From contig DHDO01000005.1 of the NCBI GenBank assembly GCA_002399435.1, positions 14,162-26,064 of the forward strand: a DNA stretch of 11,903 bases, given 5' to 3'. Below, in pieces: positions 1-11,903 of this stretch. The position numbers and the translations under genes are program-made. Under the pieces are notes generated by a model. The model ran no database searches. It was not told the DNA's origin and saw only the letters and a list, made by a program, of their open reading frames with translations. This DNA comes from Firmicutes bacterium UBA4874. GTDB lineage: Bacteria; Bacillota; Clostridia; Caldicoprobacterales; DTU083. Within the stretch, counting starts at the first letter, position 1. Each line of letters begins with the position of its first letter.

Positions 1-591
1 GGTGAAAAAATCAAGGAATTTGAAAAAACCGGATCCCATACGTTCCTCTTTGGATATGAGGAAAGCTATGGCTATCTGACCGGGGATTTTGTCCGCGACA
101 AGGATGCGGTCATTGCGTCCATGCTGATCTGTGAAATGGCTGCCTGGTACCGTTCCAGGGGGATGAATCTGTATGACGGTTTGGTTTCTCTCTGGGAGAG
201 ATACGGATATTTCAGGGAAACACTGAAATCCATTCAGATGACCGGCAAGGAAGGTATGGAAAAGATTACGGCCCTGATGGACCATCTTCGGGAAAACAAG
301 CCGGATACCGTTGCCGGTGTGCCGGTTGTCCGGGTTGAGGATTATCTGACAGGTAAGGCCGTGGATGGGAAGACAGGCCAGGAGTCGAAGCTGACCCTGC
401 CGGTGTCCAATGTCCTGAAGTTCTGGCTGAAGGATGGATCATGGTTCTGTGCCAGGCCGTCCGGTACGGAGCCCAAGGTAAAGCTGTATTTTTCCGTGAC
501 AGGAAACAGCCTGGAGGATGCCAAAGCAAAGGACAAGGCTCTGATTGATGCAGTGTATCGTCTGGTACAGCCGGAAGCGGGCCATATTTAA
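1..591 (+). CDS. pgm: Phosphoglucomutase/phosphomannomutase, C-terminal part (5' truncated by window edge)
   Basis: The gene is open from base 1 in frame 1, and 196 residues are visible before the TAA. Visible residues 17-25 (FGYEESYGY), followed by LTGDFVRDKD, match the sugar-binding loop of the alpha-D-phosphohexomutase superfamily. Residues 152-159 (RPSGTEPK) are the phosphate-binding loop of the C-terminal domain 4. Members interconvert hexose 1- and 6-phosphates through a phosphoserine in an N-terminal loop, which lies outside this window. The FGYEES form and the long last domain fit the roughly 570-residue Firmicute alpha-phosphoglucomutase (PgcA-like) type better than GlmM. Whether glucose or mannose is preferred cannot be told from this part. 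The next gene starts within 15-30 bp, so co-transcription is likely. The protein is cytosolic. Confidence 0.93.
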   Translation, partial: GEKIKEFEKTGSHTFLFGYEESYGYLTGDFVRDKDAVIASMLICEMAAWYRSRGMNLYDGLVSLWERYGYFRETLKSIQMTGKEGMEKITALMDHLRENKPDTVAGVPVVRVEDYLTGKAVDGKTGQESKLTLPVSNVLKFWLKDGSWFCARPSGTEPKVKLYFSVTGNSLEDAKAKDKALIDAVYRLVQPEAGHI

Positions 592-617
592 CATGAGATA
601 AGAGGGTGGAGGAGATA

Positions 618-2390
618 TTGGGCAAGAAGAAAATGTTCCGTACATTTCTTTCCTATTACAAACCGCACTTGATGCTGTTTGTGCTGGATATGATCTGTGC
701 ACTTGCCATTTCGTTGATTGATCTTTATTTTCCCATGGTGACCAGGGAAGTGGTGGGGAAGGTTCTGCCTGCCGGGAAAGTGGACTTGTTCTGGAGGTTT
801 ATCGGTATTCTGATCTCCATGTATATGGTTCGTACCGGATTTCAATATATTGTAAGTTACTGGGGGCATATTCTGGGGGTCCGGATGGAGTATGATATGC
901 GCAGGGATCTGTTTTCCCATCTGCAGACCCTGCCTTTCCGGTTCTATGACAAAAACCGGACAGGTCATCTCATGTCCAGAATGGTGAATGATCTGAATGA
1001 GATTTCAGAGCTGTCGCATCATGGACCGGAGGATTTGTTCCTGTCCCTGGTTATGCTGATCGGATCGTTCTTTATGCTGATCACCGTGGAATGGCGGCTG
1101 GCGCTCATTGTATACCTGATCATTCCGGTAATGATCTGGTTTGCCATGAAGTACCGGAAACGGATGAACCGGGCTTTCAAGACCATGAGAGTAAAGCTGG
1201 CAGATGTGAATGCGCAGCTGGAAAGCAGCATCTCCGGTATCCGGGTTTCCAAGTCCTTTACCAATGAGGAATACGAGAAGGATAAGTTTGGAGAAGGAAA
1301 TCAGCAGTTCCGTGATTCAAAATATGTGTCCTATAAAAATATGGCGGTTTTTGAAACCGGAATAGAATACTTTTCCAGTATGCTGAATGTGGTTGTCGTT
1401 GCAGTCGGTGGGTATTTTATTTATAGGGGACAGATGGAGACGGCGGACCTTTTGGCGTTTATCATGTATGTGGGGGTATTCTTGCAGCCCATCCGCCGGC
1501 TGGCAAACTTCATGCAGCAGTTTGAGTCGGGAATGACCGGCGTGGAGCGGTTCTGCGAGATTATGGAGATCCAGTCCGATATCGTCGATGCGCCGGATGC
1601 AAAAGAACTGAAAAATGTTCATGGGGATATCGAGTTTGATCATGTCAGCTTTTCCTATGACGGCAATGAAAAGATTCTGAAGAATATCAACATCGCCATC
1701 CCGTCCGGCAAGACCATTGCCCTGGTCGGGCCTTCCGGCGGCGGAAAAACCACCCTGTGCCACCTGATACCCCGTTTTTATGAGGTGAAGGACGGTGTGA
1801 TCCGGATCGATGGCAGCGACATCAGGAGTTATACCCTGAAATCCCTGCGTCAGAACATCGGGCTGGTTCAGCAGGATGTGTTCCTGTTTGCCGGAACCAT
1901 AAAGGAGAATATCCTGTACGGCAAGGTGGATGCGACGGAGAAAGATCTGATTCAGGCTTCAAAAAATGCCAATATCCATGATTTTATCATGAGTCTGCCC
2001 GATGGGTACGATACCCAGGTGGGAGAACGGGGGGCGCGTCTTTCCGGCGGACAGAAGCAGCGGATTTCCATTGCACGGGTTTTTCTGAAAAATCCTCCGA
2101 TCCTGCTGCTGGATGAAGCGACCTCCGCACTGGACAATGAGACGGAAATCCGGATTCAACAGGCGCTGGATCACCTGTCCAAAGGACGAACCACACTGGT
2201 GATCGCCCACAGGCTGTCCACCATCAAGAATGCGGACCGTATCCTGGTCCTGACGGAGGATGGAATCGCCGAGCAGGGGACCCATGAAGAGCTAATGGAG
2301 TTGGGAGGGCTCTATTCCGAGCTTTACCAGGCTCAGTTCCGGGAGTATACTCCGGAAGAATCCGATATCCATCCGGATCCGGTCAGTTAG
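618..2390 (+). CDS. ABC transporter, fused permease and ATP-binding protein (exporter half-transporter)
   Basis: This is a typical MsbA/LmrA-type half-transporter that would work as a homo- or heterodimer in the membrane. Numbering from the GTG at 606, hydrophobic segments lie near residues 20-44, 62-84, 138-158, 162-180, 252-275 and 283-300 (type I exporter fold). The ATPase domain follows: Walker A GPSGGGKTT 375-383, Q-loop Q423, signature LSGGQKQR 479-486, Walker B ILLLDE 499-504 and switch H535. All catalytic residues are intact. Start choice: the GGAGG at 608-612 fits the TTG at 618 (5-nt spacer). The in-frame GTG at 606 has only weak pairing upstream, and the ATG at 633 is too far away. 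The substrate cannot be read from the sequence; drug, lipid or peptide export are all possible. There is no second half-transporter gene next to it, which suggests a homodimer. Confidence 0.93.
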   Translation: MGKKKMFRTFLSYYKPHLMLFVLDMICALAISLIDLYFPMVTREVVGKVLPAGKVDLFWRFIGILISMYMVRTGFQYIVSYWGHILGVRMEYDMRRDLFSHLQTLPFRFYDKNRTGHLMSRMVNDLNEISELSHHGPEDLFLSLVMLIGSFFMLITVEWRLALIVYLIIPVMIWFAMKYRKRMNRAFKTMRVKLADVNAQLESSISGIRVSKSFTNEEYEKDKFGEGNQQFRDSKYVSYKNMAVFETGIEYFSSMLNVVVVAVGGYFIYRGQMETADLLAFIMYVGVFLQPIRRLANFMQQFESGMTGVERFCEIMEIQSDIVDAPDAKELKNVHGDIEFDHVSFSYDGNEKILKNINIAIPSGKTIALVGPSGGGKTTLCHLIPRFYEVKDGVIRIDGSDIRSYTLKSLRQNIGLVQQDVFLFAGTIKENILYGKVDATEKDLIQASKNANIHDFIMSLPDGYDTQVGERGARLSGGQKQRISIARVFLKNPPILLLDEATSALDNETEIRIQQALDHLSKGRTTLVIAHRLSTIKNADRILVLTEDGIAEQGTHEELMELGGLYSELYQAQFREYTPEESDIHPDPVS

Positions 2391-2433
2391 GGTCTCCAGT
2401 AAGCAATAACAGACGACGGGGAGGGGATTGCCT

Positions 2434-3042
2434 TTGAAGGATTATATGTCGGCAGGGAAATCCGCTGAGCAGGAACGAGTGATCAAACGATCCCGGTTCA
2501 TCGGCAGAACCTATCTCATTTCGTCCGAAGAGGAAATCCCTCTGTCCCTGGAAGACAGCAGAAAGCGTTATCCGGGAGCCACACATTACTGTTATGGAGC
2601 AGTTGTGGGAGCGGACGGACTGATCCGCCGTTTTTCCGACGACGGGGAACCGGGCGGCACTGCCGGCATGCCGATCCTGCAGGTTCTGATGCGGAAAGAG
2701 CTGAGAAATACACTGGTTGTTGTGGTACGCTATTTCGGCGGAATCAAACTGGGAGCAGGAGGCCTGATCCGGGCATACAGCGGCACGGCTTCCGATGCGA
2801 TCCGAAAAGCCGGTACGGTAAAGGTGGCATACAGCAGCCGGGGCGTTCTGACCATCGACTACCGTTTGCTTGGAAGTGTGGAAAATTTTCTCCGCCGTGA
2901 AGGGATCTCCATACAGGAAGTTCAATATGGGAAAGAGGTTCAGATGCAGATCCTTACCCGCCAGGATTGGGACAGTGTGGCGAGCCGGCTGACGGATCTC
3001 TGCAGAGGAAACGTGCGGATCCGGCGGGCAGAGGGAACATGA
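2434..3042 (+). CDS. yigZ: YigZ/IMPACT family protein (UPF0029)
   Basis: The protein has about 202 residues, normal for bacterial YigZ. Numbering from the TTG at 2428, the family signatures are clear: HYCYGAVV near 53-60, [10 protein letters not shown] at 71-80, and [19 protein letters not shown] near 99-117. The N-terminal IMPACT domain is followed by a smaller C-terminal ferredoxin-like domain (DUF1949 type). The biochemical role in bacteria is not settled; the eukaryotic relative IMPACT regulates the GCN2 kinase, and nucleic-acid or ribosome-linked roles have been suggested for YigZ. Start choice: GGGGAGGGG at 2418-2426 sits about 7-9 nt from the TTG at 2434 but only 1-3 nt from the TTG at 2428, so 2434 is preferred. 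The gene lies 43 bp after the ABC gene. Its last 14 or so residues are encoded by a sequence repeated just downstream. Confidence 0.92.
2986..3029 (+). repeat. Direct repeat copy 1 (inside the end of yigZ)
   Basis: This 44-bp stretch recurs at 3048-3091 (offset 62 bp) with a single mismatch, C in this copy and T in the other. In the yigZ frame it encodes [14 protein letters not shown], close to the yigZ C-terminus. Confidence 0.95.
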
Positions 3043-3047
3043 GGAGA

Positions 3048-3091
3048 CGGCTGACGGATCTTTGCAGAGGAAACGTGCGGATCCGGCGGGC
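3048..3091 (+). repeat. Direct repeat copy 2 (between yigZ and araD)
   Basis: This is the second copy of the 44-bp repeat at 2986-3029, with 43 of 44 identical. The 62-bp offset is not a multiple of three, so this copy lies in the frame of the downstream araD gene. There it still reads [14 protein letters not shown], because the one mismatch (CTC to CTT) is synonymous. An ATG at 3039, overlapping the yigZ stop as ATGA, opens this frame and runs without a stop into araD. Confidence 0.95.
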
Positions 3092-3140
3092 TCCGGAAAA
3101 AGAAAATCAAAAATATATGGGAAGAGAGGGCGATTGGATC

Positions 3141-3833
3141 ATGTTGGAAGAACTGAAAAAGCAGGTTTGGGAGGCAAATCAGGAGCTTCCTGAAAGAGGC
3201 CTGGTTTTGTATACCTGGGGAAATGTCAGCGCTTTGGACCGGGGGAAAGGTTTGGTTGTCATAAAGCCCAGTGGTGTTTCCTATCGGGACATGAAGCCGG
3301 AGGATATGGTTGTGGTGGACCTGGACGGCAGGGCAGTGGAAGGGGAACTCCGGCCTTCCTCTGACCTGGATACCCATCTGGCCTTATATCGGAATTTCTC
3401 CGGTATCAACGGGATTGTCCACACCCACTCCACCTGGGCAACCATATGGGCGCAGGCCGGTATGGCGGTTCCCCCACTGGGAACCACGCATGCCGACTAT
3501 TTTTATGGAGAGATCCCCTGCACCCGCAGGATGACACGGGATGAGACCGGGGAAGGTTATGAGGAGAAGACCGGGCAGGTCATCCTGGAAGCGTTCCGTA
3601 CAGTGGATCCCCTTGCTGTCCCGGGAGTATTGGTTCACAGTCATGGGCCATTCTGCTGGGGGAAGGATGCCGGGGACGCCGTTTATCATGCCGTGGTGCT
3701 GGAGCAGCTGGCAAAAATGGCATATCACACGGTTTTGCTCAATCCGGATGTAACACCCATTGGCAGGGACCTTTTGGATCGGCACTTTCTCCGGAAGCAT
3801 GGTGCCAATGCCTATTATGGACAGGAGAAGTAG
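3141..3833 (+). CDS. araD: L-ribulose-5-phosphate 4-epimerase (AraD-like class II aldolase family)
   Basis: The 230-residue product matches E. coli AraD (231 residues) along its length. Shared blocks include the N-terminus [16 protein letters not shown] at 25-31, KPSGV at 42-46, and PSSD at 72-75, then IVHTH at 92-96 with zinc ligands H94 and H96. Further on come [17 protein letters not shown] with the third zinc-ligand candidate H168, and the C-terminal [12 protein letters not shown]. The enzyme interconverts L-ribulose 5-phosphate and D-xylulose 5-phosphate by a retro-aldol step at a metal centre, feeding pentoses or ascorbate-type sugars into the pentose phosphate pathway. No araA or araB is present here, so the true substrate could be a related sugar phosphate. 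Start choice: ATG 3141 has GAGAGGG at 3124-3130 (10-nt spacer) and gives the family length. In-frame ATGs at 3117 and 3039 would add 8 or 34 residues. The gene converges with the hydrogenase gene on the other strand. Confidence 0.92.
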
Positions 3834-3939
3834 GAGAAGCCGGTTCGACGAGTAGATTTTATCATCGAAACGATGTCTGATACAAAAAAGCCGGAAAAAG
3901 CCGGAACCCAAAAAAACAGAGTGGAAAGAACAGAACGGA
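3834..3939. other. Convergent intergenic region with weak hairpins
   Basis: These 106 bp separate the stop codons of araD (+) and the [FeFe] hydrogenase gene (-). Seen here: a dyad CATCG-AAA-CGATG at 3863-3875, a short tandem AAAAAGCCGG repeat around 3885-3904, and a seven-A run at about 3910-3916 that gives a U-run on - strand transcripts. A weak stem AGAAC/GTTCT (3932-3936 with 3943-3947) followed by TTT straddles the - strand stop codon. None is a classical strong GC-rich terminator. Some weak two-way termination is possible. Confidence 0.4.
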
Positions 3940-5394
3940 TCAGTTCTTTTCAAATGTGCGGATGGCATCCCGGATTGTCTTTTCCATGGCTTCCCTGCCG
4001 TACTGATCCACCTCGGAGCTGTCCTTTGTCCCATGGGTCAGACAGGCAGGGCCGCCGATACATCCGCCTTCGCAGGCCATGCCTTCTATGAAGTTCTCCG
4101 GCAGGGCGTTTCGCGATGCCCTCAGCAATGCCTTTTTACAGGCATCAATCCCATCACAGGAAATAGGACGGTAGTCAAAACTTTCAAGGCCCTGTTCCTT
4201 CAGCGCCTGGCGGATGGCATCGGCGACCCCGCCGCTGCGTGCAAAAATTCTGCCGTAATAAGAGGCATTGTCCAGATCAATTTCCGGCAGGGAGGCCAGA
4301 TCAATATCCCTGCTGTCGATGAGTGCCTGCAGTTCTTCAAACGTCAGGACACAATCCACATAAGGGCGGACCGCTTCTTTCCGGGCCTCCATTTTTTTGG
4401 CGATGCAGGGACCGACAAAAATCACCTTTGCCGAAGGATCTGATTTTTTGATATATTTTGAAATCTCTGCCATGGGGGACAGATTACCGGAGATATCCTT
4501 CGTAAGCCCGGGAAATGCCTTCTCCATCAGCTTTACAAAGGCAGGGCAGCAGGAGCTGGTCAGAAATCCCTTTTCCGCCAGTTCCCTTGCTTCGGAACAG
4601 GCTACCAGATCGGCGCCCAGTGCTGCTTCCACCACCGTGTGGAAGCCCAGGGCCTTCATCCCGCTGATCACCTGACCAAGCCTGACATAACTGAATTGAC
4701 TGGAGATGGAGGGAGCCACCACGGCATATACCCTGTAAGCTTCGTTGTTCCGGCTCTTTTTCAGGATGTCGATGGCGTCAAGAATCAGGGACTTATCCAT
4801 AATGGCGCCAAACGGGCATCGGTTCACGCAGGCTCCGCAGGAAATGCATTTATCGTTGTCGATGGAAGCAGTCTTGTTTTCGCTCATATGGATTGCCTTT
4901 ACCTTGCATGCCTTTTCGCAGGGACGCTTGTTGTCGGAAATGGCGTTGTAAGGGCAGACGCCGGCACATCTTCCACACTCCACACATTTGTCCTTGTTGA
5001 TATGTGCTTTTTGGTTTTCCCCAAAGGTGATGGCATCCCGCCTGCATGCACCCATGCAGTAGTGGGCGATACATCCGCGGCAGGCGTCCGTTACTTCAAA
5101 TCCCCCCACCGGGCATTCGTCGCAGGCAATGTCAATGACTTCAACGATATTCGGGTTTTCCCGGCTGCCGCCGGTCGCCAGTTTGATGCGCTCCGCCACG
5201 ATGGCCCGTTCCTTGTAGATGCAGCAGCGCATCGTCGGCCTGGGACCTGGAACGATGATATTGGGAATGTCGCTGTAACATTCCAGCAGCCGGTCCTCAA
5301 ACGCGTGCCTGGCAACCTCCCGCAATACCTGGTATTTTAAATATTGAACACTTGTATCGAATTTTCTCTTTATCAACGGGACCCCACTTTCCAT
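3940..5394 (-). CDS. hydA2: Monomeric [FeFe] hydrogenase, group B-like
   Basis: The 484-residue product has an N-terminal cysteine-rich half and a C-terminal H-cluster domain. The N-terminal part has MRCCIYKERA (C57, C58) and CDECP (C91, C94), then C105/C108/C113/C117. Two ferredoxin motifs follow: C137-C140-C143-C147-P and C183-C186-C189-C193-P, with C159/C163 between them. The H-cluster loops are TSSCCPAF at 279-286 (L1), GPCIAKK at 328-334 (L2, Gly in place of the Met of classical MPC) and MACEGGCIGGP at 439-449 (L3). This is the pattern of group B (B1/B3) clostridial hydrogenases, thought to exchange electrons between ferredoxin and protons/H2 in the cytosol. No maturase genes (hydE, hydF, hydG) are in the window. 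ATG 5394 has only a weak ribosome site and an in-frame TAA just upstream; the TTG at 5376, preceded by AAGTGGGG, is an alternative start. It lies 129 bp after the phosphatase gene, as the last gene of the adhE-hydS operon. The symbol follows R. albus gene order and is an inference. Confidence 0.87.
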   Translation of the reverse strand: MESGVPLIKRKFDTSVQYLKYQVLREVARHAFEDRLLECYSDIPNIIVPGPRPTMRCCIYKERAIVAERIKLATGGSRENPNIVEVIDIACDECPVGGFEVTDACRGCIAHYCMGACRRDAITFGENQKAHINKDKCVECGRCAGVCPYNAISDNKRPCEKACKVKAIHMSENKTASIDNDKCISCGACVNRCPFGAIMDKSLILDAIDILKKSRNNEAYRVYAVVAPSISSQFSYVRLGQVISGMKALGFHTVVEAALGADLVACSEARELAEKGFLTSSCCPAFVKLMEKAFPGLTKDISGNLSPMAEISKYIKKSDPSAKVIFVGPCIAKKMEARKEAVRPYVDCVLTFEELQALIDSRDIDLASLPEIDLDNASYYGRIFARSGGVADAIRQALKEQGLESFDYRPISCDGIDACKKALLRASRNALPENFIEGMACEGGCIGGPACLTHGTKDSSEVDQYGREAMEKTIRDAIRTFEKN

Positions 5395-5523
5395 GATTTA
5401 TCGCTATCCATTGATTGCACTTTCCCCGCGAAAAAGCCACAATACCGTAAAAGAACAAAGGACTTCCTGGTTCGGAACGCCGCTGATTGCAACACGGCTC
5501 CGGCGGAATGCGTATTTGCATCA

Positions 5524-6696
5524 TCAATAATAGCGGACCTCTATTTTTTTCCCCATATGCTTCAGGCACTCCGCCAGCTCGTCGATCAGCCGCATCTTCA
5601 GGTTGAAATGGATGGGCAGATCGGGATTTTGATGAGCCGGGTTCACGGCCTTGCCTACGAAAAAGTGAATATCCGTGGCTTCTTCAAATAACATCCCGGC
5701 GATCCGGGAAGCGCCGTCCTTTTTCACACACCACTCGGTATAGCATCGGTTGTCCGCCAGACAGCTCTGCGCATAATGCAGCACCCGGTTGATGGTGATG
5801 ATTCCCTCCGTTACCAGATCGACGCCGTCTATTTTTGCAATAGGCGGAATATCCGAATCCACATAGTCGAACCCGATTCGGACATCCTTTCCCAGAAATT
5901 TGGCCGCCAGGGAAGAGGTTGTTCCGCCGCAGACAATATGTTTCCCTTCTTCGGAGAAGAAGCGGGACAACATCCTTTCATCGTCCCCGGGGTCCCGCGG
6001 AGGGCCGATCAGCAGACTCACTGTTTTCCGATTCCGGACCTTCAGGACGCCGATGGTCGTATCGTCTCCCGGCATACCTTCGTACAGGCGGTTGCAGACA
6101 TCCAGCAACAGGGTGGAGATGCTCCTGGCGCTGCGGCTCGCCTGATAGTGTTCCTCGATATATCGGATGATGTTTTCCCTCTGCCAGCCGAAATTCAGGG
6201 CATGGCCAACTCCCGCGTAAACGGCGCCGTCACTCATTATAACAAAAATATCGTCCTTTGTCAGGTCGATTTTGGACTGATAGATGATCTTCCCATCAAT
6301 CTCCACCCTGTCTCTCCGATATTCGTAATTTTCGCCGTTTCGCAGCATGATGACAGGGGGATTGTCGTATTGGATGATCTCCGCTTCCCGGTCGCCGGCG
6401 ATCCGGAGGATGGTGAAAGTGGAATAGGCAATCCCCCGTTTTTGACAAACCGGCAAAGTGGAGGCAATGGTGGAGACGCATTCCTCCAGACTCATGGAAT
6501 GGGCGATCATGGTAGAGATGATTTTAGCAGTCAGAGTGGAAAGAATACTGGCCTTGACGCCGGAACCCAGTCCGTCCGCCAGGACAAAGACCAGGGAGGG
6601 ATCCTCCTGTTCAATGGTTTCCACATGATCGCCGCAAAGCTGTTCTCCGTATTTGTTCAGACTGTTCCAGCCCATATCGATGCACAGATCATTCAT
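5524..6696 (-). CDS. SpoIIE/PP2C-type serine/threonine phosphatase with unassigned C-terminal domain
   Basis: The product has 390 residues. Residues 1 to about 222 form a PP2C/SpoIIE phosphatase domain. The metal-binding acidic residues are in place: GD at 22-23, LADGLGSG at 39-46 (D41), MSDGA at 154-158 (D156) and GDDTT at 210-214. Such enzymes remove phosphate from serine or threonine, often on anti-sigma-factor antagonists. Residues from about 225 to 390 form a second domain I do not recognise, with CGGTTSS at 256-262 and no membrane segment. The start codon overlaps the end of hydS by 8 bp, and an AGGAG lies about 10 nt upstream inside hydS, so translation is probably coupled. The TGA at 5524-5526 is directly followed by a second in-frame TGA. 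The context makes it the probable output or relay of the HydS sensor. Its target protein and opposing kinase are not in the window. Confidence 0.88.
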   Translation of the reverse strand: MNDLCIDMGWNSLNKYGEQLCGDHVETIEQEDPSLVFVLADGLGSGVKASILSTLTAKIISTMIAHSMSLEECVSTIASTLPVCQKRGIAYSTFTILRIAGDREAEIIQYDNPPVIMLRNGENYEYRRDRVEIDGKIIYQSKIDLTKDDIFVIMSDGAVYAGVGHALNFGWQRENIIRYIEEHYQASRSARSISTLLLDVCNRLYEGMPGDDTTIGVLKVRNRKTVSLLIGPPRDPGDDERMLSRFFSEEGKHIVCGGTTSSLAAKFLGKDVRIGFDYVDSDIPPIAKIDGVDLVTEGIITINRVLHYAQSCLADNRCYTEWCVKKDGASRIAGMLFEEATDIHFFVGKAVNPAHQNPDLPIHFNLKMRLIDELAECLKHMGKKIEVRYY

Positions 6697-8368
6697 TTTC
6701 CAGGGACTCCTTCAGCTTGGTCAGTGCGATTTTTGTTTCCGCCGTGGTTTCGCCCAAAAGGGAAGCGATTTCCTGAACAACCCGCATTTGCTTCCCGATG
6801 ACCTTGTCGGTGATTTCTATGGTGTTCCGGTTATTCTGTTCCTTTTGGATGCGCTCCGTTTCTTCTTCGGTGATATCCCGCATGATGCTGATCAGGATAT
6901 GGAAATTCTTATCATGGATAATGGTTTCCCGGATATATTTTTTGTACTGACGGAGGTAATTCTGCTTGTCACGGGTTCCTCTGCCGCTTGCCAATACGGT
7001 AATGTATTCGATGGGGTCCAGGAAATCCACCACCGGCCTGCCCAGGGCATCCCCTTTGCTCTTGATATTCATAATCCGGCAGGCCGCTCCGTTGATCTGC
7101 TGGATGTTCAGGTCCTCATCCAGTACCATGATCCCGTTGGGGGTATTGTTGATGATATTGTCGGAAAAGGACTCTGCCTTTTCTTTCAAAAAGGGCAGGC
7201 ACATGGTCAGGTCGGCCTTGCCCATGCAGACGGCCGCCGCTTTTTCCCTGCAGGTATTATAGCCGCAGCTGCCGCAATTCAGTTCCTGCTCCGGTGTTGG
7301 CTTTCCCATCAGCAGCAGGACTTCCCGGATGGCGTCATTCCCGGGCATTTTTATTTCCCGGGCCTTAAAAGGCATGTCTTTTCGCAATTCTTCCCTGCCG
7401 GGCTGGGAAACCGGAAAATCCGCATCACCGGCATAACCATCCACGGCAAGATAGTCCCGGATGGTGACCCTGTGGTCCTTGTCCATGGCCGGGCCGCCGA
7501 TACAGCTGCCCGAACAGGCGGACATCTCAATGAAGCATTTGGAGATCCTGCCGCAAACAATATCCTCCAGGGCGTGGATGCAGTTTTCTGTACCGTCGAT
7601 GGTGATATAGCTGTAATCCTTCCGCGGGCGGTCCATGGACCGGATGATTCCTCCGGCGGTGGGGAAAAGCCTGGCGCGGCCGGCATGGTGCTCTTCCGGT
7701 ACCGGCTCAAAGGAAATATTTTCTTCCTCCAGCCATTCCGTCAGTTCTTCAAAGGTCAGCACACAGTCCACAATGCCTTCATACCCGTCCGCCTCCGCCT
7801 TTTTGGAGATGCACGGACCAATAAACACGGTATAGGCTTCCGGATGTTCCTTTTTTATTTTCCTGCAGTGGGCCTGCATGGGGGATATCACAGGGGCCAG
7901 ATATTTCAGCGCTTCCGGATAATACTTCTGAATCAGCGTATTCACGGAATGGCAGCAGGAAGAGATAATGACGTCATGGGTGCCATCCCGGATCATTTCA
8001 TCGTATTGCCTTTTGACAATGGTCGCCCCCACGGCGGTTTCTTCCGCGGCGGTAAACCCAAGACGGGTCAGCGCCTTTTCCATGGACCGGATGCTGACGC
8101 CTTCGTAGTTGGCCACAAAGGACGGGGCAATGCTGGCAAAAACCGGTCGGGAAGAGCGAATCATTTCCCTGACCCGGTCCGTATCATTGCGTATGATCTT
8201 GGCATTCTGCGGGCAGTTGACAAAGCACTGCCCGCAGAGGATGCAGTCCTCCTCCAGAATATGGGCCTGGTTATCGGAGAATTGAATGGATTTTACCGGA
8301 CAATGCCGGATACACTTATAGCAGTTCCTGCAGTTTGATTTTTTCAGTCGCAGATAGTTTCCCTTCAT
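6689..8368 (-). CDS. hydS: Putative sensory [FeFe] hydrogenase with PAS domain (HydS, group C)
   Basis: The product has 559 residues. An N-terminal 2[4Fe-4S] ferredoxin domain (C13-C16-C19-C23-P and C42-C45-C48-C52-P) is followed by the H-cluster domain (about 70-300). Its loops are altered: SSCCHS at 136-141 (L1), GPCISKK at 184-190 (L2) and MSACSGSCIGGP at 282-293 (L3). All cysteines expected for the cluster are present. Next is a small [4Fe-4S] domain, CGSCGYNTC at 365-373 plus C390, then a PAS domain (about 398-505, starting near NTPNGIMVLDEDL) and a helical tail (505-559). This architecture defines the HydS group, proposed to sense H2 or redox state rather than produce H2. No histidine kinase or cyclase domain follows, so the signal must leave through protein contacts, most likely with the phosphatase encoded next. 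ATG 8368 forms an ATGA overlap with the upstream [2Fe-2S] gene. An in-frame extension to 8497 only overlaps that gene. Confidence 0.9.
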   Translation of the reverse strand: MKGNYLRLKKSNCRNCYKCIRHCPVKSIQFSDNQAHILEEDCILCGQCFVNCPQNAKIIRNDTDRVREMIRSSRPVFASIAPSFVANYEGVSIRSMEKALTRLGFTAAEETAVGATIVKRQYDEMIRDGTHDVIISSCCHSVNTLIQKYYPEALKYLAPVISPMQAHCRKIKKEHPEAYTVFIGPCISKKAEADGYEGIVDCVLTFEELTEWLEEENISFEPVPEEHHAGRARLFPTAGGIIRSMDRPRKDYSYITIDGTENCIHALEDIVCGRISKCFIEMSACSGSCIGGPAMDKDHRVTIRDYLAVDGYAGDADFPVSQPGREELRKDMPFKAREIKMPGNDAIREVLLLMGKPTPEQELNCGSCGYNTCREKAAAVCMGKADLTMCLPFLKEKAESFSDNIINNTPNGIMVLDEDLNIQQINGAACRIMNIKSKGDALGRPVVDFLDPIEYITVLASGRGTRDKQNYLRQYKKYIRETIIHDKNFHILISIMRDITEEETERIQKEQNNRNTIEITDKVIGKQMRVVQEIASLLGETTAETKIALTKLKESLENE

Positions 8369-8622
8369 GCCTGCACGCTTCCCGCCTTTTTCAGTATATG
8401 CCGGTCGAAGATCTCTGAAAAGTTCTCCGGGGATACGCCGCATACGATCCGGTCGTCCACCTTTATGGTGACGCCGTCGGTGCATTTGCCCAGACAAAAG
8501 GCGGCGGACAGATTCACTTTATCTTCCAGCCCGTTTTTTTTCAGATATTCCTTCATCAGGCGGACAATGTGGTAAGATCCCTTCAAATGGCAGGAACTGC
8601 CGACACAAACACAGATGTTCAT
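8365..8622 (-). CDS. Thioredoxin-like [2Fe-2S] ferredoxin domain protein
   Basis: This is an 85-residue cytosolic protein. Four cysteines, C6, C11, C43 and C47 (CVGSSC and CLGKC), give the pattern of thioredoxin-fold [2Fe-2S] ferredoxins, as in NuoE and the HydC/HndA subunits of multimeric hydrogenases. C4 is an additional cysteine. The helix and sheet pattern (HLKGSYHIVRLMKEYLKKNGL, then a strand before the second cysteine pair) fits this fold. The start at 8622 is fixed by a very strong GGAGGAGG ribosome site 5-6 nt upstream; an in-frame ATG at 8700 lacks one. The stop overlaps the hydS start (ATGA), which points to coupled translation and probably a fixed ratio with HydS. It probably passes electrons to or from HydS, or serves as a regulatory subunit, but this is an inference from position. 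Confidence 0.85.
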   Translation of the reverse strand: MNICVCVGSSCHLKGSYHIVRLMKEYLKKNGLEDKVNLSAAFCLGKCTDGVTIKVDDRIVCGVSPENFSEIFDRHILKKAGSVQA

Positions 8623-8715
8623 AATTCCTCCTCCTGTCCCATGTACCTGGAACGGATATGCTTCTTCGTTCTTATCATTTTTCTGATCCGGCTCAGGCAT
8701 TTTAACCCGCTGATT

Positions 8716-11376
8716 TCATCGGATCGGTTCCCCGTAATAGGCTTTGCGGTACAGTTCCTTCAGATCGCTTACCAGGGGATAGCGGGGGTTGGCCGTGGTG
8801 CATTGGTCTTCAAAGGCCCTTTCCGAAAGTTCCGGCAGAGCCGCCAGGAAATCTTTTTCGTCCACACCGCATTCCTGAATGGATGCAGGCTCGTTCAGGC
8901 GTTTCATCAGGTCCTGTATGGCCCGGATCAGGCTTGTGATCTGTTCTTCCCGGGTACTGCCGCCAAAATCCATATGGCGGGATATCTGCGCATAACGGGC
9001 GTCTGCCACGAATTCGCTGTATTTCGGAAAGATGGCAAATTTAAAGGGTTTCTGCGCATTGTAGTCGATGGTGTAGGGAAGCAGAATGGCATTGGCGCGG
9101 CCATGCGGAATATGGAATTCCCCTCCCAGTTTATGGGCCAGGGAATGATTGACTCCCAGGAACGCATTGGAGAAGGCCATGCCGGCAATGCAGGACGCAT
9201 TATGGATTTTTTCCCGGGCTACTTCATCATTGGGGTTTTCGTAGCTTCGGGGCAGATATTGGAACACCATCTCGATGGCTTTCATGGCCAGCCCATCGGT
9301 ATAATCCGAAGCAATCACGGACACATAAGCTTCAATGGCATGTGTCAGGACATCCATGCCGGTGTCTGCGGTAATGGACTTCGGCATGGTGGCGACAAAC
9401 TGGGGATCGATGATCGCCACATCCGGGGTCAGTTCGTAGTCGGTGAGGGGATACTTGATATTTCCGTTCTTTTTGTCGGTTATGACAGAAAAGGAAGTTA
9501 CTTCCGAGCCGGTTCCTGACGTAGTGGGAATGGCGACCATCTTTGCCTTTGTCCCCAGGTTCGGAAAATGGAAGGCGCGTTTGCGGATATCCATGAACTT
9601 CAGCTTCAGCCCGTCAAAGCTGGTATCCGGATGTTCATAAAACAGCCACATTCCCTTTGCCGCATCAATGGCAGAGCCGCCGCCCAGCGCGATAATCACA
9701 TCCGGCTGGAAGGCATTCATGGCCGTGACGCCTTTTTGAATGGTTTCCACCGACGGATCCGGTTCCACTTCAGAGAAGATCTCACTGTGGCAGTACTGTT
9801 GCCTTTTTCTCAGGTAGTAGAGAACCTTATCCACATATCCCAGCTTCACCATCATGGGGTCTGCGACGATAAAGGCCCGGTGGATATCAGGCATATCCCT
9901 CAGATACTGAACCGAATCTTTTTCAAAATAGATCTTGGGTGGAATTTTGAACCACTGCATTCGGGCCCGCCTCCTTGCGATGCGCTTCTTGTTGATCAGA
10001 TTCACGGTGGAAACATTGGCTGTGGTGGAATTCCTGCCGAAGGATCCGCAGCCCAGGGTCAGGGAGGGAACATTGGTGTTGTAGATGTCTCCGATGGCTC
10101 CCTGGGAAGACGGCGTGTTGACAATGATACGTCCCACCTGCATTTCCTCTCCGAACCTTCTGCAGAGCTCCCGGTCGCTCGAATGAATCACGGCGGAATG
10201 TCCCAGGCCTCCCAGCTTCAGCATATCCTTTGCATATTGAAAGCCCTGTTTTTCATCCCTGCAGACGAAATAAGCCAGTACGGGGGACAGCTTTTCCAGG
10301 GAAAGGGGATACTCCCGGGAAGGCCGCGGCAGCCTTGCCAGCAGGATTTTGGTTCCCGCCGGGACATCCAGTCCCGCACCTTTTGCGATGGTTTCGGCAG
10401 ATTGCCCTGCCACGGCAGGATTCACCGACATTTTTTCCGTATTGATGACATAACGGCTGAGCCGGGCGGTTTCTTCCTCATTGGTAAAATAACAGTTGTT
10501 TTCCTTCATATAGGATTCAAATGCCTCATGGATCTCCTCATCCACGATAACAGCCTGTTCCGATGCACAGATCATGCCGTTGTCAAAGGTTTTGGAAATC
10601 ATAAGGTCCGTGCAGGCCCTGCCGAGATCCACATTTTTGTTAATATAGCAGGGAACGTTTCCGGGGCCGACGCCCAAAGCGGGTTTCCCGCAGCTGTAAG
10701 CCGACTTGACCATGCCGGCACCCCCGGTGGCCAGGATCAGGGAGATTCCCTTGTGCTTCATCAGCGCCGTGGTGGCTTCCAGGGAAGGAGTCTCAATCCA
10801 TTGGATGCAGTGTTCCGGCGCGCCATTTTGAACAGCGGCCTTTTTGACAATGCGGGCTGCCTCCGAAGAGCATTTCTGAGCGGAAGGGTGAAACGCAAAT
10901 ATAATGGGATTCCTGGTTTTTGCGCATATCAGGGATTTGAATATGGTGGTGGAAGTGGGATTGGTAACCGGGGTAATGCCGGCGACAACTCCCACCGGTT
11001 CTGCAATTTCAATGTAATCCTCCAGCTCATTTTCCTCAATCACACCGACGGTCTTCTGATGTTCGATGCTGTGATAGATATATTCCGTGGCAAAGATGTT
11101 CTTGATGACCTTGTCTTCGAACAAGCCTCTTTTTGTCTCGTCCACGGCAAGATGCGCCAGATACATATGCCGGTCCAGCCCGGCCAGGGTCATGGCCTGT
11201 ACAATCCGATCCACCTGCTTCTGGTCCAGTTTCATATATTCCTTCAGGGCCTGCTGCGCGTTGGCTACCAGATGGTCCACCATCTCCCCGATGTCTGTGG
11301 AAGAGGTGTTCGGTACAGCCTTGTTTTCCTTCCCCGTATTTTCTGTGTTTCGATTTGCTTGCTTTTTCTTTTCCAT
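8716..11376 (-). CDS. adhE: Bifunctional acetaldehyde-CoA/alcohol dehydrogenase AdhE
   Basis: The 886-residue product catalyses acetyl-CoA to acetaldehyde to ethanol, using two NADH. The N-terminal CoA-acylating aldehyde dehydrogenase domain (about 30-460) has GVGPGN at 235-240 and the catalytic C270 in DNGMICASEQ. The C-terminal iron-dependent alcohol dehydrogenase domain (about 475-886) has GGGS at 565-568 and the iron ligands D675, H679 (GMDVLTHAIEA), H744 and H758 (GVNHSLAHKL ... HIPHG). All key residues are present. Members assemble into spirosome filaments. Compared with E. coli AdhE, the first 24 or so residues form an extra Lys/Asn/Thr-rich stretch. The start at 11376 is supported by AAGGGGG about 7 nt upstream. 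It is the first gene of the operon; 93 bp separate it from the [2Fe-2S] gene. Transcription is probably Rex-controlled, given the operator-like site over its promoter. Confidence 0.97.
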   Translation of the reverse strand: MEKKKQANRNTENTGKENKAVPNTSSTDIGEMVDHLVANAQQALKEYMKLDQKQVDRIVQAMTLAGLDRHMYLAHLAVDETKRGLFEDKVIKNIFATEYIYHSIEHQKTVGVIEENELEDYIEIAEPVGVVAGITPVTNPTSTTIFKSLICAKTRNPIIFAFHPSAQKCSSEAARIVKKAAVQNGAPEHCIQWIETPSLEATTALMKHKGISLILATGGAGMVKSAYSCGKPALGVGPGNVPCYINKNVDLGRACTDLMISKTFDNGMICASEQAVIVDEEIHEAFESYMKENNCYFTNEEETARLSRYVINTEKMSVNPAVAGQSAETIAKGAGLDVPAGTKILLARLPRPSREYPLSLEKLSPVLAYFVCRDEKQGFQYAKDMLKLGGLGHSAVIHSSDRELCRRFGEEMQVGRIIVNTPSSQGAIGDIYNTNVPSLTLGCGSFGRNSTTANVSTVNLINKKRIARRRARMQWFKIPPKIYFEKDSVQYLRDMPDIHRAFIVADPMMVKLGYVDKVLYYLRKRQQYCHSEIFSEVEPDPSVETIQKGVTAMNAFQPDVIIALGGGSAIDAAKGMWLFYEHPDTSFDGLKLKFMDIRKRAFHFPNLGTKAKMVAIPTTSGTGSEVTSFSVITDKKNGNIKYPLTDYELTPDVAIIDPQFVATMPKSITADTGMDVLTHAIEAYVSVIASDYTDGLAMKAIEMVFQYLPRSYENPNDEVAREKIHNASCIAGMAFSNAFLGVNHSLAHKLGGEFHIPHGRANAILLPYTIDYNAQKPFKFAIFPKYSEFVADARYAQISRHMDFGGSTREEQITSLIRAIQDLMKRLNEPASIQECGVDEKDFLAALPELSERAFEDQCTTANPRYPLVSDLKELYRKAYYGEPIR

Positions 11377-11515
11377 AAAAAGTCCCCCTTATCAAGATGA
11401 AATAACAATCAGGAATCCTGTGTTTCCTTATTGGGCCATATGATACACATTTCTGTGCAGGCCTGTCATGGAACATGCGAAGCTTTCCGGAAACTTAATC
11501 CCCGTAGATTTCCTG
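11377..11515 (-). other. Predicted adhE 5' leader, rich in dyads
   Basis: From the predicted start of transcription (about 11515) to the adhE ATG there are about 139 nt without a convincing ORF. Short dyads follow each other: TTTCCGGAAA at 11484-11493, CATG-GAA-CATG at 11467-11477, CAGGCCTG at 11458-11465, a stem-loop reading UGCACA-GAAA-UGUGUA on the transcript (11459 down to 11444) with a GAAA tetraloop, and CAGGATTCCTG at 11410-11420. The ribosome site AAGGGGG comes just before the start codon. I recognise no known riboswitch or T-box. E. coli adhE also has a structured leader that affects translation. Confidence 0.4.
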
Positions 11516-11521
11516 ATCCCC

Positions 11522-11550
11522 ATCATACCAGAGTTGATTTAGATTGTCAA
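11522..11550 (-). promoter_or_regulatory. Sigma-A promoter of the adhE-hydS operon
   Basis: On the - strand there is a perfect -35 TTGACA (11550-11545), a 17-bp spacer, and -10 TATGAT (11527-11522) preceded by TGG (extended -10, TGn). Transcription would start near 11515. The -35 lies wholly inside the Rex-like operator at 11544-11561. Confidence 0.8.
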
Positions 11551-11561
11551 TAATTTAACAT
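11544..11561. promoter_or_regulatory. Rex-like operator over the adhE -35 box
   Basis: The sequence TTGTCAATAATTTAACAT matches the clostridial Rex consensus TTGTTAANNNNTTAACAA at 12 of 14 fixed positions. It covers the whole adhE -35 box. Rex is an NADH/NAD+-sensing repressor that typically controls adhE and hydrogenase genes in Clostridia. Bound Rex would block RNA polymerase, and a rising NADH/NAD+ ratio would release it. The rex gene itself is not in the window. Confidence 0.65.
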
Positions 11562-11631
11562 ACGAAATGATATAGAAGTTTATGGGGTATTTCTCTCGAA
11601 AAATTGGGAAAGGGAGCAGGCGATCTCTCAT

Positions 11632-11656
11632 ATTGTCAGTATTTTGACGCGACAAT
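11632..11656. repeat. Inverted repeat ATTGTC-N13-GACAAT in the divergent control region
   Basis: Perfect 6-bp arms lie at 11632-11637 and 11651-11656 with a 13-bp spacer. The arms are about two helical turns apart centre to centre, as for a dimeric regulator site. The left part (TTGTCAGTATTTTGACGC) also loosely resembles a Rex site. Its function is unknown. Confidence 0.35.
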
Positions 11657-11678
11657 CCGTCCGGATCTCCGGAAAGTT

Positions 11679-11726
11679 GATGCGAATCCACATAGATGCG
11701 AATCCGGATGGATGCGAATTCAGTTG
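11679..11726 (+). repeat. Three 16-bp tandem repeats (core GATGCGAATYC)
   Basis: The core GATGCGAATCC occurs at 11679 and 11695, and GATGCGAATTC at 11711, with an exact 16-bp period. The last unit's core ends 37 bp upstream of the -35 of the divergent alcohol dehydrogenase. The tails between cores (ACATA, GGATG, AGTTG) differ. The exact spacing and position suggest a binding array for a regulator. It is too short and irregular for CRISPR and has no replication genes nearby. Confidence 0.8.
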
Positions 11727-11758
11727 AAGTAAACAAAAAAGAAAGAGAAAATTCATAA

Positions 11759-11776
11759 TTGACAAATATTTAACCA
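11759..11776. promoter_or_regulatory. Weak Rex-like site over the alcohol dehydrogenase -35 box
   Basis: TTGACAAATATTTAACCA matches the Rex consensus at 11 of 14 fixed positions and covers the -35 box. Part of the match is the -35 hexamer itself, so chance is a real alternative. It shares the TTGNCAA...TTTAAC layout with the better site at 11544-11561. Confidence 0.35.
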
Positions 11777-11786
11777 ATGTTATAAT
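11759..11786 (+). promoter_or_regulatory. Sigma-A promoter of the divergent alcohol dehydrogenase
   Basis: There is a perfect -35 TTGACA (11759-11764), a 16-bp spacer, and a perfect -10 TATAAT (11781-11786) with TGT before it (extended -10). An A-rich tract at 11730-11757 lies where an UP element would be. Transcription would start near 11793, giving a leader of about 30 nt. Confidence 0.82.
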
Positions 11787-11823
11787 GGTATGGAATCAAA
11801 TATATCTTGTGGAGGTTTTGTTT

Positions 11824-11903
11824 ATGAAGGGATATGGAGTATTATCTTTGAATCAGCCCGGATGGATTGAAAAGGAGAAACCGAAGTGTGGCCCGCTGGA
11901 CGC
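11824..11903 (+). CDS. Zinc-type NAD(P)-dependent alcohol dehydrogenase, N-terminal part (3' truncated by window edge)
   Basis: Only the first 26 codons are visible. MKGYGVLSLNQPGWIEKEKP closely resembles the start of the clostridial secondary alcohol (isopropanol) dehydrogenases of the medium-chain zinc family, such as the C. beijerinckii enzyme (MKGFAMLGINKLGWIEKERP). These reduce ketones or aldehydes with NADPH or NADH. The catalytic zinc ligands lie beyond the window, so substrate and cofactor cannot be judged. The start is well fixed by GGAGG at 11811-11815 with an 8-nt spacer and a consensus promoter upstream. It is divergent from adhE, and both probably respond to redox state. Confidence 0.75.
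   Translation, partial: MKGYGVLSLNQPGWIEKEKPKCGPLD

What the first reader, a model, noticed from the sequence alone, without database searches (positions are those of the whole stretch)
3940..11376. Five-gene ethanol/H2 operon built around a putative hydrogen sensor
adhE, a [2Fe-2S] protein, hydS, a SpoIIE-type phosphatase and a second [FeFe] hydrogenase run in one direction, and the middle three genes overlap (4 and 8 bp). I recall that in Ruminococcus albus 7 hydS and hydA2 were reported in one transcription unit with an acetaldehyde/ethanol dehydrogenase, a Ser/Thr kinase, a phosphatase and a redox repressor. This locus is a compact version, with neither kinase nor repressor within the operon shown here. 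It suggests that HydS and the phosphatase form a signalling pair controlling ethanol formation and H2 metabolism.
Basis: partly seen in the sequence, partly recalled or inferred. Interest (0 to 1): 0.8.

Follow-up and report, generated by a model that had tools for sequence, protein, structure and literature searches.

The report
Hydrogen-sensor phosphatase operon with ethanol gene
An anaerobic bacterium carries, in one row of genes, an ethanol-forming enzyme, a hydrogen-making enzyme and a likely hydrogen sensor whose gene overlaps that of a phosphatase; the arrangement is real and conserved in relatives, but its kind is already described in other fermenting bacteria.

Summary
In detail: adhE, a 2Fe-2S protein, HydS, a SpoIIE/PP2C phosphatase and a group B [FeFe] hydrogenase run on the minus strand, with 4- and 8-bp overlaps. 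The kind is known: it resembles hfsABCD of Thermoanaerobacterium and the H2-responsive Ruminococcus albus cluster, and HydDB names group C3 'phosphatase-linked'. What the tools add: HydS and this phosphatase are practically inseparable (both in 106 of 391 genomes of the class; HydS directly upstream at 105 of 109 phosphatase places), and the 8-bp overlap recurs in 70 of 86 loci by script. The phosphatase has a conserved C-terminal domain without Pfam match. The 'missing' repressor acts, if at all, in trans: a Rex-like operator sits on the adhE -35 box and Rex is encoded elsewhere. The 'missing' APH-like kinase goes with another adhE lineage in relatives and gave no match in this genome. Most likely mechanism: H2 bound by HydS relieves its restraint on the phosphatase, which raises adhE and hydB, over a Rex/NADH gate. 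H2 sensing, phosphatase target and Rex binding are unproven. New member of a known kind.

The parts
8716..11376 (-). adhE, bifunctional acetaldehyde-CoA/alcohol dehydrogenase (lineage II)
   Evidence: tree
8365..8622 (-). thioredoxin-like [2Fe-2S] protein, 85 aa from the start behind AGGAGGAGG
6689..8368 (-). HydS, PAS-containing group C type [FeFe] hydrogenase, 559 aa
8365..8368 (-). 4-bp overlap of the 2Fe-2S gene and hydS
6689..6696 (-). 8-bp overlap of hydS and phosphatase gene, same length in 70 of 86 loci by script
5524..6696 (-). SpoIIE/PP2C-type phosphatase, 390 aa
6037..6597 (-). SpoIIE phosphatase domain, residues 34-220
5527..6033 (-). conserved C-terminal domain of the phosphatase, residues 222-390, no Pfam match
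3940..5394 (-). group B [FeFe] hydrogenase (hydB/hfsD/hydA2-like)
11522..11550 (-). predicted sigma-A promoter of adhE, TTGACA-17-TATGAT, 11 of 12
11544..11561 (.). Rex-like operator TTGTCAATAATTTAACAT, 12 of 14, over the adhE -35 box, 13 of 14 in G010
11759..11776 (.). weaker second Rex-like site (11 of 14) over the -35 box of the divergent promoter
11824..11903 (+). start of a divergent alcohol dehydrogenase gene (Zn type by recall)

Best explanation
This is an hfs/hydS-type operon in which H2 and NADH are both read. HydS and the phosphatase form a fixed module, made in equal amounts by translational coupling (inferred from the conserved 8-bp overlap). HydS binds H2 at its H-cluster and passes the state through its C-terminal 4Fe-4S and PAS domains to the phosphatase, probably to the phosphatase's own C-terminal domain. 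At low H2 HydS restrains the phosphatase; high H2 (or loss of HydS) frees it to dephosphorylate an unknown regulator, raising adhE and hydB so that reductant goes to ethanol and ferredoxin-linked H2 release. Rex, made elsewhere, adds an NADH/NAD+ gate at the adhE -35 box. Shown: genes, overlaps, synteny, co-occurrence, operator-like sequence. Inferred: H2 sensing, sign of control, target, Rex binding, single transcript.
For: HydS and phosphatase co-occur in 106 of 391 genomes of the class (phosphatase alone 1, HydS alone 4), HydS directly upstream at 105 of 109 places. hydS adjacent in 80 of 80 loci; 8-bp overlap in 70 of 86. HydS has the group C changes M353->G and M497->S, FeS and PAS. Phosphatase D41, G42, D156, G157, D211, D212 invariant in 48 of 48; PP2C/SpoIIE fold. 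Two distant adhE lineages are linked to the cassette. Rex-like site 12 of 14 (4 of 1000 shuffles), the only full match of the pattern in G000, its counterpart the only one in G010. Literature passages: in T. saccharolyticum hfsA/hfsB deletions raise adhE transcripts and ethanol, hfsC/hfsD deletions do not (PMC5707799); the R. albus cluster falls 111-fold in low-H2 co-culture (PMC6776011); a predicted Rex site lies upstream of hfsABCD (PMC5886521).
Against: No expression or biochemical data from this organism. Most cassettes seen lack a linked adhE: full-length adhE stands in the operon in 25 of the 80 loci (some contigs are cut). No phosphatase substrate or antagonist kinase is identified. HydS retains the proton-transfer Cys (79 of 83 rows), so it might be a catalyst. 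A Rex-like site of 12 or more was found upstream of 24 of 77 operons only, and not upstream of adhE in L019, which shares the five-gene order. Where adhE lies downstream (G028, G029) it has Rex-like sites of its own, so co-transcription is not a rule.
Confidence: 0.58

Rival explanations
1. Rex alone controls the operon through the NADH/NAD+ ratio; the H2 effect is indirect (high H2 slows NADH reoxidation) and HydS-phosphatase regulates something else.
For: Rex-like operator over the adhE -35 box, only full pattern match in two genomes; Rex gene present; rex deletion raises ethanol in T. saccharolyticum (PMC5886521, abstract start, passages).
Against: Does not explain why HydS and phosphatase are inseparable and often sit with hydB or adhE; hfsB deletion raises adhE transcripts two- to threefold (PMC5707799).
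Confidence: 0.2
2. HydS is not a sensor but a catalytic subunit: 2Fe-2S protein, HydS and hydrogenase form an electron-transfer complex, with the phosphatase a maturation or assembly factor.
For: HydS keeps the H-cluster cysteines and mostly the proton-transfer Cys; a functional HfsABC hydrogenase was suggested (PMC13277313); group C and D enzymes retain activity (PMC10055695; PMC8163306).
Against: PAS domain, lost E279/E282/S319 equivalents (hand-read), SpoIIE phosphatase beside it at 105 of 109 places.
Confidence: 0.1
3. Partner switching: the phosphatase dephosphorylates a STAS anti-anti-sigma protein countered by an RsbW-like kinase, and a sigma factor carries the output.
For: SpoIIE fold; by eye a second RsbV-RsbW-sigma-like set on another contig, and a HATPase gene inside the hyd (nuoE-nuoF-hydA) operon.
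Against: None of these lies by the operon; family member G009 has the cassette, but its two PF13581 hits are, by eye, the spoIIA set and a HATPase beside another hydrogenase, with no second RsbVW set.
Confidence: 0.12

Closest known systems
hfsABCD operon of Thermoanaerobacterium saccharolyticum
   Same: Order B-C-D (PAS hydrogenase, serine phosphatase, ferredoxin-linked hydrogenase) preceded by one more gene; predicted Rex site upstream; no kinase or rex gene among the four (passages of PMC5707799, PMC11837493, PMC5886521).
H2-regulated eight-gene cluster of Ruminococcus albus 7 (hydS, hydA2, adhE)
   Same: adhE, hydrogenase, sensory hydrogenase with PAS and a Ser/Thr phosphatase together (PMC6776011 passages).
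   Different: No kinase or rex gene in the window's operon; the window's adhE is of lineage II, unlike the rex-adhE-kinase operons fetched here; its hydrogenase is group B by TIGR04105, while the paper calls the R. albus one group A1. R. albus sequence itself not compared.
HydDB [FeFe] group C3, phosphatase-linked putative sensor
   Same: H-cluster, FeS, PAS and adjacent Ser/Thr phosphatase (PMC5037454, table passage).
   Different: HydDB classifier not run; this clade keeps the C299-type Cys in 79 of 83 rows, against 17% of sensory sequences in HydDB (PMC10055695 passage).
Bacillus SpoIIE / RsbX / RsbU PP2C phosphatases
   Different: Has a C-terminal domain of its own without Pfam match; partner gene is a hydrogenase.

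Membership tests
[FeFe] hydrogenase group C3 (phosphatase-linked) | H-cluster domain with its cluster cysteines | tested here: met
   PF02906 172 bits; the C300-type Cys, the Cys of GPC and both Cys of the third motif are in all rows that cover them (83, 83, 84, 84 of 86, rest gapped)
[FeFe] hydrogenase group C3 (phosphatase-linked) | C-terminal FeS cluster motif and PAS domain | tested here: met
   PF04060 and PF00989 over cut-off
[FeFe] hydrogenase group C3 (phosphatase-linked) | Altered residues around the H-cluster (M353, M497) | tested here: met
   Gly in 82 and Ser in 79 of 86 rows, 3 and 2 rows gapped; the C299 position keeps Cys, which is variable in the group
[FeFe] hydrogenase group C3 (phosphatase-linked) | Adjacent Ser/Thr phosphatase gene | tested here: met
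   8-bp overlap in the window; 105 of 109 places in the class
[FeFe] hydrogenase group C3 (phosphatase-linked) | Placement in the HydDB tree | not tested
   no HydDB reference set at hand
[FeFe] hydrogenase group C3 (phosphatase-linked) | H2 sensing | not testable with these tools
   needs biochemistry
hfsABCD-type operon | hfsB-hfsC-hfsD order in one direction | tested here: met
hfsABCD-type operon | hfsA as first gene | tested here: inconclusive
   the 2Fe-2S gene has that place; HfsA sequence not held
   neither in the window; APH-like kinase no match in G000, Rex on contig 15
[FeFe] hydrogenase group B | TIGR04105 over its cut-off | tested here: met
   570 bits, cut-off 450
SpoIIE/PP2C phosphatase | fold and conserved Asp positions (role as metal ligands by recall) | tested here: met
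   activity not tested
Rex regulon | Rex protein in the genome and operator-like sequence at the promoter | tested here: met
Rex regulon | Rex binds the site and responds to NADH | not testable with these tools
   needs a gel shift

The most novel reading that the evidence does not exclude
The phosphatase's C-terminal domain (residues 222-390) is a receiver domain dedicated to HydS, possibly derived from a fold shared with complex I NuoG and formylmethanofuran dehydrogenase, so that HydS-phosphatase is one H2-gated phosphatase enzyme, a direct gas-to-dephosphorylation switch, with metabolic genes (adhE of two lineages, group B hydrogenase, bifurcating-type hydrogenase, nfnAB) as exchangeable outputs.
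Probability: 0.3. Interest if true: 0.65.

Novelty: new member of a known kind. Interest (0 to 1): 0.4.

Why it matters
How [FeFe] sensor hydrogenases pass on the H2 signal is unknown. The co-occurrence counts single out one phosphatase family as the near-obligate partner of this HydS, and its C-terminal domain as the first place to look, in fermenting bacteria whose H2/ethanol balance matters for rumen gas and biofuels. An operon with a Rex-like operator at its head offers a compact test of H2 against NADH control.

Tried and rejected
Considered and rejected: that the kinase is an obligatory antagonist of the phosphatase. It stands in 24 of 80 operon runs, with an adhE upstream in 22 and cut off by the contig end in 2, and G000 has no match (genome 92% complete). 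That repressor control is absent: the operator-like site argues otherwise.

Dropped rows: the Rex count used 77 of 85 operons, 8 having too little upstream sequence or no operon start; operon starts were called by script and are wrong in some loci (in L019 the call began at the 2Fe-2S gene). The overlap count took 86 loci: 80 plus the window, L127-L131; the script misread L127. The tree used 81 of 86 loci with long enough proteins, so G010 is not in it.

Full report
What is there. Five genes run on the minus strand: adhE (11376-8716), a thioredoxin-like [2Fe-2S] protein (8622-8365), hydS (8368-6689), a SpoIIE-type phosphatase (6696-5524) and a group B [FeFe] hydrogenase (5394-3940). The 2Fe-2S start at 8622 lies behind AGGAGGAGG and gives an 85-residue protein. 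Gaps are 93 bp (adhE to 2Fe-2S) and 129 bp (phosphatase to hydB), with no terminator-like site listed on the minus strand. The genome G000 (2.57 Mb, 113 contigs, 92% complete) holds four [FeFe] hydrogenase matches, two of them here. The congener G010 has the same five genes and, after two extra genes, the same downstream neighbours, with identity 96% (adhE), 93% (hydrogenase), 83% (HydS) and 83% and 73% for the two halves of the phosphatase.

Conservation. A scan of genome contigs with the phosphatase gave 137 confirmed relatives, of which the best 80 were kept (59-66% identity). In 80 of 80 hydS is directly upstream; a 2Fe-2S gene lies within three genes upstream in 63, the group B-like hydrogenase follows in 56, nuoE in 7, rex is upstream in 29 and an APH-like kinase in 24 (gene calls are by script and some contigs are cut short). 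Because these loci were chosen by the phosphatase, I made a second count on 391 genomes drawn from the class: the phosphatase family is in 107, HydS in 110, both in 106; phosphatase alone in G156, HydS alone in G094, G099, G100 and G196 (thresholds 1e-40 and 1e-75). HydS is upstream, same strand, within 400 bp at 105 of 109 phosphatase places; the other four are in G277 and G368 (HydS on another contig), G132 (same contig, about 15 kb away) and G156. The hydS/phosphatase overlap is exactly 8 bp in 70 of 86 loci by script; the script misread G010, which by its ORF also has 8. In the distant relatives G013, G028 and G029 it is 4, 4 and 1 bp.

HydS. It has two 4Fe-4S motifs, the H-cluster domain, the FeS motif and PAS. 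Around the H-cluster it shows M353->G (82 rows) and M497->S (79 rows) of 86, with 3 and 2 rows gapped, as in T. maritima HydS (PMC8163306 and PMC10055695, passages). Unlike that protein, the C299 position keeps Cys in 79 of the 83 rows that cover it (Ala in L094, L129 and L131, Ser in L059). The second paper gives Cys there in only 17% of sensory sequences. The E279, E282 and S319 equivalents are lost (hand reading).

adhE and the kinase. Full-length adhE stands in the operon in 25 of the 80 loci, and unlinked in L024 and L026. The tree splits the rows deeply (100/100): lineage I, 23 of the 25, of which 22 have the APH-like kinase next to adhE (L038 is the exception), and lineage II, with the window, G010, L019, L070, G028, G029, L024 and L026. 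L019 (Candidatus Tabaqchalia) has the window's exact five-gene order; L070 has four of the five. In G028 and G029, of the same order, a lineage II adhE lies downstream of the cassette with Rex-like sites of its own. G009, of the same family, has lineage I with the kinase. So adhE of two lineages and in two positions has come to lie by this cassette; in the cassette tree the linked lineage II label needs 4 changes (shuffled mean 4.9, 31 of 500 as low). The kinase matches PF01636; whether it acts on proteins is unknown. It gave no match in G000 and a 28% match with a stop in G010.

Rex. The consensus used was recalled and agrees with the motif in PMC5886521. The site at 11544-11561 fits 12 of 14 (4 of 1000 Markov shuffles of the region reach this) and covers the -35 box TTGACA of the predicted adhE promoter. 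With a degenerate pattern written after seeing the site, it is the only full match in G000 and its counterpart the only one in G010 (9 and 11 places with up to one mismatch; reversed control 6 and 8). An alignment with G010 shows the two promoter/operator stretches, and a leader stretch, conserved in an otherwise more diverged intergenic region. Over the relatives, 24 of 77 upstream stretches have a site of 12 or more, against 0.51 expected from shuffles and 0 of 77 control stretches inside hydS. L019 had none of 10 or more upstream of its adhE. The one Rex match of G000 is on contig 15.

How it most likely works. In T. saccharolyticum deletion of hfsA or hfsB raises adhE transcripts two- to threefold and ethanol yield, deletion of hfsC or hfsD does not, and deletion of all four gave no substantial rise in ethanol (PMC5707799, passages). 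In R. albus the whole cluster drops 111-fold when a partner removes H2 (PMC6776011, passages). One sign fits both: HydS restrains the phosphatase at low H2, H2 or loss of HydS frees it, and the active phosphatase raises adhE and the hydrogenase. hfsA deletion has polar effects, and the R. albus effect may be indirect, so the sign is a proposal. The phosphatase target is unknown; candidates noticed by eye are STAS proteins of a second RsbVW-sigma-like set.

Comparison and verdict. The gene kind, the sensor hypothesis and the phosphatase link are published (HydDB C3 in PMC5037454; PMC6776011; PMC5707799; PMC11837493; passages seen of each). The window is a new member with a lineage II adhE, no kinase and a Rex gene elsewhere. 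The added value is the near-obligate pairing and the undescribed phosphatase domain. Paper searches (listings) showed no paper in the open library on that domain.

Noticed in passing
window 11759-11903: A perfect TTGACA-16-TATAAT promoter points away from the operon to a second alcohol dehydrogenase (full length in G010, L127:4216-5286), with a weak Rex-like site on its -35 box (11 of 14; 10 of 14 in G010).
   Followed up: partly
L121:4393-9386 (G000 contig 71): The bifurcating-type hydrogenase operon nuoE, nuoF, hydA contains a 190-aa HATPase and a small 2Fe-2S protein; the HATPase is a possible protein kinase.
   Followed up: partly
L175:969-3956 (G009 contig 76): A 444-aa [FeFe] hydrogenase resembling group D sensors by eye stands beside a HATPase gene: perhaps a kinase-side counterpart to the phosphatase-linked HydS in the same genome.
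   Followed up: no
L174:2497-4492 (G000 contig 86): RsbV-RsbW-sigma-like genes, by eye, besides the spoIIA set on contig 56 (L173).
   Followed up: no
L122:6540-7928 (G000 contig 72): A further [FeFe] hydrogenase, 462 aa, with PF02906 as its only Pfam match and no ferredoxin domain.
   Followed up: no
window 11480-11520, L127: Conserved 5' leader stretch GAAAT.TACGGG.AT.AA.TTTCCGGAAA between G000 and G010; leader folds at z -2.2.
   Followed up: partly
L129:8533-13211 (G013): HydS and phosphatase followed by a histidine kinase and a LytTR response regulator, then nuoE, nuoF and a hydrogenase gene.
   Followed up: no
L021, L032, L034, L049, L078, L095: A thioesterase-like gene (by eye) lies between the 2Fe-2S gene and hydS in these loci.
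   Followed up: no
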